Source: Anaerobacillus sp. CMMVII (lineage in GTDB: Bacteria > Bacillota > Bacilli > Bacillales > Anaerobacillaceae). Taken from it: a stretch of 64,000 bases of DNA. The notes beneath the pieces are model-generated. The model was given only the letters and a program-made list of their open reading frames with translations. It ran no database searches and was not told the DNA's origin. Of this stretch, positions 1-64,000 are shown piece by piece (positions within the stretch are counted from its first letter, which is position 1; each line of letters begins with the position of its first letter). The position numbers and the translations under genes were made by a program. The stretch covers positions 496,001-560,000 of the forward strand of contig NZ_JACEHK010000002.1 of the NCBI RefSeq assembly GCF_025377685.1. The letters are read 5' to 3'.

Positions 1-646
1 GGCTCATATTGCAAATGATAAGAACTTAATCGAGGCTTTTAATAAAGGTATGGACATTCATACCAGAACAGCTATGGATGTTTTCCATGTAGAAGCTCAG
101 GCTGTTACAGATTTAATGCGACGTCATGCCAAAGCAGTTAACTTCGGAATTGTTTATGGAATTAGCGATTACGGTTTATCGCAAAGTTTAGGTATAACCC
201 GTAAAGAAGCAGGTACGTTTATCGAAAAATACCTAGAAAGTTTCCCAGGTGTTCGAGATTATATGGAAGATATAGTTCAGGAAGCTAGGGAAAATGGTTA
301 TGTAACAACGCTTTTAAATCGTCGTCGATTCCTTCCTGAAATTACGAGCCGTAATTTTAATTTACGAAGTTTTGCGGAACGAACAGCTATGAATACGCCA
401 ATTCAAGGAACCGCAGCTGATATTATCAAAAAAGCAATGGTAAATATCAGTGAAAGAATTGCTCAAGATGGTTTAGAGGCTAAGCTACTGTTACAAGTAC
501 ACGATGAACTCATCTTTGAAGCACCAAAACACGAATTAGAAAAGTTAAAAGTAATTGTTCCAGAAGTAATGGAATCTGCTGTGGAACTCAAGGTACCGAT
601 AAAAGTTGAGTATGCATACGGCAGCTCATGGTATGACGCGAAGTAA
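1..646 (+). CDS. polA: DNA polymerase I, C-terminal part (5' end outside window)
   Basis: Only the last ~214 residues are visible; the reading frame is open from base 2. This is the fingers/palm end of family A DNA polymerase, which fills gaps in repair and removes Okazaki primers. The O-helix (motif B) is seen as RRHAKAVNFGIVYG at about visible residues 40-53, and motif C as LLQVHDELIFE near residue 163, carrying the catalytic Asp-Glu pair. mutM follows, as in B. subtilis, but a family A hairpin repeat separates them. Truncated only by the window edge. Confidence 0.97.
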   Translation, partial: AHIANDKNLIEAFNKGMDIHTRTAMDVFHVEAQAVTDLMRRHAKAVNFGIVYGISDYGLSQSLGITRKEAGTFIEKYLESFPGVRDYMEDIVQEARENGYVTTLLNRRRFLPEITSRNFNLRSFAERTAMNTPIQGTAADIIKKAMVNISERIAQDGLEAKLLLQVHDELIFEAPKHELEKLKVIVPEVMESAVELKVPIKVEYAYGSSWYDAK

Positions 647-650
647 TTTA

Positions 651-741
651 AAGTGTAGAGTTGAGAGTTTAGAGTTAACTTTTGGAAAGCTTCGAAGCTT
701 CTCCTTAACAACTCTACATTCTACACTATAGACTCTACACT
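651..741. repeat. Family A heptad-arm hairpin, copy 1
   Basis: The left arm reads as 7-bp units (AAGTGTA, GAGTTGA, GAGTTTA, GAGTTAA). The right arm holds complementary units (AACTCTA, CATTCTA, CACTATA, GACTCTA). The apex is AAGCTTCGAAGCTT. It fills the polA-mutM gap and has no terminator-like T-run directly after the stem. Confidence 0.85.
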
Positions 742-760
742 AAAAAGAAAGGGTGTAGTT

Positions 761-1591
761 ATGCCAGAACTACCTGAAGTTGAGACGGTAAAGCGTACGT
801 TACAACAGCTTGTTATTGGAAAAGAAATTAAGGAAGTAATTGTTCATTGGGGGAAAATCATTAAGAAGCCTGATGATGTAGCTGAATTTTGTCACTTGTT
901 AATTGGTCAAACAATACACAATATTGAAAGACGGGCAAAATTTTTGAAGTTCATATTAGATGATTATGTGATTGTATCTCATCTCCGTATGGAAGGGAGG
1001 TACGGTTTACATCAAAACGATGAACCAATAGATAAACATACACATGTGATTTTTTCGTTTACCGATGGAACTGAGCTGAGATATCGGGATGTAAGAAAGT
1101 TTGGTACCATGCATCTGTTTCTAAAGGGGGAAGAGGACGCTAGTCTACCTTTGGCTCAGCTAGGAATTGAGCCTTTTGATGAGGCGTTTCAACCCAAAAC
1201 CCTTAAGGAATTATTGAAAGGGACTAACCGAAAGGTAAAAGTTTCCTTACTAGATCAGTCAAAATTAGTTGGTTTAGGTAATATTTATGTTGATGAGGCA
1301 CTTTTTCGCTCAGGAATTTACCCTGAGCGAATTGGTAAAGAGTTAACCACTAAAGAATTAAAAAAGCTTCATACTGAAATAAAAGCCACACTAAAAGAAG
1401 CGATCGATTTAGGGGGCAGTTCAGTCAAGTCTTACGTTGACGGACAAGGAGAAATGGGGATGTTTCAACAACAGCTGTTCGTTTACGGAAGAAAAGGAGA
1501 ACCGTGTAAAGTGTGTTCAACTCCGATTGAAAAGACCGTTGTCGGAGGTAGAGGTACCCATTATTGTCCGAAATGCCAGTTAAGAGTGTAG
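761..1591 (+). CDS. mutM: Formamidopyrimidine-DNA glycosylase (Fpg/MutM)
   Basis: A 276-residue bifunctional glycosylase/AP lyase that excises 8-oxoguanine and formamidopyrimidines. It begins MPELPEVE, so the catalytic Pro2 and Glu3 are present. The helix-two-turn-helix segment includes GLGNIYVDEALF (about residues 170-181), and the C-terminal zinc finger has CKVC then CPKC. The start is ATG 761 after AAAGGGTG. The last codons are odd: the stop TAG (1589-1591) and the final Arg-Val fall at or in the left arm of the next hairpin repeat, so the repeat supplies the stop. Confidence 0.97.
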   Translation: MPELPEVETVKRTLQQLVIGKEIKEVIVHWGKIIKKPDDVAEFCHLLIGQTIHNIERRAKFLKFILDDYVIVSHLRMEGRYGLHQNDEPIDKHTHVIFSFTDGTELRYRDVRKFGTMHLFLKGEEDASLPLAQLGIEPFDEAFQPKTLKELLKGTNRKVKVSLLDQSKLVGLGNIYVDEALFRSGIYPERIGKELTTKELKKLHTEIKATLKEAIDLGGSSVKSYVDGQGEMGMFQQQLFVYGRKGEPCKVCSTPIEKTVVGGRGTHYCPKCQLRV

Positions 1592-1690
1592 AGTTCAGAG
1601 TGTAGAGTTTAGAGTTTAGAGTTGGGTCAGTTACGCTTCGAAGCAAAAGCTTTCGAAAACTCTACACTCTACACTTTAAACTTTCACACT
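1584..1690. repeat. Family A heptad-arm hairpin, copy 2
   Basis: Left arm units are GAGTGTA, GAGTTCA, GAGTGTA, GAGTTTA, GAGTTTA; right arm units are ACTCTAC, ACTCTAC, ACTTTAA, ACTTTCA. The apex GCTTCGAAGC lies at 1635-1644. The left arm overlaps the stop codon of mutM. Confidence 0.85.
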
Positions 1691-1762
1691 AAAAAAAGTA
1701 AGTACATTGGATGGGCTCCTGCCATATACTATCCTATCAGTGGTTGGAAGGAGCTTTTGTAT

Positions 1763-2398
1763 ATGGTAGAAATTCTTTCCTTACTCTTATTAGCGTTGGC
1801 AGTAAGTCTAGATAGCTTTGGAGTTGGATTAACATATGGTTTAAGGAAAATGAAACTTCCTGTTAAATCATTACTATTTATTGCTTCATGCTCAGCGATT
1901 TCGATTCTCATAGCGATGTCTATCGGAAATCTAATCATGAAGTATTTATCTCCAAGTGTAGCTGAAACAATTGGTGGTAGTATTTTAATCATGATCGGTG
2001 CGTGGGCACTATACCAAATTTATCGACCAGCAAAAAAAGATGAAAAAAACAAGGAAGACGCAGTGATTTTAAACTTTGAAATTAAAGTTCTAGGTGTAGT
2101 AATTAAAATTTTACGAAAACCGATGGTTGCCGACTTTGATAATTCAGGGACAATTACAGGCAGGGAAGCTTTTTTCTTAGGAATTGCACTTTCATTAGAT
2201 GCATTTGGAGCAGGGATTGGTGCAGCTTTAATAGGTTTTTCACCTTTATTTATGGCAGTAAGTGTTGCCTTGATGAGTGCTTTTTGTGTTACCTTAGGAA
2301 TGAAAAGTGGTTACTTATTCTCTGATTCAAAATTTATGCATAAATTTTCATTTATACCAGGATTACTATTGATTGTGCTAGGGATTTTTCGCTTGTAG
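1763..2398 (+). CDS. ytaF: YtaF, MntP-like sporulation membrane protein
   Basis: A 211-residue polytopic membrane protein. Two related halves each carry a SLDSFGVG / SLDAFGAG motif, the hallmark of the MntP/YtaF (DUF204) family of putative cation exporters. Start ATG 1763 is chosen because AAGGAG precedes it and the protein then begins with the expected hydrophobic helix; a longer reading frame upstream would translate the hairpin repeat. In B. subtilis ytaF lies in the same polA-mutM-ytaF-coaE string. The transported ion, if any, cannot be told from sequence. Confidence 0.92.
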   Translation: MVEILSLLLLALAVSLDSFGVGLTYGLRKMKLPVKSLLFIASCSAISILIAMSIGNLIMKYLSPSVAETIGGSILIMIGAWALYQIYRPAKKDEKNKEDAVILNFEIKVLGVVIKILRKPMVADFDNSGTITGREAFFLGIALSLDAFGAGIGAALIGFSPLFMAVSVALMSAFCVTLGMKSGYLFSDSKFMHKFSFIPGLLLIVLGIFRL

Positions 2399-2418
2399 TG
2401 TTAGTAAGGAGATTAGTT

Positions 2419-3012
2419 ATGATTATTGGATTAACTGGTGGAATAGCTAGTGGAAAAAGTACAGTATCGAATATGATGAAAAATGAAGGTATCCCTGTTG
2501 TTGATGCTGATATCATCGCAAGGGAAGTTGTAGAACAAGGAGAAGCAACGTACCAAAAGATTGTTGACGCTTTTGGAAAAGAAATTATAACTAATGATGG
2601 GTGCTTAGATCGAAAGAAACTAGGGGCACTTGTTTTTCAGGACGAAAAAAAGAGAATGCTTCTAAATTCGATTGTTCATCCGGCTATTCGAATTAGAATG
2701 CACGAAAAAGTTGAAAGTTTTAAAAATGAAGGTTTTGCTACAATTGTTTTAGATATTCCGTTGTTATTTGAAAGCAAGTTAACAAACATGGTCGAAAAGA
2801 TTATCGTTGTCTTTGTTGATTACGAACTTCAATTAGAGCGCTTAAAACAGAGGGATCAATTTACGGATCAAGAAGCATTAGTCCGCATAAATGCACAAAT
2901 GCCACTAAAAGACAAAATAGCCCTTGCTGATGAAGTGATCCATAATCATGGATCGATTGATGAGACCAAACAACAATTATTATCAATCCTAAAAAAATGG
3001 AATTGCTTATAA
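2419..3012 (+). CDS. coaE: Dephospho-CoA kinase
   Basis: A 197-residue P-loop kinase performing the last step of coenzyme A synthesis, phosphorylating the 3'-OH of dephospho-CoA. The Walker A GGIASGKST is at residues 8-16, and DADIIAREVVE and LDIPLLFES are typical CoaE segments. The start is ATG 2419, placed a few bases after TAAGGAG; it lies 20 bases beyond the ytaF stop, so the two are probably co-transcribed. Confidence 0.96.
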   Translation: MIIGLTGGIASGKSTVSNMMKNEGIPVVDADIIAREVVEQGEATYQKIVDAFGKEIITNDGCLDRKKLGALVFQDEKKRMLLNSIVHPAIRIRMHEKVESFKNEGFATIVLDIPLLFESKLTNMVEKIIVVFVDYELQLERLKQRDQFTDQEALVRINAQMPLKDKIALADEVIHNHGSIDETKQQLLSILKKWNCL

Positions 3013-3129
3013 AAATTGTTTTCTAAAGATGGTTGCTAGTAGCTTCTAGCAAATGGTGCTCCTTAAAAAGTAAGTACGATTGGCTTGTATGCCTCAGAGG
3101 CTATTCTCTAATAAAGCAATATAAGTTAT

Positions 3130-3169
3130 AAAAGTTAGCTTTTGCGATTTGCAAAACGCTAACTTTTTT
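3130..3169 (+). terminator. Rho-independent terminator after coaE
   Basis: AAAGTTAGC and TTTTGC pair with GCAAAA and GCTAACTTT around a short loop, with a one-base bulge, followed by a T-run. It sits in the 323-base gap between coaE and gapB. Confidence 0.8.
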
Positions 3170-3253
3170 GTGCATAAAATTGGTAATCAAGAGTCTAATT
3201 TAGTTAATTTGTCTATTTTTCAACTATTTATTACGTAAATAGGAAAATAAATC

Positions 3254-3281
3254 TTCAATAATTCATATTATATGTTATACT
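3254..3281 (+). promoter_or_regulatory. Candidate sigma-A promoter of gapB
   Basis: TATACT (3276-3281) is a good -10; TTCAAT (3254-3259) is a weak -35 at 16-base spacing. The surrounding sequence is AT-rich. In B. subtilis gapB is repressed by CcpN in this region; I could not identify a convincing CcpN operator. Confidence 0.4.
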
Positions 3282-3335
3282 AATTTTATAATTTAAATAT
3301 TTAGTATGACATATTGGTGTGGAGGGATATCATAT

Positions 3336-4369
3336 ATGAAAGTGAAAGTAGCGATTAATGGATTTGGAAGAATAGGAAGAATGGTGTTTAGAAAAGCAAT
3401 TCTTGAAAATAAACTTGATCTTGTTGCAATAAATGCAAGTTACCCAGCTGAAACACTTGCTCACTTGATAAAATATGATAGTATCCATGGTGAGTTTATG
3501 GGGGAAGTTAAAGCGGAGCCGAATGGAACGCTTACAGTAAACGGCAAAACCATCCATTTAATTAGTGAGAGAGACCCAAAAAAGCTTCCTTGGAAAGAAC
3601 TAAATATAGATATCGTAATTGAAGCTACTGGTAAATTTAAATCTAAGGAAACCGCTTCTTATCATATAGAAGCTGGTGCGAAAAAAGTTGTGATTACCGC
3701 ACCGGGAAAAAATGAAGATGTAACAATTGTAATGGGTGTTAACGAAGAGAAATATGATCATGAGAAACATCATGTAATTTCAAACGCATCTTGTACGACA
3801 AACTGCTTAGCACCCGTTGCTAAAGTGATCGATGAAAAATTTGGGATTGAAAGTGGATTAATGACAACTGTTCATTCTTATACAAATGACCAAAAAAATA
3901 TTGATAATCCACACAAAGATTTGCGTAGAGCAAGAGCATGTGGTCAATCAATCATTCCTACAACGACTGGAGCAGCAAAAGCTTTATCATTAGTGCTACC
4001 TCAACTTGAAGGGAAACTGAATGGACTTTCATTACGAGTGCCAACTCCAAACGTGTCATTAGTTGATTTAGTAGCAACCGTGAAAAGGAAATTACAATTG
4101 AGGAGATTAACCAAGCGTTTGAAGAAGCTGCTAATGGTTCTTTAAAAGGTATTTTAGGTTTTACGATGGAACCACTTGTATCAATTGATTTTAACGGTAA
4201 TGAAAATTCTTCAATCATTGATGGGTTATCAACAATGGTTATTGGAAAAAAACAAATCAAAGTATTAGCATGGTATGATAATGAATGGGGTTATTCATGT
4301 AGAGTAGTAGACTTGGTAAATTATGTAGCAAGCCAAATAAAAAAGTATAACGAAATTGGTGTTTCTTAA
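3336..4369 (+). CDS. gapB: Glyceraldehyde-3-phosphate dehydrogenase, GapB type (frameshifted here)
   Basis: The gluconeogenic GAPDH. The N-terminal dinucleotide motif is NGFGRIGR (8-15) and the catalytic Cys153 lies in [13 protein letters not shown]. The adenosine-ribose loop reads INASY rather than the IND of NAD-specific GapA, consistent with NADP preference, so gapB rather than gapA is called. Start ATG 3336 follows GGAGGG. The frame breaks at the AAAA run 4083-4086: adding one A restores [14 protein letters not shown] and the whole C-terminus ([15 protein letters not shown]) to 4369. All the rest is conserved, so a sequence error is likelier than a dead gene. Confidence 0.93.
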
Positions 4370-4413
4370 CACTTACTTTGAATAATTTATTTAAAGATCT
4401 AAGGGAATAGTAA

Positions 4414-4500
4414 CAGTTGAATCACTTGTACTTGTATTGAATTTGCAGGCTAATTACGCAAATTCAATACAAGTATGCTTACGGAGGGGGGATTCAACTG
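4414..4500 (+). promoter_or_regulatory. Nested inverted repeats in the speD leader enclosing the SD
   Basis: A perfect 16-bp inverted repeat, CTTGTATTGAATTTGC (4431-4446) with its complement at 4458-4473 and an 11-base loop, is enclosed by a perfect 10-bp pair, CAGTTGAATC (4414-4423) with GATTCAACTG (4491-4500). The Shine-Dalgarno GGAGGGGG (4483-4490) lies between the inner and outer 3' arms. No T-run follows, so this is not a simple terminator; control of translation is a guess. Confidence 0.65.
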
Positions 4501-4506
4501 GATACA

Positions 4507-4881
4507 ATGGGTCGTCATGTAATTGCGGAACTATGGGGTTGCAACGTAGATAAATTGAATAATATCAATTTTATTGAACAGTTGTTTGTTGATGCTGCAT
4601 TAGAGGCGGGTGCGGAAGTTAGAGAGGTTGTGTTTCATAAGTTTGCACCTCTCGGAGTAAGTGGAGTAGTGATTATTTCAGAGTCTCACTTAACCATTCA
4701 CTCTTTTCCTGAACAGGGCTATGCAAGTATAGATGTATATACTTGTGGTAATCGTATAGACCCAAATGTTGCTTCAAATTACATCTCAAAAGGTCTCGGA
4801 GCTAAAACTGTAGAACACATACAAGTTTATAGAGGGATGGGACCGATACATGTTGGGAAACCTAAAGTAACTGCTTTATAA
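4507..4881 (+). CDS. speD: S-adenosylmethionine decarboxylase proenzyme
   Basis: A pyruvoyl enzyme that makes decarboxylated SAM for spermidine synthesis. [16 protein letters not shown] contains the self-cleavage Glu-Ser site, and the Ser becomes the pyruvoyl group. Conserved HKFAP and DVYTCG are present; about 124 residues, family length. ATG 4507 is annotated, but the strong SD GGAGGGGG ends at 4490, sixteen bases away. An in-frame CTG at 4498 has ideal spacing and would give MDTMGRHV, matching the METMGRHV start I recall for the B. subtilis protein. The true start may thus be CTG 4498. Confidence 0.95.
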
Positions 4882-4892
4882 ATCAAACAAAT

Positions 4893-4916
4893 AAGGAGGT
4901 TTAATCACCTCTTTTT
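4893..4916 (+). terminator. Small hairpin with T-run after speD
   Basis: GAGGT pairs with ACCTC around a six-base loop and is followed by five T. It stands immediately upstream of a stronger terminator, so the two form a tandem pair. Confidence 0.5.
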
Positions 4917-4953
4917 GGCTGTTGAGAATTTTCAACAGCCATTTTTTTTTTTT
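4917..4953 (+). terminator. Strong terminator after speD
   Basis: GGCTGTTGA pairs with TCAACAGCC around GAATTT, followed by A and twelve T. The core GGCTGTTGAGAATTTTCAAC recurs exactly in the terminator after pheT (32870-32889). Confidence 0.9.
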
Positions 4954-5158
4954 GCATTTTATTTGTAGCCAAGCGAGGTTTACGAGCAAAATGAGAAACG
5001 AGAGACCTCTATTTACTTTTTCTAATCATTTAAAAGTCAAATTTTCCTTCATTCTGAAAGTAATGAAACCATCTCTTTTTTCATTTCTAGTAATTTTTAT
5101 ATTATTTGTCTATAATTTAATTATCCATACACAATCAAATCCTAAAGAGGTGGCACAA

Positions 5159-5563
5159 ATGAGTTTAAAGGACAAGTTTAACAAATTTATATCTACACAT
5201 ACAGAGACAAGAGAATTACATTCGGATGAGACGCTAAAGACTAGATACTATAAAGCGATGAAAGATAAGGCATTTAATGAAGTTCTGACATTATTCCAGC
5301 AAACTCCTCATTTTGAAGTCCGAGACCATTCAGTTGAACGAGGCGAAATTATTGTGAACGGTGGCACTAAGAAAAAGTTTTTCTTAGTAGCAACAGTCAT
5401 TATGGTATCCCCTAACCGCACTGCGGTAGATTTCGCTGTAAGTACAGAAACGGCATTACCTATGGACTTTGGCTATAGTGCGAAAGTAATAAAAGATACT
5501 TATGAAAAACTCGATAAACGATTAGAATATGTTGGCTCAGGCTTAGGAGCAAAGCTGCTTTAG
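5159..5563 (+). CDS. Conserved hypothetical protein, possibly DUF1499-like
   Basis: A 134-residue soluble, charged protein that I cannot name firmly. The arrangement of YYKA, a central FEVRD and ERGEI, then TAVDFAVST and a C-terminal DFGYSAKVI resembles the DUF1499 layout (strand-rich core ending in a polar-aromatic DFG-like segment); this is inference. Start ATG 5159 has AGAGGTGG upstream; a longer reading frame from 4922 would add a membrane-like segment but reads through the speD terminator, so it is rejected. It sits alone between speD and nrdR, with its own AT-rich upstream region. Confidence 0.7.
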   Translation: MSLKDKFNKFISTHTETRELHSDETLKTRYYKAMKDKAFNEVLTLFQQTPHFEVRDHSVERGEIIVNGGTKKKFFLVATVIMVSPNRTAVDFAVSTETALPMDFGYSAKVIKDTYEKLDKRLEYVGSGLGAKLL

Positions 5564-5705
5564 TTTAGATTTATAGTCAAAATGAATATGAGTTTTTCGA
5601 GAGGCAAAGAAATTTTCTAGAACTCTAAACAATAACTTGTACTTACATCTATTTTTTTATATCATTAATAGTGAAAACTAAGGCAAACTTATGGAGATGA
5701 TAGGT

Positions 5706-6224
5706 ATGCGCTGTCCAACATGTAATTATAACGGTACTCGAGTACTTGACTCACGGCCAAGCCACGAAGGGCGCTCAATTAGAAGAAGACGTGAATGTGA
5801 AGAATGTAATTTTCGCTTTACAACCTTCGAGACTGTTGAAGTAACCCCGTTAATTGTTGTAAAAAAAGATGGGAATCGTGAAGAATTTAGTAAAGATAAA
5901 ATTCTGCGAGGTCTAATCCGTGCGTGTGAAAAACGGCCAGTTCCGTTACAAAAGTTAGAAGAAATAGTTGATAAAGTTGAAAAAGACTTGAGAAACGCTG
6001 GAGCACCCGAAGTTAAGAGTGAAGATGTTGGTGAAAGTGTGATGGAATACTTAGCTGATGTTGATGATGTTGCTTATGTGCGTTTTGCATCAGTTTATCG
6101 CCAATTTAAGGATATAAACGTATTTATTGACGAACTAAAAGAGCTATTACAAAAAACTGAAACAAATAAAAGGGCTAAGATTGATATCTTTGGCTCTTTT
6201 TTATTCATAAAGCGTAAAAAGTAG
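5706..6224 (+). CDS. nrdR: Transcriptional repressor NrdR
   Basis: An ATP-cone repressor of ribonucleotide reductase genes. The N-terminal zinc ribbon CPTC...CEEC (residues 3-34), the arginine-rich [11 protein letters not shown] and the ATP-cone ([20 protein letters not shown] onward) are all present. Start ATG 5706 follows GGAG by ten bases. At 172 residues it is about 20 longer than usual: the extra tail after LLQKTETNK is coded by what looks like the gene's own terminator (6168-6202), which suggests a lost stop or a single-base error just before it. Confidence 0.94.
6168..6202 (+). terminator. Terminator-like hairpin inside the nrdR 3' end
   Basis: AAAAGGGCTAAG pairs, with G-U pairs and a bulge, with CTTTGGCTCTTTT and runs into TTTTTT. 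It overlaps the last ~18 codons of nrdR as read here. Confidence 0.5.
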
Positions 6225-6238
6225 TTTTAGTAGTTAAT

Positions 6239-6364
6239 GTCTAGCTCCAGCGCTCAGCCCCTCGAAGAACATTTGCTTGTTGCTGCTCCTGCGGTTACTC
6301 GTCGCAAAGCAGAGAAGTAACCCGAGGAAGTTCCTTGGCTACCCAGGGCGCTTGCGCTTTTCTT
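6239..6364. repeat. Family B repeat, copy 1
   Basis: It opens TGTCTAGCTCCAGCGC and closes GGCGCTTGCGCTTTTCTT; the AGCGC and GCGCT ends can pair. The interior includes CCTCGAAGAACATTTGCTTG, shared with copy 4 near 55.2 kb. It fills most of the nrdR-dnaB gap. Confidence 0.75.
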
Positions 6365-6467
6365 AAAAAATGTACATTTTTTCCCTAATTGGGTTGAAAC
6401 ATTTATAATATTTGTCCAAAAAAATGTTAAAATAGATTAGTAAATTTATAGAATGGGTGATGGAAGA

Positions 6468-7913
6468 ATGGCGTTACATTGGATGCATTTGTTACCTGTC
6501 GATCGTTATGTCGTTCGAACTACTTCATTCATTAACGAAGCAGATCGGAAAATAATTACACTTTTATATCAACCTCTAATAGGGGCAATTGCTCATAGTC
6601 TTTACTTTGCGCTACAGAGCGAACTAGAAAGAGATCAATATACGAGTATTGAAACAACCCACAAAACACTAATGACAATGATGGGTCTACCTCTAGATAA
6701 GATTTATGAGGAACGGAAAAAGTTAGAAGGTATTGGCCTCTTAAATGTTTATAAGCAGAAGCAAGATGAGGATATTATCTATTTATACGAATTACAGAAG
6801 CCTTTTAGTCCTCATGAGTTCTTTAAGGATGATGTTCTCAGTGTCTATTTGTATAATCGCGTTGGCAAATACCGCTATCTTCAATTAAGAGACCGGTTTA
6901 CGATAAATAAAATAAATAAAGATAACTTTAAAGAGATTACGTTATCTTTCAGTGATGTGTTTACTTCATTACACCACTCAGAAATCTCGGCACAACAAGG
7001 GGAATTATCGACTTCTTTAGTCATTGATTCTCAATCGGATATTGTTAACAATGATAGTTCAGAAAGCTCTTACACTATATTAGAAGAAGCTTTTGACTTT
7101 TCATTACTTATTACGTATCTATCGAATATGATCAATCCAAAAACATTATTCACTGAAAAAGTTAAAGAGACAATTGTCCGCTTAGCTTTTGTTTACCGGA
7201 TTGACCCTTATGAAATGAGTAAAATAATTCAAGATTCGTTACTTCATGATGATACGGTTGACCTAGATGTTATGAGAGAAAAAGTGAAAAACTGGTACAA
7301 ATTCACATATGAAAGTGAACCTCCAGGATTGGGCTTTAGAACACATCCTGAAAAGTATAGAACGATGTCAGGGAAAGAACCAAAAACTGAAGAAGAAGAA
7401 ATGATTTTGCTTTATGAAACAGAATCTCCACTGACACTTTTAGAAAGTAAATCGGCTGCTGGGGCCAAAGTTCCTTTAGGGGATGCTAAAATTGTTGAAA
7501 CCCTATTATTGGATTATAAGCTTTTACCTGGTGTTGCAAATGTACTTATTGACTTTATTTTAGAAATTAATGATATGAAATTGACAAAGTCTTATGTAGA
7601 AAAGATAGCTGGTCAGTGGGCCCGAAAAAACGTTAAAACCGTTAAAGAAGCGATGGCCTTAGCTAAGGGAGAATACAAGAAGCGTGAGCAGTGGGATCAA
7701 GGTACTGCTGAGGCGGCTGCAACCACTGAAAGGCCAGTCAAACAGCGGCAAAACAATACCAATCGTTATGTGAGAAAAGATCGCCTTCCAAAATGGCTGA
7801 TAGAAGCTAAAAAAGAAGTTACCTCTAAGCAAGAAGATGATGATATTACAAAAGTTAAACAAGAGCTTGAAGAAAAATTTAAATTATTAAAATTACAACG
7901 CCAGGAGGGATAG
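6468..7913 (+). CDS. dnaB: Replication initiation and membrane attachment protein DnaB
   Basis: The Firmicute primosome protein DnaB (not the helicase), which with DnaD and DnaI helps load the replicative helicase at oriC and at restarted forks. MALHWMHLLPVDRYVV matches the family's N-terminus, followed by the winged-helix region (YQPLIGAIAHSLY) and a C-terminal DnaB/DnaD domain around WARKNVKTVKEAMALA. The charged C-terminus is typical. ATG 6468 is chosen over 6453 because GGTGATGG lies just before it and the N-terminus then matches relatives. dnaI follows two bases after the stop. Confidence 0.94.
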   Translation: MALHWMHLLPVDRYVVRTTSFINEADRKIITLLYQPLIGAIAHSLYFALQSELERDQYTSIETTHKTLMTMMGLPLDKIYEERKKLEGIGLLNVYKQKQDEDIIYLYELQKPFSPHEFFKDDVLSVYLYNRVGKYRYLQLRDRFTINKINKDNFKEITLSFSDVFTSLHHSEISAQQGELSTSLVIDSQSDIVNNDSSESSYTILEEAFDFSLLITYLSNMINPKTLFTEKVKETIVRLAFVYRIDPYEMSKIIQDSLLHDDTVDLDVMREKVKNWYKFTYESEPPGLGFRTHPEKYRTMSGKEPKTEEEEMILLYETESPLTLLESKSAAGAKVPLGDAKIVETLLLDYKLLPGVANVLIDFILEINDMKLTKSYVEKIAGQWARKNVKTVKEAMALAKGEYKKREQWDQGTAEAAATTERPVKQRQNNTNRYVRKDRLPKWLIEAKKEVTSKQEDDDITKVKQELEEKFKLLKLQRQEG

Positions 7914-7915
7914 TT

Positions 7916-8851
7916 TTGGAACTGATTAAACAAACGTTAGAAAAAATGAAAAGTTCAAAAAGTATGTTAGATAATTTCCAACGTTTAAAAGAAGATATTC
8001 TTTCTGACAAATGGATAGTAGAATTTCTTCGTGAAAATCCAACTCTTCCTGAATCTGAAATTAATCGCAATATTTCTCGGTTCTTTGAGTATAGAAATGA
8101 GCGGAATAATTGTACAAAATGTTTGAGTCTCGATACGTGTGTAAACATGATGAAAGGCTATCAGCCAGAGCTTTTTCTAGAAAGACAGCAAGTACAACTA
8201 CGTTATAATGTCTGTCATCGAAAATGGAAAGATGATCAAAAAAAACAGCAGCAATCTCTGATTAAAAGTTTGTACATTCCTAAAGAAATTTTGAAGGCAA
8301 CTTTCGACCAGCTAGATCAAGATAACCGTTCTAGAATTGTAGCGATTGCAAAAGCTGTTGAGTTTGCAACAACAACGAATCCTGGGGAAACGGGAAAAGG
8401 CCTTTATCTGCACGGTCAATTTGGTGTGGGAAAAACATATATTATGGGTGCCATTGCAAATGAACTTGCAGAGAGAAATATTTCATCGATGCTGGTTTAC
8501 ACACCTGACTTTTTCCGGGAGTTAAAAAGTGGTATTAGTGATGGATCATATAATGAAAAACTTGATCTTGTTAAAAAAGTTCCTGTTCTTATTTTAGATG
8601 ATTTAGGTGCTGAAACAATGTCAAGTTGGGTGAGAGATGATATATTAGGTGTAATTTTACAACATAGAATGCTTGAAAAGCTACCGACATTATATACTTC
8701 AAACTATGATTTTGATGAACTAGAAGAACACCTGGCTTACTCCCAAAAAGGTGGTATTGAGCAACTTAAATCCAAACGAATTATGGAGCGTATCCGTCAT
8801 TTTGCTGATCCTGTTTATATTGAGGGAGTAAATCGAAGAGGAAAAATGTAA
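7916..8851 (+). CDS. dnaI: Primosomal protein DnaI (helicase loader)
   Basis: The AAA+ helicase loader. The N-terminal domain carries cysteines and a histidine for zinc (CTKC, DTC and NVCHRK, residues 63-103). The C-terminal ATPase domain has Walker A GQFGVGKTY and Walker B VLILDDLG. About 311 residues, as expected. The start is TTG 7916, seven bases from CAGGAGGG, which overlaps the end of dnaB; the tight spacing implies translational coupling in a dnaB-dnaI operon. Confidence 0.96.
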   Translation: MELIKQTLEKMKSSKSMLDNFQRLKEDILSDKWIVEFLRENPTLPESEINRNISRFFEYRNERNNCTKCLSLDTCVNMMKGYQPELFLERQQVQLRYNVCHRKWKDDQKKQQQSLIKSLYIPKEILKATFDQLDQDNRSRIVAIAKAVEFATTTNPGETGKGLYLHGQFGVGKTYIMGAIANELAERNISSMLVYTPDFFRELKSGISDGSYNEKLDLVKKVPVLILDDLGAETMSSWVRDDILGVILQHRMLEKLPTLYTSNYDFDELEEHLAYSQKGGIEQLKSKRIMERIRHFADPVYIEGVNRRGKM

Positions 8852-9006
8852 AAATTAGAATGATGAAAGCATTGCATCGCAGTTACTGCTACTAATTCTA
8901 TATTATACATTTTACTTTAAAATGTGTTACGATAGATTAGACTTGTTTAAAAAAGATGTAACTAGATTTATAAATCTTATCTACTAATAGAGATGGGGGT
9001 TTTTAC

Positions 9007-10114
9007 ATGACAATTGATCATATTCTTGAGCGTGCTGTTAAAGGTGAGCGTCTGACAATTGAAGATGCTATTAATTTATATGAAAGTAATGAGGTAGAGA
9101 AAATTGGTGCTGCTGCAAACGAGGTTATGAAAAGTGGCATCCTGAGCCTATTACTACATTTGTAATTGGACGAAATATTAACTACACAAATTTTTGTGAT
9201 ACGTATTGTCGTTTTTGTGCCTTTTATCGACCACCTGGTCATGAAGAGGGTTATGTGTTAGAAGATGATCTTATTTTAGATAAAATCCAAGAAACAGTAG
9301 ATGTAAATGGAACGGAAATTTTAATGCAAGGTGGAACACATCCAGATCTTCCACTAAGCTATTATACAAACCTTTTAAGAAAAATTAAGGAACGTTTTCC
9401 TAACATCACAATGCATTCATTTTCTCCGGCTGAAGTTTGGAAAATGGTTGAAGTTTCAGGACTAAACTTAAAAGAGGTACTGTTACAGCTTAAAGAAGCA
9501 GGGCTTGATTCAATTCCAGGTGGTGGTGCGGAGATCTTAGATGACCGTACAAGACAAAAAATTAGTAAGAAAAAAGGTTCATGGGAAAAATGGATTGAGT
9601 GTATGAAGATGGTTAAAACTGTTGGAATGCATGGTACAGCAACAATGGTTATCGGTTTTGGTGAATCAATTCAGGAACGAGCTTTACATCTTCAGCGGAT
9701 CCGTGATGCTCAAGACGAATCAAACTGCTTCTTAGCGTTATTCCTTGGACATTCCAACCAGACAATACAAATCTTAAAGCCGAAAAAGTGACTCCTGATG
9801 AGTATTTGAAGAATTTGGCTATCTCAAGACTATTCTTAGACAATATCCAAAATTTCCAATCATCATGGGTAACCATGGGACCTGAAATCGGGAAGAAATC
9901 TCTTTCTTATGGTTGTAATGATTTTGGTAGTACGATGATGGAAGAAAACGTAGTATCTGCTGCAGGTGCTACTCATAAAGTTAATTCTAATTTAATTTTA
10001 AGACTTATTCGTGAAGCGGGTAAAATTCCAGCACAGCGTGATACAAAGTATAATACCCTTCATGTATTTAAAGAAGAGGAAACAACTGATAAAGATTTCG
10101 TTATGCAAAACTAA
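9007..10114 (+). CDS. mqnC: Cyclic dehypoxanthinyl futalosine synthase MqnC (two frameshifts here)
   Basis: A radical SAM enzyme of the futalosine route to menaquinone, cyclising dehypoxanthine futalosine. The CDTYCRFC motif supplies the CX3CX2C cluster ligands, followed by FYRPPGH, ILMQGGTHPDL and SIPGGGAEIL. Start ATG 9007 lies after GATGGGGG. Two single-base losses break it: in the AAAA run at 9130-9133 (restoring MKKWHPEPITTF) and near 9748 in TTATTCCTTGG (restoring LALFPWTFQPDN). Everything else is conserved to the stop at 10112-10114, so errors are likelier than decay. It stands between dnaI and ytxC, which are neighbours of thrS in B. subtilis, a species that uses the men pathway. Confidence 0.9.
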
Positions 10115-10120
10115 ATGTGA

Positions 10121-10147
10121 AAGCCGATAAGTAACTTATCGGCTTTT
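10121..10147 (+). terminator. Terminator after mqnC
   Basis: AAGCCGATAAG pairs with CTTATCGGCTT across a TAA loop and is followed by T-residues. Confidence 0.88.
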
Positions 10148-10346
10148 TGTATGTTTTTTGAGCTATGAAAAAGTACTTATCAGCACTTTTAGAATGCTCT
10201 TCGATCCTTTATTATCTGTTGACAACATTAACTTTAGTAATAAATTTGTTCTAATAAGCATTTTTTAGGATAAGCCCCCATATACATGTAAAGAAAAAAT
10301 GGACACTAGGTGTAGTTGCGTCTAATTGTTGTGGGAGGGGCTTTCA

Positions 10347-11206
10347 TTGATAGAGATTTATTTACAGAATAAGCTCGATCGGTATTATTTGTTCAAAAAT
10401 TTTAAAGCTGGGCTTTATACTTTTATAAAAAATGGAGTAGTAGAACTTTCGTTAGCTAGTGACAGATTAATTATAAAAGTGGACAATACATTTGATTTTG
10501 AAGAGACTATAAAGCCGGTGTTGACGGAAATCTTAAAAAAGCATGTAATTGAAACAAAAGAAGATATTTGGTTGTTAGATGTTATCCAAAATATATTCTA
10601 CTATGATGTACCAGAGGAACAATCACAAATTCTTGCAATGGCAAAATCAATCTTAGCTGGGGAACGCTTAGAACTTCCGAATGTAAAAAAAATGTTTTTT
10701 ACAGAAAAAATGATTCATGACGCTTTTACCAACTTCCTAACGAGAGACATTAATTTTTGCTATGAATCTTTCTTAACTTTCCGTTTAAGAGGTTACTTAG
10801 ATAAGCTAATCGATTGTGTTGAGATGGCAATTGATGAATTTCAACTAGAACAAGAATATCAAAATTTAGTAGAGAATTTCCGTTTTTACTTAAAAAAGCG
10901 AACGCCAAAATTAACATGCGTTCATCTCGTTATTGATGGAAGTTTTACTTTTTATGATGAGTATTTTCACCAACTTTCTTACGAGAAAATTGAGCATTAT
11001 CTAGATAGAGAAATCATTTTGAAAAGGGAATTCCCATTCAAGAAATGGTAATCAGCCCGCTTGTTAGCATTGCACCATTGGAGGTTCACTTGTACAGTGA
11101 TGATGTAGATAATAGTGTCATTCAATCTATCCAAAATATTTTCCAGGAACGGGTTAAACTAAATAGAAAAGATCATTTTAAAAAAAATAATTATAAAATC
11201 ACCTAA
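10347..11206 (+). CDS. ytxC: YtxC family sporulation-associated protein (frameshifted here)
   Basis: About 286 residues when repaired; the YtxC family sits upstream of thrS in many Bacillaceae and is called a putative sporulation protein, with no known biochemical role. It is recognised by IEIYLQNKLDRYY at the start, FLTFRLRGYL in the middle and VISPLVSIAPLEVHLY near the end. Start TTG 10347 follows GGAGGGG. The frame breaks at about 11041-11046 (AAGAAATGG): one missing base separates FPFK from MVISPLVSIAP, after which the reading frame is open to TAA 11204-11206. Confidence 0.82.
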
Positions 11207-11339
11207 TATTGGAAGATGATGGCTTCGATGATAGAGAACTATAAATCATATCGAAGTCATTACTATGAATAGAAACAGAAAATAAACTTGCTTTTCTAAT
11301 TATAAATCCATATAATAACCTACATAAGCTAAATACATC

Positions 11340-11585
11340 AAAAAAGTCTTGATGAGGACATGGGTTTTATTTTACGGTTTTAAGAGAGGGAAGTGCTGCT
11401 GGGAGCTTCCTAACACGGAAATAATACTTACCACCTCTGAACTTCAGTAGGGAAATTTAAAGTATCTACTGACGGCTACAAACCGTTATTTTCTCATAAG
11501 TCACATTTACCTATTCGTAAATGTGAGAATGAGGGTGGAACCACGAGCATAACACTCGTCCCTTTTTAGGGATGAGTGTTTTTTA
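11340..11585 (+). promoter_or_regulatory. T-box riboswitch of thrS
   Basis: A tRNA-sensing leader. The T-box core GAGGGTGGAACCACGA begins at 11531. It is followed by the terminator AACACTCGTCCCT / AGGGATGAGTGTT with T-run (11551-11585). Stem I occupies roughly 11345-11460, with candidate Thr specifier ACC codons at 11430-11435. Uncharged tRNA-Thr would pair with the TGG of the T-box and prevent termination. Confidence 0.92.
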
Positions 11586-11626
11586 TGTTATTACCATTTT
11601 TTAGAATGAAAAAGGAGTGTTTAGAA

Positions 11627-13548
11627 ATGAACCAAGTAAAGGTTACATTCCCAGATGGAGCAGTACGGGAATATGCTAATGGAGTAACGACAGAGGATAT
11701 TGCAGCCTCTATTAGTCCAGGCTTAAAGAAAAAAGCTGTTGCTGGTAAACTAAATGGCAAAGTGGTTGATCTATTATTGCCTATCACAGAAGATTCAGCA
11801 GTAGAAATCGTAACACTTGAATCGAAAGAAGGCCTAGAAGTTTACCGTCATAGTACGGCTCATCTAATGGCTCAAGCGTTAAAGCGCCTTATCCAGAGAT
11901 CAAGCTAGGTATTGGTCCGGTGATTGAAAATGGGTTCTATTACGATGTTGATTTGGAAAATCCATTGAAGCCAGAAGATCTTCCAGCAATTGAAAAAGAA
12001 ATGAAAAAGATTATTAATGAAAATATTAAAATTGAACGTAAAGTTGTGACTCGTGAAGAGGCGTTACGTATTTATGAAGAAATTGGAGACCATTTAAAGC
12101 TTGAGTTAATTCGTGAGCTTCCTGAAGGTGAAGAAATTTCGATCTATGAGCAAGGTGAATTCTTTGACTTATGCCGTGGGCCACATCTTCCATCTACTGG
12201 AAAGATCAAGGCGTTAAAATTAATGAGCATTGCAGGAGCATACTGGCGTGGAAATAGTGACAACCAAATGTTACAGCGTATTTATGGTACTGCCTTTCCT
12301 AAGCAAAGTGATCTTGATGAGTATTTACATTTTATTGAAGAAGCACAAAAACGTGACCACCGTAAATTGGGTAAAGAACTTCAATTATTCATGTTCTCTG
12401 AGGAATCACCTGGTATGCCTTTCTATTTACCAAAGGGGCAAGTTGTTCGTACAGAACTTGAAAACTTTTCAAGAGAATTACAACGTGGGGCAGGATATGA
12501 CGAGGTTCGTACACCATTCATGATGAATCAACGTTTGTGGGAGCAATCTGGTCATTGGGAACACTACCATGAAAACATGTATTTCTCAGAAGTTGATAAT
12601 ACAAAATTTGCAATGAAACCAATGAATTGCCCAGGCCATATGTTAATCTTTAAAAATGAACTTCATTCATACCGTGATCTTCCAATTCGTATGGCTGAGT
12701 TTGGCCAAGTTCATCGCCATGAATTAAGTGGTGCGTTAAATGGTATGATCCGTGTTCGTACATTTTGCCAAGATGATGCTCACATTTTCGTAACACCAAA
12801 ACAAATTGAATCAGAAATAAAAGAAGTGTTTAAATTAGTTGATCAAATCTATAAGACATTTGGTTTTGAATACTCGGTGGAACTATCCACTCGCCCAGAA
12901 AATTCAATGGGCGATGATAAATTATGGGAGCAAGCTGAAGATGCGCTTCGCAATGTATTAGAAGATCTACAATTACCTTATCAATTAAATGAAGGTGATG
13001 GCGCATTCTACGGTCCAAAGATTGACTTCCACATTAAAGATGCTCTTAAACGTAGTCATCAATGTGCGACAATACAGGGTTGATTTCCAAATGCCTGAGA
13101 AGTTTGATTTAACGTATGTGGATGAAAACAACAACAAAGTTCACCCAGTTGTCATTCACAGAGCAATTTACGGTTCGATTGACCGTTTCTTTGGTATTTA
13201 GTTGAGCATTTTGCTGGTGCATTCCCTACATGGTTAGCCCCAGTACAAGTAGAGGTAATCCCAGTTAATGAAGTTCATGTTGATTATGCAGAACAAGTAA
13301 AGGCAAAGCTATTAGAAGCTGGCGTACGAGTTCATATCGATAATCGTAACGAAAAACTTGGTTATAAGATCCGCGAAGCTCAAATGCAAAAAACACCTTA
13401 TATTCTAGTGTTAGGTGACAAAGAGATTGAAGAAAGTGCTGTAAACGTACGTAAATATGGTGAGCAAAACTCAGAAGCAGTTGGCCTTGAAACGTTTATC
13501 TTTAACATTAAAGAGGAAATTGCTACAAGAAAAAATAATTTAGTATAG
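11627..13548 (+). CDS. thrS: Threonyl-tRNA synthetase (three frameshifts here)
   Basis: A class II synthetase. The domains in order are TGS ([16 protein letters not shown]), the editing domain with HSTAHL, the catalytic core ([37 protein letters not shown]) and the anticodon-binding domain ([19 protein letters not shown]). Start ATG 11627 follows AAGGAG. Three single-base indels interrupt it: a lost T near 11894 (KRLYPEIKLG), an extra G near 13078 (TIQVDFQM) and a lost T near 13197 ([12 protein letters not shown]). The family expectation is one continuous ~640-residue, essential protein, so these are probably sequence errors. Confidence 0.93.
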
Positions 13549-13555
13549 ATATGGT

Positions 13556-13589
13556 TAAAAAGCTGTGATTAACGTCATGGCTTTTTTTA
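13556..13589 (+). terminator. Terminator after thrS
   Basis: AAAAAGCTGTGA pairs with TCATGGCTTTTT around TTAACG, with a T-run. Confidence 0.8.
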
Positions 13590-13710
13590 TTCATAAAACT
13601 GTTGTATTCTTTACCTCCTATGCACCGTTTTAAAATATACTTAAAATAGATTATTGTTTTAATTAAATGGTCAAAGAGCAATTGCGTCGAGATGGAAAGA
13701 GGGGATAAAC

Positions 13711-14643
13711 ATGCAATATATAAAATTAATTTTTATTATTGTAATTTTTGGTTTTCTTATAAGCATTTCAATAGCATGCTCAGTTAAAGCCCCAGAAACA
13801 GTTATTGCGTTAACAGAAGCCAGTTTAGTAGATTCTGAAGATGAATCACTAAATCATGATGAAGAAACTCTAAAGTTTGCGATTGTCTCAATTTTATCGA
13901 TTCGTGAAACCCACCGTACATTTCATAAATTTGCCCAATATTTAGAGGAAGAATTAGGACGACCGGTCGAAATAATCCAGAAACAAACGTATACGGAAGT
14001 AAAGGAACTTTTTGAACGTGATGAAATTGATGCTGGAATAGTATGTGCCTACCTTTCAGTAGTAGGAAGGCGAGAAGGCATTATTAAAAAGATCGCGATG
14101 CCGGTTATAGATGGGGAAAAACAGTTTACATCTTATATTATTACTAAAAATAATAGCAGTATTAATTCAATGGAGGATCTTTACGGAAAGAACTTTGCAT
14201 ATTCGGATTCTTTATCATACTCAGGTTATTTAGTTGCAAAATATAATATCGTTCAAGGAGGATTTGACTTTAATAGTTACTTCTCAAATGCTTATTACAC
14301 ATATAGTCACGATAATACAATTTTAGCTGTAGCAAATGGATTAGTAGATGCAGGTGCAACCCATAGTGTAGTGTTTGATAAATTAAAAAAAGAAAACAAT
14401 CCTATTATTGCAGAAATAAAAATCATTGCAGAAGGAGAATTAGTTGGACATTCTCCAGTTGTGATTAATCCAAATATAGACCCAGATCTTGAAATTAAGC
14501 TACGGGAAGTTATTTTATCGATGCATAAAGATGAGAAAGGGAGAAAAGCCCTTGAAAAGTTAGGTTATGATTATTTTGATGTACCAGATAAAGATCTATT
14601 TAAACCGATTATTAAAATGTTAAAAGACTTAGGAGATCTGTAG
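13711..14643 (+). CDS. PhnD-like periplasmic-type substrate-binding lipoprotein
   Basis: A 310-residue solute-binding protein of the PhnD/AioX-like class. It has an N-terminal hydrophobic segment ending SIAC (Cys23), a probable though imperfect lipobox, so it is likely tethered outside the membrane. The fold marker is FAIVSILSIRETHRTFHKFAQYLEEELGRPV, which parallels the P-x-x-V/Y-x-P-L-A-x-Y-L-E start of PhnD binding proteins (first 20 residues given elsewhere as 56-75). EDLYGKNFAYSDSLSYSGY and a DAGATHSVVFD segment follow. There is no ABC permease nearby; a kinase starts two bases after the stop, so a sensory role is inferred. The ligand is unknown. Confidence 0.82.
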   Translation: MQYIKLIFIIVIFGFLISISIACSVKAPETVIALTEASLVDSEDESLNHDEETLKFAIVSILSIRETHRTFHKFAQYLEEELGRPVEIIQKQTYTEVKELFERDEIDAGIVCAYLSVVGRREGIIKKIAMPVIDGEKQFTSYIITKNNSSINSMEDLYGKNFAYSDSLSYSGYLVAKYNIVQGGFDFNSYFSNAYYTYSHDNTILAVANGLVDAGATHSVVFDKLKKENNPIIAEIKIIAEGELVGHSPVVINPNIDPDLEIKLREVILSMHKDEKGRKALEKLGYDYFDVPDKDLFKPIIKMLKDLGDL

Positions 14644-14644
14644 G

Positions 14645-16552
14645 ATGAAACGGCTCTATCTTTTATTTATTTCTGTATTGAGTAATAGTAGCGTGAAAAC
14701 GAAGGTTCTAGGAATGACAATCGGGTTAGTTATACTAATGGCCATAACGAGTACCATTATCCTCAGGGAAATTCTAGTCGTAAAACTTAGTGAAGATTTA
14801 GATCGTCGAGCTGTTTCAATCGCTAGTGATTTAAGTTCTCGTAGTATTGATTATACAATACTAAAAGATATTTATAGTCTGCATAATTTACTACAAGACA
14901 CAACTCAACACAACCCTGATATTGAATATATTTTTATTACTGACCAAGACTTAAACGTTTTGATTCATACCTTTGGACCAGATTTTAAGATATCGGAGGA
15001 TCTCTTAAATATAAATTTGCTTGAAGTAGGTAGTCATTTTGAAACTAAGCAGTTAGTGACTTTCTCTTCAGAAAATGGGGTTATTCATGATGTCATAGCT
15101 CCTATATTTTCTGGAGAGGCCGGATTTGTTAGAGTTGGTTTAAATGAGGAACAAATCTATAAAACAATCGATGCTATTACCTTTATATTAATTTTATCGA
15201 CGATTTTTGTTGGGGCTATTGGTTTTGTGATTGCGTTCTTTCTAACGAAATTTATGTATCGTGATTTAATGCATTTAATGGAGAAAAGTAAACAAGTTGC
15301 TGCAGGAGATTTAGACTGTAATGTTGATATTAATTCAAATGACGAGATTGGTAAGTTAGGAAAAGAATTTAATAGGATGATAAAGAAGTTAAAACAAAAA
15401 GAGCAAGAAAAAAATCAATATTTAAATGTACTACAGATGAGGAATAGTGAGCTCTCTTTGTTGCATCAATTAGCGGTTAGTTCAGTTGATATCAATAATT
15501 TTAATAAGCATTTAAAAAATGCTGCCGTCCTACTTATAAATGATTTGAATTTAAATAGCTGTTTTATTGAGTTAGACCTTGCTGGCGAAAAAATTGCTAC
15601 GTTTCAGGGGAAAAATAGTTGTCAAAAAGGAAAAGACAAAGCTTGTGAAAATTGTGAACTCCATAAAGATGATCAAGTTCTGCATGAATCACAATTTTAT
15701 CTTCCGATAGGGACATCCATGAAAATTGGTCAAATTAACGTTTGCTTTATCAATAAACCAGATGAAACAACGAAAAAATTCCTCTACTCTTTTGCTAGTC
15801 AACTATCTGTTGTAGCTGAAAATGCAAGGTTATGGAAAGAAATAAAATATAAAGAAGAGTTAAGGTTGAAGCTTCTTGAACGGGTGATAACAGTACAAGA
15901 AGAAGAAAGAAAAAGGATTTCAAGAGAACTTCACGATGAAACAAGCCAATCGATAACCTCCATCATCGTTGGCCTGACCTTACTTGAGGAACATTCAATT
16001 TCGGATGCGATGAAACAAAAGATTCAAGATTTAAAAGTAGTATCGCAAAAAACATTGGAGGAGATTCATTATATATCTTGGTCACTTAGGCCAAGTGTAT
16101 TAGATGATCTTGGCTTATTACCAGCAATTAAAAAGTATGTCATTGAGTATATGAATAAATTTAATCTAGACGTTGATATTCAAGTGATTGGGTTTAATCA
16201 ACTCCGCGTTTCTTCGATTATTGAGGTGACGATATATCGTGTTATACAAGAAGCTTTAACAAATGCAGCTAGGCATGCCGAAGCTGAAAATATAAGTATC
16301 ATTCTAAAACATTCCAATGGTATTGTTTCGGTTATTATTGAAGATGATGGTAAAGGATTTGATGCTAATCAAATGTTAAATGCAAATCTTGTAAAGGATC
16401 ATTTAGGTTTAAAAGGAATGCAGGAACGAATTGAATCTTTAGGTGGGAAACTATTGATTGAATCCAACGTAGGTATTGGAACGACTGTTTATGTGAAAGA
16501 CATTTTGATTGGAGATGAACCTTGTGACAAAACCGAAAATTATGCTAGCTGA
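14645..16552 (+). CDS. Sensor histidine kinase, NarX/DesK (HisKA_3) type
   Basis: A 635-residue membrane kinase. Transmembrane helices lie at about 21-41 and 177-201, flanking an ~135-residue extracytoplasmic sensor domain; then HAMP (about 203-256), a GAF-like domain (about 265-400), a HisKA_3 dimerisation domain with phosphorylatable His430 in ISRELHDE, and a HATPase domain (VIQEALTNAARHAEAE, DDGKGFD, GLKGMQERIESLGG). The GAF-like part has Cys326, Cys334 and Cys337 (C-x7-C-x2-C) plus Cys306, a possible metal or redox site (inference). Start ATG 14645 abuts the binding-protein gene, and the 3' end overlaps the regulator. The binding protein probably presents its ligand to the extracytoplasmic domain. 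Confidence 0.92.
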   Translation: MKRLYLLFISVLSNSSVKTKVLGMTIGLVILMAITSTIILREILVVKLSEDLDRRAVSIASDLSSRSIDYTILKDIYSLHNLLQDTTQHNPDIEYIFITDQDLNVLIHTFGPDFKISEDLLNINLLEVGSHFETKQLVTFSSENGVIHDVIAPIFSGEAGFVRVGLNEEQIYKTIDAITFILILSTIFVGAIGFVIAFFLTKFMYRDLMHLMEKSKQVAAGDLDCNVDINSNDEIGKLGKEFNRMIKKLKQKEQEKNQYLNVLQMRNSELSLLHQLAVSSVDINNFNKHLKNAAVLLINDLNLNSCFIELDLAGEKIATFQGKNSCQKGKDKACENCELHKDDQVLHESQFYLPIGTSMKIGQINVCFINKPDETTKKFLYSFASQLSVVAENARLWKEIKYKEELRLKLLERVITVQEEERKRISRELHDETSQSITSIIVGLTLLEEHSISDAMKQKIQDLKVVSQKTLEEIHYISWSLRPSVLDDLGLLPAIKKYVIEYMNKFNLDVDIQVIGFNQLRVSSIIEVTIYRVIQEALTNAARHAEAENISIILKHSNGIVSVIIEDDGKGFDANQMLNANLVKDHLGLKGMQERIESLGGKLLIESNVGIGTTVYVKDILIGDEPCDKTENYAS

Positions 16553-17177
16553 TGATCACGGAGTGTTATTGTCCGGGATTCAACTATTATTATCAAAAGT
16601 AGATGAGTGGGAAATTATAGGAACAGTCTCACGGGGGGAAGAAGCCGTTGAGAAGGCCGCTATATGGAAACCCGACTTAATATTAATGGATATATCTATG
16701 CCTGGTATTGGTGGGATTGAAGCGACCAAGCAAATTAAAGAGATATTTCCACAAATGAAAATCTTAATGTTAACGATGTTTTCTGAGGAAGACTATCTAA
16801 AAAAGGCGTTAATGGCTGGTGCTTCTGGTTACGTTTTAAAGAAGGCTGTAGATACAGAGCTTATTTCAGCGGTCAATACTGTCCTTCAAGGTGAAACATA
16901 TATCTATCCAACATTATCAAGCTTTCTTTTACGTGGTTTTGTTGAAGAACCAAAGGCTAGTCAACAAAAGGTGTGTCCATTAAGTGTAAGGGAAAAAGAA
17001 GTGCTTAAATACGTTGCTTTAGGCTTTACGTATCAAGAAATTGCGGAACAATTATTTGTAAGTGTAAAAACCGTCGAAACACATAAAGCGAGAATTTCTG
17101 AAAAATTAGGCATGAAGAAGAGATCCGAGTTAGTACGCTATGCAGTTGCTCAAGGACTAATATCAATTAGTGATTAA
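16524..17177 (+). CDS. Response regulator, NarL/LuxR family
   Basis: 217 residues. The receiver domain has acidic pair Asp10-Asp11 and phospho-acceptor Asp56 in LILMDISMPG; a LuxR-type helix-turn-helix lies near 150-210 (LSVREKEVLKYVALGFTYQEIA, VKTVETHKARI). Start GTG 16524 is chosen because GGAG lies nine bases before it and the protein then begins MTKPKIMLADDH; it overlaps the kinase gene by 29 bases, indicating translational coupling. The likely targets are the downstream cytochrome genes or its own operon. Confidence 0.94.
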   Translation: MTKPKIMLADDHGVLLSGIQLLLSKVDEWEIIGTVSRGEEAVEKAAIWKPDLILMDISMPGIGGIEATKQIKEIFPQMKILMLTMFSEEDYLKKALMAGASGYVLKKAVDTELISAVNTVLQGETYIYPTLSSFLLRGFVEEPKASQQKVCPLSVREKEVLKYVALGFTYQEIAEQLFVSVKTVETHKARISEKLGMKKRSELVRYAVAQGLISISD

Positions 17178-17211
17178 AGCTAGGGAGATTTTATTTCCCT
17201 AGCTTTTTTTC
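17175..17211 (+). terminator. Terminator after the two-component genes
   Basis: AAAGCTAGGGA pairs with TTCCCTAGCTTT and runs into TTTTT. It separates the sensory operon from the cytochrome genes, so the latter must have their own promoter in 17212-17503. Confidence 0.9.
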
Positions 17212-17503
17212 TAATCTTTTAGGTTATTAGATTTGGATCTAAGGAAGTTAGCGATATGTGCCAATAAATATCATTTCATTGTTTTACATATTATTTAAAC
17301 TCGTTTGTCAGGGTTTTCCCGGATAGATTAGGGGGAATACGCAATTTTAATTACCTGAAAATAAGGGTTTTTACAGAAGATAACCATGAATTTAACTGAT
17401 AAAAAATATGTGATTTTGTGTGAAAATGTAGTTAAGCAAGAAATGCTCATTAAACATTAAAGGTATTTCAAGTTTACTCAAAAATAAAAAAGGAGGAAAA
17501 GAA
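17212..17503 (+). promoter_or_regulatory. Upstream region of the hexaheme cytochrome gene
   Basis: A 292-base non-coding stretch. A dyad TTCCC...GGGAA lies at about 17313-17337 (TTCCCGG, then AGGGGGAA), the only clear symmetric element seen. No unambiguous -35/-10 pair or FNR site could be picked; the region is where binding by the adjacent NarL-type regulator would be expected (inference). Confidence 0.35.
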
Positions 17504-18978
17504 ATGAAAAAAGTCGATTGCTAATCTTAGCAATCCTCATAGTTGCTATTGCGACAGTTGTTTCAGGATGTACCACTAAAAAAACAACAACAACACCTAT
17601 AGCTGTAGCAGCCGAGGAATTATCCTATTATGACAAATTTGTTGGACCGGAAAAATGTGCAGACTGTCATGACGACCATATGGAAAATTGGGAAACATCA
17701 TGGCATACCAAAAAAACTATTGAAGGACCCGCACTTGGGGGAGGCGATCTCATCTGGGATTGGGTTCCTGCTAAATGGGATCAACTAGATTCTTATTTGA
17801 TTTTGGATCAAAAAGATAAAGACACTCTTTATGTATCTACTAAAAAGTATGCTTTAGATGAAGTGGCTTTCTCAGTAGGAAGCGTCCGGAAGCAACGCTA
17901 CTTGGTTTACTATGATGGGTCACCAATGGAAGCATACTTGGCGTACACTGAAAATGGTGGTATTAGTTTCGAGGTAGATAAATCTCAAACTGTTCAATTT
18001 GAAGGTAACAAAGAGCGTGCAGGTTATAACTTTTTATTTTTAGAATTACACAATGAGGATGACATTAGAGGTTACGGTGAGTTTCGTTCATGGCAAGAAC
18101 GTTGTATTGGTTGTCATACAACTGGATTTAACCCAGAGGCATGGAACGAAGCCAAAGAAGAATTTATTAACGGCGAACGTGAACATTTAAGAGATACTTT
18201 TGTCACGACTGTATCAATTAGCTGTGAATCATGTCATGGTCCAGGTAAAGACCATGCAGACTTCCCATTACGAAAAGGGAATATCATTAATCCAGCAAAA
18301 CTGGCTATGGATGATCCGACACGTAAAATGGTTTGTGAGCAATGTCATACTCGAACACAAACAAACATTCTTTACGGGAATGGCGCAAATGACAACCGTG
18401 GCTTTAAGCTAGGTGAACATGTATATACTGAAATTATGCAATACACTCGTCCTGCTTGGGGCACAGGAAACCGACAAGTTTCCATTGATGGGAAAGGACG
18501 TCGTGATCACCAGCAAGACATGGATATCCGATTACAGGATCATATTAAAGGCGGATCTACTATTCACGGACAAATGGCTTGTTTTGACTGTCATGACTCT
18601 CATAGCGTAGGAAATAATCCTGATAATCCACGCACATATGGTGAAACTCCAGTATCTAACTGTGTTACATGTCATGGACTTGATGCAGAAGAAAACTTGA
18701 AGGTTTTAAATGGAACTCTAGGTTGGGAGAAATTTGGTTTTGGAAATTGGGGTAACGAAGGTGGACGTAGTGGGAATAAACAGCATATTTTCAATTTTGA
18801 CGATGAAGGGAGAACTTTCGGACTTACTGCAGATCAATATGTTTGGGCTCTGCTGAAAGATGGAAACCCTGCAGAACAAGAAGGTTGGGAATCAATTTGG
18901 CCGTGGGAAATTGAACTTTATGAAGCACAAGGACAAAAAATCTATATTGGCGAGAAGCCTTGGGAAGAGGGTGAATAG
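17504..18978 (+). CDS. Hexaheme c-type cytochrome lipoprotein (frameshifted at codon 3-4 here)
   Basis: About 491 residues when repaired. Six CXXCH haem sites are seen: CADCH (from base 17656), CIGCH, CESCH, CEQCH, CFDCH, CVTCH. The signal sequence ends VVSGC (Cys23), a good lipobox. SD AAAGGAGG precedes ATG 17504, but ATGAAAAAAGTCG then needs one more A to give MKKSRLLILAIL; otherwise translation would have to begin at TTG 17518 with a truncated signal. The early motif CADCH...NWETSWHTK resembles the cytochrome c554 group of multihaem reductases. No CXXCK catalytic haem, so it is not NrfA. Substrate unknown. The tetrahaem protein starts three bases on. Confidence 0.88.
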
Positions 18979-18980
18979 AT

Positions 18981-19433
18981 ATGACATATACTAAAAAGAA
19001 GCTATGGTTGATCATTTTAGCCGCTGTTTTTGCGGGGATCGTTATATCTGTTATCACTGTCGGAACAACAAGTGCTACAACGAAAAGTAGCTTTTGTTTA
19101 AATTGTCATGATGCACCTGAATTTTCATCGAGCATGGCTCAAACGCCTCATGGAAATCTTGAATGCTTAAGCTGTCATGGTGAAGGGTTCGTTAAAGACA
19201 AAATCAATGGTGTTGGCCATCTGATGAGCACAATTACGGGTAAAATGGATCCGAACGCATACCATGAATATGGGGCAGAAGTTGATAGTGAAAAATGTTT
19301 ATCTTGTCACAATATTGAAAATACAAAACGTGATAGCGGTTCTGTAACAATGCATTTAAAGGTTGTCGAAAAAGATATGAGTTGTACACGTTGCCACGAT
19401 ACACTGTTCTTCCATGGACATGGTGTAGAATAA
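18981..19433 (+). CDS. NapC/NrfH-type tetraheme cytochrome c
   Basis: 150 residues with one N-terminal membrane anchor (about residues 8-30) and four CXXCH sites: CLNCH (FCLNCHDAPEF), CLSCH, CLSCH, CTRCH. The layout of anchor, first haem in FCxxCH and then HGNLECLSCH is that of NapC/NirT/NrfH quinol dehydrogenases, which pass electrons from menaquinol to a reductase outside the membrane. Starting three bases after the hexaheme gene, it is the obvious electron donor for it (inference from context). Confidence 0.9.
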   Translation: MTYTKKKLWLIILAAVFAGIVISVITVGTTSATTKSSFCLNCHDAPEFSSSMAQTPHGNLECLSCHGEGFVKDKINGVGHLMSTITGKMDPNAYHEYGAEVDSEKCLSCHNIENTKRDSGSVTMHLKVVEKDMSCTRCHDTLFFHGHGVE

Positions 19434-19448
19434 TACAACGTAAAAAGC

Positions 19449-19483
19449 AAAGGTTGGCCAATTTAGTTGGTCAACCTTTTGTT
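19449..19483. terminator. Bidirectional terminator between the tetraheme gene and the minus-strand gene
   Basis: AAAGGTTGGCC pairs with GGTCAACCTTTT around AATTTAGTT; A- and T-runs flank both sides, fitting the convergent genes. Confidence 0.85.
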
Positions 19484-19505
19484 TATTCTTTGGGCAGTAT
19501 AAAAT

Positions 19506-19973
19506 TTAATACTCCCTTTGAAACTTAATAGCCGGCCCTTCAAATGTAATATTTTTTAATATTTTGAGTTTATTTCTCCGTTTTGACTTTGTGTATTGTT
19601 GTTCGTAATGAGTAGCTATATCTTCGGGAAGTCCCTTTTCCTTAATTTCAGTTTTTAATTCCATTAATAAACTTTGAAAGGCCAAATCAATTTCCTTTTC
19701 TAATTGATTTCCTTTATCGACATAGGAAAAAAGAAGGGGGAGGGTGGCTTTGCCATGCTCCTTTTTAATTACATACTCTCGGTATGCTTCATCAATGAGA
19801 TTGTTGAGTTTGTTAACAGCTTGCATTTCAATCTCTTCAAATCTAGGTAAAAATTTCTCGTTTAGTTCGATTTCTTGTCCATAAGTAAAGACATTTGGGA
19901 ATAGTAAAAAGACTAAGAAAGTTATTGTTATATTTCGCAAAAAGATCACCGTCGCTTTATAATGGTAAAACAT
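19506..19973 (-). CDS. Secreted hypothetical protein
   Basis: 155 residues, family not recognised. The N-terminus has a hydrophobic stretch (about residues 9-30, ending FTYGQE) consistent with a Sec signal peptide; the rest is charged and helical (EKFLPRFEEIEMQAVNKL, ELKTEIKEKGLP). It is convergent with the cytochrome genes and divergent from the GGDEF-EAL gene. No domain evidence for function. Confidence 0.6.
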   Translation of the reverse strand: MFYHYKATVIFLRNITITFLVFLLFPNVFTYGQEIELNEKFLPRFEEIEMQAVNKLNNLIDEAYREYVIKKEHGKATLPLLFSYVDKGNQLEKEIDLAFQSLLMELKTEIKEKGLPEDIATHYEQQYTKSKRRNKLKILKNITFEGPAIKFQREY

Positions 19974-20148
19974 ATCTTTTTAAGTATGAGATGTTACAAG
20001 CCGTTTTATCCAAATAGTGGATAAAAATCTTGATTTGTTCACAATTAGAAGGGTTAGTATGATTTTTTTCATTGATGACAAAGCAAAACAAATATAAAAT
20101 GAATAGTATTAGGTAAGGGGAAGCTTGTCTTCTCGAGGGGGAATAATG

Positions 20149-22326
20149 ATGAGTAAGGAAATTAACATAGCTAGAAATATTACTCCGACAAATCTCGTTT
20201 CCGACTTAAGAAAAGAACTTGTAAAACTACAGTTACAAAATGCTGAGGTTAGTGAGATCTTAGATGAACTAACCAATATTTGTTATGCATTAGACCGCTC
20301 TGCAATTGTTACAATCACTGATCGCCATGGCAATATCTTAAGTGTTAATGATAAATTTTGCGACCTATCTAAATATACTAGAGAAGAGCTTGTAGGGAAA
20401 AACCATAATATTCTTAAATCAGGACACCATACAGAAGATTTTTATAAACATATGTGGAAAACAATTACATCAGGTAATGTATGGGAAGGTGAAGTGAAAA
20501 ACCGTGCCAAAGATGGAAGTGAATATTGGGTCAAAACTGCAATTTTCCCATTAATAGATAAAGATGGAACTCCATATAAATATATTTCAGTTCGTACGGA
20601 TATAACTGAAGGAAAGCTCTATGAAGATAATCTAAGAGAATTACTAAAAGATGATTTTTTACAGGTAATGCAAAGCTTAGATAACTTTGTTTTTAAACTT
20701 AAAAAGTGTTCGGAAAGTAGGTTTGTTTTTACATTAATTGCTGGAAAGCTTGCTAAGGAACTTGGACTCATTGAAGAAGAACATTTAAACAAAGCGATCA
20801 AGGATATCTTTCCAAGTGATATTTATAAAAAATTGTTAACTCCTGCTGAAGAAACATTTAGTGGTTCAACAACTAAGTTTGAAGTGAGGTATAAGAAAAG
20901 GTACTTATTTGTTACTCTCTCTCCATTCTACCGTAATGGATCTGTGAAAGAAATTGTTGGGTCAGTAAGTGATATGACTGACTTGAAAAATTCTGAACTA
21001 ATCGTTGAACATATGGCATATCATGATTCGCTAACAGACTTACCCAATCGCAGAGTATTAGACAAAGATATCTCGCATTTACTAGTTGAGGCAGAAGCAG
21101 TAAATAAACAGGTAGCTGTTCTCTTGATTGATTTAGATCATTTTAAACGGATTAACGATACTCTCGGTCATGCTGTAGGGGATTATATATTAATCATGGC
21201 TGCACACCGCCTACAAAAGTTACACATATCAAAGTATGTCAAAAGGTCAACGTTATACCACCTTGGCGGAGATGAATTTGTTTTTGTCTTATATGATACG
21301 ACAGAAGAAACAGTTCAACAAGTTTGTGAATACTTACTTAGCGTGTTTGAAAGTCCATTTATATATAAACAAGCCGATATTCATTTAACGATTAGTATTG
21401 GTGTAAGTGTTTTTCCATCCACTGGAGAAAGTCCAGAAGATCTAGTGAAAAATTGCGATATTGCGTTATTTGCAGCAAAAGATAAAGGTCGTAATACCTT
21501 TCAATTTTATAATGTTGGTATGGATGAGTCTTTGCTGAAGAAGTTGGAAATTGAAAATGATCTTCGGAAGGCATTAGCACTAGGCGATCAACTACAGCTA
21601 TTTTATCAGCCACAACTTGACCTTCGAAAAAAGGCAGTTGTTGGTTTAGAAGCACTCATTCGGTGGTTTCATCCTGAAAAAGGATATATTCCACCTCTAG
21701 ATTTTATTCAGGTTGCTGAAGACAGTGGGTTAATTATCCCCCTAGGTGTTTGGGTCTTAAAAGAAGCCTGTACACAACTTAAGAAATGGCAAGAGCAAGG
21801 TTTTTCTGATTTGAGAGTTAGTGTAAATATCGCTACTAAACATTTTCAACATCCAAACTTTATAACAGATGTAGCCAGAAACTTGGAAGTTGCACAATTA
21901 TCAAGTCAATCTTTAGAACTTGAAATAACAGAGAATAGTTTAATGGACAGTACGAAAACAACCATCGATACCTTGAAAAAAATTCAAGCCTTAGGTATCC
22001 AAATTGCGATAGATGATTTTGGGACAGGGTACTCATCAATGAGTTACTTGAAGAAATTTCCGATTTCTACTTTGAAAATCGACCAATCTTTTGTTTCGGA
22101 ACTCCCTGAAAATAACGGAGATCGAGCTATTGTATCTTCAATTATTAATTTAGCTCATAATTTAGGCTTACGAGTCGTTGCTGAAGGTGTTGAAAATCAA
22201 GAAGCTTTAGCATATTTGGTAGATGAAAATTGTGATGAAATGCAGGGTTATTTCTTTAGTCGTCCAATCCCTTGTGAAGATGTTAAAACGTTTCTGGAAA
22301 AACATGTTTCAAATACCATGGATTAA
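20149..22326 (+). CDS. PAS-GGDEF-EAL protein (cyclic-di-GMP turnover)
   Basis: A soluble ~725-residue regulator. A PAS domain near residues 40-150 (DRHGNILSVNDKFCDLSKY, EYWVKTAIFPL), a second degenerate PAS-like segment near 170-280, then a diguanylate cyclase domain with intact GGDEF at 373-377 and an EAL phosphodiesterase domain with EAL at 501-503, ENSLMD, IDDFGTGYSS and LKIDQSFV. Both sets of catalytic motifs look intact, so it could make and degrade c-di-GMP. ATG 20149 is favoured by its spacing from GAGGGGG; ATG 20146 is possible. It has no transmembrane segments; the PAS input is unknown. Confidence 0.93.
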   Translation: MSKEINIARNITPTNLVSDLRKELVKLQLQNAEVSEILDELTNICYALDRSAIVTITDRHGNILSVNDKFCDLSKYTREELVGKNHNILKSGHHTEDFYKHMWKTITSGNVWEGEVKNRAKDGSEYWVKTAIFPLIDKDGTPYKYISVRTDITEGKLYEDNLRELLKDDFLQVMQSLDNFVFKLKKCSESRFVFTLIAGKLAKELGLIEEEHLNKAIKDIFPSDIYKKLLTPAEETFSGSTTKFEVRYKKRYLFVTLSPFYRNGSVKEIVGSVSDMTDLKNSELIVEHMAYHDSLTDLPNRRVLDKDISHLLVEAEAVNKQVAVLLIDLDHFKRINDTLGHAVGDYILIMAAHRLQKLHISKYVKRSTLYHLGGDEFVFVLYDTTEETVQQVCEYLLSVFESPFIYKQADIHLTISIGVSVFPSTGESPEDLVKNCDIALFAAKDKGRNTFQFYNVGMDESLLKKLEIENDLRKALALGDQLQLFYQPQLDLRKKAVVGLEALIRWFHPEKGYIPPLDFIQVAEDSGLIIPLGVWVLKEACTQLKKWQEQGFSDLRVSVNIATKHFQHPNFITDVARNLEVAQLSSQSLELEITENSLMDSTKTTIDTLKKIQALGIQIAIDDFGTGYSSMSYLKKFPISTLKIDQSFVSELPENNGDRAIVSSIINLAHNLGLRVVAEGVENQEALAYLVDENCDEMQGYFFSRPIPCEDVKTFLEKHVSNTMD

Positions 22327-22435
22327 TTTTAAAAAAACACTTGATATCTAGTATAGTTTCTTGGTAAGATGAACAAGTCGATTTTTTAATTATTTTGTAG
22401 AAATGATAACTAATAGAAGTTACTTCTAGGATAAG

Positions 22436-22465
22436 TTGACAAACATATTGCTTATTTGGTATAGT
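22436..22465 (+). promoter_or_regulatory. Sigma-A promoter of infC-rpmI-rplT
   Basis: TTGACA (22436-22441) and TATAGT (22460-22465) at 18-base spacing, just upstream of the L20 leader. Confidence 0.8.
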
Positions 22466-22469
22466 AACT

Positions 22470-22608
22470 TAGTGAATAAAATATTGGAACCAATGCAAGA
22501 AGAAGCGCCCGCTTCTCACCTGGCTGACTACATGAGTTTGCAGGTTACTTTAGTTGATTACAAATCAATATAGGTGTGGGCGTAATATGCGTCTACACCT
22601 TTTTTATT
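22470..22608 (+). ncRNA. L20 leader (autoregulatory leader of the infC operon)
   Basis: The leader between the promoter and infC ends with a terminator, AGGTGTGGGC...GTCTACACCT plus T-run (22572-22607). It contains GAAGAAGCGCCCGCTTCTC, as expected of the Firmicute L20 leader, in which ribosomal protein L20 binding favours termination. Recognised by position and layout rather than a covariance search. Confidence 0.8.
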
Positions 22609-22741
22609 TGGAAAAGACAGTCAATCTTCCAAATGAGAACGTCGTTTATTCCATTGCATGGATCCTTAACTACAATTCAACTAAGTATATTAATGCTTTA
22701 GTAAGTAAAGTTTTTCTAAAAAACCATGGAGGTGGCTAGTT

Positions 22742-23257
22742 ATTAGTAAAGACATGTTAGTCAATGAGGGTATTCGTGCCCGAGAAGTTCGTCTTATTGG
22801 CCCTAACGGAGATCAAATTGGGGTAAAGACAAGACAAGAAGCTTTAGAAATGGCTCAAAATGCAAACCTTGACTTAGTTATGGTTGCACCTGCTGCTAAA
22901 CCGCCAGTATGTCGGATAATGGACTTTGGTAAGTTTAGATATGAACAGCAAAAGAAAGATAAAGAAGCTCGTAAAAATCAAAAGATTATTACAACGAAAG
23001 AGGTTCGCTTGAGCCCTACGATTGAGTTGAATGATTTTAACACCAAGCTTCGTAACGCTAGAAAGTTTCTTGAAAAAGGAGATAAAGTAAAAGCAGCGAT
23101 TCGTTTCCGTGGTCGTGCCATTACTCATTCTCAGATCGGTAAAGTTGTGTTAGAGCGTTTGGCAAAAGAATGTGAAGACATTGCAACGATCGAATCGGCT
23201 CCGAAAATGGAAGGCCGAAGCATGTTCTTAATTTTAGCTCCAAAGGCTGAGAAATAA
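22742..23257 (+). CDS. infC: Translation initiation factor IF-3 (ATT start)
   Basis: 171 residues. Begins [21 protein letters not shown], the standard IF-3 start; both domains are complete ([18 protein letters not shown] linker, then [15 protein letters not shown]). The start codon is ATT 22742-22744: GGAGGTGG lies six bases before it, and the SKD residues before the first ATG (22754) are conserved in relatives. A rare start discriminated by IF-3 itself is the known basis for autoregulation of infC. First gene of infC-rpmI-rplT. Confidence 0.96.
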
Positions 23258-23309
23258 GTTTAGAACATGAGATTTTAAATAGTAGTAATGAATAAGGGAG
23301 GATTTACCG

Positions 23310-23510
23310 ATGCCTAAAATGAAAACTCACCGTGGTGCGGCAAAACGTTTTAAGAAAACAGGCTCTGGAAAGCTTAAGCGCTCGCATGCATACACAAGTC
23401 ACTTATTTGCAAACAAATCAACAAAAGCAAAACGTAAGCTTCGTAAAGCCGCTATTGTTTCTAGTGGAGACTACAAACGTATTCGTGAAATGTTAACGTA
23501 CAAAAAATAA
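23310..23510 (+). CDS. rpmI: 50S ribosomal protein L35
   Basis: 66 residues, very basic, beginning [20 protein letters not shown], the L35 signature, with AKRKLRK in the second half. GGGAGG precedes the ATG. Middle gene of the infC operon. Confidence 0.97.
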
Positions 23511-23556
23511 TTGATTATTTTCAACATAAAGTTGAGAATTTGAGGAGGGAAACACG

Positions 23557-23910
23557 ATGCCAAGAGTAAAAGGCGGTTATGTCGCTCGTCGTCGTCGTAA
23601 GAAAGTATTAAAGTTAGCAAAAGGTTATCATGGTTCAAAACATAGATTGTTTAAAACAGCACAAGTTCAAGTAATGAAATCATTACTTTATGCTTACCGT
23701 GATCGTCGTCAAAAGAAGCGTGACTTCCGTAAGCTTTGGATCACTCGTATCAACGCAGCTGCTCGCATCAACGGACTTTCATACAGCCGTTTAATGCATG
23801 GATTAAAAGTTGCTGGTATTGACGTGAACCGTAAAATGCTTGCTGACTTAGCTATTAACGATGAAAACGCATTTGCTGAATTAGCAGCAAAAGCAAAAGC
23901 AAGTCTATAA
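23557..23910 (+). CDS. rplT: 50S ribosomal protein L20
   Basis: 117 residues, beginning [18 protein letters not shown]; contains [12 protein letters not shown] and [19 protein letters not shown], all typical of L20, an early 23S rRNA assembly protein and the repressor of this operon through the L20 leader. GAGGAGGG precedes the ATG. Confidence 0.98.
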
Positions 23911-23918
23911 ATAAATTG

Positions 23919-23953
23919 AAAAGTCACTCTCATGTATGAGGGTGACTTTTTTT
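23919..23953 (+). terminator. Terminator after rplT
   Basis: AAAAGTCACTCTCAT pairs with ATGAGGGTGACTTTT around GT, with seven T. Confidence 0.9.
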
Positions 23954-24042
23954 ACAGTTTAGAGTGTACAGTTTAAAGTGTGAGTTATAAAAGAAGCTGA
24001 GAAGCTCCTGTATAACGATAAACTTTACACTCAAAACTATAA
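23954..24042. repeat. Family A heptad-arm hairpin, copy 3 (degenerate apex)
   Basis: Left arm CAGTTTAGAGTGTACAG and AAAGTGTGAG; right arm ATAAACTTTACACTC and AAAACTATAA. The apex is AAGCTGAGAAGCTCC instead of the usual palindrome. It starts directly at the end of the rplT terminator. Confidence 0.7.
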
Positions 24043-24064
24043 AATGAAGAAAGTAGGTTTTAGA

Positions 24065-24328
24065 GTGACAATCGAAGTACTAGTTGCATATGCTTTCTTG
24101 ATTAATATTTTTTCTTTTATATCTATGTATGTGGACAAACAAAAAGCAATAAAAGGTCAGTGGCGTATTGCTGAGAAAAACTTTTTTATCATGGCAATTG
24201 CCGGTGGGAGTCTTGGAATTTTCTTAGCCATGAGGTCATTTCGGCATAAAACAAAACATGTAACATTTAAAGTCGGGATCCCATTGATCTTTTTAATCCA
24301 AATTGTCCTCATTGGTTATTATCTTTGA
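24065..24328 (+). CDS. ysdA: DUF1294 membrane protein YsdA
   Basis: A small membrane protein, about 87 residues. DKQKAIKGQWRIAEK followed by a hydrophobic GGSLGIFLAM and FRHKTKH is the DUF1294 pattern. GTG 24065 has AAGTAGG seven bases upstream and is preferred; ATG 24044, seven codons earlier, has no SD and lies at the edge of the hairpin repeat. Follows rplT as in B. subtilis. Function unknown. Confidence 0.85.
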   Translation: MTIEVLVAYAFLINIFSFISMYVDKQKAIKGQWRIAEKNFFIMAIAGGSLGIFLAMRSFRHKTKHVTFKVGIPLIFLIQIVLIGYYL

Positions 24329-24395
24329 AATAATTTCATAATGGTTATAAGAGGTGTGTTTTTCGAAACAAGCCATTATAGAGAGGAGGGAACTC

Positions 24396-24980
24396 ATGAT
24401 TGACCACTTATCAGAAGCCATTCCAGTCTATATCGAACAAAGCGGAATTCTAGCACCGATATTATTTATTTTATTTCATTTAATACGTCCATTACTGTTT
24501 CTTCCTGTGATTTTTGTTTGTATGGTCGGCGGATATTTATTTGGAGTTTTTTATGGTTCGATTTTTTCGGTAGTTGGTTTAACATTAATGTGTATTATAT
24601 TTTATTTCATCGCAAAAAAGTTCCCAAACTTTCTTTCGAAATTTGCGAAAATGAATAAAAAAATGCTTAAAAAAGGTCCATTAACGATGAATCAGATCAT
24701 GGTTCTCAGAATAGTACCTTTTGCTCACTTTCATTTGTTGTCACTTTATGTCATGGAACAAACTAGTACTTTTAAGGAATATGCGAAGTATTCATTTTTA
24801 GGTGTAATTTTGCCCTCGATTATATTTACTAGTTTTGGACAAATGATCATTGACTTACCGCTATTTTATTCAATAGTACTTTTATTATTTTTATCAGTCG
24901 TTTTCTTTGGTGTAAGAAGAAAAACTGTTGAAAAGCAATCGAATATCCAGTGGAAAAACTTTTTTAAGGCTAGCTCTTAA
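24396..24980 (+). CDS. TVP38/TMEM64 (VTT-domain) membrane protein
   Basis: 194 residues, several transmembrane helices. VGGYLFGVFYGSIFSVVG and LRIVPFAHFHLLSLYVME with a preceding amphipathic loop are in the pattern of the VTT/DedA-like superfamily, whose members include lipid scramblases and transporters. ATG 24396 follows GAGGAGGG; a longer frame upstream lacks an SD. Substrate not inferable. Confidence 0.78.
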   Translation: MIDHLSEAIPVYIEQSGILAPILFILFHLIRPLLFLPVIFVCMVGGYLFGVFYGSIFSVVGLTLMCIIFYFIAKKFPNFLSKFAKMNKKMLKKGPLTMNQIMVLRIVPFAHFHLLSLYVMEQTSTFKEYAKYSFLGVILPSIIFTSFGQMIIDLPLFYSIVLLLFLSVVFFGVRRKTVEKQSNIQWKNFFKASS

Positions 24981-25004
24981 CATATACCAAAAAGAAAAGC
25001 AAAC

Positions 25005-25048
25005 AAAAAGGCTGTAAATGTCCTAGACGACGTTTACAGCCCTTTTTA
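25005..25048 (+). terminator. Terminator after the VTT-domain gene
   Basis: AAAAAGGCTGTAAA pairs with TTTACAGCC, followed by CTTTTTATT. Confidence 0.8.
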
Positions 25049-25089
25049 TTAGAGAAGAATGGCAAACATATAACATTTTTAGGATTTGA

Positions 25090-25138
25090 TATCTAGATTT
25101 ATTTAGCGCCCAGCCTAAAGCGGGTGCTAGATTTTTCT
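25090..25138. terminator. Hairpin at the 3' end of ysdB (possible terminator)
   Basis: ATCTAG and TAGCGCCC pair with CGGGTGCTA and CTAGAT, followed by TTTTTCTT. It may be a reduced family B element, as it keeps AGCGCCCAGCC. It abuts the ysdB stop. Confidence 0.5.
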
Positions 25139-25140
25139 TA

Positions 25141-25533
25141 TTACCGAAGTAATAAATCTTTTATTGGACTTTTCCAAGTTATAGATGCATTAGGGTAGGC
25201 TAATAAGATTTCTTTCTCAATAAAATAAAAGTCTTCCTTGTTTAACCCTTGTAATTTATCCGTATTTTTTGCCCAGACTTGAATCGTCACAACTTCGAAG
25301 GCATTGTCAGTGGTACCTAGATATTTTTCACCTTCAAAAAGGACACCACGGTAGGTGATCAAGAAGTTTTTTCTGACATTTAGCTTATCATCCAAAAAGA
25401 AAAATAGTTTCTTTTCGTGTGCTAATTCCAGCTTCCGTTTTGGGTTTACAAAATATTTAATCGCGCTATATGCTAAAATAAAGAAGGCTATTAAAATTAA
25501 TATTCGAAAAAGGAAAACGGCCATGACAATCAC
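25141..25533 (-). CDS. ysdB: YsdB family protein
   Basis: 130 residues with one N-terminal membrane helix, then KRKLELAHEKKLFFFLDDKLNVRKNF (in part) and TYRGVLFEGEKYLGTTD, which match B. subtilis YsdB, a protein linked to the sigma-W regulon. It lies on the minus strand between ysdA and ysdC relatives. No catalytic motif seen. Confidence 0.85.
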   Translation of the reverse strand: MIVMAVFLFRILILIAFFILAYSAIKYFVNPKRKLELAHEKKLFFFLDDKLNVRKNFLITYRGVLFEGEKYLGTTDNAFEVVTIQVWAKNTDKLQGLNKEDFYFIEKEILLAYPNASITWKSPIKDLLLR

Positions 25534-25655
25534 TCCTAATACTTTATCTTTAGTATAATATTTTATGTTAATAGTACAAAAATACTTATCTAATATTTAC
25601 TACGTTTATTACTAAAAAAAGGTTTCAAATATTTAATTCAAGGAAGTGTGTTTTT

Positions 25656-26140
25656 ATGAATTTAAGAAGAATGATACAAATGCAAACAGAACTTGATCAT
25701 CGGATCAGACAAGAACACCATTTAGCAAACGTAAATTTACTCGACAAAAAAATCTTGGCTTTTCAAATAGAGCTTGGAGAATTAGCAAATGAAACTAGAT
25801 GTTTTAAATATTGGAGTGTTAAGCCTATTAGCAGTAAGAAAGTAATTTTGGAGGAGTATGTAGATGGGGTTCATTTTTATTATCCATTGGAATTGATTTA
25901 GATGCCACTGATTTAAGTTTTGTGAAATTGGAAAGCGATTTAAACTTAACTCAGCAATTTAGTATCTTATTTCAGCTTAGTGGTCAATTAGCTAAAACAA
26001 AGGATACTGAAGATTTTAGGGCCCTCTTTACACAATACCTACATTTAGGAAATCTCTTGGATTTAACACTAACAGAAATAGAGGAAGCCTATATCGGGAA
26101 AAATGAAGTAAACCATCAACGCCAAGATCAGGGATATTAA
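25656..26140 (+). CDS. dUTP diphosphatase, dimeric all-alpha type (frameshifted here)
   Basis: About 161 residues when repaired; hydrolyses dUTP to dUMP and PPi. Recognised by QTELDHRI, ELGELANETRCFKYWS (the metal-binding Glu cluster) and ILEEYVDGVHF, the dUTPase_2 (MazG-like) signature rather than the beta-trimeric type. One T is missing in the T-run at about 25876-25880: restoring it gives VHFLLSIGIDLDATDLSF and joins the second half (FSILFQLSGQLAK), which ends at 26140. Start ATG 25656 follows AAGGAAGTG. It lies just upstream of the M42 peptidase gene. Confidence 0.88.
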
Positions 26141-26248
26141 ATTGGTTTGTATGCTAGCTACGCAAATTTTATGGTTTTGTTTGAGAAAAATTTCGAGTAT
26201 CGTTATAATTGTTTAGAATACATAATATTTAGTAGGGGGTTTTTACAT

Positions 26249-27325
26249 ATGGATGAGACATTAATGATGCTAAAAGCATTAACAGATGCAAATGGAATTC
26301 CTGGAAATGAAAAGGAACCACGTGATGTTATGAAAAAGTATATTGAACCATTTGCCGATGAAGTTACCCAAGATCACCTTGGTAGTTTGATTGCCAAAAA
26401 AACTGGGACTTCAGCCGAGCCTAAAATTATGGTAGCAGGTCACTTAGATGAAATCGGTTTTATGGTAACGAGTATTGATGATAAGGGATTTGTTCGCTTC
26501 CAAACAGTTGGTGGTTGGTGGGGACAGGTAATGTTAGCACAGCGAGTGACAATTATGACTCGCAATGGATATGTTCCTGGAGTAATTGGTTCAAAACCAC
26601 CACATATTTTACCTCCGGAAGCACGCAAAAAACCAGTTGAAATTAAAGATATGTTTATTGATATCGGAGCTTCAAGTAAAGAAGAAGCAATGGAATTTGG
26701 TCTTCGTCCAGGAGATGCAATTGTTCCTGTTTGTGAATTCACCGTAATGAAAAACGAGAAAATGTTAATGGCCAAAGCATGGGATAATCGTATCGGATGT
26801 GCAATTGCTATTGAAGTTCTTCGACAGTTAAAGGATGTAGATCATCCTAACACAGTCTATGGTGTAGGCACAGTGCAAGAAGAAGTTGGTCTTCGTGGTG
26901 CCCGTACATCTGCTAACTTTATTCAACCAGACATTGGCTTTGCTGTAGATGTAGGTATTGCTGGGGATACACCAGGAGTTACCGACAAGGAAGCATTAGC
27001 AAAAATGGGTAATGGGCCACAGATTATTATGTATGATGCTTCAATGGTATCTCATAAAGGGCTACGCGATTTTGTTACTGATACTGCTGATGCTGCAGGA
27101 ATCCCATACCAATTTGATTATGTAGCAGGTGGTGGAACAGATGCAGGTGCAATTCACCTAACTGCAAATGGTGCTCCAGCCCTAGCGATTACAATTGCAA
27201 CACGCTATATCCATAGTCACGCTGCAATGTTACACAGAGATGACTTTGAGAACGCTGTAAAGTTAATTGTGGAAGTAATTAAGAAATTAGATAAGGACAC
27301 AGTGGCGAAGATTACATTTGATTAA
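26249..27325 (+). CDS. ysdC: M42 family metallopeptidase YsdC
   Basis: A 358-residue glutamyl-aminopeptidase-like (older annotation: endoglucanase M) enzyme. Metal-site motifs: [29 protein letters not shown] with the catalytic Glu pair, [13 protein letters not shown] and the C-terminal [11 protein letters not shown] 26249 after TAGGGGG gives [21 protein letters not shown]; the upstream extension is not conserved in kind. Probably a cytosolic oligomeric aminopeptidase with two metal ions. Confidence 0.93.
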
Positions 27326-27331
27326 TAGGTG

Positions 27332-27401
27332 AGTGAATTTCATCATTACCTTAATCGAGCTAAGAACTTAGTAGCGATAATAATAAATTATGAAATTCAC
27401 T
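27332..27401 (+). repeat. 12-bp inverted repeat after ysdC
   Basis: AGTGAATTTCAT (27332-27343) and ATGAAATTCACT (27390-27401) are perfect complements separated by 46 bases, just after the ysdC stop. No T-run. Purpose unknown. Confidence 0.5.
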
Positions 27402-27416
27402 GAGGTATACTAAAAA

Positions 27417-27441
27417 AACGTTCAAGTGAGCGTTTTTTTTT
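27417..27441 (+). terminator. Terminator after ysdC
   Basis: AACGTTCA pairs with TGAGCGTT (one G-U pair) around AG, followed by a long T-run. Confidence 0.75.
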
Positions 27442-27551
27442 AGCTTCTATGGAGAGTTAGATAATAAGTGAAAAAATCTTACAAAATGACTGATAGATAT
27501 TCATAGCGCATTTAAAATAAAAATACTATCCAAGATTGGGGCGGTGCTGAT

Positions 27552-27688
27552 ATGAAAAAGATGCTGTGAAGTTAGCTACAGAAATTGTTCGCCTCGATCT
27601 TATGAGAGATGAATTATTAGAGGAATTGATAGTTCTAGCTGGAAATGAGGCTTTTGAGCTATTAAGAAAAATACAAAATAGTCAATGA
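27552..27688 (+). CDS. Small hypothetical protein (frameshifted near start)
   Basis: Reads ATGAAAAAGATGC; adding one A gives MKKDAVKLATEIVRLDLMRD and an uninterrupted 45-residue, mostly helical acidic protein ending LLRKIQNSQ. Without the added base it stops after five codons. The upstream GGGCGGTG is a weak SD. The same lost-A pattern as in neighbouring genes supports a real gene. Family not recognised. Confidence 0.5.
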
Positions 27689-27712
27689 GTGTGTTGTGTA
27701 ACAATAATCTAA

Positions 27713-27742
27713 GAAAAAGCGATCCATTATGGACCGCTTTTT
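27713..27742. terminator. Bidirectional terminator before sspI
   Basis: AAAAAGCG and TCC pair with GGA and CGCTTTTT around ATTAT; serves the convergent small gene and sspI. Confidence 0.8.
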
Positions 27743-27744
27743 CT

Positions 27745-27954
27745 TTACCTTTGTAAACCTTGAGAGATTGATGAAATTACTTGTTGTCTGCTTTGTTCAT
27801 CTGCTTGTCTCCAGTATACTTCAAAAAGTACACCTAAACCTGGAAGCATTTTCTCTTCGCCACTTTGCATGGCATCATCAATTGTTGCTTTTACATCGTC
27901 TTCAGTACTATTAGCGACATTTGCTAAAATTGCACCACGTAAATTAAATCCCAT
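27745..27954 (-). CDS. sspI: Small acid-soluble spore protein I
   Basis: 69 residues. MGFNLRGAILANV followed by DDAMQSGEEKMLPGLGVLFE is the SspI family signature. Minor SASPs are made in the forespore and held in the spore core. Minus strand, divergent from ysgA, as in relatives. AAAGGAGTGG lies upstream of the ATG on the minus strand. Confidence 0.95.
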   Translation of the reverse strand: MGFNLRGAILANVANSTEDDVKATIDDAMQSGEEKMLPGLGVLFEVYWRQADEQSRQQVISSISQGLQR

Positions 27955-28043
27955 TGTTGGCCACTCCTTTTATGGTAAAATAAAAAAATAATCAGAGCCA
28001 ATTGGCAGTTCTGTTATAGTATGACAACAATTGGACGAAAATA

Positions 28044-28146
28044 TTTATAGTTTATAGTTTAGAGTGTAAAGTTTATAGTTTTTTTTAGTGCTTACTTCGA
28101 AGCTTCATTTACACACTCTACACTCTAAACTCTACACTTTAAACTA
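28044..28146. repeat. Family A heptad-arm hairpin, copy 4
   Basis: Left arm TATAGTTTATAGTTTAGAG and TGTAAAGTTTATAG; right arm ACACTCTACACTCTAAAC and TCTACACTTTAAACT. Apex CTTCGAAG at 28101-28108. Lies between the divergent sspI and ysgA. Confidence 0.8.
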
Positions 28147-28162
28147 AAAAAAGGGGTTTACC

Positions 28163-28924
28163 ATGGAACGGATTGACTCAATAAAAAACGTTAGAATTAA
28201 AAATGCTAAAAAGTTACATACTCGTAAAGGGAGAGAAAAGCTAGGAAGTTTCCTAATTGAAGGAGAACACTTAGTAGAAGAAGCGTTAAAATGGAAAGTT
28301 ATTATTAATGAGATCTATGTGGAAGAAAAATTTCGCATTCCTTCAAGTTGGGACATAAATAATGTACCTGTTTATCTTGTAAATGATAATATCATGAAAG
28401 AAATTTGCGAAACAGAAACTCCTCAAGGGATTGTCGCGGTTTGTGAGTTAATAGGACGAAAACCATTACAACCTGAAGAAAATGGAAAGTATCTTTTGAT
28501 TGATCAAATTCAAGATCCAGGAAACTTAGGGACTATTATTAGAACAGCAGACAGTGTCGGATTGTCTGGTGTGATTTTAGGTAATGGGACGGTTGATATA
28601 TACAATAGTAAAGTCCTGCGTTCAACTCAGGGCTCATTGTTTCACTTACCGGTCGTAAAAGCAGAGTTGGATGATTGGATAGAAAAGCTTAAAGCAGCAA
28701 ACATTCCTGTTTACGGTACGGCATTAGATGAAAGAGCAAAAGCTTATAATGAGGTATCAGGGCAACAAAGCTTTGCTCTTATCGTAGGTAATGAAGGTAG
28801 TGGTGTTTCAAAGGATCTGCTAGCACGTACCAATGAAAATCTGTATATTCCTAGTTATGGGCATGCAGAATCACTAAACGTCTCTGTTGCTACTGGCATT
28901 CTACTGTACCATTTAAGAAAATAA
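28163..28924 (+). CDS. ysgA: SpoU/TrmH-family RNA methyltransferase YsgA
   Basis: 253 residues: an N-terminal substrate-binding domain (SFLIEGEHLVEEAL), then a SPOUT methyltransferase domain with LLIDQIQDPGNLGTIIRTAD (motif 1), ALIVGNEGSGVS (motif 2) and IPSYGHAESLNVSVATGILLY (motif 3), all intact. A 2'-O-methyltransferase acting on rRNA is likely. Start ATG 28163 after AAAGGGG. Directly upstream of the pheS T-box, as in B. subtilis. Confidence 0.94.
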   Translation: MERIDSIKNVRIKNAKKLHTRKGREKLGSFLIEGEHLVEEALKWKVIINEIYVEEKFRIPSSWDINNVPVYLVNDNIMKEICETETPQGIVAVCELIGRKPLQPEENGKYLLIDQIQDPGNLGTIIRTADSVGLSGVILGNGTVDIYNSKVLRSTQGSLFHLPVVKAELDDWIEKLKAANIPVYGTALDERAKAYNEVSGQQSFALIVGNEGSGVSKDLLARTNENLYIPSYGHAESLNVSVATGILLYHLRK

Positions 28925-28988
28925 ACCATAAAAGAGATTTGCCTTCTTTATAAAAATAAATTATAATTGAAAACGAATTTCATATTAG

Positions 28989-29236
28989 AAAGACTGAGAA
29001 AGAGAGTAGTAAGTTGCCATTCGTCATACAGGGATGAGACGCCTTAGACTGGAAGCGTTTCAATGATAGAAGCAATTGAATTCACTCTGGAGTCGGCACC
29101 GGAACGTAAGAGTATTCTTATTAAGGTTGCATCGGTCAAAGACCGTTATCAAGTTTGAGTGAACGTTTCATTTGATTCGTTAATTAGGGTGGTACCGCGA
29201 AGCTTTTCGTCCCTGTTGGGATGAAGGCTTTTTTTA
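28989..29236 (+). promoter_or_regulatory. T-box riboswitch of pheST
   Basis: Core AGGGTGGTACCGCG begins at 29188; a terminator follows (AAGCTTTTCGTCCC / GGGATGAAGGCTT with T-run to 29235). The candidate Phe specifier TTC is at 29081-29083 in GAATTCACTC, on the 3' side of stem I. Confidence 0.92.
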
Positions 29237-29248
29237 TTTACATATAAA

Positions 29249-29273
29249 TGTCTAGCGCAAGTTTGCGCTTTCT
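29249..29273. repeat. Minimal family B element
   Basis: Only the two ends remain: TGTCTAGCGC and TTGCGCTTTCT, giving a short GCGCAA-TTGCGC stem. Lies between the T-box terminator and the pheS SD. A further worn version may be present at 30365-30396. Confidence 0.5.
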
Positions 29274-29290
29274 AAAAAGGAGGAAAAAAA

Positions 29291-30325
29291 ATGCAAGATC
29301 GTTTAAAGGAGCTGCAACAAGAAGCATTAAACCAAATTGAAGCAGCAGGATCATTAAAAGAATTGCAAGATGTAAAAGTAGCATACCTTGGAAAAAAAGG
29401 CCCTATTACGGAAGTTTTAAGAGGGATGGGAAAGCTTTCTGAAGAAGAGCGTCCTATCATTGGTCAATTAGCTAATGATGTTCGTGGGGCAATTGCGAAC
29501 AAACTTGAAGACAAGGTGGCCAAGCTTGAGGAGCTTGAGGTAGAAAAGAAGCTTGCAAATGAAAGTATTGATGTTACCCTTCCAGGTAGACCGGCACAAG
29601 TAGGTTCGAGTCATCCATTAACCGCAGTTGTAGAAACAATTGAAGATATTTTTATTGGCATGGGTTTTTCAGTAGCTGAAGGTCCTGAAGTTGAAACCGA
29701 TTATTATAACTTCGAAGCCCTAAACTTGCCGAAGGATCACCCTGCTCGTGATATGCAAGATTCATTTTATATTACGGAGGATATACTCCTTCGAACTCAT
29801 ACATCACCAGTTCAAGCGAGAACTATGGAAAAGTATAATGGCCAGGGTCCAGTAAAAATCATTTGCCCAGGAAAAGTTTTCAGGCGTGATGATGATGACG
29901 CGACACATTCACATCAATTTATGCAAGTAGAAGGACTATACATTGATGAAAATGTTCGAATGAGTGATTTAAAAGGTGTACTTTTAGAGTTTGCCAAGAA
30001 ATTTTTTGGCCCCAACCAAAAAATTCGTTTACGTCCAAGCTTTTTCCCATTTACGGAGCCATCTGTAGAAGTTGATATATCGTGTGTTATCTGTAATGGT
30101 GATGGATGCCGCATCTGTAAAGAAACAGGTTGGATTGAAGTACTAGGTGCTGGTATGGTTCATCCACGTGTCCTAGAAATGGGTGGTTTTGATCCAAAGA
30201 AATACTCAGGCTTTGCTTTTGGTATGGGTGTTGAACGGTTAGCCATGTTAAAGTATGGAATTGATGATATTCGTCATTTTTACCTAAACGATAAGCGTTT
30301 TATCGAACAATTTAAACGAGCGTAA
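29291..30325 (+). CDS. pheS: Phenylalanyl-tRNA synthetase alpha subunit
   Basis: 344 residues. N-terminal coiled coil (to about residue 85), then the class II catalytic domain: [13 protein letters not shown], motif 2 [19 protein letters not shown] and motif 3 [19 protein letters not shown]. Start ATG 29291 follows AAAGGAGG. Forms a heterotetramer with PheT. Confidence 0.97.
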
Positions 30326-30413
30326 ATAATAAGTATAAATAATTTGAAATTTGAAATTTGAAAGGTGTCCATTTCCGAGCGCTATGCACTTTTCTAACAA
30401 GGAGGAAACAAGA

Positions 30414-32839
30414 GTGTTAGTATCTTTTAATTGGCTTAAGGATTATGTCCAACTTAGTGACATTACAGCTGTAGATTTAGCTGAGCGCTTAACAAGAAGC
30501 GGTGTAGCTGTTGATATTGTACATCAACTTAATAAAGGGGTATCCAACGTTGTTGTAGGTCATGTTGTTTCAAGAGAACAACATCCAGATGCTGATAAAT
30601 TAAGTCTGTGTCAAGTAGACATTGGTGAAGAAGAGCTTGTCCAAATCGTTTGTGGAGCGAAAAACGTTGCTCAAGATCAGAAGGTAGCAGTTGCTAAAGT
30701 GGGTGCAGTCCTTCCAGGAAACTTTAAAATTAAAAAAGCAAAACTTCGTGGACAAGCATCTCACGGTATGATTTGTTCTTTGCAAGAACTAGGCGTGGAA
30801 ACAAAGTTCGTTCCAAAAGAAGTTTCAGAAGGGATTTTTGTTTTTCCGCAACAGGCTGAGATTGGTAAAGATGCGTTAGACTACTTAAATTTGCATGATG
30901 AAGTGCTAGAACTTGATTTAACACCAAATCGCGCGGACTGTTTAAATATGATTGGTGTTGCTTATGAAGTTGGAGCGATATTGAGCAGGGAAGTGACGAT
31001 TCCAATTGCGAAAATAACAAATTGTAGCGACCATGTTTCAGATTATATACAAGTAAAGTTGAAGCTCCTCTTGATAACCCCCTCTATCGGGCAATGGTGA
31101 TAAAGGATATAAAAGTTGGGCCTTCGCCGTTATGGTTACAAAATCGTTTAATGGCTTCAGGTATTCGTCCAATTAGCAATGTTGTTGACATTACGAATTA
31201 TGTTCTATTAGAGTATGGACAGCCATTACATGCATTTGACTATGATCGCTTTGGTTCAAAAGAAGTAGTTGTCCGTCGTGCAACAGAAGGGGAAGAAATC
31301 ATTACATTAGATGATACAACCCGTAAGCTATCAAAAGAACATCTTGTCATTACCAATGGGATTGAGCCTGTGGCTGTTGCAGGAGTAATGGGAGGAGCAA
31401 AGTCTGAAGTACAGAACGATACAACGACAATCCTACTTGAAGCAGCATATTTTAAAGGAACAACCGTTAGAAAGGCTTCTAAAGATTTAGGTTTACGTAG
31501 TGATTCAAGTGTTCGTTACGAAAAAGGGATCGATCCAAATCGGGTCGCTTTAGCTGCTGAACGTGCTGCACAACTTATTTGTGAGTTTGCAGAGGGGACA
31601 ATTGTTGAAGGGTGTGTAGAAGTCAGTGATCTTGATGTTAAACCGCTACAGGTAGATATCACAGTTGAAAAAATTAATCGTTCGCTAGGGACGGAGTTAA
31701 CAGTTGATGTGGTAGCACAAATCTTCAAGCGACTTCAATTCCTATTTTCAAAGAATGATGACCAATTTACTGTTTATGTTCCAACAAGGAGACCTGATAT
31801 TACAATTGAAGCTGACCTGATCGAAGAAGTTGCTAGACTTTATGGCTACGATGAAATTCCAACAACGTTACCAGTTGGTCTAACTAGTGCAGGAGCACTA
31901 ACTCCGTATCAAGTACGTCGTCGTAAAGTACGCCGTTATTTAGAAAGTGCTGGTTTAAATCAAGCTATAACGTATTCCTTAACTAGCCAAAAGAAAGCAA
32001 ATAGCTATACTGAAGATTTAGGTAATATAACGCCAATTCGTTTAGCGATGCCAATGAGTGAGGACCGCAGTACATTACGAACAAGCTTAATTCCACATGT
32101 TTTGGATATTATTCAGTATAATCATAACCGTAAACTTGATGATGTTGCGATTTATGAAGTTGGTTCTATCTTCTTAACTGAACAAAATGAGCTAAGTAAT
32201 CAACCGCAAGAAAAGGAAATGGTGGCTGGTGCTCTAACTGGTACTTGGCATAGTCACCTTTGGCAGGGTGAGAAAAAGAAGGGTGATTTCTTCGTTGTAA
32301 AAGGAGTTTTAGAAGGGTTATTTGATCAGCTAGGTGTCATTGAAAATATTCGTTATGAGACTGCTAAAAAAGGTGGATTTCATCCAGGAAGAACTGCAGC
32401 GATTACCTTAGCAGGTAAAGAGGTTGGCTTTGTAGGTCAAATACATCCTACACTTCAAAAAGAGCTAGATATAAATGAAACATTTGTCTTCCAAGTAGAT
32501 TTAGAAGCAATCTTTGCTTATGAGGAAAAAGAAGTATTTTATGAAGAAATCCCTAAATTTCCAGCGATTTCTAGAGATATCGCGTTAGTAGTACAGGACA
32601 CAACTCAAGCACAAGCAGTAAAAGATGTGATTGGCGAATTTGGTGGTACTTTATTAAAGTCAGTCCAACTGTTTGACTTATATCAAGGTGACAAAATAGA
32701 GCCAGGTTTAAAATCATTAGCATTTTCTCTAACATACTTCGACCCAAGCAAGACTCTTACTGACGAAGAAGTAACAAAAGTGCATAACCAAGTTTTAGAT
32801 GGATTAAAAGAAAAATTAGGTGTAACACTTAGAGCATAA
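30414..32839 (+). CDS. pheT: Phenylalanyl-tRNA synthetase beta subunit (frameshifted here)
   Basis: About 808 residues when joined. GTG 30414 follows AAGGAGG and gives [14 protein letters not shown]. The domains in order: EMAP-type tRNA-binding ([20 protein letters not shown]), B3/4 editing ([18 protein letters not shown]), B5, catalytic-like core and C-terminal FDX-ACB ([12 protein letters not shown]). One A is missing near 31056 (GTAAAGTTG); restoring it gives [17 protein letters not shown]. Both halves are otherwise complete, so an error is likely, the gene being essential. Confidence 0.95.
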
Positions 32840-32868
32840 ATGAAAGACGGAGGGACTTAACCTTCGGC

Positions 32869-32903
32869 AGGCTGTTGAGAATTTTCAACGGCCTGTTTTT
32901 TTA
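32869..32903 (+). terminator. Terminator after pheT
   Basis: GGCTGTTGA pairs with TCAACGGCC around GAATTT, followed by TG and seven T. Its core is identical to the speD terminator. Confidence 0.9.
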
Positions 32904-32957
32904 TTGCCAGGAAATTATAAGTTTTTTTGCCTGTGGATAAGTTTAATTATAGTAATA

Positions 32958-33300
32958 GTCTAGCTCCAAGACACATCAATGAAGTTACTTCATTGCAGGT
33001 TTTGCGACGAGTAAACGTAGTGACGCAGGAGCACCGCCCAGTTCCAAAGAAAGTTCACTTTCATCGATAAATAAGATAAATATTTGTTGTATCATTAGAT
33101 AAAGGAAAGTGAACTTTCAAAGCAAAATCAAATTTAGGGTATCACCTCGAGGTCAAATAACCTTGTTCATTAAATGCTGCCTCTGTGGTCCAGTAGGTCC
33201 TCGAGGCAAAGCTGCAAGTAGTAACTCTAGAAGTAACGCACGTTGTGAACGAGGTCAGTAGCTTTTGTCGGGGCTAAAATGGGCGCTTGCGCTTTTCTTT
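32958..33300. repeat. Family B repeat, copy 2 (long composite form)
   Basis: Opens GTCTAGCTCC and closes GGGCGCTTGCGCTTTTCTTT. The segment at about 33145-33276 (CCTCGAGGTCAAATAACC through CTTTTGTCGGGGCTAA) is nearly identical to 56702-56833 in copy 5. It also contains an inverted pair AAAGTTCACTTTC / GAAAGTGAACTTT. The flank just before it (GGATAAGTTTAATTATAGT) is shared with copy 4. It accounts for most of the 523-base pheT-to-next-gene gap. Confidence 0.75.
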
Positions 33301-33362
33301 AGACCTTTAGAAAAATTGTGGACTTGCCTATTTTTTTGTATATTTATATAGGGGGGATCAAA

Positions 33363-33788
33363 ATGTATTCAATTTCTGGGATTGTACGCTTAAAAAAAGT
33401 AGATTATTGTGTTTGGCATGTTGTTTTTCAAATGGATCAGCAGCCACAAGAATATGCAACTGACTTTCTTTATTTATTAAAAGAAAAAAAGTGGGTAATA
33501 AATTCTCTTGTTACTCATGAATTATCAAGCTTAATGCAGGGGCATTCTTGTATCTATTGTGGTGAAACAAAAATTGCTTGTTTTGTTGCTAGCAAAGAAT
33601 TTGAGCTGATTAAGCAAGGAATAATTAATAATCGGCAATTCCTAAGCCAAGTGAGTGCAGATATTGATTTAAAGCCAGAAGAGATTTCCTTAGATCTCCA
33701 TGTCGTTAATAATAAATCAAAGTGGCAGGAGTTAGCGGAGGAAAATCGTTTTTATGGGAACCTACTGCGCATAAAAAAACGCCAATAA
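33363..33788 (+). CDS. Hypothetical protein with CXXC pair
   Basis: 141 residues, not recognised. Start ATG 33363 follows GGGGGGA; residues 1-30 are strand-like (MYSISGIVRLKKVDYCVWHVV), with CIYC at about 60-63 and a helical acidic C-terminus (KWQELAEENRFYGN). It sits between pheT and rnhC, where B. subtilis has no gene that I know of. The following terminator is shared with rnhC. Confidence 0.6.
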   Translation: MYSISGIVRLKKVDYCVWHVVFQMDQQPQEYATDFLYLLKEKKWVINSLVTHELSSLMQGHSCIYCGETKIACFVASKEFELIKQGIINNRQFLSQVSADIDLKPEEISLDLHVVNNKSKWQELAEENRFYGNLLRIKKRQ

Positions 33789-33828
33789 AAAAACTCCTAA
33801 AGCTTATCAACGCTTTAGGAGTTTTTTT
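33786..33828. terminator. Bidirectional terminator between the hypothetical gene and rnhC
   Basis: AAAAAAACTCCTAAAGC pairs with GCTTTAGGAGTTTTTTT. It overlaps the stop of each of the two convergent genes. Confidence 0.92.
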
Positions 33829-34751
33829 GCTTTTTCTGTATTAGCAAAATGTACTTTGCAAAATTTTGATAGAGCTTCGAGACCGTGTGTTTCAATCAGC
33901 TTTGCAGCAGCTTTATCTACATGTGGTCCCGCCCCTTTAGGTATTTCGAACCCTGCTTCAGCACTTAACTTATCCATCTCCCTGACAAAGGCATATCTAG
34001 CAATGATTGAGGCAGCAGCAACTGATAAATGGAGGGATTCAGCTTTTGTTTGAAAGAAAATATTTTGTTCTTGGACTTTTTCTTTTTGATCAGCGATGTA
34101 ACGATAATAGATACCTCTCTCAACAAACTGGTCAATTAAGATCCCATCATATGGAGTTGCTCCTAGCTTCTTTTTTAAATGCAGTAACGCTTGATTATGT
34201 AAGATCGCTTTGATTTTTCCTTGATTCATCCCTTTTGCTTGTAAAGAATTATATTTTTCATTAGGGAGGACGAGAAGGCTATATGGAATTTGTTTAATTA
34301 GTTGTTTGGCGATTTTACAGATTTGCTCATCTTTCATTCCTTTGGAATCTTTTACACCTAGTTGAGTAAGTTCTTCAAAATTTTCTTTAGAAACAAAAGA
34401 AGCTACAACTGTAATAGGGCCGAAGTAATCACCAGTTCCAACTTCATCTGAGCCTAATAGTGACATATGTGAAAATTGAGTTTTGTTACTAGGAGTGTTT
34501 TCTTTCGTTGCCTTTTTTATAACTGTGGGCTGGACTTCATTCTTTGAGAATTTCTCCCAAATTTTTGCTTCCGCTTCGTGGTTCGCACCTTGAAATAGTA
34601 CTTTGCCCGATTTGTAAGCAGTAACAGAGCAATTCATAGGTTTAGCAGAAAAAATTGCCCCCGGCGGTAACTTTGTCGCTAATTCATCTTGATAAAATTG
34701 CTTCATTTTTTCAATAACCTTACTATCTAGTAATAACACCCGCTGAGACAA
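33807..34751 (-). CDS. rnhC: Ribonuclease HIII
   Basis: 314 residues. The N-terminal TBP-like DNA-binding domain (FSAKPMNCSVTAYKSGKVLFQG) is followed by the RNase H fold with LLGSDEVGTGDYFGP (catalytic Asp-Glu) and ILIDQFVERG. Cleaves RNA in RNA/DNA hybrids. Start TTG 34751 on the minus strand, with AAAAGGGG upstream. Divergent from zapA, as in B. subtilis. Confidence 0.96.
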   Translation of the reverse strand: MSQRVLLLDSKVIEKMKQFYQDELATKLPPGAIFSAKPMNCSVTAYKSGKVLFQGANHEAEAKIWEKFSKNEVQPTVIKKATKENTPSNKTQFSHMSLLGSDEVGTGDYFGPITVVASFVSKENFEELTQLGVKDSKGMKDEQICKIAKQLIKQIPYSLLVLPNEKYNSLQAKGMNQGKIKAILHNQALLHLKKKLGATPYDGILIDQFVERGIYYRYIADQKEKVQEQNIFFQTKAESLHLSVAAASIIARYAFVREMDKLSAEAGFEIPKGAGPHVDKAAAKLIETHGLEALSKFCKVHFANTEKAKKLLKR

Positions 34752-34767
34752 TATGAAAACCCCTTTT

Positions 34768-34873
34768 TTAGTGTAGAGTGTAAAGTGTAGAGTGTAGAGT
34801 GTAGAGTTGCTCTAGTAGTGCTTCGAAGCACCGCTCACAAACACTCTAAACTCTACACTTTAAACTATAAACT
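34768..34873. repeat. Family A heptad-arm hairpin, copy 5
   Basis: The clearest heptad arm: AGTGTAG, AGTGTAA, AGTGTAG, AGTGTAG, AGTGTAG, AGTTG. Right arm ACTCTAA, ACTCTAC, ACTTTAA, ACTATAA. Apex GCTTCGAAGC at 34830-34839. Lies between the divergent rnhC and zapA. Confidence 0.88.
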
Positions 34874-35021
34874 TTTTCCAAATCTTTCTCAATTGTCATT
34901 CGATATATTTCCAATCTGGTCTGTTCGTGTTATGATAGAACGTAGGTTTTTTGTTATGATAAATACATATGTTAATGGAAAAGGGATTGCATTTTTTAAC
35001 AAATGAAGTAGGAGACTTGGC

Positions 35022-35146
35022 CGTCTAGTACCGGGCGTCAACTATTCTAGTTGGAGATGTTTACTCATGCTGGCAGGTAAAAAGCAAAGCTTTTTACTAG
35101 GAGAAAATTTGCTTGTTGAAGCGAGCAGGCGCTCTCGCTTTTCTTT
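35022..35146. repeat. Family B-like repeat, variant copy
   Basis: Opens CGTCTAGTACCGGGCGTC and closes GCAGGCGCTCTCGCTTTTCTTTT; includes a palindrome AAAAAGCAAAGCTTTTT. It ends directly against the zapA SD. Confidence 0.5.
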
Positions 35147-35160
35147 TAAGGAGGCTCGTT

Positions 35161-35421
35161 GTGGGAGAAGAAGTAGGTAAACGGCGAACAACAGTAAAGA
35201 TTAATGGTCAAAACTATGTTATTGCTGGTAAAGCTGATGTAAGCCATATCCATGAAGTGGCTAATTTTGTTGATCAAAAAATGAAAGAAATGCGAAGAAT
35301 AAACCCTTATTTAGATAAAACTCAGCTTGCAGTATTAACAGCGGTAAATATTAGCGACGAATTTTTACGGTTAAAAAAACAAATAGGACAAGAAAGTAAA
35401 AAGAAAGATGGGGAAAACTAA
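35161..35421 (+). CDS. zapA: Cell division protein ZapA
   Basis: 86 residues. RRTTVKINGQNYVIAGKADVSHIHEVANFVD... (start of the ZapA fold) and a helical C-terminus with LAVLTAVNISDEFLRLKKQ. Start GTG 35161 follows AAGGAGG by six bases; the longer upstream frame would translate the repeat. ZapA stabilises FtsZ filaments. Followed four bases later by the cvpA-type gene. Confidence 0.93.
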   Translation: MGEEVGKRRTTVKINGQNYVIAGKADVSHIHEVANFVDQKMKEMRRINPYLDKTQLAVLTAVNISDEFLRLKKQIGQESKKKDGEN

Positions 35422-35424
35422 AAC

Positions 35425-35964
35425 ATGCTAAGCTTATTGTTATTAATTCTTTTGATTACTGGCTTCCTAGTGGGATTCCGGAGAGGTTTCATTTTACAAT
35501 TAATTCATTTAACAGGTTTTATTGTTGCTTTTTTTGTAGCTTACAAATATTCCGGAGATTTGGCAAAACATATTCGACTTTGGATTCCGTATCCTCAGTT
35601 TCCGCCTGATAGTACGGCGTTTATGGTAATTGAAGCATTTAATTTTGAGCACGTGTATTATAGCGGAATTGCTTTTGCAATCTTATTTTTTGCAACAAAA
35701 ATTGCCATGCAAATTATTGGATCAATGTTTGACTTTTTAGCTCACTTACCGATCTTAAACATTATAAATGGGTGGCTCGGTGGAGTTCTTTGTTTTTTAG
35801 AAACACTACTTATTTTAGTTGTTATTTTACATATAGCAGCTTTATTACCAATTGAATTGGTTCAAGATCTACTCAAGGACTCTAGTTTAGCAAAATTAAT
35901 CTTAGATTATACGCCAATTTTATCGAATCAAATAAAAGACTTATGGATTGAAAATAGATTTTAA
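35425..35964 (+). CDS. yshB: CvpA family membrane protein YshB
   Basis: 179 residues, four predicted transmembrane helices. The GFLVGFRRGFILQLIHLTGFI start and the later GWLGGVLCFLET follow the CvpA family, named for colicin V production in E. coli; role in Bacillus unknown. Same position after zapA as in B. subtilis. Confidence 0.9.
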   Translation: MLSLLLLILLITGFLVGFRRGFILQLIHLTGFIVAFFVAYKYSGDLAKHIRLWIPYPQFPPDSTAFMVIEAFNFEHVYYSGIAFAILFFATKIAMQIIGSMFDFLAHLPILNIINGWLGGVLCFLETLLILVVILHIAALLPIELVQDLLKDSSLAKLILDYTPILSNQIKDLWIENRF

Positions 35965-35973
35965 ACATGGAGA

Positions 35974-36003
35974 GGGACTGACACTTTGTACGAAGTCAGT
36001 CCC
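35974..36003 (+). terminator. Hairpin after yshB
   Basis: GGGACTGAC and GTCAGTCCC are perfect 9-bp arms with a 12-base loop; only TTC follows, so termination would be weak. Confidence 0.5.
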
Positions 36004-36080
36004 TTCAATTGTAAATAAGTTGATTTGTCCTATCTAAACTAGTTATCATATGGGTGAGAAGCGAAAGAAGGGATTAGAAC

Positions 36081-37796
36081 ATGAATAAAAAACAAGTCAT
36101 TCAAACGTTAGAAATGATTGCAATATATATGGAAATTAAGGGTGAGAATAGTTTTAAGGTGTCTGCTTACCGAAAAGCAGCACAAGCATTGGAAATGGAT
36201 GAAAGAACGTTAGATCAAATTGAAGATGTATCAAAGCTAAAAGGTATTGGTAAAGGCACTGCTACAGTTATAGAGGATTTAAGATCTGAGGGTACTTCAA
36301 AGCTATTAGCAGAATTAAAAGCTGAGCTTCCAAGTGGGCTAATTCCCCTTTTAAAACTCCCTGGACTGGGTGGAAAGAAGATTGGCAAGCTATATCAAGA
36401 GCTCGGGATCACAGATATTACCTCACTAAAACAGGCGTGTCTAGAAGAAAAAGTGCAAGTACTCTCAGGTTTTGGAAAGAAAACGGAAGAAAAGATATTA
36501 TCGGCTATCGAGGAATTTGGTAAGCAACCAGATCGACTCCCTATTTACTTAGTGTTACCAGTAGCTGAAAAGGTGGAAGAAAATCTTTCGAAAATGAAAG
36601 GAATTAGTCGTTTTTCAAGAGCCGGTAGTTTACGAAGATTAAGGGAAACTGTTAAAGACTTAGATTATATTATTGCCACTAGTGAACCACAGATAGTAAA
36701 AGAAGAACTTCTAAAATTTCAAAATGTAGGTGAAGTAATTGCAAGTGGTGACACAAAAATTTCATTGCAACTAAACTTTGAGGATTTCCGCATATCTGTT
36801 GATTTTCGCTTAGTAAAAGACGAGGAATTTTCCACAGCATTGCATCATTTTACTGGTTCAAAGGATCACAATGTACAAATGAGACAACTTGCAAAAGATC
36901 GTGGCGAAAAGATTAGTGAGTATGGAGTGGAGAATGTCGAGACTGGTGAAGTCATTACGTTTGCTACAGAAGAACAATTTTTTAATCATTTTGGGCTTCA
37001 ATTTATTCCACCTGAAGTACGTGAAGGTGATGGTGAAATTGAAGCCTGGAAACAGCCGCACGAGTTAATCTCGTTAAAGGATATCCATGGCGATCTTCAT
37101 ATGCACTCAACCTGGAGTGATGGGGCCAACTCTATTGAAGAAATGGCTATTAGAGCAAAAGAAAAAGGATATTCTTATATTGCAATTACTGATCACTCGA
37201 AATTTTTAAAAGTTGCTAATGGTCTTACCGAAGCTAGATTAAAAGCCCAAAGAGAAGAAATTAAAAAGTTAAATGAAAAGTTTGATGACTTCACGATTTT
37301 AACTGGTGTAGAGATGGATATTTTGCCTGATGGAACATTAGATTATGAGGATGAATTCATTGAGGATATTGACTTTGTCATTGCTTCCATTCATTCTTCT
37401 TTCTCTCAGGACCGTGAGACGATCATGCAGAGATTAACGACAGCGTTAAAAAATCATCATGTTGATTTAATTGCCCATCCTACAGGAAGGATTATTGGTA
37501 GGAGGGAAGGCTATGATGTCGACCTTGACCTACTTTTAGACTTAGCTAAAGAAACAAATACAGCCTTAGAATTAAATGCAAACCCTCATCGTCTAGACTT
37601 GTCAGCACATTGGGTTAAAAAAGCGCAAGAAAAAGGCGTTAAAATAATGATTAATACAGATGCACATAATCTTGAGATGCTAGAACATATGGAAATAGGA
37701 GTGGCAAGCGCAAGAAAAGGTTGGCTAAAAAAAGAAACAGTCATCAATAGTGGAGACCTTCAGGATATTATAAAATACTTAAATAGAAATAAGTAA
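36081..37796 (+). CDS. polX: DNA polymerase X / 3'-5' exonuclease PolX
   Basis: 571 residues. N-terminal HhH and Pol beta-like core ([48 protein letters not shown] with catalytic Asp region, RISVDFRLV), then a C-terminal PHP domain with [22 protein letters not shown] and INTDAHN metal ligands. Gap-filling base excision repair enzyme. mutS2 follows at once. Confidence 0.95.
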
Positions 37797-37809
37797 GGAG
37801 TTGGAGCAG

Positions 37810-40167
37810 TTGTTACAACAGCGCGTATGTCGTCTCCTCGAGTACGATAAAATGAAAGAGCAGCTACTAGAACATGTAAGCTCATCTCTCGGCCGTCGAA
37901 AAGTAGAAGAGTTGAATCCGATGATAGAGATTGAAGAAATCCAGTATGGACAAAATTCAACCTTTGAAGGAGCAAAAGTATTACGTTTAAAAGGACAGGT
38001 TCCCTTAGGAGGAATTAGAGATATCATTGCTAGTACCAAACGTGCCCAAATAGGTGGGATGCTTAATGAAATGGAACTTCTAGATATCGCAAATACGATT
38101 TATGGCGGTCGTAGGTTGAAGAAATTTATCGAGGATATGGTTGAAGATGAGGTGGAATTACCTATTTTGGCTAACCTAGTAGCTACAATTACACCTTTAA
38201 CTGACTTAGAACGAGAAATCAAAATGTGTATTGATGACCATGGACATGTTCTCGACTCAGCGAGTCCCGCGCTGAGGACGATCCGTCACCAGATAAAAAG
38301 TCATGAAGCATCTATTCGGTCAAAGCTCGAAAGTTTAATTAGATCTTCTAGTAATCAAAAAATGCTATCAGATTCAATCATCACTATTAGAAATGACCGT
38401 TATGTCATACCTGTTAAACAAGAATACCGTAATAATTTTGGCGGATTAATCCACGATCAATCAGCATCAGGAGCAACACTTTTTATCGAACCCCAAGCTG
38501 TAGTGGCTATAAATAATCAATTACGAGAGGTTCGAGTTAAAGAAAAGCAAGAAATCGAAAAGATATTACATCAGCTTTCTGCGAATGTGTCAGAAGTTAG
38601 TGATGAACTAATTCAAAACGTCCGCTCATTAGCAGAAATTGATTTTATATTTGCAAAGGCATTATATGCAAAGTCAATGAAAGCGACTCAGCCGAAACTA
38701 AATGATATTGGGTTTATCAATATGAAAAAAGCTCGTCATCCACTAATTGCTCATAACGAGGTTGTTCCTATTGATTTAGAACTTGGAAAAACATACAGCT
38801 CTATTGTAATAACAGGTCCAAATACAGGGGGGAAAACTGTAACTTTAAAAACAACGGGGTTGCTAACGTTAATGATGCAGTCTGGATTGCATGTTCCTGT
38901 TGATGAAGGCTCGGAAATGGCTGTATTCAAATCTATCTTTGCAGATATTGGTGACGAACAGTCGATCGAACAAAACCTAAGTACTTTCTCCTCTCATATG
39001 GTAAATATTATTGATATTTTAGATCGTGTAGATCATGAGAGCTTAGTTTTGTTTGACGAGCTTGGAGCGGGAACAGATCCAACAGAAGGTGCGGCTTTGG
39101 CTATAGCTATTTTAGATGATGTCTATCAACGTGGTGCTAGAATCGTTGCTACTACCCATTATAGTGAATTAAAAGCATATGCTTACAATCGCCCCGGAGC
39201 AATTAATGCAAGTGTTGAATTTAATGTCGAGACATTAAGTCCAACATATCGATTACTCATCGGTGTACCGGGTCGAAGTAACGCCTTTGCGATCTCGAAA
39301 CGGTTAGGCTTAAATAATGACATCATTGAAAAGGCAAAAGCGCAAATTTCTACAGAAACGAATAAAGTGGAAAATATGATATCCTCTCTTGAGACCAGTC
39401 AAAAATTGGCTGAAAAGGAAATAGAAGAAGCCGTAAGAATTCGTGAAGAAGCAGAAGCTTTACGTAAAGAATTAGCAGATAAGTTTGCTCAGTTTGAGTT
39501 TGAACGAGAAAAACTGATTGAGGAAGCTGAAAGGAAAGCTTTAGAAGCTGTGGAAACGGCAAAGGAAGAAGCCGATTCATTTATTGAAGAATTAAGAGAG
39601 CTTCAGAAAGAAGCAACAATCGTTAAAGAGCATCAATTGATCGATGCAAAGAAGCGTTTAGAAGAAGCAGCTCCAAAATTAAAAGAAAAGAAGAAAAAAG
39701 CAGTAGTTAAAAATATCATTAAAGAAACTGTGCCCGGTGATGAGGTCAAAGTCATTAGTTTCAACCAAAAGGGGCATATTGTTGAAAAATTATCGGATAA
39801 AGAATTTCAGGTTCAAATGGGGATTATGAAAATGAAGGTTACAATCGATGATATTCAATTGATAGATCGTCCAAACCTATCGAGCAAAAGCCAATGGGCA
39901 ACTGTTCGAGGATCCTCCCACCATGTAAACCTGAATTAAGATTCTACGTGGTGAGCGCTTTGAAGATGCTATGCTTAAGGTTGAAAAGTATTTAGATGAT
40001 GCTTTACTTGCCGGTTACAGTCAAGTTTCTATCATTCATGGAAAAGGAACGGGTGCCTTAAGAAAAGGTGTACTACAGCTTTTAAAACACATCCTCACGT
40101 AAAAGGATCAAAAATGGCTGGAATGAATGAGGGTGGACTTGGCAATACCATTGTAGAATTTAAATAA
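37810..40167 (+). CDS. mutS2: MutS2 (endonuclease MutSB), C-terminus frameshifted here
   Basis: About 785 residues when repaired. MutS core with Walker [16 protein letters not shown], the Walker B region [13 protein letters not shown], then a long coiled coil (about 520-640) and KOW-like region, and a C-terminal Smr domain ([21 protein letters not shown] in part, [16 protein letters not shown]). TTG 37810 is preferred to TTG 37801, since AAGGAG ends at 37800. The frame fails at 39930-39960 (several indels in CTGAATTAAGATTCTACG) and again near 40088 (missing A before ACATCCTCACG). MutS2 acts in ribosome-collision rescue or recombination control. Confidence 0.92.
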
Positions 40168-40176
40168 GACTTTAGT

Positions 40177-40338
40177 AAAGGCTCTTTTCGCAAACATTGT
40201 GGCTTTATGGACAATAAATCAATAAATCATCCATATTTCTGCGTTAACAACCTACGAATGTTGGAAAAGATGCCCCGAGACATAGAGATATCTTGTCGTC
40301 AGCTATTTTAAGAGCAATAATTTTTGAGAAACAACCTT
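40177..40338. repeat. Family C repeat, copy 1
   Basis: Shares with 45001-45100 the blocks CATTGTGGCTTTATGG, CAATAA, then AGCTATTTTA, GAGCAA and TTTGAGAAA. The ends AAAGGCT...ACAACCT are partly complementary. Lies ten bases after the mutS2 stop. Confidence 0.65.
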
Positions 40339-40441
40339 ATTAAAATTGAAGAATACGCTAAGGTAAGCTAGCAATAGTACCGAAGAAGATAGAAGAGGGT
40401 TATTGCTGTTTTCCGTTACGTTTCTAGGGGAGCTGAGAAAC

Positions 40442-40854
40442 ATGGATCGCTTGTTTGAGATTGACTTTGTATATACAGCAGCGTCATATAGTGTGGTAGT
40501 TTTAGCAAACAGTTGTTTTTTTAGCGATATTTGAAACTGTAACAAAATATCGAAATTGGGAAGAAATAAAAAAGGGGAATGTATCGGTTGCTTTAGCAAC
40601 CGGGGGGGAAAATATTCGGAGTAGCTAACATCTTCCGATTTTCTATTCAACATAATGACTCAATTTATTAACGATGTTAATGTGGGGGATCCTATGGATT
40701 TGCATTGCTGTTGTTCGGTTATTTTATTTTTTGAATTCTTAACACCGAACTTTAAAGTAGACGAAGAAATTTCCAAAGATAATCGAGCGGTTGCTTATTG
40801 TCGTTTATCATATCGATTGGACTTTCCTTTGTCATTGGTGGCAGGGATTATTAA
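40442..40854 (+). pseudogene. yshE: YshE-like DUF350 membrane protein, heavily frameshifted
   Basis: Pieces in three frames assemble to a ~135-residue membrane protein: MDRLFEIDFVYTAASYSVVV, FLAIFETVTKYRNWEEIKKG, VSVALATGGKIFGVANIFRF, FEFLTPNFKVDEEISKDNRA and SFIISIGLSFVIGG. This is the DUF350 family gene found after mutS2 in B. subtilis. At least four indels are needed (near 40508, 40608, 40660-40695 and 40797). Given the dense indels on both sides, sequence error is as likely as decay. Confidence 0.75.
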
Positions 40855-40856
40855 GT

Positions 40857-40926
40857 AGTTTTGAGTGATGAGTTTGTATTAACATAGCTTTGAAGCATTA
40901 CTTTAATAACTCAAAACTCAAAACTC
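40857..40926. repeat. Family A heptad-arm hairpin, copy 6 (short, degenerate)
   Basis: Left arm AGTTTTGAGTGATGAGTTTG; right arm AACTCAAAACTCAAAACTC. Apex AGCTTTGAAGCA. Confidence 0.65.
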
Positions 40927-40951
40927 TAGTAAGGAAATGGAGAGAAAGCCG

Positions 40952-41034
40952 TTGGAAACACTTTGGAAGGTTTGTTCGTTTTTTGTGGGATATTTATGAT
41001 TGCTGGAATAGTTTATTTACTTTTTATTGCCTAG
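40952..41034 (+). CDS. Possible small membrane peptide (frameshifted)
   Basis: With one G added in TTTGGAAGGTTTG, TTG 40952 opens METLWKGLFVFCGIFMIAG and continues IVYLLFIA to TAG 41032-41034: a 27-residue single-helix peptide. AAGGAAATGGAGAG lies upstream and a strong terminator follows. It depends on the assumed indel, so it is tentative. Confidence 0.35.
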
Positions 41035-41046
41035 CTGTATTAAGTC

Positions 41047-41082
41047 TGAGGTTTAGACTCGTTCAAGTCTACCTCTTTTTTT
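41047..41082 (+). terminator. Terminator upstream of the first acyl-CoA ligase
   Basis: GAGGTTTAGACT pairs with AGTCTACCTC around CGTTCA, followed by seven T. Confidence 0.85.
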
Positions 41083-41124
41083 GTCCAGTAAAAAATTCAA
41101 AATATTATAAAAATATGTTTATTT

Positions 41125-41138
41125 TGAAATCGTTTACA
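41125..41138 (+). promoter_or_regulatory. cre-type site before acyl-CoA ligase copy 1
   Basis: TGAAATCGTTTACA fits the CcpA consensus TGWAANCGNTNWCA at every position. The same place before copy 2 has another perfect match. Confidence 0.7.
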
Positions 41139-41248
41139 TTACAATAGGAATGAGGAGAATGCCGTCCTGTATTGTAGAGAGTACAGGGGCGTTTATGAAC
41201 GTGTTTGTTTCTTTGGAAAGGAGATGAAAATAAAGGGGGAGATTAAAA

Positions 41249-42955
41249 GTGGAGACGATTGTTTCTCGTCCATGGTTCGCTCATTATCCAGAAGAAATTC
41301 CAACAACTTTGAACTATGAGGTTAGAACGCTGCAAAGTTATTTAAGGGAAGCGGCAGAAAAGTATCCTGAAAAAAGTGCAATCCACTTTATTGGTAAAGA
41401 GCTTACGTATCAAGAGCTTTATGAGTCTTCCTTGAAACTTGCCGACCAGCTTCAAAAGTTAGGCGTGAGAAAGGGAGATAGGGTAGCGATAATGCTAGCT
41501 AATACACCACAAGCGGTGATTAGTTACTATTGGTGCTTTGTTTGCCGGAGCTATTGTTGTGCAAACGAATCCACTTTACGTCAGAGAGGGAGAGTTGAAA
41601 CATCAGTTAAATGACTCTGGGGCAGAGATTATGATTTGTCTAGATATTGTTATCCGACGAGTTGCCAATGTTATTAATAAAACAAAACTCAGGACTGTAA
41701 TTGTCACACGGCATTAAGGACTATTTACCGTTATCCTAAAAATTTAATTTACCCATTTATTCAAAAGAAAAAAACGGGTATTAAGGTTGATATTCGTTAG
41801 CAATGATCGGATTTTAAATTTATGAAAGTTTTAGAAAAAGGTGTAGCTAAAGAGCCTGAGATTAACATTGATCCTAAGAGGATTTGGCTTTACTTCAATA
41901 TACGGGTGGAACCACAGGTCCTGCTAAGGGAGTAATGTTAACACACATAATCTAGTAGCAAATACGAGTCAGTGTGTTTATTTGGATGTATAGTCAAAAA
42001 AAGGGGAAGAACGAATTTTAGCAGCATTACCGTTTTTCCACGTCTATGGCATGACGGTTGTTATGAACCTATCTATTATGTATTATTCAAAAATGATCAT
42101 TTTACCAAAGTTTGATCCACTTGACGTATTAAAAACAATTGAGAAACAAAAGGTAACTATTTTTCCAGGGGCACCTACGATGTATATCGCTCTCTTAAAT
42201 CATCCACAAATAAAAGAGTTCGATTTGTCTTCGATTGAAGCTTGTTGAGTGGTTCTGCTGCTTTACCATTGGAAGTTCAGACTAAATTCGAAGAGTTATC
42301 AGGCGGAAAGTTAGTTGAGGGGTATGGGCTAACGGAAACCTCACCAGTTGTAATAGCAAACTTCTTATGGGGGAAGCGAAAGAATGGGAGTATTGGTGTT
42401 CCATGGCCGGATACAGAAGCTGCTATTTTTTCAGTTGAAACTGGAGAAGTTGCTGCGCCAAATGAAATTGGTGAAGTAATGGTCAAAGGTCCTCAGATAA
42501 TGAAAGGCTATTGGCGTCGTCCTGAGGATACACAGGCCACCTTTAAGGATGATTGGTTTTTGACAGGTGACATGGGGTATATGGATGAAGAAGGGTATTT
42601 TTATATTGTCGATCGAAAGAAAGACATGATTATTGCAGGTGGATTTAATATCTATCCAAGGGAGATTGAAGAAGTTCTATACGAACACGAAAAGGTACAG
42701 GAAGCTTGTATTGTGGGTGTTCCAGATGCCTATCGAGGTGAAACTGTTAAAGCTTTTATTGTACCTAAAGAAGGACAAAAACTTACGGAAGACGAGTTAG
42801 ATCAATTCTGTCGTAAGCATTTAGCTGCTTTTAAGGTTCCAAAATTATACGAGTTTCGTGAGGAGTTACCAAAAACAATGATAGGTAAAATTCTCCGTCG
42901 TGTGCTAGTAGAGGAAGAAAAGAAAAAGTTAGAAAATCAAAGTTTAGAAAAATAA
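41249..42955 (+). pseudogene. Long-chain acyl-CoA ligase, copy 1, multiply frameshifted
   Basis: Closely related to the intact gene 43259-44974. GTG 41249 opens METIVSRPWFAHYPEEIPTT; the last third (42242-42955) is intact, with LSGSAALPLEVQTKFEEL, GYGLTETSPVV and the A8 region IVDRKKDMIIAGGFNIYPRE. Between about 41530 and 42245 at least eight indels break the frame, for example an extra T near 41530, disrupted TRIKDYLP near 41710, lost bases near 41880 and 41945, and a missing ATA near 42245. Either a decayed tandem duplicate or a badly resolved stretch; the clean 3' third argues for the second. Confidence 0.88.
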
Positions 42956-42959
42956 ATTG

Positions 42960-42988
42960 AAGCCCTTCCTTTTGTGAAGGGCTTTTTC
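42960..42988 (+). terminator. Terminator after acyl-CoA ligase copy 1
   Basis: AAGCCCTTC pairs with GAAGGGCTT around CTTTTGT, then a T-run. Confidence 0.88.
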
Positions 42989-43102
42989 CAGTTCCAGATA
43001 ACTTGTGATTATTTTCACTAAAACAATATGTCAACGGATAAATAAGTACACTTTTCACTATAATAAAAAAATTAAAAATTTTGTAACAAATTACTTTATT
43101 AT

Positions 43103-43116
43103 TGTAATCGTTTTCA
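43103..43116 (+). promoter_or_regulatory. cre-type site before acyl-CoA ligase copy 2
   Basis: TGTAATCGTTTTCA matches TGWAANCGNTNWCA completely; about 143 bases before the start codon. Confidence 0.7.
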
Positions 43117-43174
43117 TTACAATAGAGGATGAGGAGAATGTTTTTTTACAATATTATCAAGATGATAGTATTCT

Positions 43175-43221
43175 GAAAAACTAACATCTTAACTTTAGAG
43201 AGGGTTAATCGTTAGTTTTTC
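43175..43221 (+). repeat. 11-bp leader inverted repeat before acyl-CoA ligase copy 2
   Basis: GAAAAACTAAC (43175-43185) and GTTAGTTTTTC (43211-43221) are perfect complements in the untranslated leader, 25 bases apart. The AAAG purine SD lies downstream, outside the stem. Confidence 0.55.
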
Positions 43222-43258
43222 AACTAGAAAGAGGGGTAAACAAGGAGGACAAAGAAAA

Positions 43259-44974
43259 ATGGAATTGTCGTCTCAAAAACCATGGTTTCAAAATTATCCT
43301 ACGGAAATACCTTTCTCAATTAACTACGAAGAAAGAACGCTTCAAAGCTATTTAAAGGAAGCAAGGGAGAAGCATCCTAACAAAATAGCACTTCACTTTC
43401 TTGGTAAAGAGCTTACATATCTTGAGCTCTACAATTCTGCTTTGAGGTTTGCAAATCAGCTAAAGACATTAGGAATTCAAAAAGGGGATAGAGTTGCAAT
43501 TATGCTTGCAAATAGTCCTCAATCTGTCATTAGCTACTATGGTGCATTAATGGCGGGGGCTATTATTGTACAAACAAATCCTCTTTACGTAGAAAGAGAG
43601 CTAGAACATCAAATGGTTGATTCAGGTGCTAAAATTATGATCTGTCTAGACCTCGTTTATCAAAGAGTGAAGAAAGTACGACCAAAAACAAACCTTGAAC
43701 ACGTCATTGTCACTGGCATAAAGGACTACTTACCTTTTCCGAAAAATCTCATTTATCCATTTATTCAAAAGAAGAACACAGGTATTACGATTAATGTAGA
43801 TTATGGTGATACTGTGCATTCTTTTATAAAGCTTTTAAGAAAGGGAGAAGCAAAGGAAATTGAGATTAACTTTGATGTGAAAGAGGACCTTGCTTTACTT
43901 CAATACACAGGGGGAACCACTGGTGTTGCAAAAGGTGTAATGTTAAGTCATTACAATCTAGTTGCAAACACAACCCAAGCAATTAAGTGGATGTATAAAA
44001 TGACCCCAGGGAATGAAGTAATCTTGTGTGCATTACCGTTTTTCCATGTCTATGGAATGACGGTAGGAATGAACTATTCTATTATGCATAAGTCTAAAAT
44101 GGTCATTGTTCCAAAATTTGATACAAAACAAATTTTAAAAGCCATTCAATCCCAAAAAGTTACCATGTTTCCAGGAGCTCCAACAATGTATATAGGCTTA
44201 ATTAATGATCCGGATATTGAAAACTATGATTTATCTTCAATTGAGGTATGTATTAGCGGCTCAGCTCCATTGCCAGTTGAAGTTCAGCAGAAATTTGAAC
44301 AATTGACAGGAGGGAAGTTATCTGAAGGTTTCGGTTTGACAGAAGCAGCACCAGTTACCCACTTTAATCAAATGTGGGGAAAACGCCCTAGTGGTAGCAT
44401 TGGGTTTCCTTGGCCTGACACAGATGCGGTAATATTATATGCCGAAACTGGTGAAGCAGCTTCGCCAGGTCAAATCGGTGAATTATTGATCAAAGGTCCT
44501 CAGGTAATGAAGGGTTACTGGAACAGACCTGAAGATACGTATGCAACTCTTCAGGATGGATGGCTATATACCGGAGATATGGGCTATATGGATGAAGATG
44601 GTTATTTTTATATTGTTGACCGTAAAAAAGATATGATAATTGCAGGTGGTTTCAATATTTACCCACGGGAAATTGAGGAAGTTTTATACGAGCATGAAAG
44701 TATTCAGGAAGCTGTCATTGTAGGTGTTCCCGATCCTTATCGTGGAGAAACAGTAAAAGCATATGTTGTCTTAAAAGATAATCATGAACTGACAGAAAAA
44801 GAATTAAATTCTTACTGTCGTAAGCATTTATCCGCATATAAAGTACCTCGGGTATATGAATTTAGAAAAGAACTACCAAAGACAATGGTCGGAAAGGTTC
44901 TTCGTCGAGCATTATTAGAAGAAGAACAAAAAAAGCTTGAACATGCAACAAAGGAAGAGGTCAAAAGTAGTTAA
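43259..44974 (+). CDS. lcfA: Long-chain acyl-CoA ligase
   Basis: 571 residues of the ANL adenylating family; activates long-chain fatty acids to acyl-CoA for beta-oxidation. Motifs: ELTYLELY, the P-loop YTGGTTGVAKGVMLSH, YGMTVG, GFGLTEAAPV, YTGDMGYMDEDGYFYIVDRKKD and the C-terminal Lys in KTMVGKVLRR. ATG 43259 follows GGAGGA. It is the second of two tandem copies; carries a cre site upstream; in B. subtilis lcfA is followed directly by fadR, whereas here an oxidase cluster on the other strand intervenes. Confidence 0.95.
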   Translation: MELSSQKPWFQNYPTEIPFSINYEERTLQSYLKEAREKHPNKIALHFLGKELTYLELYNSALRFANQLKTLGIQKGDRVAIMLANSPQSVISYYGALMAGAIIVQTNPLYVERELEHQMVDSGAKIMICLDLVYQRVKKVRPKTNLEHVIVTGIKDYLPFPKNLIYPFIQKKNTGITINVDYGDTVHSFIKLLRKGEAKEIEINFDVKEDLALLQYTGGTTGVAKGVMLSHYNLVANTTQAIKWMYKMTPGNEVILCALPFFHVYGMTVGMNYSIMHKSKMVIVPKFDTKQILKAIQSQKVTMFPGAPTMYIGLINDPDIENYDLSSIEVCISGSAPLPVEVQQKFEQLTGGKLSEGFGLTEAAPVTHFNQMWGKRPSGSIGFPWPDTDAVILYAETGEAASPGQIGELLIKGPQVMKGYWNRPEDTYATLQDGWLYTGDMGYMDEDGYFYIVDRKKDMIIAGGFNIYPREIEEVLYEHESIQEAVIVGVPDPYRGETVKAYVVLKDNHELTEKELNSYCRKHLSAYKVPRVYEFRKELPKTMVGKVLRRALLEEEQKKLEHATKEEVKSS

Positions 44975-45000
44975 TAAAGGTTAAACCTTGTTGATACAAC

Positions 45001-45100
45001 AAAGGCTTTTCGTAATCATTGTGGCTTTATGGGCAATAATTATAAAATATCATGTCGTTACTAGCTATTTTATGAGCAACAATCTTTGAGAAAACAGCCT
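45001..45100. repeat. Family C repeat, copy 2
   Basis: AAAGGCTTTTCG...GAAAACAGCCT ends are complementary; interior CATTGTGGCTTTATGG, TATCATGTCG and AGCTATTTTATGAGCAA match copy 1 at 40.2 kb. Again directly after a coding gene. Confidence 0.7.
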
Positions 45101-45104
45101 ACAC

Positions 45105-45143
45105 AAAGAAGCAAAAAGGTTACGTAGACCTTTTTGCTTCTTT
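45105..45143. terminator. Terminator after lcfA
   Basis: AAAGAAGCAAAAAGGT is fully complementary to ACCTTTTTGCTTCTTT across a TACGTAG loop. Confidence 0.85.
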
Positions 45144-45183
45144 CCTTTAAAAGATAAGAAACTATAAAATTTCACGTAATAAA

Positions 45184-45296
45184 TGTCCAGCGGAAGCCAC
45201 CTGGCCCCTCGAGGCCACAACATGTATTCACTTAAACACTGCCTCTGTGGTGCAGGGAAAAAGTAAACTTTTTCCTAGGGCGCTTTTGCTTTTCCT
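45184..45296. repeat. Family B repeat, copy 3
   Basis: Opens TGTCCAGCGGAAGCCACC and closes GGGCGCTTTTGCTTTTCCTA, with the shared CCCCTCGAGG and CTGCCTCTGTGGT blocks inside. Confidence 0.65.
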
Positions 45297-45394
45297 AACA
45301 AAGTACAAGACTTTGTTATTGATTACGAATTAAGTCTACTCAAACGTATCATCAACAATTGGCTCGTCAGTTATATAGTCCGCACCATAATGTT

Positions 45395-45835
45395 TTAAAG
45401 TTGTAAGATTTGATCGTAATGTTCTCGAGAAGCAGCTTCAATCGTTAAGACAATCGCTCCTCCCTGAACATGTTTTTCAATTTCCTCAGCTTCATATTTA
45501 TTTATACCAAGATCCATAAATCCACCAATTAACCCACCAGTTGTTGCCCCGGCTAGAGCTGCATAAATAGGTCCTGCAGCAAGTAAAATACCTAAGCCAG
45601 GGAATGCAAGTAAACTTAGTCCAGTTAATGCTCCACCTATTCCCCCTAAAGCACCACCAATTAAGATACCATTCAGTGGTGTATCACTACTCATATCATC
45701 ACCTTCAGCCCGAGTAGGGTCTTGTCTGTGAATAAAGGAAATATCGTCTCGAGGGACAAATTTTAATAATGAATGAAAAGCTTCTTCGGCATTGTGTAAA
45801 TTATAAAATGTTGCAATTATATGAGGCCTTCCCAT
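45395..45835 (-). CDS. Glycine-zipper general stress-like membrane protein
   Basis: 146 residues. An N-terminal soluble part (HIIATFYNLHNAEEAFHSLL) like the heat-induced/general stress 17M (YflT-type) domain, then a glycine-rich hydrophobic stretch (GILIGGALGGIGGALTGLS, then GATTGGLIGGF) and a short C-terminal soluble domain. DUF1269/YflT-like; exact family uncertain. Minus strand, downstream of the oxidase genes. SD AAGGAGG is present on the minus strand. Confidence 0.72.
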   Translation of the reverse strand: MGRPHIIATFYNLHNAEEAFHSLLKFVPRDDISFIHRQDPTRAEGDDMSSDTPLNGILIGGALGGIGGALTGLSLLAFPGLGILLAAGPIYAALAGATTGGLIGGFMDLGINKYEAEEIEKHVQGGAIVLTIEAASREHYDQILQL

Positions 45836-45858
45836 GATGTAACCTCCTTTTGAAATAA

Positions 45859-45957
45859 GTGTAGATTTTAGAGTGTAGAGAATTCAGTTACGTAAGAGAA
45901 TGCTTCGAAGCATTGCGACAATAACTCTAGACTTTAAACTCTCAACTCTCAACTATA
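45859..45957. repeat. Family A heptad-arm hairpin, copy 7
   Basis: Left arm AGTGTAGATTTTAGAGTGTAG; right arm ACTCTAGACTTTAAACTC and TCAACTCTCAACT. Apex TGCTTCGAAGCA at 45901-45912. The arm runs into the stop codon of the cytochrome c gene on the minus strand. Confidence 0.82.
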
Positions 45958-46414
45958 AAGTTGAAATATACTCCTTAACTGCTTTAATTTGTTCGGTATT
46001 TAATCCAAGAACGGGTAATGAGGGCATTGTTCCGATACCGTTAAGTAAGATTTTTTGAAGTTCCTCCTCGTTATACCTTTGGCTCACACCCTGCATGCCT
46101 GGTCCTATTTTATATTCGTCAGTTACATTGTGACAGCCAAAGCAGCTTTGGGAAAATATTGTTTCACCGTCGGCAGCAACTTCAGATACTTGATTAAGAG
46201 GGACTGCTAAAATTAAATAACCAAATGCCCAAACTGCTAAAAAGATATAAGTGATAACAAGGAAGCGTGGAACTTTCGCATTCCCCATCCGAATCTCATC
46301 GGCCATGTCCTCTACTTGGGGAGTTGGTGGTTCATCCACTGGAGCACCATGTTCAGTTTTTGGGTGTTTTTCCTCAGAAGTTTGCGAGTGATCATCATTA
46401 TTCTTAGTATCCAA
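45953..46414 (-). CDS. Cytochrome c subunit of cbb3-type oxidase (CcoP-like, one haem)
   Basis: About 153 residues. Acidic N-terminus, one membrane helix (about 58-80, FLVITYIFLAVWAFGYLIL), then a single class I cytochrome c domain with CFGCH and a distal Met in GTMPSLPVL. Proteobacterial CcoP has two haems; the one-haem form fits short Gram-positive versions. TTG 46414 is preferred as start because GAGGTG lies just before. Third gene of ccoN-ccoO-ccoP. The stop TAG is formed at the boundary with a family A repeat. Confidence 0.82.
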   Translation of the reverse strand: MDTKNNDDHSQTSEEKHPKTEHGAPVDEPPTPQVEDMADEIRMGNAKVPRFLVITYIFLAVWAFGYLILAVPLNQVSEVAADGETIFSQSCFGCHNVTDEYKIGPGMQGVSQRYNEEELQKILLNGIGTMPSLPVLGLNTEQIKAVKEYISTL

Positions 46415-46451
46415 ACCTCTACACCTCACTTTCGAATTTTTGCGATTGTGT

Positions 46452-46969
46452 TCAGTTTACCGGCCTACCTTCTGTTTGTGGGGAAGGTTTTAAACTCATT
46501 AGATAAGCAATTAAGTCTTCCAGGTCTTGTTCACTCAAATAATCGTACCTCGGCATTATGCTTCCGGGTAAGATCTTTTGTGGATTTTTTTAAGTGTTCA
46601 CGATGCCAATCAGCATTCCAACGATTTCCCACCCACATTAAGTCAGCACCTGTTCGTTTTGATCCCAACATTGCAGGAGCCTCATAATAATAATCTGCTG
46701 GTTGTGAAATTGGACCAAGAGCACTGTCGGCAAGCACAGGTCGTACAAACATGGTATGACAAACATGACAGCCTTCGCGAATATAAACTTCACGGCCGCG
46801 ATATTCAGCAGAATCAAAAGCATAATTTCGTAATTCTGCGTTCTCGTTTGGTACTTGCATTTGGTCATCATAAAAGGCAAGTAAGCAGTACCAAAAACCC
46901 CAATTAAAATAAAACAGACGCACCTATGATATAAGTTAACATTGACCTCTCGTTTGCAAATCCTCCCAT
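46452..46969 (-). CDS. ccoO: cbb3-type oxidase subunit II CcoO-like (frameshifted here)
   Basis: About 172 residues when repaired: an N-terminal anchor (MGGFANERSMLTYIIGASVL), then monohaem CHVCH in REVYIREGCHVCHTMFVRPV, GSKRTGADLMWVGNRW and the C-terminal IMPRYDYLSEQDLEDLIAYL, all typical CcoO/FixO. Three single-base changes: lost T near 46902, lost base near 46882, extra A near 46590. Start ATG 46969 follows GAGGTGAAGG. Donates electrons to CcoN. Confidence 0.85.
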
Positions 46970-46987
46970 TCCTTCACCTCCACTTTT

Positions 46988-47084
46988 TTAGTGTAGAGTG
47001 CAGAGTTCAAAGTGTAGAGTTGTACAAGTGGTGCTACGAAGCAACTACCTAAAAACTCAAACTCAAAACTCAAAACTCAAAACT
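46988..47084. repeat. Family A heptad-arm hairpin, copy 8
   Basis: Left arm AGTGTAGAGTGCAGAG and AAGTGTAGAG; right arm AACTCAAACTCAAAACTC, with repeated CAAAACT units. Apex GCTACGAAGC. Lies inside the oxidase operon, between ccoN and ccoO. Confidence 0.8.
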
Positions 47085-47085
47085 G

Positions 47086-48480
47086 TTACGCTGTGCTCTC
47101 ATTCGTATTTTGTGAGCCTTTTGATAATCGGATCGTCTTATATATGTTCACGATAAAAAATATTTGAGCGCCAAACATTAAGGTTCCACCGATTGCTCTT
47201 ATCCAAAAGAAAGGCCTCATGGCAACTAACATTTCCACAAACTGTAATCCATATTGGGCACCTTCAATCCAGGCAAAGCCCTCAAAAACACCAGCCGTCC
47301 AAGTGCTAAACGTGAAGAGCAGAAGTCCGATGGTTGATAACCAATAATGTGTTTCCATTAATCTTTGTGAGTAAATATTTTGATAAGTAATTTTCGGAAT
47401 AGTATAGTACATCATCGCAAATGCGACATATGAAAATGCACCGAAAACAGGTAAGTGAGCATGCCCTGGTACCCAGTCGGTAAATTTGACGATAGAACTT
47501 GGCCCTTGTAAAGATTGGAACGGGCCTTGAAGACAGGTAATTAAATAGAAAATCGCTCCAGAAACTAGAAATTTTAGTGGAGTATTATGGGCGACAACAT
47601 GCCACTTTCCTTTCATTGTTCCAAATACATTAGCTAATACAGCCCACACAGGAATGATTAATAGTACAGATGGAATAATTCCAGCTTTCATTAACCAAAG
47701 AGGGATAGGCCCGTTTTGGAGATGGTGAGGACCATTCCATACATAAAAAGTTGCAATTGTCCAAAAGCCAATTAAAGATAAACGGTGACTATATAATGGA
47801 TTTTTCGAAAGATAGGGTAATAGATAGTATATTAATCCGACACCAACTGTTGTAAACCAAAGCCCGATGACATTATGACCATAGAACCAAAATATTAAAA
47901 ACTGTGGTACACCAGACAAGAGTTTATAGGGTAAGTTTCCTATAATATACAAGCCGGGCAACCAGATAAGAGAGCCCATAAAGTACCATAGACTCACATA
48001 TAATTGTTTTTCGTTGCGTTGAGCAATGGTTGTAAAGCAAATTAACGCTAAGGTGACCACTCCTAAAACGACGAGAATATCGATCCATAACGGCCATTCA
48101 GCATATTCAGCAACTGTCGTGTATCCTAGTGTCAAGGCAATAGAACCCACAATGATGATAAAGTTCCATGCATAAGCTAAATAGACTGCCAATTTTGGAA
48201 AAGCGAGTTGATTTCTACATAGTTTCGGGATAACATAAAATAGAGCAGCAATATTGGCCATTGATAACCAACCAAACAGTAACATATTTGTGTGAATTGG
48301 CCGTATTCTGCCAAATTGCAGGTAAACTTGTAAGGGTCCCCAGACCAAGAAATTTGGCCAAATAAATTTTAATGCTAATATAAGGCCGTATAGCATACCA
48401 ACAACGAGCCATACGAGGGACGAATAGAAAAATATTTTTGTTGGTCTATATATATCGTTGGTAGCTTGTTGTGTGGTCAT
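47086..48480 (-). CDS. ccoN: cbb3-type cytochrome oxidase subunit I (CcoN)
   Basis: 464 residues, about 12 transmembrane helices, haem-copper oxidase superfamily. Ligand regions: RPIHTNMLLFGW (low-spin haem His), FYGHNVIGLWFTTVGVGLIYYL (CuB His and nearby Tyr), WNGPHHLQNGPIP (His-His) and WVPGHAHLPVFGAFSYVAFAMMYY. Start ATG 48480 follows AAAGGAGTGGG; the frame extends further upstream without support. A high-affinity C-family oxidase. First gene of ccoNOP, divergent from fadR. Confidence 0.93.
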   Translation of the reverse strand: MTTQQATNDIYRPTKIFFYSSLVWLVVGMLYGLILALKFIWPNFLVWGPLQVYLQFGRIRPIHTNMLLFGWLSMANIAALFYVIPKLCRNQLAFPKLAVYLAYAWNFIIIVGSIALTLGYTTVAEYAEWPLWIDILVVLGVVTLALICFTTIAQRNEKQLYVSLWYFMGSLIWLPGLYIIGNLPYKLLSGVPQFLIFWFYGHNVIGLWFTTVGVGLIYYLLPYLSKNPLYSHRLSLIGFWTIATFYVWNGPHHLQNGPIPLWLMKAGIIPSVLLIIPVWAVLANVFGTMKGKWHVVAHNTPLKFLVSGAIFYLITCLQGPFQSLQGPSSIVKFTDWVPGHAHLPVFGAFSYVAFAMMYYTIPKITYQNIYSQRLMETHYWLSTIGLLLFTFSTWTAGVFEGFAWIEGAQYGLQFVEMLVAMRPFFWIRAIGGTLMFGAQIFFIVNIYKTIRLSKGSQNTNESTA

Positions 48481-48657
48481 AAATCCCACTCCTTTTGAAA
48501 ATGAATGTACATTGAAACTTGTAATAAAAAGTTGATCGACAATACCCTTACTATTTCCAAAAGTTTTTTCCTTATTCTCCAAAAATTTCATATTCATCAA
48601 GCACTTATTTCTTTAAGGTGATTGACATTAGGAGCCACTTCGACTAAAATTGAATTA

Positions 48658-48675
48658 TGAATGAATGGTCATTCA
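48658..48675. promoter_or_regulatory. FadR-type operator before fadR
   Basis: TGAATGAATGGTCATTCA is a near-perfect palindrome close to the B. subtilis FadR consensus TGAATGAMTAKTCATTCA. It lies 29 bases before the fadR start and 178 before ccoN on the other strand, so autoregulation is likely. Confidence 0.82.
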
Positions 48676-48703
48676 TTATTTTTATAGAAGGTGGGGAAAA
48701 ACT

Positions 48704-49288
48704 TTGGCTAAGCGTAGAGGGCAAAAATATGACCAGATCATTGAAGCGGCAGTAAAGGTTATCGCCCAAAATGGCTATCATCACTCACAAGTCTCAAAAA
48801 TAGCCAAAGAAGCAGGGGTGGCCGATGGGACGATCTATTTGTACTTTAAAAACAAAGAGGATATTCTCGTTTCTTTATTCCAAGAAAAAATGGGTAAATT
48901 TATTCAAAAGATTGAAGATGAATTAGCAGGAGAATCTTCAATTGAGGAGAAATTATTATTATTAATAACTATGCACCTCCAACAATTACAAGCTGACCAC
49001 TCATTAGCAATCGTTACTCAACTAGAGTTACGTCAATCTAACATTGAGTTGCGAAACCGCATAAATGAAGTATTAAGAGGTTATTTAAAGCTGATTGATA
49101 CGATCATTTTACTTGGAATTAAAGAAGGAATTTTTTCAGAAGAGATAGACGTTCGAATTGCAAGACAAATGATCTTTGGTACGATTGATGAAGTTGTCAC
49201 GAACTGGGTCATGAAAGAACATAAGTATAATTTAGTTCAGCTTGCAACATTTATTCACACAATGCTTCTAAATGCTTTAAAGAAGTAG
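48704..49288 (+). CDS. fadR: TetR family fatty-acid degradation regulator FadR
   Basis: 194 residues. N-terminal TetR helix-turn-helix (IIEAAVKVIAQNGYHHSQV, DGTIYLYFKNKEDIL) and a ligand domain. Start TTG 48704 follows AAGGTGGGG. In B. subtilis FadR (YsiA) is released from DNA by long-chain acyl-CoA. Position directly before the enoyl-CoA hydratase gene and the operator in its own promoter support the name. Confidence 0.93.
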   Translation: MAKRRGQKYDQIIEAAVKVIAQNGYHHSQVSKIAKEAGVADGTIYLYFKNKEDILVSLFQEKMGKFIQKIEDELAGESSIEEKLLLLITMHLQQLQADHSLAIVTQLELRQSNIELRNRINEVLRGYLKLIDTIILLGIKEGIFSEEIDVRIARQMIFGTIDEVVTNWVMKEHKYNLVQLATFIHTMLLNALKK

Positions 49289-49525
49289 ACAATGCTCGTT
49301 CAGTAGTACTCATATTGTTTTAGGTTAAAAGTTGGTGCAGTTATGTAGTAAATCTGGCGTGCCTTAGTCATAATCCACCAACAAAAACTTAAAATGATTT
49401 TTTTTGGAAGTAATTTTCTCAATATTCAATTTTGCTGAATTTGTGCAATAATTATTTTACATTCGTACTACTAGGACTTATAGTTTAATAGAATAAGCAT
49501 TGAGTAAAACAAAGGAGTGAGTGAT

Positions 49526-50308
49526 GTGTCAAAGTATCAATTTTTCCTTGTTAAACAGGAGGATCGTATTGCAACAGTTACGATTAATCATCCACCTGCG
49601 AATGCCCTGTCATCCCCGTTGCTTCGTGAATTATCAACAGTGTTTGATGAACTAGAGAGCAATGAGGAAGTGAAAGTCATTGTTTTACACGGACAAGGTA
49701 GATTTTTTGCAGCAGGAGCTGATATCAAAGAATTTACGACTGTGGAGACGGGAGCTGATTTTGCGCAATTAGCAGAGTACGGACAAAAGTTATTTGATCG
49801 AATTGAACAATTTAAAAAGCCCGTTATTGCTGCGATCCATGGAGCTGCCCTAGGCGGAGGCTTAGAACTAGCAATGGCTTGTCATATCAGGCTAGTCTCG
49901 ACAACAACAAAGTTAGGATTACCAGAGTTACAGCTTGGGTTAATTCCAGGTTTTGCTGGTAGTCAAAGGTTACCTCGCTATGTTGGTGTAGCTAAAGCAG
50001 CCGAAATGCTCCTAACAAGCGAACCGATATCTGGAAGTGAAGCTGTGTCTTTAGGTTTAGCTAACCATGCATATAACGAAGAAGAATTAATGGAAAGAGC
50101 TTATGAGTTAGCGAAAAAGCTAACAAAAAAGAGCGCTGTTTCTATGAAATTAGCTCTAGAGTTACTAACGTATGCGAATAACTATCGTTTTGAAGAAGGA
50201 GTAAATAAGGAAGCCGAATTATTTGGAATTGCTTTTGACTCTGAGGATGGTCAAGAAGGGATTAAGGCGTTTATTGAGAAAAGACCACCACAATTTAAGG
50301 ATAGATAG
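49526..50308 (+). CDS. fadB: Enoyl-CoA hydratase
   Basis: 260 residues of the crotonase family. Oxyanion-hole motif RFFAAGADIKEF and AALGGGLELAMACHIR; catalytic Glu pair region LPELQLGLIPGFAGSQRLPR. GTG 49526 is favoured over GTG 49517, which overlaps the SD AAAGGAG. Hydrates trans-2-enoyl-CoA in beta-oxidation. Followed by etfB-etfA as in the B. subtilis lcfA operon. Confidence 0.93.
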   Translation: MSKYQFFLVKQEDRIATVTINHPPANALSSPLLRELSTVFDELESNEEVKVIVLHGQGRFFAAGADIKEFTTVETGADFAQLAEYGQKLFDRIEQFKKPVIAAIHGAALGGGLELAMACHIRLVSTTTKLGLPELQLGLIPGFAGSQRLPRYVGVAKAAEMLLTSEPISGSEAVSLGLANHAYNEEELMERAYELAKKLTKKSAVSMKLALELLTYANNYRFEEGVNKEAELFGIAFDSEDGQEGIKAFIEKRPPQFKDR

Positions 50309-50376
50309 GCTGTATGCGTGAGATGAAATAAAGTCCTAAGAAAAACATTTACTTAAATTTTAAGGAGGTTAAAGCA

Positions 50377-51147
50377 ATGAATATTTTTGTAGTAATGAAA
50401 AGAACCTTCGATACTGAAGAGAAGATTACACTTAGCAATGGTTCCATTAATGAGGATGGGGCAGAATTCATTATTAATCCTTACGATGAATACGCAATTG
50501 AGGAAGCGCTCGTTCTCCGTGAGAAGCATGGTGGGGAAGTCACTGTAGTATCCTTTGGTCAAGAAGCCGTTGAAAAAGAAATTCGAACAGCTTTAGCGAT
50601 GGGTGCAGATAAAGCCATTTTAGTTGACAGCGAAGAGGTTGATGACAAAGATCAATTTACAACTGCAAAGGTATTAGCAACTTTATTAAAGGATAAAGAG
50701 GTTGATATTATTTTAGCAGGAAATGTAGCTGTTGATGGTGGTTCAGGGCAAGTAGGCCCAAGAATTGCAGAAGAACTAGAAATTGCTCACGTGACATCTG
50801 TTACTAAAATTGAGGTTGAAGGTACTGTTGCAACAATTGAACGCGATGTTGAAGGTGATAAGGAAGTAATTGAAGTGTCACTTCCGGTTCTTGTAACAGC
50901 ACAACAAGGACTAAATGAGCCAAGATATCCTTCATTACCTGGAATAATGAAAGCTAAGAAAAAACCGTTAGAGCGACTTGAACTAGATGATTTAGATTTA
51001 GAGGAAGAAGATGTTGAAGCGAAAACAAAGACGGTTGAAATTTACTTACCGCCTAAAAAAGAAGCAGGTAAAATTCTTACAGGTGAAATAGCTGATCAAG
51101 CTAAAGAACTTGTTTCATTATTAAAGACGGAAGCAAAAGTAATTTAA
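50377..51147 (+). CDS. etfB: Electron transfer flavoprotein beta subunit
   Basis: 256 residues. MNIFVVMKRTFDTEEKI start and the AMP-binding segment AGNVAVDGGSGQVGPRIAEEL, then the beta-ETF signature VEGDKEVIEVSLPVLVTAQQ. GGAGG precedes ATG 50377. Carries electrons from acyl-CoA dehydrogenases with EtfA. Confidence 0.96.
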   Translation: MNIFVVMKRTFDTEEKITLSNGSINEDGAEFIINPYDEYAIEEALVLREKHGGEVTVVSFGQEAVEKEIRTALAMGADKAILVDSEEVDDKDQFTTAKVLATLLKDKEVDIILAGNVAVDGGSGQVGPRIAEELEIAHVTSVTKIEVEGTVATIERDVEGDKEVIEVSLPVLVTAQQGLNEPRYPSLPGIMKAKKKPLERLELDDLDLEEEDVEAKTKTVEIYLPPKKEAGKILTGEIADQAKELVSLLKTEAKVI

Positions 51148-51161
51148 CTGGAGGGATTATG

Positions 51162-52139
51162 ATGGCTAGAAAAGTATTAGTTCTTGCTGATGTTCGAGAC
51201 AATTCATTTCGTAATGTTTCTTTTGAGACCATAGCAGCTGCCAAAAGAATTGTAAATGGCGGGGAAGTTGTAAGTGTTCTTTTAGGTGAAAATGTAAGCG
51301 GTTTAACTGGAGAACTCTTTCACTATGGAGCAGATCGAGTGTTGACAGTAGAAAGTAGTAGTTTAAAAGAATACACGTCTGATGCTTATTCCCAAGCCTT
51401 ATTACAAATTATTGATACTGAGGCACCAGATGCAGTATTTATGGGCCATACAGCGGTAGGTAAAGACCTTGCCCCAAGGATTGCGATGAGAAAACAAGCA
51501 GGATTAATTTCAGATGCGATTGATTTAGAAGCAGTCGGTGAAGAAGTAATTTTTACTCGTCCAATATATTCTGGGAAAGCTTTCGAGAAGAAAGTAGTTA
51601 CAGATGGGATTATCTTAGCAACAATTCGTCCTAACAACATTGCTCCTCTTGCTAAAGACGAGTCACGTACAGGAGAAGTAACTGCTATCTCAGTAGATAT
51701 AAAAGACCTTCGTACTACGATTAAAGAAATTGTACGTAAAAGTACAGGTGGAGTAGATTTATCTGAAGCAAAAATTGTTATTGCAGGCGGTCGAGGTGTG
51801 AAAAGCGAAGAAGGTTTTAAAAAGCTTTATGAATTAGCAGACGTCTTAGGAGCAGCAGTTGGTGCTTCACGTGGTGCATGTGATGCCGAGTATTGTGATT
51901 ATTCACTACAAATCGGTCAAACAGGTAAGGTTGTAACACCTGACCTATACATTGCCTTGGGTATTTCAGGTGCAATCCAACATGTGGCAGGTATGTCGAA
52001 CTCCAAATGTATCGTTGCAGTAAACAAAGATCCTGAAGCTACAATTTTTAGCATTGCTGACTATGGTATTGTTGGTGATCTATTTGAAGTATTACCTATT
52101 CTAATAGAGGAATTTAAAAAAGAAGTAGTAAGTTCATAA
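51162..52139 (+). CDS. etfA: Electron transfer flavoprotein alpha subunit
   Basis: 325 residues. N-terminal domain MARKVLVLADVRDNSFRN; C-terminal FAD domain with VIAGGRGVKSEEGFKKL, VGASRGACDAEY, GQTGKVVTPDLYIALGISGAIQH and the terminal NKDPEATIFSIADYGIVGD, the ETF-alpha signature. ATG 51162 is preferred to 51159 for its spacing from GGAGGG. 11-15 bases after etfB, same operon. Confidence 0.97.
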   Translation: MARKVLVLADVRDNSFRNVSFETIAAAKRIVNGGEVVSVLLGENVSGLTGELFHYGADRVLTVESSSLKEYTSDAYSQALLQIIDTEAPDAVFMGHTAVGKDLAPRIAMRKQAGLISDAIDLEAVGEEVIFTRPIYSGKAFEKKVVTDGIILATIRPNNIAPLAKDESRTGEVTAISVDIKDLRTTIKEIVRKSTGGVDLSEAKIVIAGGRGVKSEEGFKKLYELADVLGAAVGASRGACDAEYCDYSLQIGQTGKVVTPDLYIALGISGAIQHVAGMSNSKCIVAVNKDPEATIFSIADYGIVGDLFEVLPILIEEFKKEVVSS

Positions 52140-52146
52140 TAATTTT

Positions 52147-52174
52147 AAGCGGGCCTAGAAAAGGCGCGCTTTTC
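52147..52174 (+). terminator. Terminator after etfA
   Basis: AAGCGGGCC pairs with GGCGCGCTT around TAGAAAA, then TTTT. Confidence 0.75.
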
Positions 52175-52396
52175 TAATTGTCTCATTTCCCGACATTTGG
52201 TAATTTTTGCATCAAATCTAATAAAGTATTTATCATTATGGTACTTAAATCTTACAAAAGGTTGAGAGCTAAGCCTTGGATAAAACACTCTAAAAAAGGG
52301 GAAATTTACACTGAAAGCAATTTTCTAGCTAGCCTCAATGAAATATTGTATAATACTCTATGAGGTAAAATGATGGAATATAGGGAGGATTTAACA

Positions 52397-52711
52397 ATGG
52401 CAATTGTAAACGTAACAGATCAAACTTTTACTAGTGAAACAAGTGAAGGTGTAGTATTAGTAGATTTTTGGGCTCCATGGTGCGGACCTTGTAAAATGAT
52501 TGCACCTGTATTAGAAGAACTTGATGCAGAATTAGGCGGTAAAGCTAAAGTGGTTAAGATTGACGTGGATGAAAATCAAGAAACAGCTGGTAAATTCGGC
52601 GTGATGAGCATTCCAACGTTATTAGTATTCAAAAACGGTGAGGTTGTAGATCAGGTTGTCGGTTTCCAACCTAAAGAAGCGTTAGCTGAACTTTTAAACA
52701 AACACTTATAA
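52397..52711 (+). CDS. trxA: Thioredoxin
   Basis: 104 residues, active site WCGPC in [17 protein letters not shown], cis-Pro in [12 protein letters not shown]. Start ATG 52397 follows GGGAGGA. A good -10 TATAAT is at 52349-52354. Monocistronic between terminators. Confidence 0.97.
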
Positions 52712-52712
52712 T

Positions 52713-52741
52713 AAAAAAGCCACCTGAACGGTGGCTTTTTT
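52713..52741 (+). terminator. Terminator after trxA
   Basis: AAAAAAGCCACC pairs with GGTGGCTTTTTT around TGAAC. Confidence 0.92.
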
Positions 52742-52819
52742 AGTTTAGAGTTATTGAGAGTGTTGCACTTAAGCATTTTCTTTCCAAAACTCTACACTTT
52801 ACACTTTACACTCTAAACT
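52741..52819. repeat. Family A heptad-arm hairpin, copy 9
   Basis: Left arm TAGTTTAGAGTTATTGAGAG; right arm AACTCTACACTTTACACTTT and ACACTCTAAACT. Apex GCACTTAAGC, changed from the usual palindrome. It starts at the end of the trxA terminator. Confidence 0.75.
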
Positions 52820-52869
52820 GTTATAGTTCTTCTAAATATAATATCATCGGTAAAGTGTGGTGATTTGCA

Positions 52870-54642
52870 TTGGAGAAACTAAAAGAGAAATTAGCAATAT
52901 TACCAGATCAGCCTGGTTGTTATTTAATGAAAGATAGGCAAGGGACCACAATATACGTTGGAAAGGCAAAAATTCTAAAAAATAGAGTCCGATCGTATTT
53001 CACTGGTTCACATGATGGGAAAACTCAACTTTTAGTAAGTGAGATTGAGGATTTTGAATATATTATAACCTCTTCAAACTTTGAGGCTTTAATTTTGGAG
53101 CACAATTTAATTAAAAAGTATGATCCGAAATATAATGTTATGTTAAAAGATGATAAAAGCTACCCTTACCTAAAAGTTACTTCAGAGGAACATCCCCGTC
53201 TAATTACAACGCGTAATGTCAAAAAAGATAAAGGTAAGTATTTTGGGCCATATCCAAACGCTGCAGCTGCTAGTGAGACTAAGAAGCTACTTGATCGTTT
53301 ATATCCACTTAGAAAGTGTTCTACAATACCGGATCGAGTCTGTCTGTATTATCATATCAATCAATGCCTCGGACCGTGTATCCAAGATGTAAGTAAAGGT
53401 ACGAACCGTGAGATGGTAGAGGAAATTACTCGATTTTTAAATGGAGGTCATAAAGAAATAAAGAAGAGCCTTATCGCAAAAATGGAGAAAGCTGCAGAAG
53501 CACTTGAATTTGAGCGTGCGAAGGAGTATCGCGATCAAATTCAGCATATTGAAGCTGTCATGGAAAAACAAAAAATGACTATTGCCGATGATATTGATCG
53601 AGATGTCTTTGGGTTTGCCTATGATAAAGGGTGGATGTGTGTACAGGTGTTTTTTGTTCGCCAAGGAAAACTGATAGAACGAGATGTATCGCTGTTTCCT
53701 GTATATCAAGAACCCGATGAAGAGTTTTTAACGTTTTTAGGGCAATTTTATAGTCAAAAAGAGCACCTAAAGCCTAAAGAAATATTCTTACCCAATACAA
53801 TAGATAAGGATCTGGCAAGCGAATTTATTCAAGTTAGAACTGTCCATCCTCAAAAAGGAACAAAGAAAGATCTAGTGGACCTCGCTACCAAAAATGCTGA
53901 TGCCGCTTTAAAAGATAAATTTGCCTTGATTGAACGGGATGAAGCAAAAACCATAAAAGCAATCCAAAACTTAGGAAATGCGTTAAAGATTAAGACACCT
54001 CATGTTATTGAAGCGTTTGATAATTCGAACATTCAAGGTGTTGATCCGGTTTCGGCAATGGTCTCATTTGTGGACGGTAAACCAAATCGAAAAGGGTACC
54101 GTAAATATAAAGTAAAAACAGTCCGCGGCCCTGATGATTACGAATCAATGCGTGAAGTAGTTAGAAGACGTTATTTAAGGCAGCTTAAAGAAGAGTTACC
54201 ATTACCGGACCTCATTGTCATTGACGGTGGTAAAGGACAAATCTCAGCTGCTCAAAGTGTTATTGAAGATGAGCTTGGTCTAGCAATACCTGTATGCGGA
54301 TTAGCGAAAGATGCGAAACATCGAACTTCGCAATTGTTAATGGGAGATCCTCCTGAGGTAATCCCATTAAAAAGGGATTGTCAAGAATTTTATTTACTAC
54401 AAAGGATACAAGATGAAGTCCATCGCTTCGCTATCACCTTTCACCGACAAATCCGAAGTAAAACATTGTTCACTTCTGTTCTCGATGAAGTTGAAGGTGT
54501 TGGCGAAAAACGAAAACAAGCCTTATTGAAGCACTTTGGTTCCGTGAAAAAGATGAAGGAAGCCAACTTAGAAGATTTTCAACAGATTGGCATTCCAGTT
54601 AAAATAGCTCAATCTTTGATGGAAAAACTGAAAGGCAGTTAA
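52870..54642 (+). CDS. uvrC: UvrABC system subunit C
   Basis: 590 residues. N-terminal GIY-YIG nuclease ([19 protein letters not shown], about 15-33), a zinc/cysteine region ([21 protein letters not shown]), UVR motif ([14 protein letters not shown]), the RNase H-like nuclease ([23 protein letters not shown]) and tandem HhH ([19 protein letters not shown]). TTG 52870 start after GTGGTGAT. Makes both incisions in nucleotide excision repair. Confidence 0.96.
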
Positions 54643-54643
54643 G

Positions 54644-54705
54644 AGTGTAGAGTTTTGAGTTGTTCTGGCAATGTGTCGAAGCAGAGAACATAAACGCTAA
54701 AATCA
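54644..54705. repeat. Family A element, copy 10 (worn right arm)
   Basis: Left arm GAGTGTAGAGTTTTGAGTTG and apex-like TGTCGAAGCA remain; the right arm (AACGCTAAAATCAAATTG) is degraded. Directly follows the uvrC stop. Confidence 0.6.
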
Positions 54706-54710
54706 AATTG

Positions 54711-54736
54711 AAAAGCTGTTGTAAGCAACAACTTTT
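54711..54736 (+). terminator. Terminator after uvrC
   Basis: AAAAGCTGTTG pairs with CAACAACTTTT around TAAG. Confidence 0.7.
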
Positions 54737-54784
54737 CATGGTAAACTCAATCTTAATTAAATATCCAATACTTCAAAAGTTGAA

Positions 54785-55060
54785 GTTGTGGTAGAGGAGC
54801 AAAAACCAAGAGTATGTTATTTAAGGACGATGAGGTCCAGTGAGGATAGCGGAAAGGGGAATTTGCCGAAGTGTAAAGAGAACTCATACCTTTTTATGCT
54901 GGACCTGCATTTAAGAAATGTAGGGCTGTCACACAGTCACCCAAAGATTGTGTGGAGAACTATCTCACGTGTGCGGGAACATTATTTTAGTTTCTATTTG
55001 TTTTGACACAAAAAGTCGAAGCATCAGTGAGGAGTTTTCCTTATTGGTGCTTTTTTTATT
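54785..55060 (+). promoter_or_regulatory. Lysine riboswitch (L box) of lysC
   Basis: The aptamer shows the conserved L-box pieces in order: GTAGAGGAGC, AAGAGTATG, GTGAGGATAGCGGAAAGGGG, TTTGCCGAAGTG, GCTGGACCTGC and GGGCTGTC then AACTATCTCAC. The expression platform is AAGCATCAGTGAGGAG with TTCCTTATTGGTGCTT and a T-run (55014-55058), an attenuator. Lysine binding should cause termination before lysC. Confidence 0.93.
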
Positions 55061-55113
55061 GTTAAGGAAATTATATGTTTTTTCATTTATGGATAAGTTT
55101 AATTATAGTGACA

Positions 55114-55239
55114 GTCTAGCTCTAGCGCCCAGTCCCTCGAGGTCAAATAACCTTCGAGAATAAAAGTGAAAGAGCACACTTTTTTTCTCGAAGAACATTT
55201 GCTTGTCGGGGCTACCCAGGGCGCTTGCGCTTTGTTCTA
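55114..55239. repeat. Family B repeat, copy 4
   Basis: Opens GTCTAGCTCTAGCGCCCAG and closes GGGCGCTTGCGCTTTG. Shares AGAACATTTGCTTG with copy 1, and the flank GGATAAGTTTAATTATAGT with copy 2. It lies between the riboswitch terminator and lysC, so it is part of the lysC leader RNA. Confidence 0.72.
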
Positions 55240-55297
55240 GAAAAATACTACTGAGATAGGTTTGGGAAAAGGAAATTTTAAAAAGGGAGTTGCGAGC

Positions 55298-56533
55298 ATG
55301 GGTTTAGTTGTCCAAAAGTTTGGTGGAACGTCAGTTGGTAGTGTTGAACGAATTAAACATGTTGCAAGTAGGGTAATTGAAACAGTAGAAAAAGGTCACC
55401 AAGTTGTAGTTGTTGTTTCAGCAATGGGGAAATCTACGGATGAATTAGTCAGTTTAGCTAATGGCATTACTGAAAAGCCAAGTAAACGTGAAATGGACAT
55501 GCTATTAAGCACTGGAGAACAAGTGACAATTGCTTTATTATCAATGGCATTACAGGAGAGAGGCTATGAAGCTATATCATTAACAGGGTGGCAAGCGGGG
55601 ATCGTAACTGAGGATTGTCACAGTAATGCAAGGATTACAAGATTTGAGGAAGCGAAAATCAGTAAACATCTGGAGGAAGGTAAAATTGTTATTGTGGCAG
55701 GCTTTCAGGGGTTTAGTGAAGTTGGCGAAATTACGACTTTAGGTAGAGGTGGTTCAGATACCACAGCTGTTGCATTAGCTGCTGGCTTAAAAGCAGATCG
55801 TTGTGACATTTTTACTGACGTAACAGGTGTTTTTACAACGGACCCACGGGTTGTAAAAACTGCGAGGAAGCTAAGCTCAATCTCTTATGATGAGATGCTC
55901 GAATTGGCGAATCTTGGGGCTGGTGTATTGCATCCCCGTGCAGTAGAGTTTGCAAAAAATTATCAAGTAAAATTGACTGTTCGATCTAGTATGGTTGAAG
56001 AAGAAGGAACAATTATTGAGGAGGAAGTATCTGTGGAAGAAAATTTAGTGGTAAGAGGCTTAGCTTTTGAAAGCAATGTAACGAAAATATCTGTTTGTGG
56101 CATGCCAAATGATATTTCAGGATTATCAAATCTTTTTACGACACTAGCGACGAATAATATAAATGTTGATATTATTATTCAAAACGCTATAGCTGCTAGT
56201 GAAAATTCAAATATTTCCTTTTCAATTCTCTCTGAAAAATTAACAGAAACTTTAGATGTACTTGAACAAAACCGTGATCAACTGCGATTTGAGGAAATTC
56301 TTCATGAAACAGGTTTAGCAAAAGTATCGATTGTTGGCTCAGGAATGATTTCTAATCCTGGTGTTGCAGGACAAATGTTTAAAGTGCTCTCTGACAAGGG
56401 TATTTTAATTAAAATGGTTAGTACGTCAGAGATCAAAGTATCTACAGTTGTTGATCAAGTGAATATGGTCAAGGCCGTTGAAGCCTTACATGAAGCATTT
56501 CAATTAGATAATGTAAAAGTTGCAACTGCTTAA
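55298..56533 (+). CDS. lysC: Aspartokinase (lysine-sensitive, aspartokinase II type)
   Basis: 411 residues; first step of lysine/threonine/methionine and diaminopimelate synthesis. Kinase domain [46 protein letters not shown]; two C-terminal ACT domains ([33 protein letters not shown]). ATG 55298 follows AAGGGAG. An internal in-frame start is annotated separately. Control by the lysine riboswitch above fits the lysine-sensitive isozyme. Confidence 0.96.
56033..56533 (+). CDS. Aspartokinase II beta subunit, internal in-frame start
   Basis: Inside lysC, GAGGAGG (56018-56024) stands eight bases before GTG 56033 in the lysC frame, at codon 246. In B. subtilis, aspartokinase II is known to have a beta subunit started inside lysC at the same position (Met246). 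The product would be the ~166-residue ACT region beginning [13 protein letters not shown]. Here the start codon is GTG. Confidence 0.6.
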
Positions 56534-56543
56534 TAACGAAACA

Positions 56544-56579
56544 AAACGAGCAAATCATCAATTTGATTGCTCGTTTTTT
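56544..56579 (+). terminator. Terminator after lysC
   Basis: AACGAGCAAATCA pairs with TGATTGCTCGTT around TCAATT, then TTTT. Confidence 0.92.
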
Positions 56580-56614
56580 GAAAGATAAGAAGTATTTACG
56601 TTTTCACCACTTGA

Positions 56615-56858
56615 TGTCTAGCTCCAGCGAGGCTACTGCTTGAATTAGCTTCTAGCTGCCTTGCGACGAGCAAACGTAGTGGCGCAGGAGCAGCTGTTAA
56701 GCCCCTCGAGGTCAAATAACCTTTTTCATTAAATGCTGCCTCTGTGGTCCAGTAGGTCCTCGAGGCAAAGCTGCATGTAGAAACTCTAGAAGTAACACAC
56801 GTTGTGAACGAGGTCAGTAGCTTTTGTCGGGGCTAAGCAAGGCGCTTGCGCTTTTCTC
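56615..56858. repeat. Family B repeat, copy 5 (long composite form)
   Basis: Opens TGTCTAGCTCCAGCG and closes AGGCGCTTGCGCTTTTCTC. Near-identical to copy 2 over ~130 bases (56702-56833), including TTTTTCATTAAATGCTGCC and CACGTTGTGAACGAGG. Ends one base before the yslB stop codon. Confidence 0.78.
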
Positions 56859-56859
56859 A

Positions 56860-57306
56860 TTATACGCTAATTCGATCATGACTGTCCCATTTGACGTGAA
56901 AGACTACTTTTTTTATAGAACCATTTTTGGGTTCCTCATTCGTTTCAGTTATAAATCCAGTTATATTTTCAATTTGAGCTGCCAAAAATCCAGCTTCTAG
57001 TGGTCGAACGATATTTTTTTTGTTTTCAAAAAAGTTCGATGTAAGCTCAAAAAGTAATTCTGATTTCTTTTCTTTGGTTAGTGTAAGTTCTCCCCAACCT
57101 GCTCGATGAAAAAAAGCGATAATTTCAGTTATATCATTTAGTGGATACTTTCTAGCTAATGATTTACCCGCCCAATACAAAATAATATTATGCTCTTTTC
57201 CTAACAGTTCCGGTAAAACATCCTCTCGGATTAGGTTATAGCCAAACAGCGGTATTTGATGCTCTGTTTCATCTATGGTAGTTGTCTTTTTTTGACCAAA
57301 GATCAT
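56860..57306 (-). CDS. yslB: YslB family protein (DUF2507)
   Basis: 148 residues. IREDVLPELLGKEHNIILYWAG (in part), LARKYPL, FHRAGWGEL and LEAGFLAAQIE match YslB/DUF2507, found between lysC and sdhC in B. subtilis. The V4R-like alpha/beta fold is inferred. Minus strand here. GGGGGGA on the minus strand is the SD. Function unknown. Confidence 0.88.
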   Translation of the reverse strand: MIFGQKKTTTIDETEHQIPLFGYNLIREDVLPELLGKEHNIILYWAGKSLARKYPLNDITEIIAFFHRAGWGELTLTKEKKSELLFELTSNFFENKKNIVRPLEAGFLAAQIENITGFITETNEEPKNGSIKKVVFHVKWDSHDRISV

Positions 57307-57493
57307 TATTTCCCCCCACTCTTCTACAATCGTAAAATTAGTTTAGCTAAAGCCATAGCTCATTACTCACATATTTCTTAATTCTAAAAATTACATGATA
57401 AAGTTATTATATCTTCTTTATCAAAACTTCACTATATGCAATTTATAAATTTGTGGTATACTAAACCCCGAATCAATTCGGAGGTACATAATT

Positions 57494-58843
57494 ATGAATT
57501 TATCAAAGGGGAAGTTTCTAACCCCGTTTCGAATTATTATCATGTCTTATGTTGTTGCGATGTTTTTATTTAGCTTTTTATTATATTTACCGATTTCAAG
57601 CTTACCTGGTGTTAGTGTTACTTATTCAGAGGCGTTATTTACTTCAGTAAGTGCTGTTAGTGTAACTGGACTTACCGTTGTAAATGTTTCCGAAACGTAT
57701 AGCTTTATAGGAATTATCTTTTTAGCTATAGCGATTCAGCTAGGTGGAATAGGTATTATGACCCTAGGTACATTTGTATGGATGATTTTTGGTAGAAAGA
57801 TTATCTTGTCACAACGAATGCTTATCATGGTAGACCAAAATCAGAATACTTTCTCAGGGTTAGTAAATTTAATGCGAGGAATTTTAGTTGTTGCTTTGGC
57901 AATTGAACTACTTGGTGCCATTATTTTAGGAACCTATTTCTTGAACCACTTTGATACAGCCAAGGAAGCTTATTATCAAGGGGCTTTTGCCGCATTAAGT
58001 GCTTTTACAAACGCTGGCTTTGACGTCACTGGACAATCATTAATTCCGTTTGCAGATGACTATTTTGTCCAACTTGTAACCATATTACTTATTTTTGCGG
58101 GGGCTATTGGTTTTCCAGTCTTAATGGAATTAAAGCAATATTTTTCAAAAGATCATCCTAACTTTAAGTTTAGTTTATTTACAAAAATTACAACCTCTAC
58201 GTATTTTATTGTCTTTTTGGTTGGTTTTATCTCAATTTGGATTTTGGAGGCAGGTCATTATTATTCTGGGCTTGAATGGCATCAACAACTCTTCTACTCA
58301 CTTTTCAACTCAGCTACCGCAAGAAGTGGTGGTTTATCAATCATGGACGTTTCGGAACTGAGCTTGGCTACTTTGCTGCTCATATCTGGGCTGATGATTA
58401 TAGGCGCTAGCCCATCGAGTGTAGGTGGTGGAATACGAACAACGACACTTGCTGTTCTGTTTTTAACGATTCGAAGTTTTGCTTTGGGTAAGAGTGATGT
58501 GAAAGTTTTTGGACGAGAAATTCATCAAGAAGATCGTCAAAAATCATTTATCGTTTTATCGGTCTTTATCGTCATGTTATTTACGGCAATCATTTTAATA
58601 GCTGCTTTTGAAAATAGTGGAGAAATTGCTCTAATGGCTATTATCTTTGAAGCAAGTTCCGCATTCGGAACTTGTGGTCTTTCGATGGGAATAACGCCCA
58701 ATTTAAGTTTACCTAGTCAAATGGTGTTAATGGTGTTAATGTTTATCGGTCGTGTTGGCCTTGTAGCATTCCTATTCTCGGTCCGTAAAAAGGAAACAAA
58801 AAGTTATTATAAATATCCAACAGAACGAATTATTATTGGTTAG
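57494..58843 (+). CDS. TrkH/KtrB-family potassium uptake transporter
   Basis: 449 residues. Four pore loops with the selectivity glycines: SAVSVTGLTVVN, FTNAGFDVTGQS, TARSGGLS and FGTCGLSMGIT, each between paired helices, the pattern of Ktr/Trk ion-translocating subunits (KtrB or KtrD). Start ATG 57494 after GGAGG. No KtrA/C partner in the window, so a KtrD-like orphan is likely. Probably Na+-coupled K+ uptake. Confidence 0.9.
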   Translation: MNLSKGKFLTPFRIIIMSYVVAMFLFSFLLYLPISSLPGVSVTYSEALFTSVSAVSVTGLTVVNVSETYSFIGIIFLAIAIQLGGIGIMTLGTFVWMIFGRKIILSQRMLIMVDQNQNTFSGLVNLMRGILVVALAIELLGAIILGTYFLNHFDTAKEAYYQGAFAALSAFTNAGFDVTGQSLIPFADDYFVQLVTILLIFAGAIGFPVLMELKQYFSKDHPNFKFSLFTKITTSTYFIVFLVGFISIWILEAGHYYSGLEWHQQLFYSLFNSATARSGGLSIMDVSELSLATLLLISGLMIIGASPSSVGGGIRTTTLAVLFLTIRSFALGKSDVKVFGREIHQEDRQKSFIVLSVFIVMLFTAIILIAAFENSGEIALMAIIFEASSAFGTCGLSMGITPNLSLPSQMVLMVLMFIGRVGLVAFLFSVRKKETKSYYKYPTERIIIG

Positions 58844-58848
58844 TATTA

Positions 58849-58893
58849 AGGAGACAGTAATTGGGTAAAATTCCCATTATTGTCTCTTTCTTT
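58849..58893 (+). terminator. Terminator after the K+ transporter
   Basis: GGAGACAGTAAT and TGGG pair with CCCA and TTATTGTCTC, followed by TTTCTTTT. Confidence 0.82.
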
Positions 58894-59380
58894 TATCGGG
58901 TTAAAAAGACGAAATTGTTAAAACTTTGTGAATATTAAAGCCGTAAATATAGATTTAAAGAGGGAATATGGAACATTAAATATTTAAAGATATACATGCG
59001 ACAAGGGTTCAGCGGTGGTTGTGAAAAAGGTAACAAAAGGAAATAATGGACTCTATTAATCTGAATTTACAAACAATAATTGTATCCGTTTTCTTGACCT
59101 GGATGGTTGATGAGAGTAAAATAAAATTGTCACATTATATTCAAAGATAGTGTTTTTTACTTTGTTGACAAAATGAAAAAACTATTATCCTAGTGTTAAG
59201 TCTAGAAACTATGGAGGGATGTAAATTATATTAAAAAAAGACCAGAGGTTTAATTTGTCTTAAGGAAATGAATATACTTTAGTCGTTTTGCTAACGTATA
59301 TTTACACAGTTCGAGCTTTCCCAATTTAAATGCTGAGGTTCATACCTCTACTAAACTACGAAAACAGGGGGAAACAAAGT
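58894..59380 (+). other. Non-coding region upstream of sdhC
   Basis: About 490 bases without a supportable gene. TTGACA at 59165-59170 is a good -35; the best -10 (TATCCT, 59186-59191) has only 15-base spacing, so the promoter call is weak. A second SD-like GGAGGGATG at 59215 opens no frame of note (GTAAATT stop at once). It is the probable promoter-leader of sdhCAB. Confidence 0.35.
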
Positions 59381-59989
59381 ATGGCCGGTAACCGAGAGTT
59401 TTTCTTACGTAAATTGCACTCTTTATTAGGAGTTATTCCAGTAGGGCTTTTCTTAATTGTTCACTTAACGGTGAATTATTTTGCGACATATGGTGAGGAA
59501 AGTTATAACAAAGCAACTCATTTTATGGAGAGCTTACCATTCCGTTATGTATTAGAGATTTTTGTTATTTTCCTACCAATTCTGTTTCACGCAATCTATG
59601 GGTTATACATTGCCTTCCAAGCGAAACATAACACAGGTACATATAGTTACTTTAGAAACTGGATGTTCAGACTTCAAAGATCTTCAGGTGTCATCACTGT
59701 AATTTTCTTAGCGTGGCATGTGTGGGAAACAAGAGTTGCTGCTGCACTTGGAGCAACTGTTGACTTTAACATGATGGCTAACATTGTTGCTAATCCATAT
59801 ATTTTAGCATTCTATATCGTTGGTATCGTTGCAGCAACGTTCCATTTCGCTAATGGATTATGGTCATTTTTTGTTACTTGGGGAATCACAATTACTCCTC
59901 GATCACAGCTAATCTCATCATACGTTACTCTAGGTGTATTTGTAGCGTTAACGTTTATGGGAGTTCGTGCAATCTTAGCATTTATCTAG
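59381..59989 (+). CDS. sdhC: Succinate dehydrogenase cytochrome b558 subunit
   Basis: 202 residues, five helices. NREFFLRKLHSLLGVIPVGLFL and the haem-ligand histidines in IVHLTVNYF, PILFHAIYGLY, LAWHVWET and ATFHFANGLW fit the di-haem type B SdhC of Bacillus. ATG 59381 follows AGGGGGAA. First gene of sdhCAB. Confidence 0.95.
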   Translation: MAGNREFFLRKLHSLLGVIPVGLFLIVHLTVNYFATYGEESYNKATHFMESLPFRYVLEIFVIFLPILFHAIYGLYIAFQAKHNTGTYSYFRNWMFRLQRSSGVITVIFLAWHVWETRVAAALGATVDFNMMANIVANPYILAFYIVGIVAATFHFANGLWSFFVTWGITITPRSQLISSYVTLGVFVALTFMGVRAILAFI

Positions 59990-60016
59990 TAGTCAAATAT
60001 TGAAGGAGTGGTCATG

Positions 60017-61780
60017 ATGAGTAAAGGGAAAATTGTAATCGTTGGTGGTGGCCTAGCAGGTTTAATGGCTACTATTAAAGCAGCTGAAGCTGGGGTTCAA
60101 GTTGATTTATTTTCGGTTGTACCAGTTAAACGTTCTCACTCTGTATGTGCCCAAGGTGGTATAAACGGAGCTGTAAATACAAAAGGTGAAGGCGATTCGC
60201 CTGCAGAACACTTTGATGACACAGTATATGGTGGTGATTTCTTAGCAAACCAACCACCAGTAAAAGCGATGTGTGAAGCTGCACCTGGTATTATTCATTT
60301 AATGGATCGTATGGGAGTAATGTTTAACCGTACACCAGAAGGATTGTTAGATTTCCGTCGTTTTGGTGGAACGCAACATTCACGGACCGCATTTGCTGGA
60401 GCAACAACTGGTCAACAGCTTCTATATGCGCTAGACGAACAAGTTCGCCGCCATGAGGTAAGAGGGTTAGTAAAGAAATATGAAGGTTGGGAGTTTTTAT
60501 CTGCAATTATCGATGACGAAAGAGTATGTCGAGGAATTGTAGCTCAACATTTATCTACTTCTGAAGTTCTACAGTTTAAAGCGGATGCAGTTATTATTGC
60601 AACAGGTGGCCCTGGAATTATCTTCGGGAAATCAACCAATTCAATGATTAACACTGGATTTGCAGCAGCTAAGCTTTATGAACAGGGTGTTTACTACGCT
60701 AATGGTGAATTTATTCAAATACATCCAACAGCCATTCCTGGGGATGACAAACTTCGTCTTATGAGTGAATCTGCACGAGGAGAAGGTGGACGTGTTTGGA
60801 CCTATAAAGACGGTAAGCCTTGGTACTTCTTAGAAGAAAAATATCCTGCTTACGGTAACCTTGTACCGCGTGATATTGCGACAAGGGAGATTTTTGATGT
60901 CTGTGTTAACCAAAAACTAGGAATTAATGGTGAAAACATGGTATACCTAGACCTTTCACATAAAGATCCTAAAGAACTAGACATTAAACTAGGTGGAATT
61001 ATGGAAATTTACGAAAAGTTTATGGGTGATGACCCACGTAAATTACCTATGAAAATTTTCCCAGGTGTTCATTACTCAATGGGTGGATTATGGGTAGATT
61101 ATAACCAAATGACTAATATCCCTGGGTTATTTGCAGCAGGTGAGGTTGATTACTCACAGCATGGTGCAAACAGACTAGGTGCAAACTCTCTTCTTTCAGC
61201 TATCTATGGAGGTATGGTTGCTGGCCCTAAGGCAGTACAATATATCTCTGGTTTAGAGAAATCTGCAGAGGACGTATCAGAAGCAATTTTCGAAAGACAT
61301 GTCAAAGAAGAAGAGTCTAAATTCTCTTCTATTCTAAAAATGGATGGCACAGAAAATGCTTACCAGCTTCACAAAGAGCTAGGAGAGTGGATGACTGATA
61401 ATGTTACTGTTGTTCGTGAAAATAAGCGTCTCTTAAAAACTGACGAGAAAATCACTGAGCTTATGGAGCGCTATAAAAATATTAACATTAATGATACTGC
61501 TAGTTGGAGCAATCAAGGTGTTGCGTTTACACGTCAGTTAGGTGGTATGTTAAATTTAGCTCGTGTAATTACTCTTGGTGCCTATAACCGTAACGAAAGT
61601 CGTGGTGCTCATTACAAACCAGAATTCCCTGAGCGTAATGATGAAGATTGGATGAAGACAACGAAGGCAAAGTTCGATGCTACGAATAATGCTCCTGTGT
61701 TTGAATATGAGGAAATTGACGTTTCATTAATCAAACCACGTAAACGTGACTACACCACTAAAAAGAAAGTGAGTGAATAA
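60017..61780 (+). CDS. sdhA: Succinate dehydrogenase flavoprotein subunit
   Basis: 587 residues. FAD-binding IVIVGGGLAGLMATIKAAEAG, the flavinylation site HSVCAQGGIN (histidine near residue 38), substrate/active site HPTAIPGDDKLRLMSESARGEGG and ANRLGANSLLSAIYGG. ATG 60017 chosen from SD spacing to AAGGAG. Oxidises succinate, feeding menaquinone through SdhB and SdhC. Confidence 0.97.
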   Translation: MSKGKIVIVGGGLAGLMATIKAAEAGVQVDLFSVVPVKRSHSVCAQGGINGAVNTKGEGDSPAEHFDDTVYGGDFLANQPPVKAMCEAAPGIIHLMDRMGVMFNRTPEGLLDFRRFGGTQHSRTAFAGATTGQQLLYALDEQVRRHEVRGLVKKYEGWEFLSAIIDDERVCRGIVAQHLSTSEVLQFKADAVIIATGGPGIIFGKSTNSMINTGFAAAKLYEQGVYYANGEFIQIHPTAIPGDDKLRLMSESARGEGGRVWTYKDGKPWYFLEEKYPAYGNLVPRDIATREIFDVCVNQKLGINGENMVYLDLSHKDPKELDIKLGGIMEIYEKFMGDDPRKLPMKIFPGVHYSMGGLWVDYNQMTNIPGLFAAGEVDYSQHGANRLGANSLLSAIYGGMVAGPKAVQYISGLEKSAEDVSEAIFERHVKEEESKFSSILKMDGTENAYQLHKELGEWMTDNVTVVRENKRLLKTDEKITELMERYKNININDTASWSNQGVAFTRQLGGMLNLARVITLGAYNRNESRGAHYKPEFPERNDEDWMKTTKAKFDATNNAPVFEYEEIDVSLIKPRKRDYTTKKKVSE

Positions 61781-61782
61781 GC

Positions 61783-62544
61783 ATGAGCTCAAAAACCATT
61801 CGATTTGAAATCACTCGACAAGCGGATACAAGTTCTACGTCATATATAGAGAAATTTGAAATACCGTATCGTGAGAATATGAATGTTATTTCAGCTCTTA
61901 TGGAGATTCGCCGAAATCCCGTTAACTCTGAAGGACATAAAACGACCCCAATTACTTGGGACATGGTCTGTCTTGAAGAAGTATGTGGAGCCTGTTCAAT
62001 GGTTATTAATGGAAAGCCTAGACAATCATGTACTGCGCTAATAGACCAATTAGAACAACCAATTCGTTTAGAGCCAATGCGTACATTCCCAGTTGTTCGC
62101 GATTTACTAGTAGATCGAACTAGAATGTTCGAATCGTTAAAGAAAGTAAAGGCTTGGATTCCAATTGATGGTACTTATGATTTAGGTCCTGGTCCAAGAA
62201 TGGCAGAAAGTAAGCGCCAATGGGCTTATGAGCTATCAAAATGTATGACATGTGGAGTTTGTTTAGAGGCTTGTCCAAATGTTAACAGTAAATCTCCTTT
62301 CATTGGTCCAGCACCGCTTTCACAAGTTCGTCTCTTTAATTCACATCCAACAGGAGAAATGAACAAAGCTGAACGATTGGAAACTATTATGGGAGAAGGC
62401 GGCTTAACGAACTGTGGGAACTCACAAAACTGTGTTCAAGCATGTCCGAAAGGAATACCACTAACAACGTCAATTGCTGCTCTTAACCGTGACACGACAA
62501 TTCAATCATTTAAAAACTTCTTTGGAAGTGACAACAATATTTAA
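61783..62544 (+). CDS. sdhB: Succinate dehydrogenase iron-sulfur subunit
   Basis: 253 residues. [2Fe-2S] ligands in CLEEVCGACSMVING and the later Cys; [4Fe-4S] and [3Fe-4S] ligands in CMTCGVCLEACP and NCVQACPKGIP. Start two bases after the sdhA stop with GAGTGAAT upstream, so it is coupled. Confidence 0.96.
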   Translation: MSSKTIRFEITRQADTSSTSYIEKFEIPYRENMNVISALMEIRRNPVNSEGHKTTPITWDMVCLEEVCGACSMVINGKPRQSCTALIDQLEQPIRLEPMRTFPVVRDLLVDRTRMFESLKKVKAWIPIDGTYDLGPGPRMAESKRQWAYELSKCMTCGVCLEACPNVNSKSPFIGPAPLSQVRLFNSHPTGEMNKAERLETIMGEGGLTNCGNSQNCVQACPKGIPLTTSIAALNRDTTIQSFKNFFGSDNNI

Positions 62545-62549
62545 ATTTA

Positions 62550-62612
62550 TTTGAAGTTCATAATCTATTATATTAGTGCCACTTACTAAATAATAGGAGT
62601 ATGAAATTCTTC
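62550..62612 (+). repeat. Imperfect ~28-bp inverted repeat after sdhB
   Basis: TTGAAG, TTCATA and TATTATATTAGT match, with interruptions, ACTAAATAATAGG, TATGAA and CTTCAA on the other arm. No strong T-run. May be a terminator or mRNA stabiliser; not assigned. Confidence 0.45.
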
Positions 62613-62721
62613 AACATGTAACGAAAACTCATTTATATTTATGCTTACTCTAATCAGCTAGTAAGTGCAGAATTTTAATAAAAACTGGATGTATAACTCC
62701 AGTTTTTATTTTATATAATCA

Positions 62722-62739
62722 TGAATGATTAATCATTCA
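62722..62739. promoter_or_regulatory. FadR-type palindrome before the thioesterase gene
   Basis: TGAATGATTAATCATTCA is a perfect 18-bp palindrome that fits the arms of the FadR consensus exactly. It lies 24 bases before the thioesterase start. Confidence 0.78.
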
Positions 62740-62763
62740 TTAAAAGAGGGAAGGGCTGAGTTG

Positions 62764-63231
62764 ATGAAAAATATAGCTTATATTGAAAACTTTGAGGATT
62801 GGGCTAATAGTTTTACTTATTCATATCCTGTTAAAGTTCGCTTTTCTGAAACAGATTTATTTGGTCATTTAAATAATACCAAGGTGTTTGTTTTCTTTGA
62901 GGAAGGTCGTATAGAGTTTTTTAAAGAAATAGGGGTCATGCAACAGTGGCTAACTCGTGGTGGAGAAGGAATTCCTGTTACCTCTGATTTGCAGTGTAAT
63001 TACTTACGGCAAATTTACTTCGATGATCGTTTAGATGTCTTTGTTAAGATTCATTCAATTGGACAAACATCGGTGGATTTGCACTATTTGATCAAAAATC
63101 AACATGGGGATATTTGTATTACAGGAAGAGGAAGAATGGTACAAGTTCATAAGAAAACAGGCAAATCGATCGAATGGGATGAAGTAATCAAAAATAAACT
63201 TCACTCTTCAACAACATCAGCAAATATTTAA
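62764..63231 (+). CDS. ysmA: Acyl-CoA thioesterase, 4HBT/YbgC type (YsmA)
   Basis: 155 residues with a single hotdog domain. VRFSETDLFGHLNNTKVFVFFEEGR contains the catalytic Asp of the D-x-x-x-H-x-N motif, as in YbgC/FadM thioesterases; the strand LDVFVKIHSIGQTSVDLHY follows. ATG 62764 follows GGGAAGGG. The FadR-type palindrome just upstream suggests it acts on acyl-CoA when fatty acids are available. Position between sdhB and gerE as in B. subtilis ysmA. Confidence 0.9.
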   Translation: MKNIAYIENFEDWANSFTYSYPVKVRFSETDLFGHLNNTKVFVFFEEGRIEFFKEIGVMQQWLTRGGEGIPVTSDLQCNYLRQIYFDDRLDVFVKIHSIGQTSVDLHYLIKNQHGDICITGRGRMVQVHKKTGKSIEWDEVIKNKLHSSTTSANI

Positions 63232-63234
63232 GTC

Positions 63235-63262
63235 ACATGGTTACCTCTTTTTACATAGGATA
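63235..63262 (+). promoter_or_regulatory. Candidate sigma-K promoter of gerE
   Basis: CATAGGATA (63254-63262) matches the sigma-K -10 CATANNNTA, and AC at 63235-63236 stands at the -35 place, 17 bases before. gerE is a sigma-K gene in B. subtilis. Confidence 0.6.
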
Positions 63263-63324
63263 ACGTAGCTAAGTACTAAAAATATTCCTATGCATTGCAG
63301 CCCGTGCAAGAGAGGGTGAAATTA

Positions 63325-63549
63325 TTGAAAGACCATGAATTCCGTCCTAAACCACTACTCACAAAACGTGAGAAAGAAGTATTTGAACTACTAGTTCAAG
63401 ATAAGACTACAAAAGAAATTGCACAGCAGCTATTTATAAGTGAGAAAACTGTTCGTAATCACATCTCTAACACAATGCAGAAGCTTGGAGTAAAGGGGCG
63501 CTCTCAAGCAGTCATTGAATTGGTGCGGTTAGGATATTTAAAGATTTAG
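63325..63549 (+). CDS. gerE: Spore coat transcriptional regulator GerE
   Basis: 74 residues, made of little more than a LuxR-type helix-turn-helix: KPLLTKREKEVFELLVQDKT and SEKTVRNHISNTMQKLGVKGR. Start TTG 63325, giving MKDHEFRPKPLL, the length of B. subtilis GerE; GAGGGTGA precedes it. Late mother-cell regulator of coat genes. Confidence 0.96.
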   Translation: MKDHEFRPKPLLTKREKEVFELLVQDKTTKEIAQQLFISEKTVRNHISNTMQKLGVKGRSQAVIELVRLGYLKI

Positions 63550-63554
63550 CAGTT

Positions 63555-63611
63555 GAAGCTGGTCATAAGTGGTTCACTGGAATACAGTGAGTCCATTTGT
63601 GAACCAGCTTC
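63555..63611 (+). terminator. Long hairpin after gerE
   Basis: GAAGCTGGT with ACCAGCTTC and, inside, TTCACTG with CAGTGAG form a 57-base, nearly complete stem-loop, followed by AATTTGTTT. Probably the gerE terminator. Confidence 0.75.
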
Positions 63612-63787
63612 AATTTGTTTATTTGAGGAAAAAATCGATTTCTGCATTCTATAATAATATCTTCAATCATAGTATATAGTGTCTCAAGGTATCAGGTTTT
63701 AAGAACTGGTACTAAAATTGGTGAAAAAGGGGGCTGTTTCGAAAAGTACATTTTTAGATAAGTTTGTAAAAAAATTTCATTCTTTTT

Positions 63788-63801
63788 TGTAAGCGGTTAC
63801 A
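63788..63801 (+). promoter_or_regulatory. cre-type palindrome before the AtoE-like gene
   Basis: TGTAAGCGGTTACA matches TGWAANCGNTNWCA throughout and is almost a perfect palindrome. 61 bases before the start codon of the transporter. Confidence 0.72.
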
Positions 63802-63861
63802 TGTTCTAGAAGTGTTCTAAACGCTTGTAGGCTAAAAAAATGTGAGAGGTGATAAGCGATA

Positions 63862-64000
63862 ATGAATAGGATAACATCATTTACAAACAAGATTATGCAG
63901 CGGTATTTACCAGATCCATTTCTCTTTGTAATCATATTAACCCTCGTCGTTTTTGGATTAGGTGTAGTACTGACGAATAGCTCACCTAAAGACATGGTTG
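63862..64000 (+). CDS. Short-chain fatty acid transporter AtoE-like (5' part only)
   Basis: 46 codons to the window edge: MNRITSFTNKIMQRYLPDPF then a long hydrophobic helix and LTNSSPKDMV. The arrangement (F..K...RYLPDP, then helix, then a polar loop) follows the N-terminus of AtoE-type short-chain fatty acid transporters. Start ATG 63862 after GAGAGGTGAT. A cre-type site lies just upstream. Confidence 0.7.
   Translation, partial: MNRITSFTNKIMQRYLPDPFLFVIILTLVVFGLGVVLTNSSPKDMV

Follow-up and report, generated by a model that had tools for sequence, protein, structure and literature searches.

An ArrX-like sensor set predicted to control a hexahaem cytochrome c in Anaerobacillus

The window (the whole 64-kb stretch that was analysed) holds, in this order, genes for a PhnD-like lipoprotein, a HisKA_3 kinase, and a NarL-type regulator, a terminator, and genes for a six-haem cytochrome, here named HexC, and a NapC/NrfH-type protein (Table 1). 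All five genes claimed in an earlier note on this DNA were recovered from open reading frames, Pfam matches, and CXXCH counts. The single overlapping operon proposed there holds for kinase and regulator, the genes of which overlap; the PhnD-like and kinase genes abut, with a gap of 1 bp. Cytochromes, thrS, and a gene for a GGDEF-EAL protein are the neighbours of the sensor set. The frame of the regulator is listed from TTG 16509, and sequence comparison with genome G006 points to GTG 16524 as the probable start. That of HexC is open from TTG 17518, and the ATG at 17504, situated behind AGGAGG, belongs to another frame; the true start of HexC is probably near this AGGAGG (17491–17496). The upstream thrS is likewise broken across several frames, which suggests homopolymer errors in the assembly.

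Table 1. Features of the sensor-cytochrome locus (positions within the window).
Feature	Position	Strand	Evidence
PhnD/ArrX-like solute-binding lipoprotein, sensor component X	13711..14643	+	PF12974, PDB relatives, pocket alignment
Sensor histidine kinase, component S (sCache_3_2, HAMP, HisKA_3, HATPase_c)	14645..16552	+	Pfam
NarL/GerE-type response regulator, component R (Response_reg, GerE)	16509..17177	+	Pfam
Intrinsic-terminator-like stem at the regulator/cytochrome boundary	17176..17206	+	14 pairs, T tail
Palindrome TCAGGGTTTTCCCGGA, predicted regulator site	17308..17323	+	Match to published arrA motif
Half-site ATTAGGG, 3 bp past the palindrome	17327..17333	+	TARGG half-site comparison across loci
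Promoter-like block CTGATA ... TGTGAAAAT, possible -35 and extended -10	17396..17427	+	Conserved across loci
HexC, six-haem lipoprotein cytochrome c, predicted terminal reductase	17518..18978	+	CXXCH, Pfam, profile matches, 17-row alignment
NapC/NrfH-type four-haem membrane-anchored protein, predicted menaquinol dehydrogenase	18981..19433	+	PF03264; TIGR03153 below cut-off
Intrinsic-terminator-like stem closing the cytochrome unit	19449..19479	+	Stem read from sequence

The lipoprotein matched PF12974 with 191.8 bits and stayed under the cut-off of the PhnD model TIGR03431 (135 versus 261 bits). Its best relative in the PDB was ArrX (6x6b, 151 bits), followed by AioX (100), PtxB (76), and PhnD (60); thus, its nearest solved relatives are AioX and ArrX and not transporter proteins, which bears out the kinship with these sensing systems suggested before. 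The set also has the make-up of an XSR system, that is, a PF12974 lipoprotein, a kinase, and a regulator in one operon without adjoining ABC transporter genes. In ArrXSR, AioXSR, and ArxXSR (PMC5908839), the same three components are found together by a respiratory enzyme; Cys106 and four further pocket residues are shared with the window sensor, and the putative operator of the window resembles the arrA motif. In contrast, two of the seven pocket residues are changed in the window sensor, and the set would serve a multihaem cytochrome, whereas the XSR sensors of PMC5908839 serve arsenic molybdoenzymes, none of which was found among the genes neighbouring the window sensor. The regulators differ as well, being NarL-type in the window and AtoC-type in the case of AioR and ArxR.

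At the AioX pocket positions, where arsenic sensors carry Tyr88, Cys106, Tyr131, Ser161, Ser163, His192, and Asp210, the window lipoprotein has Y94, C112, F139, S169, S171, H200, and H218; five of the seven residues are kept, and Tyr131 and Asp210 are replaced by Phe and His, respectively. The comparison comprised 17 sensor sets, five linked to HexC, two adjoining a fused NrfH-cytochrome, and 10 linked to ArrA (three of these ArrA were scored by NCBIfam with 689, 1059, and 1109 bits, all below the curated 1600, and the remaining seven loci were judged by ORF length, start, and CQGC motif). The pocket read YCFSSHH in all HexC-linked sets (5/5), YCYSSHY beside the fused cytochrome (2/2), and YCYS(S/T)HD, that is, the arsenic pocket, in the ArrA-linked sets (10/10); as these patterns fall into about three clades, each counts as approximately one event. 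Because two pocket positions are unlike those of arsenic sensors, the ligand is probably not arsenate. Asp210 bonds phosphate in AioX, and its exchange for His, together with that of Tyr131 for Phe, probably indicates an oxyanion unprotonated at high pH instead of arsenate or phosphate. An unprotonated sulfur or selenium oxyanion would be a conceivable ligand, if not quite a probable one. Alternatively, the sensor may still read an arsenic oxyanion, with HexC being an accessory cytochrome of arsenic metabolism, as ArrX is the closest solved relative, five of the seven pocket residues, Cys106 among them, are retained, and four of the five genomes with a HexC-linked set also hold an ArrA-linked set. 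However, an arsenic-pocket sensor is already present in these four genomes, none of the five HexC-linked sensors retains Asp210 or Tyr131, and no ars or arr gene was recognised by eye among the ORFs adjoining the HexC loci of the genus, which makes this alternative unlikely.

The palindrome in front of hexC has two mismatches to the published arrA motif and is the only match with at most two mismatches in the 64 kb. Shuffling this upstream region (first-order Markov resamples) gave a match as good in 1 of 1,000 cases, and in none of 1,000 for five loci jointly; this test is independent of our own consensus, yet the match had first been spotted by eye. A similar palindrome lies upstream of the cytochrome in all five sensor-linked HexC loci (P per region against the published motif, 0.001, 0.021, 0.035, 0.002, and 0.004). 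The regions before the two fused cytochromes matched more weakly (five and four mismatches; P = 0.139 and 0.039), and the eight Arr regions tested (all 10 except that of G004 and the second of G385) had five mismatches each. In all five HexC loci, a TARGG half-site starts within 3–5 bp plus two letters past the palindrome. The promoter-like block, with a gap of 20–21 bp between its two hexamers, follows the palindrome at 72 bp in each of the three sensor-linked HexC-A loci and at 52 bp in both of the others, spacings that are two helical turns apart. As each of the five cytochromes has the palindrome in front of it, helically phased to the promoter block, the regulator very probably acts on hexC; the direct link between regulator and cytochrome assumed in the earlier note is thus upheld as a sequence-based prediction. 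These five regions themselves supplied the degenerate site consensus, which renders tests of its pattern partly circular; with at most one mismatch allowed, it occurred genome-wide above its reversed control in three of the seven genus genomes (13 versus 2, 15 versus 5, and 5 versus 2) but, speaking against such control, not in the other four (3 versus 6 in the genome of the window, 9 versus 9, 6 versus 12, and 4 versus 6). One of the three sites in the genome of the window is that before HexC; this site count was the means by which the second objection foreseen in the earlier note, control of unrelated operons by the regulator, was probed.

The set is located between thrS and infC in five of the seven genus genomes (split over contigs in G005), so its arrangement in the window is not a matter of chance. 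A sensor of the HexC clade and HexC are jointly present in five of the seven and both absent from two, although G003 and G005 are only 80% and 62% complete, and the searches scored the best three candidates per genome (four for the HexC profile), so that further copies could be missed. Among 397 sampled genomes of the order, the HexC profile matched five, all within this genus, which fits the remark made earlier that the set is absent from this place in the B. subtilis order; A. alkalilacustris is one of the species with hexC. Outside the genus, the full kinase (E 1e-40) was present in none of 14 HexC genomes, one of which matched the kinase core alone; in G005, one HexC-A adjoins a different kinase. 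HexC thus regularly occurs without this sensor, which is what the earlier note had named as evidence against its claim; an obligatory sensor-cytochrome unit has to be given up, and the pairing is a recruitment that is confined to a single genus. An IS-like element breaks the kinase gene of G006, where hexC is intact, which counts against the reading favoured below. Sensor and cytochrome might even be accidental neighbours with no functional tie, given the terminator between them and the occurrence of HexC elsewhere without the sensor, but their joint presence and absence within the genus, and a similar site with helical spacing before two different cytochromes, render this most improbable.

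HexC contains six CXXCH motifs and passes the Pfam cut-offs for Mtrc-MtrF_II-IV (41 versus 30) and Cytochrome_C554 (34 versus 20.8). Compared with whole chains, its profile matched OcwA (6i5b, 1.1e-13), NrfA (2j7a, 9.7e-7), and MccA (4rkm, 1.7e-6); single stretches matched lower (best 7.7e-5, 6i5b). By this match over the haem core, HexC is assigned to the NrfA/MccA/OcwA superfamily. Of the two roles left open earlier, reductase or relay, the profile matches favour the former, and HexC is predicted, by a modest preference, to be a terminal reductase. In a 17-row alignment, six His outside the CXXCH motifs are conserved. One of them, His331, aligns with the His-His pair above the open haem of OcwA; in HexC, one face of the second haem, the pocket of which would contain His331, is predicted to be free of protein ligands, and the five other conserved His could serve the remaining five haems. 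Against this speaks HexC-B, which goes with the same sensor pocket and is devoid of His350, so either its haems are ligated in another way or counting histidines is misleading. The AlphaFold model of whole HexC was also poor (mean pLDDT 50.2), and its geometry gave no support for an open haem. Between haems 1 and 2, where the MccA/OcwA branch carries a beta domain, the insert of HexC was predicted to be all-beta (mean pLDDT 75.7) but had no match in the PDB.

MccA has eight haems and copper-binding cysteines. HexC was rejected as an MccA sulfite reductase: it shares the N-terminal haem region with the octahaem MccA/SirA but has six CXXCH, and no Cys outside these motifs is conserved, so a copper-binding candidate is lacking. 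It was likewise rejected as an NrfA nitrite reductase; NrfHA and the HexC module have the superfamily and a NapC/NrfH-type partner in common, but HexC does not match PF02335 (at E 0.001), and its alignment contains no CXXCK. Reduction of nitrite, hydroxylamine, or nitric oxide by HexC would be in line with its NrfA-superfamily kinship and with locus L017, where a PF02335-type multihaem protein precedes HexC; OcwA is described as slowly reducing nitrite and hydroxylamine (PMC6703420). Besides the missing CXXCK, the PF02335 proteins above the cut-off in all seven genus genomes, including the two without HexC, argue against it, and the three predicted NrfA-type proteins in the genome of the window already cover nitrite, so we regard this activity as decidedly improbable.

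Thermincola OcwA (6i5b), the best PDB relative by profile, resembles HexC in the long stretch inserted after haem 1, the distal His aligned at haem 2, and the Gram-positive cell surface, and differs by its nine haems and its C-terminal helix bundle. As OcwA is a cell-surface terminal reductase, HexC might be an extracellular electron-transfer cytochrome (for Fe(III), humics, or shuttles), the soluble ligand merely signalling such conditions. In a Desulfuromonadales record, HexC directly precedes a DmsE-type decahaem protein and an MtrB/PioB porin, and the sister sensor of G003 and G005 adjoins the fused NrfH-cytochrome, ApbE, and, in G003, an FMN-binding lipoprotein, which fits this function. 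However, a switch that senses a soluble ion would be a strange match for a solid acceptor, and a conduit was recognised in only 1 of 14 loci outside the genus, several of them ended by contig limits; on balance, extracellular transfer is a rather doubtful alternative.

The partner of HexC, with four CXXCH motifs, passes the cut-off of PF03264 (NapC/NirT; 46.2 versus 24.1) and lies far below that of the NrfH model TIGR03153 (44.6 versus 134.2 bits), unlike the partner in NrfHA. Its family membership is consistent with the quinol-to-cytochrome module proposed before. At the thrS-infC position, the sensor is constant and is combined with three modules: HexC-A with an NrfH-type partner, HexC-A with an NrfC/NrfD-type partner, and HexC-B. 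HexC-A is thus kept while its quinol partner shifts from NrfH-type to NrfC/NrfD-type. NrfA and MccA likewise have alternative quinol partners. Such swapping of cytochromes and quinol partners while the sensor stays is a clean natural case of modular respiratory evolution.

The reading we somewhat favour is substrate-induced respiration, the substrate being a soluble oxyanion that is not arsenate and may be one of sulfur or selenium. A small oxyanion dissolved outside the membrane would bind the ArrX-like lipoprotein, which, by analogy with the AioX and ArrX systems, would act on the kinase through its sCache domain and cause it to phosphorylate the NarL-type regulator. The latter would bind the palindrome at 17308–17323 and the half-site and activate the separate hexC-nrfH unit, a step well supported by sequence. 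Judging from their families, the NrfH-type protein would deliver electrons from menaquinol to HexC, a lipoprotein on the outside of the membrane, where, following the OcwA alignment, the acceptor would be reduced at the second haem, with His331 in the pocket; probably, this acceptor and the sensed ion are identical or closely related. The reductase served by ThsSR and TtrSR is a molybdoenzyme. Described as thiosulfate and tetrathionate sensors (PMC5408782), these also lie by the reductase they serve and set a precedent for a neighbourhood naming the ligand, but are two-component systems. If one XSR clade with a changed pocket serves multihaem cytochromes, the sensor would offer a direct way to find what an orphan cytochrome reduces, as the ligand of one small protein would point to the acceptor of the hexahaem class. 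Tentatively, HexC may found a class of respiratory hexahaem enzymes that reduce oxyanions in Bacillota, Thermodesulfobacteriota, and Pseudomonadota, with NrfH- or NrfCD-type quinol oxidases, and the exchanges of Asp210 for His and Tyr131 for Phe may constitute a residue code by which an ArrX pocket for protonated arsenate is retuned to a sulfur or selenium oxyanion that carries no proton. HexC is ∼50% conserved from Anaerobacillus to the Geobacter and Rubrivivax records.

Judging by the comparison of sequences, this locus very probably pairs a retuned ArrX-type sensor with an orphan hexahaem cytochrome under its control. The genes for a PhnD/ArrX-like lipoprotein, a kinase, a regulator, the six-haem lipoprotein cytochrome HexC and a four-haem NrfH-type protein, proposed in the earlier note as a sensor operon beside a quinol-to-hexahaem module, were all confirmed in place with the domains ascribed to them; the observation is real, conserved, and more informative than is visible from the sequence alone. 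The three sensor genes form one unit ending at a strong terminator-like stem, the two cytochrome genes another with a separate upstream region and its own terminator. thrS lies 5′ of the set; on the 3′ side follow an opposite-strand gene for a 155-residue protein without Pfam match, one for a GGDEF-EAL protein, and infC. Both thrS and infC were identified by eye. In this assembly (4.87 Mb, 21 contigs), the essential thrS gene and a radical-SAM-like one are broken across several frames, and the best ATG does not lie in frame with hexC; homopolymer errors are the probable cause.

Coordinates of features in the window and in the compared loci (L numbers)
Feature	Sequence	Position
Lipoprotein gene	window	13711-14643
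Histidine kinase gene	window	14645-16552
NarL/GerE-type regulator gene	window	16509-17177
Strong terminator-like stem	window	17176-17206
Predicted regulator site	window	17308-17323
hexC	window	17518-18978
NrfH-type gene	window	18981-19433
Terminator	window	19449-19479
Broken thrS and radical-SAM-like genes, out-of-frame hexC ATG	window	9255-10114, 11576-13548, 17504-17520
Second three-component set	L048	938-12101 (own genome C2:10937-22100)
IS21-like element in kinase gene	L043	11096-13631
Frame with 12 CXXCH	L027	1-3261
Multi-helix kinase	L053	2508-3986
Multi-helix kinase	L030	12161-13606
Multi-helix kinase	L020	4164-5582
Multi-helix kinase	L028	1096-2541
Multi-helix kinase	L046	3363-4754
Multi-helix kinase	L056	7750-9000
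Sister-sensor locus	L046	1301-11297
Sister-sensor locus	L056	1647-9000
Fnr/CRP-type palindrome	L044	8843
Fnr/CRP-type palindrome	L054	522
Fnr/CRP-type palindrome	L046	7612
Fnr/CRP-type palindrome	L056	5230

The top solved relatives of the lipoprotein were ArrX (151 bits) and AioX (100 bits), followed by PtxB (76) and PhnD (60). The AioX pocket consists of Tyr88, Cys106, Tyr131, Ser161, Ser163, His192 and Asp210, the last of which bonds phosphate (PMC5908839). Kinase relatives (E ≤ 1e-70) amounted to 17 three-component sets. They came from 10 of the 397 genomes sampled across the order; a sample of 398 from the phylum gave two genomes, which are already among the 10. At the pocket positions, all 10 sets adjoining an ArrA-like molybdoenzyme read YCYS(S/T)HD, all five adjoining HexC YCFSSHH, and both adjoining a fused NrfH-cytochrome YCYSSHY. 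In the kinase and lipoprotein trees (17 rows each), a fully supported branch sets the ArrA-linked sets apart, and a moderately supported one the HexC-linked sets (79/93 and 75/73 in the two trees); support for the latter was 89/89 in the regulator tree, which had 16 rows because contig ends cut the regulator of G005. By these trees, the HexC-linked sensors are paralogues that form a clade of their own and have a shifted pocket; as the three patterns follow the branches, each represents about one evolutionary event. Phosphate- and sulfate-binding proteins reportedly (Luecke and Quiocho) distinguish their ligands by an acidic acceptor for the HPO4 proton. The replacement of Asp210 by His and the lost Tyr131 hydroxyl would therefore argue for a sensor ligand carrying no proton at high pH. 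A second three-component set of the own genome adjoins an ArrA-like molybdoenzyme that scored 689 bits against ArrA (cut-off 1600) and may have a different substrate.

A putative FixJ-like site, tcaggtttttccctga, has been printed for the region upstream of arrA (PMC5908839). Between the terminator and hexC, TCAGGGTTTTCCCGGA differs from it at two positions and is the sole match with ≤2 mismatches within 64 kb; when the 310-bp region was shuffled 1000 times, one shuffle equaled it. Upstream of the five HexC genes, mismatches numbered 2, 4, 4, 3 and 3, and none of 1000 shuffled sets was jointly as close; a TARGG half-site follows the palindrome shortly in all five. The distance to a conserved block (CTGATA...TGxGAAAAT) is 72 bp in all three sensor-linked HexC-A loci and 52 bp in both loci of HexC-B, the second HexC kind of the genus, so that the two spacings differ by 20 bp, roughly two helical turns. 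Genomes G003 and G005 carry a further site upstream of the sensor operon (two mismatches to the consensus), and similar sites precede fused cytochromes. At ≤1 mismatch, the derived consensus found three sites in the own genome, including the one before hexC, and its reversed control six, so the argument there is one of rarity, not of excess. Upstream of eight Arr loci, the closest match to the published site had five mismatches. These predicted sites make it very likely that the regulator acts directly on hexC. Perfect Fnr/CRP-type palindromes (TGTGAN6TCACA) occur upstream of HexC-B and fused NrfH-cytochromes; none with ≤1 mismatch was found upstream of the HexC of the window.

Between thrS and infC, the own genome (G000) and G006 carry the sensor, HexC-A and the NrfH-type protein; G001 has the sensor and HexC-A with an NrfC-like iron-sulfur and an NrfD-like protein, G003 and G005 have the sensor and HexC-B, and G002 and G004 have neither sensor nor HexC. 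In G005 this set is divided among contigs, with regulator gene fragments at both ends, and an extra HexC-A adjoins another kinase of a multi-helix type. HexC-B and HexC-A are ∼24% identical. Since all HexC-A proteins from the genus group together with full support (4 of 18 tree rows), it is, on this phylogeny, the quinol partner that was swapped next to a resident HexC-A. Between the NrfH-type protein and the N-terminal part of the fused cytochrome beside the sister sensor, identity is 51%. In G006, an IS21-like element (two ORFs resembling istA and istB by eye) interrupts the kinase gene; the cytochrome genes are intact.

HexC was confined to this genus among the 397 sampled genomes of the order, and its nearest named relatives are from Anaerobacillus, to which the window is assigned here. 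One genome scan yielded 16 relatives, two from Anaerobacillus and 14 others, whose best segments are 47–55% identical; these belong to Bacillota (Heliorestis), Thermodesulfobacteriota and Pseudomonadota, with a single record labelled Myxococcota. Against whole chains, the HexC profile matched OcwA (1.1e-13), NrfA (9.7e-7) and MccA (1.7e-6). MccA and OcwA are described as sharing a beta-sheet domain absent in other NrfA family proteins, and OcwA as having open haems 2 and 5, with the His-His pair 281/282 above haem 2 (PMC6703420). In HexC, 144 residues separate haems 1 and 2; modelled alone, this stretch was predicted all-beta (pLDDT 75.7), though a PDB fold search gave no match. Outside CXXCH, His63, 246, 331, 350 and 362 are conserved in 17 of 17 HexC-A rows and His423 in 16, the remaining row being cut off there. 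The profile alignment places His331 opposite the leading His of the sole HH pair of OcwA, counted as chain residues 252/253, which would be 281/282 by an offset of 29. With His331 set to that pair, five distal ligands are left for five haems, which suggests one open haem, though the whole-protein model was poor; this scheme does not account for the lack of His350 in HexC-B. An MccA-type copper site is unlikely, because no conserved cysteine beyond CXXCH was found in the HexC alignment. A Desulfuromonadales MAG contains an open frame with 12 CXXCH and two matches to HexC, by its sequence two HexC domains fused in tandem.

As to the acceptor, the own genome has three NrfA-type proteins that already cover nitrite. 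Against arsenate speak the pocket and the fact that four of the five genomes have an additional, ArrA-linked sensor set. A sulfur or selenium oxyanion is ranked first, and extracellular electron transfer instead of soluble oxyanion reduction second. In soda-lake Dethiobacter alkaliphilus, octahaem tetrathionate-/sulfite-reductase-like and OcwA-like cytochromes are probably used for sulfur compounds and iron (PMC10376724); for selenite reduction in Anaerobacillus, the available text of PMC11944866 names only general candidates (hig, frdA, trxA and bsh).

Outside the genus, HexC adjoins an iron-sulfur and an NrfD-like protein in Heliorestis (L030), an iron-sulfur protein, a DsrP-type protein and a PF02335-type multihaem protein in L017, and a DmsE-type decahaem protein and MtrB porin in L020; no redox partner was recognised among the neighbours in Geobacter and Rubrivivax. 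The full three-component kinase was found in none of these 14 genomes, one having a kinase-core match only. Membrane histidine kinases that have a multi-helix sensor part in common, with motifs such as LYGLxFFxMG and HGxxEW, spanning Bacillota and Thermodesulfobacteriota, adjoin HexC or fused NrfH-cytochromes and possibly sense redox state or quinone. The sister sensor (kinase 57–58% identical, Tyr at position 210) neighbours a fused NrfH-cytochrome, an ApbE-type protein and a multi-helix kinase, to which L046 adds an FMN-binding lipoprotein; both loci look like a flavin-based extracellular electron-transfer cluster.
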